Shown: positions 1-8,463 of the stretch, in pieces
How the letters are laid out: each line of letters starts with the position of its first letter
Position numbering within the stretch: the first letter of the stretch is position 1
Assembly (NCBI GenBank): GCA_002348045.1
Contig: DDYO01000108.1
Coordinates: forward strand, 1-8,463
Source of the DNA: Anaerolineales bacterium UBA2232
GTDB taxonomy: Bacteria; Chloroflexota; Anaerolineae; UBA2200
Reading direction: 5' to 3'
DNA length: 8,463 nucleotides
Translations under genes and position numbers: made by a program
The notes under the pieces: model-generated
What the model was told of the DNA's origin: nothing
The model's input: only the letters and a program-made list of their open reading frames with translations
The model's database searches: none

Positions 1-187
1 GGCCGTAGTATCGCCGCGCTTCGGCCAGGAGAAAGTCCATGCCTTGCGAGCCATACATAGCCAGGGTGACGTTGGTCGCCGTGATCCCGCCGGCCAGGAT
101 GTCGCGAAACGCAAAGCCGTAGCCGCCCAGGGCGTCGATGACGATGGCCTCCTGCTGCAACTGCTGGGACGCGCCGGTGAGCTCCAT
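1..187 (-). CDS. Possible M19-like (membrane dipeptidase family) protein, N-terminal 62 residues only
   Basis: This is the 5' end of a gene that runs off the left edge. The ATG at 187 is preceded by a near-perfect ribosome binding site (AAGGAGGG, 4 nt before the ATG), which fixes the start. The 62 visible residues have no signal peptide. They contain the segment IVIDALGG followed by a Gly-Gly-Ile-Thr-Ala-Thr-Asn-Val-Thr stretch. From memory, this resembles the opening of degenerate M19 membrane-dipeptidase-like proteins, where a short beta strand (VIDG) is followed by an AGGVTA motif. The classical zinc-binding HxD of M19 enzymes, normally just after the first strand, is not visible: the sequence reads DALGGYG. 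An active enzyme of the classical type is therefore uncertain. The family call rests on a short stretch only. The gene diverges from the candidate selenoprotein gene at 449. Confidence 0.5.
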   Translation of the reverse strand, partial: MELTGASQQLQQEAIVIDALGGYGFAFRDILAGGITATNVTLAMYGSQGMDFLLAEARRYYG

Positions 188-224
188 AGTGCCCTCCTTT
201 TCAGCCACTCGACTCTCAACCAGG

Positions 225-252
225 ATTGTAGGCAACGTTGCCAAGCGAGCAA
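225..252 (-). promoter_or_regulatory. Candidate sigma-70 promoter of the leftward gene with a palindrome in its spacer
   Basis: On the minus strand, TTGCTC (247-252) is followed by a 16-bp spacer and TACAAT (225-230; 5 of 6 matches to TATAAT). It lies about 38 bp upstream of the ATG at 187. The spacer contains a perfect 12-bp palindrome, GGCAACGTTGCC (231-242), directly abutting the -10 box. That is a classical place for a repressor to bind. No regulator is identified. Confidence 0.45.
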
Positions 253-368
253 CTGCCTGACAATGCCATATCCGTACTATACTACAAGCGGCAGGGCCTA
301 TGTCAGCCTTTATACCTGGATGTCTCGGAAGCGCTCGAGTCGCCTCACGGAACAGGCGCGGGGGGCGC

Positions 369-396
369 TGGACTTTTCCTGCCGACGAACTATACT
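369..396 (+). promoter_or_regulatory. Candidate promoter of the lipoprotein/selenoprotein gene
   Basis: TATACT (391-396; 5 of 6 matches to the -10 consensus) is preceded, with a 16-bp spacer, by TGGACT (369-374; a weak -35 box). Transcription would start near 403 and leave a leader of about 46 nt before the ATG at 449. The rest of 188-448 shows no convincing gene. The open frame that extends upstream of 449 there reads through the leader and has no family features. Confidence 0.3.
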
Positions 397-448
397 TGGC
401 TTCGTTGAGGCAGACGGCAGAACAACGGTGGGAGCGCTGATTCAAGGC

Positions 449-1459
449 ATGGAACGAACTCCAAGGCTCCTCGTGGCACCAAAGGGCTTGGGCCTGCTTG
501 GGGGCGTGCTGACCCTTGTTCTGGCAGCTTGCGCCACAGCGACTGTTGCACCGCTGGTCCCCTCACCGATTCCCCCCGTCACGCCTACCTCTGAGCCTAC
601 TTCCCTGGCCACACTTGAGCCTCAAGTGTTTGACCTCGTCGTGATGCACACCAATGACGTACTGGGCTACACCGAGCCATGTGGCTGACGGCCGCCCAGC
701 GGGGGAGTGGCTCGGAGAGCCACCTTGGTACAGGCGGTCCGGTCTCGCAACGACCGTACCCTGCTGCTGGACGCCGGGAACGCCTTGTGGAGTCAGCAAC
801 CCCTTGCCCTGCAGACCCAAAGCCGAATTGTCATAGAAGCCATGAACCTGCTGGGCTACAGCGCCATGGCCATCGGCGACCTCGACCTGGCGCTGGGCGT
901 GGACATTCTGCGCCACCGCATGGCTGATGCCGACTTTCCGGTACTCTCCGCCAACGTCCAGCTCAGTGCTACCGGAGAGTTGCTGGCCCGGCCCTATGCG
1001 CTGGTTGATGTCGCAGGAAAGGCGGTTGGCCTCATTGGTCTGACTGGGAGGCCGGCGCAGGACAGGGCTAACGCCAAATCTGGCATCGACTTTGCGCTCC
1101 TTCCAGCCGATGATGTGCTGCCAGCCTGTATCGCCGAGTTGCGCGCGAGCACAAGCATCATCATCGTCCTATCCACTCTGGGTCTTGAGGAGGATCAGCG
1201 CCTTTCTCAGATGCCAGGGATTACCATGATCCTAGGGGGCAGCACGCGCAGCCCAATGCCCCGCTCATGGGCGAACACCACCACCGGAACCCTGGTTGTA
1301 CAAGCCGGCTCACAGGGCGAGTGGATTGGAGTCCGGCGGCTGTTCTTTGACCAGGAACACCGGCTCACGAAACACGCCGACGACCTGGTCTACTTGACCG
1401 ATGACTATCCTGATGACCCGCAGATGCGGGCATTCCTGGACACCTATTCTGCCGACTGA
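449..1459 (+). CDS. Candidate selenoprotein: metallophosphatase-like lipoprotein with in-frame UGA (Sec) at codon 80
   Basis: Read from ATG 449 to TGA 1457-1459 with UGA 686-688 as selenocysteine, this is a 336-residue exported lipoprotein. It has a signal peptide with lipobox LAAC (Cys28), a Pro/Thr-rich linker (about 35-60), then a 5'-nucleotidase/metallophosphatase-like domain. It opens with HTND (67-70) and EPCG-Sec (76-80), and continues with GGVARRATL (from 85), LLLDAGN (to 111), FPVLSANV (to about 170), LIGLTG (195-200) and ILGG (to 264). Related proteins, as I recall them, carry EPCGC here, so the UGA falls on a cysteine. The frame is the same before and after the UGA, and no shift is needed. 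Catalytic positions are degenerate: GNHE reads GDLD, the HLG histidine is Thr243, and GGHxH reads GGSTR. A redox or ligand-binding role is inferred, not shown. Alternatives are a fresh nonsense mutation or a base-call error. GTG 428 is an alternative start. The only Shine-Dalgarno-like element (GGGAG, about 430) is rather distant from 449. Confidence 0.72.
611..629. repeat. Perfect inverted repeat inside the lipoprotein gene
   Basis: ACACTTGAG (611-619) and CTCAAGTGT (621-629) are exact reverse complements around one central base. The mRNA could fold a 7-bp stem with a 5-nt loop. It lies in the linker/first-strand coding region (residues 55-61), 56 nt before the UGA. No function is established. 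Confidence 0.5.
686..739 (+). promoter_or_regulatory. Candidate bacterial SECIS element directly after the in-frame UGA
   Basis: The UGA is 686-688. A perfect 6-bp hairpin follows: GTGGCT (707-712), loop CGGAG (713-717), AGCCAC (718-723). The loop begins 24 nt after the UGA, and its second base is G. That agrees with the known bacterial SECIS pattern of an apical loop roughly 16-37 nt downstream with a G in its first two bases. A second stem encloses it: GGCCGCC (690-696) can pair with GGCGGTC (733-739), with one G-U pair. The whole structure therefore starts one nucleotide after the UGA and spans about 50 nt, like the fdhF element. High GC makes chance hairpins common, so this is supportive rather than conclusive. 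Confidence 0.55.
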
Positions 1460-1472
1460 TTCTTGCACCGCA

Positions 1473-1496
1473 GGCGGCGACTTTGGCTGGGCCGCC
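1473..1496. repeat. GC-rich inverted repeat between convergent genes
   Basis: GGCGGC (1473-1478) and GCCGCC (1491-1496) enclose a 12-nt loop in the 98-bp gap between the lipoprotein gene and the converging PHP gene. There is no T-run on either side, so it does not qualify as an intrinsic terminator. It could still form a 3'-end hairpin for either transcript. Nothing else is recognisable in this gap. Confidence 0.3.
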
Positions 1497-1557
1497 AGGG
1501 TGTGCAGCCCGCCATTCCCTCGTTCAGCCGAGCAGCTGATGACCACCCCGACCCTCT

Positions 1558-2610
1558 TCATTTCCCCGTCAGATAGACAGGATTGGCAAAGATCCAGCCG
1601 CGCCATTGTCCCCAGACCCGCCGATAGGCCTCCGCGCGGTACACTCCGGCCTGGCTCACCACTTGGCCCAATTCCCGCCCATAGGCTTCGGCTACTGCTC
1701 GTCCGTTGCACAGCAGACGGATGCGGGCTGGTTGCGGCGTGGCCACCGACAGAGCCGCTCGGGACTGGACCTGCAGCTCCTGCCCTGAGTGGACAAGACA
1801 GCCTCCGCTTTCAGCGGTGAATCGAAAGCCCCGAGTGTCGCCTATTCCATCATATCCCACCCAGCCATGCCCTTCACGAAGGGCAGTGTAGACCAGGGAT
1901 GAATCCCGCTCGACAGACCCGCCGAAAGGCTCGTGGGTGAGGATATGCATGTTCAGCGCCCGGAAAAGATGGTCGTAGGGAAGGACGACCCGGCGAAGAG
2001 GACCCAGGTGATACGTGGTTCCGTGGGCGTCCGAGGCGCAAATCGCAGGGGTTTTGTGCCGGAGCAGCAGCTCGTCCCACTTTTGCAGCGTCTCCTCAAA
2101 TGGACCGCGAATCACCGTGCGCGGAAAGTATGCGGCCCACAGTCCTGAGGAGGCGCTGTGCACGTGGCTCTTGAACTCGGACATATAGTTCCACAGGCTG
2201 ATGCCCGTGAAGCCAGCTACCTGCCAATCGACCCAATTGATGTCTGGCTCCCGCGCAAAGGCGGAGCTGCGTTCAAAAGGGTGCGCGATAAAACTCAGTC
2301 CGCCCCGCTCCCTCACGGCATCAATCAGCGCTTGCGGTGCCCCGGCCTGCGCTGCCATGCTCTCTCCGACGCCATAGACCAGCAAGTGGTTCACCTCTGG
2401 TCTCCGGTGCACATCATGTACTTCTTCCCCTACCAGCAAGAGGGTACGGCCAAACCAGCCGTCGAGCCCGGGGACGTAGACGTTGTGGTCCGTAGGCATG
2501 ACAAAATCCAGGTCTGCGGCGGCTGCCATCTGCACGATCTGCGCGTGGGTGGCATGCCCATCGGACAAAACCGTGTGCAAGTGCAGATTTCCGCGGTATT
2601 CGTACGGCAT
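1558..2610 (-). CDS. PHP-domain metal-dependent phosphoesterase
   Basis: This is a 350-residue cytoplasmic protein of the PHP (polymerase and histidinol phosphatase) family, whose members are metal-dependent phosphoesterases. The metal-site motifs are all visible: NLHLHT (His10, His12), SDG (Asp17), TDHN (Asp41, His42), GEEV (Glu63), IAHPF (His110) and CASDAHG (Asp194, His196). A C-terminal stretch (about 265-350), rich in beta strands and ending WIFANPVYL, looks like the small beta-sandwich that caps many stand-alone PHP proteins. The substrate cannot be told from sequence. Start at 2610: GGAG lies 7 nt before this ATG, and the PHP fold begins right after it. In-frame ATGs at 2649 and 2646 overlap the stop of the upstream DUF1848 gene (ATGATG). 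They would add 12-13 residues and suggest translational coupling, but their Shine-Dalgarno match is poor. The gene is in an operon with DUF1848. Confidence 0.88.
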   Translation of the reverse strand: MPYEYRGNLHLHTVLSDGHATHAQIVQMAAAADLDFVMPTDHNVYVPGLDGWFGRTLLLVGEEVHDVHRRPEVNHLLVYGVGESMAAQAGAPQALIDAVRERGGLSFIAHPFERSSAFAREPDINWVDWQVAGFTGISLWNYMSEFKSHVHSASSGLWAAYFPRTVIRGPFEETLQKWDELLLRHKTPAICASDAHGTTYHLGPLRRVVLPYDHLFRALNMHILTHEPFGGSVERDSSLVYTALREGHGWVGYDGIGDTRGFRFTAESGGCLVHSGQELQVQSRAALSVATPQPARIRLLCNGRAVAEAYGRELGQVVSQAGVYRAEAYRRVWGQWRGWIFANPVYLTGK

Positions 2611-2645
2611 CTCTTCGCTCCAAGTCACTGGTATCTGTCTGCCCA

Positions 2646-3488
2646 TCATCTCGGTAGCCTGGGATTGGCATAGCAGTACGCACAGCCATTCGGGCAGCTC
2701 ATGGCATATGACCCGATGTCCACACTGGGCGTACAGCCACACTCGGGGCGCTGGCCAGGGTCCTTGCATGTTGGCAAAGGAATGCGCTGGGGGTGCAGTG
2801 CCGAGAGGAGCTCGCCGTCAATGCAACGCGACGGCATTGCTCCCGCCAAGGCCAGATCCCTCTGACTGCAGGAGCGCAAGGTGATCCCCAGAGGTTGGGC
2901 CACATTAGCCAGCTGAACGATGATCTCGAGGCGGCGCTCCGGAGTGGGGTCGTGCCACTGCCAGCCCTTTCGCCGTAGAACCTTGCCATACAGCGTAGCA
3001 AACGAGACTACTACCGTAGCTACTCCTGCTTTGCTCGCTGCCGACAGCACTTCCTGAGCCAACGACAAGTTGCTCTTGATCTGGCCGTTCTCGTGCCAGT
3101 GGACAATGGGATCAAAGCGCAGCGAAAGGCGGCGCGGGTCTTGCAGCACCGCTAGAAGATCAGGCACTTGATTCATTACCTGGTGCCAGGGTGGGATGCG
3201 AGGCTCCAGACGCGTAGAGCCCAACCCGGTGATTGTCAAATGGCAGAACAACTGATCGTAGCGGCCCAAGGCGGTTCGCAGTCCATCGCAATCGTGCAGC
3301 AAAGGGGCGAAATCCTTCGACCACAAGACCATGGTATGCACGTCCTTGGGTAACAGGGAGACGCGCCGAGTTCCACGGCCGTACGGGAGCAGCACGTCCG
3401 CATAGCCCAGGCGCACCGACTGCGCCAGCCACGAGCCGAAATGCATGACCATGTCGGTGCGCCTGGAGGCGGAAATGACCTGGGGCAT
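2646..3488 (-). CDS. DUF1848 family protein with C-terminal radical-SAM-like cysteine cluster
   Basis: This is a 280-residue protein starting PQVISASRRTDMV after the initiator Met, the usual opening of DUF1848 (ISASRRTDIP in relatives). Other family features are the SLLPKDVHTMVLWSKD segment and a cysteine-rich tail. In the last 40 residues there is an ECGC pair (Cys250, Cys252), SVDIGSY, then CPNGCAYCYAN with Cys265, Cys269 and Cys272. The spacing CX3CX2C equals that of the radical SAM [4Fe-4S] site, although here it lies at the C-terminus. The biochemical function of the family is unknown to me. An Fe-S cluster is likely. Two ATGs lie two codons apart (3494 and 3488). The second is chosen because GAAGGG sits 6 nt before it. 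The gene is followed closely by the PHP gene, suggesting a shared transcript. It diverges from the NUDIX gene. Confidence 0.85.
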   Translation of the reverse strand: MPQVISASRRTDMVMHFGSWLAQSVRLGYADVLLPYGRGTRRVSLLPKDVHTMVLWSKDFAPLLHDCDGLRTALGRYDQLFCHLTITGLGSTRLEPRIPPWHQVMNQVPDLLAVLQDPRRLSLRFDPIVHWHENGQIKSNLSLAQEVLSAASKAGVATVVVSFATLYGKVLRRKGWQWHDPTPERRLEIIVQLANVAQPLGITLRSCSQRDLALAGAMPSRCIDGELLSALHPQRIPLPTCKDPGQRPECGCTPSVDIGSYAMSCPNGCAYCYANPRLPR

Positions 3489-3505
3489 GACCATCCCTTC
3501 AAGCT

Positions 3506-3540
3506 AACGTGCTCCAACGTGCAACGAACGGGAGTATAAT
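3506..3540. promoter_or_regulatory. Divergent promoter region for DUF1848 and NUDIX genes with AACGTGC direct repeats
   Basis: A perfect TATAAT occurs on the plus strand (3535-3540), about 55 bp before the NUDIX start. On the minus strand the overlapping bases give TATACT (3533-3538), about 45 bp before the DUF1848 start. Neither has a good -35 box. Upstream of the plus-strand -10, the heptamer AACGTGC occurs twice (3506-3512 and 3516-3522), 10 bp apart. That is one helical turn, where a -35-substituting activator or a repressor could bind. Confidence 0.4.
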
Positions 3541-3594
3541 AGCAGCCAGGGCAGGGCGGCGCAAACGATAGGCCGTTCGCCGGGAGGTGCGCAG

Positions 3595-4068
3595 GTGCCC
3601 CGTGAATACCCTTCGGCTCCAACGGTGGGCGTGGGAGCGGTGGTGATAAGGGATAACCGCATCCTCCTGATCCGGCGGGGAACAGAACCCAACCGTGGTC
3701 TCTGGAGCATTCCCGGAGGTGTTGTGGAGCTGGGAGAAAGCCTGGCATTGGCTGCTGAACGGGAAGTACGCGAAGAGTGCCAGGTACAGATCAGGGCTGC
3801 AAGCATCCTGTCTACTGGCGAGCTCATCGACCGGGACGAGCAAGGCCGAGTCAGGTACCACTATATCCTGATTGACATGCTGGCGCACTGGATCAGTGGT
3901 AACGCGGTGGCAAGCAGCGACGCGATGGACGTTCTCTGGGCAAATGCCGTTGACTTGGAGAGCATCCCAATCGTTCCGCGCGTCCTGATAATCGCACGCT
4001 CGGCACTGTGGGCAGCCTGTACCACTCCAGACGGAGTGGGGCTCTGCCAGGCCGACATGAAACAATAG
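3595..4068 (+). CDS. NUDIX hydrolase
   Basis: This is a 157-residue NUDIX protein, an Mg2+-dependent hydrolase of nucleoside diphosphates linked to another moiety. The Nudix box is at residues 42-64: Gly42, Glu48, then REVREE with Arg56, Glu57, Glu60 and Glu61. It follows LWSIPGG. The glycine near the end of the consensus box (EExGU) is Gln63 here, a modest deviation outside the metal ligands. The N-terminal strand TVGVGAVVIRDNRILLIRRG resembles the ADP-ribose pyrophosphatase/MutT-like group, but the substrate cannot be assigned. The start is GTG 3595, with GGGAGGT (3581-3587) 7 nt upstream. The next gene, ychF, starts 9 nt after the stop. Its AGGAGG overlaps or follows the stop codon, so the two are almost certainly cotranscribed. 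Confidence 0.9.
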   Translation: MPREYPSAPTVGVGAVVIRDNRILLIRRGTEPNRGLWSIPGGVVELGESLALAAEREVREECQVQIRAASILSTGELIDRDEQGRVRYHYILIDMLAHWISGNAVASSDAMDVLWANAVDLESIPIVPRVLIIARSALWAACTTPDGVGLCQADMKQ

Positions 4069-4077
4069 GAGGGCAAA

Positions 4078-5175
4078 ATGGCGGTAGAGCTTGGAATCGT
4101 TGGACTGCCAAACGTTGGCAAGTCAACCTTGTTCAATGCGCTCACCAAGGCCAATGCGCTGGTAGCCAGTTATCCCTTCACCACCATCGAGCCCAACGCT
4201 GGGATTGTTCCTGTACCTGACCACAGGTTGGACCAGATTGCCGCGCTTTTTGAACCCGACAAGGTGGTGCCCAGTACGCTGCGTGTGGTGGATATCGCCG
4301 GTCTGGTCAAGGGTGCGAGCAAAGGCGAGGGTCTCGGCAACCAGTTCCTTGGTCACATTCGGACAGTGGACGCCATTGCGATGGTTGTGCGGACGTTCTG
4401 CAACACCGACATTCCCCATGTAACTACCGAGCTCAACCCGCTGCAGGATGTGGAGACAGTGCGTCTCGAGCTGATCTTGGCCGACTTGGCCACGGTGGAA
4501 CGACGACAAGAAAAGACCCTGGCGGCTGCCAAGGCCAAACCGACGAGCGTCGAGGGTGAACTAGCCGCCCTGAATTCTTTGCGGGAGTGGCTCAATGATG
4601 GCGTGCCAGTACACTCGGCCGAGATGCAACCTGCTGCAAAGGCCCTGGCCGCAGAGATGGAGCTGCTAACCGCCAAACCGTGGCTGTATGTGGCCAATGT
4701 GGGCGAGGATCAGCTTCCGAACGGTGAAGGCGCCGTCGAATCCCTCCAGGAATTGGCGCGGAACGAAGGCACCGAGTTGATTGTAGTCTGTGCCCAGTGC
4801 GAGGCTGACCTTGCGCTGTGGCCACCGGCCGAAGCCCAGGGTTACCTTGCCGAACTGGGCGTCCAATCCTCCGGTCTAACCAAGTTCGTCCAGGCCGGCT
4901 ATCGCCTGCTCAACCTGATTACCTTCTTCACCACAACTGGCGGCAAGGAGATTCGTGCTTGGCCGATCCGTGCCGGAACGTCGGTGTGGGACGCTGCGGG
5001 CAAGATCCACACTGATATGCAACGCGGCTTCATCCGGGCGGAAGTCGTTCACCATCAGGACTTGGTAGCTGCCGGATCAATCGCCGCTGCTCGCGACCGC
5101 GGAGCGGTGCACCTGGAAGGCAAGGACTATGCTGTCCAAGATGGGGATGTGATCCACATCCGCTTCAGTACGTGA
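4078..5175 (+). CDS. ychF: YchF/Ola1-type ribosome-associated P-loop ATPase
   Basis: This is a 365-residue member of the universal YchF subfamily of Obg-like P-loop NTPases. They prefer ATP over GTP, associate with ribosomes and take part in translation and stress responses. The Walker A motif GLPNVGKS is at 9-16, the YPFTTI switch region at about 38, and the G3 motif DIAGL at 72-76. The glycine-rich GASKGEGLGNQFL follows. The G4 position reads NVGE (207-210) where GTPases have NKxD, which is the hallmark explaining the ATP preference of the family. A helical insertion (about 125-195) and a C-terminal TGS domain (about 280-365, with ITFFTTTGGKEIRAW) complete the usual architecture. The length is normal for the family. 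The start is ATG with AGGAGG upstream. Confidence 0.97.
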   Translation: MAVELGIVGLPNVGKSTLFNALTKANALVASYPFTTIEPNAGIVPVPDHRLDQIAALFEPDKVVPSTLRVVDIAGLVKGASKGEGLGNQFLGHIRTVDAIAMVVRTFCNTDIPHVTTELNPLQDVETVRLELILADLATVERRQEKTLAAAKAKPTSVEGELAALNSLREWLNDGVPVHSAEMQPAAKALAAEMELLTAKPWLYVANVGEDQLPNGEGAVESLQELARNEGTELIVVCAQCEADLALWPPAEAQGYLAELGVQSSGLTKFVQAGYRLLNLITFFTTTGGKEIRAWPIRAGTSVWDAAGKIHTDMQRGFIRAEVVHHQDLVAAGSIAAARDRGAVHLEGKDYAVQDGDVIHIRFST

Positions 5176-5194
5176 GACACCGCACACCGTCACC

Positions 5195-5223
5195 TTGCTT
5201 TTCGTGGCCGTTTGTGCTAGAAT
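5195..5223 (+). promoter_or_regulatory. Sigma-70 type promoter of the FmdB-family gene
   Basis: TTGCTT (5195-5200), a 17-bp spacer, and TAGAAT (5218-5223; 5 of 6) make the best consensus promoter in the window. It lies in the 84-bp gap after ychF. Transcription would begin near 5230, about 30 nt before the ATG at 5260, so the small zinc-ribbon gene can be transcribed independently of ychF. Confidence 0.6.
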
Positions 5224-5259
5224 ACCCGGTGCAACATCGTTCAGGAGGAAGCACAACCA

Positions 5260-5559
5260 ATGCCTACCTATGAGTACAAGTGCGAGACCTGTGGCATTCG
5301 GTTTGATCGAATACAGCATTTCGATGAGGCGCCGCTTAAGGAATGTCCCGAGTGTCACGGCGAGTGTCGCCGCGTCTTTTCACCGGTCGGCATCATCTTC
5401 AAGGGGTCTGGCTTCTACTCAACCGATCATCGCCAGCTTTCGTCGGGATCCACTGCCCCGCGCAAGGAGTTGGCCGCCCCCAAGGACGCAGAGAAGAAGG
5501 CCTTGCCATCAGGCGAGAGCGCTTCGCCGGCTGCCACCGAAAAGGCCAACAGCGAGTAA
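5260..5559 (+). CDS. FmdB-family zinc-ribbon regulatory-type protein
   Basis: This is a 99-residue protein starting MPTYEYKCETCG, the signature opening of the FmdB/CxxC_CxxC_SSSS zinc-ribbon family. Two CxxC knuckles (Cys8/Cys11 and Cys29/Cys32) would hold one zinc ion, and a further Cys36 is present. The conserved patch GIIFKGSGFYSTD (about 45-58) follows, as in relatives. Beyond residue 60 the protein is a low-complexity, charged, Ala/Ser/Lys-rich tail that is probably disordered. The family is named from a putative regulator of formamidase expression, but most members have no proven role, so no specific target is claimed. The start is ATG with AGGAGG (5243-5248) 11 nt upstream, driven by the promoter at 5195-5223. 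The gene converges with the small minus-strand gene 54 bp downstream. Confidence 0.9.
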   Translation: MPTYEYKCETCGIRFDRIQHFDEAPLKECPECHGECRRVFSPVGIIFKGSGFYSTDHRQLSSGSTAPRKELAAPKDAEKKALPSGESASPAATEKANSE

Positions 5560-5613
5560 GATAGCAGCCAGGTGGAGTGTGGGCGGCTCTGCCTCTGTCA
5601 AACGTGGGTGGAT

Positions 5614-5928
5614 CTAGAGCTGAAAGCCACCGCTGGCTTCCACAATCCTCCTGGAGTAGTTCTCGCCAAAGGTCGCCAATCTAGCCTCCAATTCTTGCCA
5701 CTCTTTGCTAGAGAGGACCTGGCGCATCTTTTGCAGGGTCTCGGTGACGCCTCCAGCTAGAACCTGAGGACCTGACCCATAAACGGTATACCAGGCATCG
5801 GTAGGTTGCAGGCCAGCATCCACCAGCGCCTGCGCAAACTCCCTCATCATGAACTCAACATACTCGGACTCATGACCAGTCTTGATGTCCCAGGTCATCA
5901 GCAGCTTGATCATTCCCCGCATCCCCAT
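5614..5928 (-). CDS. Small conserved protein, probable dimeric ferredoxin-like alpha/beta fold
   Basis: This is a 104-residue cytoplasmic protein with no signal peptide and no cysteines. The pattern is beta (IKLLMTWDIK), helix (SEYVEFMMREFAQAL), beta (AWYTVYG, then QVLAGGV), helix (ETLQKMRQVLSSKEWQEL) and a terminal helix. It matches the ferredoxin-like dimeric alpha/beta barrel seen in ABM/EthD/NIPSNAP-type proteins. I know of similar proteins in Chloroflexota but of no assigned function, and no catalytic residues can be pointed to. The start is uncertain. ATG 5928 has AAAGGA about 10 nt upstream. ATG 5913 gives the more typical N-terminus MIKLLMTWDIK and has GGGGA just before it. If the promoter at 5947-5975 is real, its start point favours 5913. 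Confidence 0.75.
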   Translation of the reverse strand: MGMRGMIKLLMTWDIKTGHESEYVEFMMREFAQALVDAGLQPTDAWYTVYGSGPQVLAGGVTETLQKMRQVLSSKEWQELEARLATFGENYSRRIVEASGGFQL

Positions 5929-5946
5929 GCAGTCTATGTCCTTTCC

Positions 5947-5975
5947 ATCTTACTAGACGGTGCGAGGAATGACAA
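5947..5975 (-). promoter_or_regulatory. Candidate promoter of the small alpha/beta protein gene
   Basis: On the minus strand, TTGTCA (5970-5975; 5 of 6 to TTGACA), a 17-bp spacer and TAAGAT (5947-5952; 4 of 6) form a plausible promoter. Transcription would start near 5940, leaving a very short leader to ATG 5928 and about 27 nt to ATG 5913. Confidence 0.4.
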
Positions 5976-6037
5976 GTGGAGCATGTCCGCGGGGTGGCCA
6001 TACAGGTGAGCCACGTTCGGTAACTGGAGGCCTCAGA

Positions 6038-6502
6038 GTGAAAGCGGTGGTGCAGCGTGTGAGCCAAGCCACGGTCTCCGTTGGCGGTAGAGCAGTGGGG
6101 GCCATTGACCATGGGCTCGTGGTGCTATTGGGCATCGGGCATGGGGATGGCGAGGCCGAAGCGCAATGGATGGCAAACAAAATCACCCACTTGCGTATCT
6201 TTGAGGACGACCAGGGCAAGTTCAACCGCTCCTTGCTGGACGTCGGAGGCCACGTGCTGCTCATCTCCCAGTTCACTCTCTACGGTGATGCCCACAAAGG
6301 CCGGCGCCCCAGTTTCACCGGAGCTGCCCTTCCGCATGTGGCCGAACCTCTTGTAGCGAGGGTCTCGGAACTGCTTATTCAGGGCGGCGTACCGGTAGCC
6401 TGCGGTGAATTCCAGGCGCACATGCTGGTAGAGATCCACAATGACGGGCCCGTTACTATCATCCTCGAGCGCGAATCCGTACGCCCGGCACTAGAGCTGT
6501 GA
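6038..6502 (+). CDS. dtd: D-aminoacyl-tRNA deacylase
   Basis: This is a 154-residue Dtd that hydrolyses the ester bond of D-amino acids (and glycine) mischarged on tRNA, protecting translation. The first residues MKAVVQRVSQATV match the family N-terminus. The two active-site signatures are present: SQFTLYGD (77-84, with Thr80 in the pocket) and NDGPVT (135-140, whose Gly137-Pro138 forms the cross-subunit chirality-selecting motif). The FNRSLLDVGG segment is also typical. The length is normal and the protein is expected to be a homodimer. The start is GTG 6038 with GGAGG (6026-6030) 7 nt upstream. An in-frame extension further upstream has no family match. The PA14 lipoprotein gene begins 96 bp downstream on the same strand with its own ribosome binding site. 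Confidence 0.95.
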   Translation: MKAVVQRVSQATVSVGGRAVGAIDHGLVVLLGIGHGDGEAEAQWMANKITHLRIFEDDQGKFNRSLLDVGGHVLLISQFTLYGDAHKGRRPSFTGAALPHVAEPLVARVSELLIQGGVPVACGEFQAHMLVEIHNDGPVTIILERESVRPALEL

Positions 6503-6535
6503 CCAGTTTCAGGCCAGCGCAGGGAACTTGCGGCA

Positions 6536-6561
6536 GGTCTCAGCGTCTACGAGGAGAGACC
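6536..6561 (+). repeat. Inverted repeat between dtd and the PA14 lipoprotein gene
   Basis: GGTCTC (6536-6541) and GAGACC (6556-6561) can form a 6-bp stem with a 14-nt loop. No T-run follows, so it is not an intrinsic terminator by sequence. It may be an mRNA hairpin ahead of the next gene or chance. No clear promoter was found in the 96-bp gap. Confidence 0.25.
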
Positions 6562-6598
6562 GTATTCAACTCTCGCCATTCCTTGAGGTATCTAAAAC

Positions 6599-8407
6599 AT
6601 GCTCAATAGACTGAGCCGGCCTACGGCCATTTTACTATTGTCTTTGTTCGCATACGCCTGCGTTCCGCAGCTGGGAAAGACCCCAACAATACTGGCCAGC
6701 CCCGCGGATTTGGTTGCGGGCACCATCGTGCGTGTCACTGGTACTGATTGGAAAGCCGGTGAGCGTGTCGAGATCGGACTGAAGACGCCACAGCAATCGC
6801 CCCGGGAGTCGCAGACCGTGGCCAATGTTCTCACCGATGCTTCCGGCAGGTTCGTAGCGGTCTTCTCTTTCCCCGGCGACGTCACGTGGCCGGAAGACCA
6901 CATCCTTACCATCGTCGCCCACAACAGCGACTGGACCCGGACCGGGCAGACAACGGTCCGGCATGCCGTCGCCGCGACCAGCGTGCCGGTGCCCACGCCG
7001 ACGAGTTCATCGGCATCAACGGCTCTCTTGCAGGCTCGGGTCCTGGGCTATGTAGAGAACCTCGCGGACGGTTCGGGGATCATCAAGCTGCGCGCCGTCG
7101 AAGGCCCAACCGATGTACTGGTCATCGGCCAGCAGACTCAAGTGACGACTGGCGGCCAACCCTCGCAGCTATCGGACATCCGAATCGGCGACCTCATAGA
7201 AGCGGCCGGACAGATGGGCACGAACAACCGCCTGGTCGTGACTCACATCCGGATTATTGTGCAGAACACGGTCCTCCCGCCACCTACCGCAACGCTGGTA
7301 CCTGCGGGCCCCTCTTGGCGAGGCGAGTACTACTCTAACACGACTTTTAGCGGGCGCCCCGTCCTCGTGAGGGAAGATCCGGTGATAGACTTTCAGTGGC
7401 GGGACGGAGCGCCTGCGCCGGCATTGCCATCAGATGGCTTCACCGTTCGCTGGACCGGCACGTGGCCCCTCGAAACGGGCGTCTACCGTTTCTTTGCCCA
7501 AGTGGATGATGGTGTCAGACTATGGATCGGCCAGCAATTGGTTATCGATCAATGGCACGAGAGCAGCGGTGCATTGTACAGCACGGATGCATACGTCAGC
7601 GCTGGTCCACAGATGGTAAAAGTGGAGTACCTGGAGTCACAAGCCAATGCTTTGGCCCGGGTGTGGTGGGAATTCCTCGGTCAAGACGCTACACCCATTA
7701 CCCCTGAGTGGAAGGGCAGCTACTTTGCAGGCATGAGCCTGAGCGGACAGCCACTGTTCGTGCTTAACGAGCGTTTGGTCGACTTTGACTGGGGTGCAGG
7801 TTCGCCATTCAACGGCTTCCCGGCCGATCAGTTCTCAGTCCGCTGGACGCGTTCCCTATATCTAGACGGCGGAGTCTATCGCTTTTACGCCAGTGCCGAC
7901 GACGGAGTGCGGGTCATCGTGAACGGCACTACCATCATCGATCGCTGGCGTGACGGCGGTGTGGAGGCCTTTGCCGGGGACCTGGTCGTCGAAAGCGACA
8001 TTCACATGGTAACCGTTGAGTACTATGAGAACGGTGGACAGGCAGTGATGCGGCTGTGGTGGGAGCTCGTGCCGAGTACCGCGACACCTACACCTACCTC
8101 TAGCCCTTCAGCCACACCGGTTCTCACTCCCACTCCAGAGCCAACCGGGTCAGCCACACCAGGGCCAGCTATCCCCACGCCCTCGCCAACGGATATCTTC
8201 GGGTCCACAACTCCGACTGCTCAGCCTCAAGCGACGGAAACCCTGGTATCGCGGCCTGCCTCCAGCGCCCTTCTAGAAGCGTTTGTCCCCCAGGTCAGCA
8301 AGGGCCACAGTGAGGCTGTTGACCGCTCGTTGGTTGTGCGCCGTGTGGGTATCGTCTTCAGGCCATCAGCGGGACAAAAACACCTGGGCGGTTTCTACAA
8401 GCATTAG
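6599..8407 (+). CDS. Multidomain secreted lipoprotein with DUF5666-like domain and two PA14 domains
   Basis: This is a 602-residue exported protein. The N-terminal hydrophobic segment ends in AYAC (Cys21), a slightly weak lipobox, so it is probably a membrane-anchored lipoprotein. Residues about 30-105 resemble an Ig/IPT-like beta domain (VAGTIVRVTGTDWKAGE, then a DASGRF segment). After a short Pro/Thr linker, about 140-225 looks like a DUF5666/OB-type beta barrel (RVLGYVENLADGSGIIKL, then a GDLIEAAGQ segment). Two PA14 domains follow, about 240-360 (from WRGEYYSN) and about 371-490 (from WKGSYFAG). Each has FTVRW or FSVRW, GVYRF, DDGVR and a terminal RVWWE or RLWWE. PA14 domains usually bind glycans or sit in surface proteins. 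A Thr/Pro-rich linker (about 490-550) leads to an unrecognised tail of about 50 residues. ATG 6599 is preceded by GAGGT. Ligand and partners are unknown. Confidence 0.88.
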   Translation: MLNRLSRPTAILLLSLFAYACVPQLGKTPTILASPADLVAGTIVRVTGTDWKAGERVEIGLKTPQQSPRESQTVANVLTDASGRFVAVFSFPGDVTWPEDHILTIVAHNSDWTRTGQTTVRHAVAATSVPVPTPTSSSASTALLQARVLGYVENLADGSGIIKLRAVEGPTDVLVIGQQTQVTTGGQPSQLSDIRIGDLIEAAGQMGTNNRLVVTHIRIIVQNTVLPPPTATLVPAGPSWRGEYYSNTTFSGRPVLVREDPVIDFQWRDGAPAPALPSDGFTVRWTGTWPLETGVYRFFAQVDDGVRLWIGQQLVIDQWHESSGALYSTDAYVSAGPQMVKVEYLESQANALARVWWEFLGQDATPITPEWKGSYFAGMSLSGQPLFVLNERLVDFDWGAGSPFNGFPADQFSVRWTRSLYLDGGVYRFYASADDGVRVIVNGTTIIDRWRDGGVEAFAGDLVVESDIHMVTVEYYENGGQAVMRLWWELVPSTATPTPTSSPSATPVLTPTPEPTGSATPGPAIPTPSPTDIFGSTTPTAQPQATETLVSRPASSALLEAFVPQVSKGHSEAVDRSLVVRRVGIVFRPSAGQKHLGGFYKH

Positions 8408-8463
8408 ATCGCGTCCGCCACTGCAATGGTCATCCTCGCCGAGAGTGTGGAATAAGCTCGGGG
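8408..8463. other. Right-edge intergenic sequence
   Basis: These 56 bases follow the stop of the PA14 lipoprotein gene. No terminator hairpin with a T-run, no ribosome binding site and no coding start that could be supported were seen before the window ends. Confidence 0.5.

Follow-up and report, generated by a model that had tools for sequence, protein, structure and literature searches.

The window, an 8,463-nucleotide stretch of DNA from Anaerolineales bacterium UBA2232, carries at positions 449-1459 a gene whose frame is crossed by a TGA that is very probably a selenocysteine codon, which would make this a real selenoprotein gene. We interpret the product as a selenocysteine-containing lipoprotein with the UshA/CD73 fold, in which the metal site of the fold has been lost and which would carry out thiol/selenol redox chemistry outside the cytoplasm. 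We put the probability of this reading as a whole at roughly 0.7. The frame, the TGA in distant relatives, the places where close relatives start, the covariation in the hairpin and the missing ligands are computational results; selenocysteine insertion in this host, export of the protein and its redox activity are what we infer.

The reading frame and its product

With the TGA at 686-688 read as selenocysteine (U), positions 449-1456 encode 336 residues and are followed by a closing TGA at 1457-1459. The first-pass annotation had described a frame that is unbroken except at this triplet, and this is what we found: TGA 686-688, corresponding to residue 80, is the sole internal stop, and 256 codons lie beyond it. 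TGA ends five of the nine window genes checked, including 449-1459, ychF and dtd, and therefore functions as a stop codon in this organism. The features of the gene, all on the plus strand, are as follows.

449-1459, plus strand: gene for a UshA-like Cys-Gly-Sec lipoprotein, 336 residues with predicted Sec80 (single frame, NF041198 match)
449-532, plus strand: signal peptide with lipobox LAAC, Cys28 (identified by eye)
680-688, plus strand: C-G-U motif TGT GGC TGA, residues 78-80, the TGA being the proposed selenocysteine codon
707-723, plus strand: SECIS-like hairpin, 7-bp stem 707-713/717-723 with GGA loop 714-716 (rules and covariation)
770-781, plus strand: DAGN, corresponding to metal-site DAGD but ending in Asn (alignment)
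875-889, plus strand: GDLDL, corresponding to metal-site GNHEF but with neither Asn nor His (alignment)
1175-1177, plus strand: Thr243, at the place of the metal-site His in SHLG (alignment)
1235-1249, plus strand: GGSTR, corresponding to metal-site GGHSH but lacking His (alignment)

The N-terminal part of the protein runs from the signal peptide through a Pro/Thr-rich linker to the strand DLVVMHTND and then to EPCGU (residues 76-80), such that the PCGU motif follows the first strand, at the same place as in other copies. The lipoprotein signal that had been proposed was recognised by eye as a lipobox, LAAC, with Cys28 encoded at 530-532, and the full-length relatives P0015 and P0058 carry VAGC and FSGC, respectively, near the equivalent place. 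The HTND strand and the motifs GGVARRAT, LLLDAGN, SANV and GLTG named in the first-pass annotation are all present in the translation of 449-1459, as is the C-G-U motif at residues 78-80.

A search with Pfam found no family in the 449-1459 protein. The best-scoring family was NF041198 (UshA_like_PCGU), which matched residues 57-309 of the joined protein with 174.9 bits (E 2.4e-51). The match covers model positions 18-276 of 519 and spans both sides of the TGA, and the joined frame is therefore beyond chance. The score lies below the curated cut-off of 275 for this family, and the 46.1 bits obtained with NF049981 lie below its curated cut-off of 140; ten relatives that we scanned, eight of them headless, also stayed below both cut-offs.

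The metal site and the C-x-U/C motif

The protein has the fold of the UshA-type metallophosphatase catalytic domain. We take the metal ligands of UshA-type proteins to lie in DxH, GD, GNH, a single H and GHxH. The corresponding places in the window protein read DVL, AGN, GDL, Thr243 and GGSTR, where only the first Asp is kept, and by its ligands the protein does not qualify as an UshA-type enzyme. The Asn-His pair of GNHE is replaced by Asp-Leu, the last Asp of DAGD by Asn, the His of SHLG by Thr and the His of GGHSH by Ser. The earlier description of the protein as metallophosphatase-like thus applies to the fold but not to the metal site, from which most ligands are absent.

We then asked how far this loss extends among relatives. 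A protein search gave 472 relatives, of which the best 120 were listed; one of these was the window's own downstream piece, leaving 119. None of these best 119 of 472 carries the Asn-His pair or a His at the pair's second place, and the residual ligands are Asp111 in 26, His243 in 46 and His265 in 4. A wider comparison across the superfamily comprised 84 aligned rows, nine of which were unscored as the region was missing. The NH/HW pair was found in 0 of 31 rows with a C-x-U/C or Sec motif, in contrast to 40 of 44 rows without the motif, the four exceptions being P0015, L025, L032 and L167. The His of the first site (DxH, two places on) is kept in three of the 31 motif rows (L033, L041 and one of L052) and, since His243 and Asp111 also persist in 46 and 26 of the 119 close relatives, ligand loss is incomplete in places.

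On a midpoint-rooted tree of 82 rows, from which the motif and GNHE columns were left out, in which three headless relatives were taken as motif-bearing by assumption and rows marked '?' were left free, and which was read without support values, one change separates the two groups, and the clade of the window protein adjoins the metal enzymes. L025 and L032, which have GVHDF for GNHDF, lie beside the metal-enzyme side of the tree and may represent steps on the way to losing the metal site.

The gene product would be anchored in the membrane as an extracytoplasmic lipoprotein with the UshA/CD73 metallophosphatase fold, and UGA 686-688 would be read as selenocysteine with the aid of hairpin 707-723. 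Cys78 and Sec80 would pair as thiol and selenol in the loop that follows the first core strand, a loop that has low confidence in the structure model. Outside the membrane, the pair may support electron or thiol-disulfide chemistry (possibly that of sulfur or peroxide) in place of phosphate ester hydrolysis. Redox chemistry rather than hydrolysis is most likely because the metal site of the fold has been lost, although the redox function is argued from the logic of the motif. The partner thiol occurs on either side of the selenocysteine, as CGU, CPTU, SGUGC and SGURGC, and a thiol that switches sides in this way fits selection for a redox pair. We consider it an even question whether the C-x-U/C UshA-like proteins as a whole are one lineage that traded the two-metal site for the role of an extracytoplasmic thiol/selenol oxidoreductase lacking a thioredoxin fold, the Anaerolineae-type form in the window being its minimal single-domain version and the partner thiol being movable. 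If true, a hydrolase fold has been turned into a selenol redox protein, and the exclusion between motif and Asn-His pair makes the idea testable.

The selenocysteine could also be inserted as proposed while the C-G-U pair binds or transfers a soft metal, or selenium or sulfur species, without redox cycling. We regard this as unlikely, since the slot becomes Cys (P0058) or Asp (P0015) in close relatives and no window neighbour points to such a role. The neighbouring genes encode a CehA/McbA-type hydrolase, a DUF1848 protein, a Nudix protein, YchF, FmdB, DTD and a PA14 protein, and no functional hint for the selenocysteine lipoprotein was found among them. An ORF of 104 codons on the minus strand (5614-5928) has no Pfam or NCBIfam match, and the 602-residue protein encoded at 6599-8407 has a hydrophobic start, two PA14 stretches and a Pro/Thr-rich stretch near its end. 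That the protein is still a phosphatase, with the selenocysteine placed near its active site, is very unlikely given that the Asn-His pair occurs in none of the best 119 of 472 relatives and in none of the 31 motif rows.

The in-frame TGA, its hairpin and the selenium machinery

Among the best 119 of 472 relatives, 117 start at residue 82 or later and two at residue 1. The 117 are headless database pieces that begin with Met, Val or Leu and, where named, carry 5'-nucleotidase-type or SoxB names. Twelve of them begin at residue 113 or later and for that reason say little on residue 80. All of the 119 reach residues 333-336, and 16 extend beyond residue 336, fifteen by 1-2 residues and P0058 by 16. 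Damage elsewhere in the gene had been named as a sign against selenocysteine, and the frame beyond the site is intact in the relatives listed. The simplest reading of the start points is that most close relatives carry an in-frame stop at or near residue 80, and from these starts of database proteins we infer that the stop is TGA. In the full-length relatives the site reads ACGC (P0058) or PCGD (P0015); the Asp in P0015 indicates that the Sec/Cys slot can be lost.

No close copy with DNA was found in the genomes scanned, neither through a ranking of 386 genomes by the window's YchF, comparison of YchF regions with database YchFs and YchF trees, nor in the phyla of G164, G108, G349, G064 and G353. 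Scanning of genome contigs gave three distant loci, the viral contigs scanned held no copy, and the plasmids scanned held only relatives of <60% identity. The YchF relatives listed include four with an organism name, all given as Anaerolineae (P0124 and P0125 at 74% identity), which makes this class the probable source of the contig.

In distant loci the TGA site reads PCGU, ECGU, PSGU or PCPTU, and all 22 further TGA places fetched (18 + 4) read CGU, among the matches listed. Cys forms among the distant copies include PCGC, GCGC, NCGC, PCDC and others. An in-frame TGA is thus shared in the same motif by distant copies and replaced by Cys in others, at the level of DNA or protein, as in P0058; this supports both the first-pass proposal that the TGA encodes selenocysteine and its expectation of homologues with Cys (PCGC or ACGC) at the site.

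We assembled 38 Sec genes, the window gene and 37 distant ones, by a pattern that missed L005, L016, L182, L184, L185 and L186 (CGU or SGU), which stay outside the 38. The motif is CGU in 35, CPTU in one and SGU in two (PSGU). The two PSGU proteins, with Ser for the usual Cys, have a Cys at +2 or +3 of the selenocysteine, and a Cys lies within three residues of it in 38 of 38 genes, partly by construction as only sequences with Cys or Ser ahead of Sec fit the pattern. The PSGU variants with Cys at +2/+3 and a CPTU variant (L006, L016, L018 and L004) all belong to one phylum. Two or three adjoining UshA-like Sec genes per contig were seen in L215, in contig C103 of G002 and in L148 with L149.

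These data also bear on two ways of explaining the TGA without selenocysteine. A sequencing error or a nonsense mutation in an ordinary Cys gene agrees with the gene being known here from a single contig, but is highly improbable when 117 of the best 119 of 472 relatives start beyond the site, the rest of the frame is intact and a fitting hairpin follows the TGA. Synthesis of two products, one a lipopeptide of 79 residues and the other a protein with its start at GTG 707, would agree with downstream pieces making up most database entries, but is scarcely credible as the cut removes the first fold strand and the export signal from the main part, and the Cys and Asp forms are single proteins.

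The accessible text of PMC13188914 gives rules for a bSECIS element: a loop of 3-9 nt whose first two places include a G, a stem of 4-16 bp, a UGA-to-loop distance of 16-37 nt, and an MFE of -7.5 or lower. The first-pass annotation had called for a SECIS check downstream of 686-688, and the hairpin at 707-723, with its GGA loop, 7-bp stem, distance of 25 nt after the TGA and energy of -10.1 kcal/mol, agrees with these rules. A bSECIS-like hairpin follows 21 of the 245 TGA triplets in the window (both strands, this one counted), with a stem of at least 7 in 12, so that the hairpin alone is weak to modest evidence.

Comparison of the wobble base of the residue before Arg-Arg with that of the second Arg (Lys in two) across the 38 Sec genes gave C-G in 21, T-A in 6, C-A in 8 and C-C in 3. 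All six T bases are faced by A (Fisher p 0.001), the window gene being of the T-A form; 27 wobble pairs were reached in 2 of 2000 shuffles, and this main pair is unpaired in 11 of the 38. A second wobble pair is formed in 31 of 38 Sec genes (1 of 2000 shuffles). All five inner pairs of the stem are present in 27 of the 38 Sec genes compared to 0 of 12 Cys genes (from 13, the L178 second-start row having been dropped), a comparison confounded by the different peptide that the Cys genes encode. These values overstate the case, because of that difference in peptide and because the rows share ancestry. CGG is used for the first Arg in 27 of 38 Sec genes, compared to a share of 28% among all 516 Arg codons of these genes. 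Folding after the window TGA was about equal to that of codon shuffles (z -0.19), and over 22 genes it was slightly better (mean -1.04). Rfam gave no match at gathering score in the window, the best E around the TGA being 0.59. The case for a SECIS element thus rests on the local hairpin and the covariation, since the region downstream of the TGA, folded as a whole, has an unexceptional energy.

We also examined the selenium machinery of genomes with TGA copies. SelB was over its cut-off in 17 of 18 (not G002) and tRNA-Sec over its gathering score in 16 of 18 (not G002 or G031), the tRNA-Sec matches counted having at least 57.8 bits against a threshold of 47. In comparison genomes, hand-picked as those whose fetched copy had no TGA, SelB and tRNA-Sec were each found in 13 of 18, one of these genomes (G185) holding a TGA copy elsewhere. 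Of the 14 named controls, two had SelB over the cut-off and five had tRNA-Sec. The machinery agrees with selenocysteine but does not discriminate, because the comparison genomes are also positive in 13 of 18. In one genome (L212), selA and selB follow directly downstream of a TGA copy of the SGU form, all on the same strand.

In the same region (L212:3994-12631), FlpD/Fer4 and CCG (heterodisulfide-reductase-like) genes precede the TGA-bearing UshA-like gene. At L213:4325-12418 a Cys form overlaps an upstream AhpC/thioredoxin-like gene by four bases, and selB lies further down that contig with a selA-like ORF in between, as judged by eye.

Earlier reports and comparison with known UshA-like proteins

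The first-pass annotation knew of no described selenoprotein in this family, a statement that is contradicted by the literature. The 2008 ocean-sampling selenoproteome already included UshA-like proteins with CxU (COG0737), represented by 76 selenoproteins and 92 homologues with Cys. Its authors set them apart from families with Cys-based redox motifs (accessible text of PMC2398784), which counts against a redox reading. The available parts of later sources again list an UshA-like selenoprotein (a 2022 table in PMC9312934, and PMC7435645), and a 2026 review gives both NCBIfam models, NF041198 and NF049981, as UshA-like selenoproteins (PMC13188914, in part). The claim of a new selenoprotein family therefore fails, and the window gene is a short variant of the UshA-like CxU kind. 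In the portions of this literature that were accessible, the family has so far been listed as a predicted selenoprotein without function.

COG0737 does not appear in the accessible text of PMC1088965, nor UshA in that of PMC12013277, and a literature search on selenoproteins with the term PCGU gave no match. The word 'metal' is absent from the accessible text of PMC2398784, as are 'metallophosph' and 'Anaerolin' from that of PMC13188914. In the accessible literature on UshA-like selenoproteins, composed mostly of papers outside subscription, we found no mention of a lost metal site or of the Anaerolineae form. What is possibly new is that the C-x-U/C motif and the metal-binding Asn-His pair do not occur together.

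The window protein has the PCGU motif in common with the UshA-like (seleno)proteins of NF041198, but its match ends at model position 276 of 519. The model for family 2 of these (seleno)proteins, NF049981, is likewise UshA-like and of single-domain length (262 positions); however, the table in the accessible part of PMC13188914 gives it as CxxU, whereas the window protein is CxU. Compared to the 5'-nucleotidases UshA and CD73 and the thiosulfohydrolase SoxB, the window protein has lost metal ligands, its chain ends after the first domain, and the C-G-U motif has been added.
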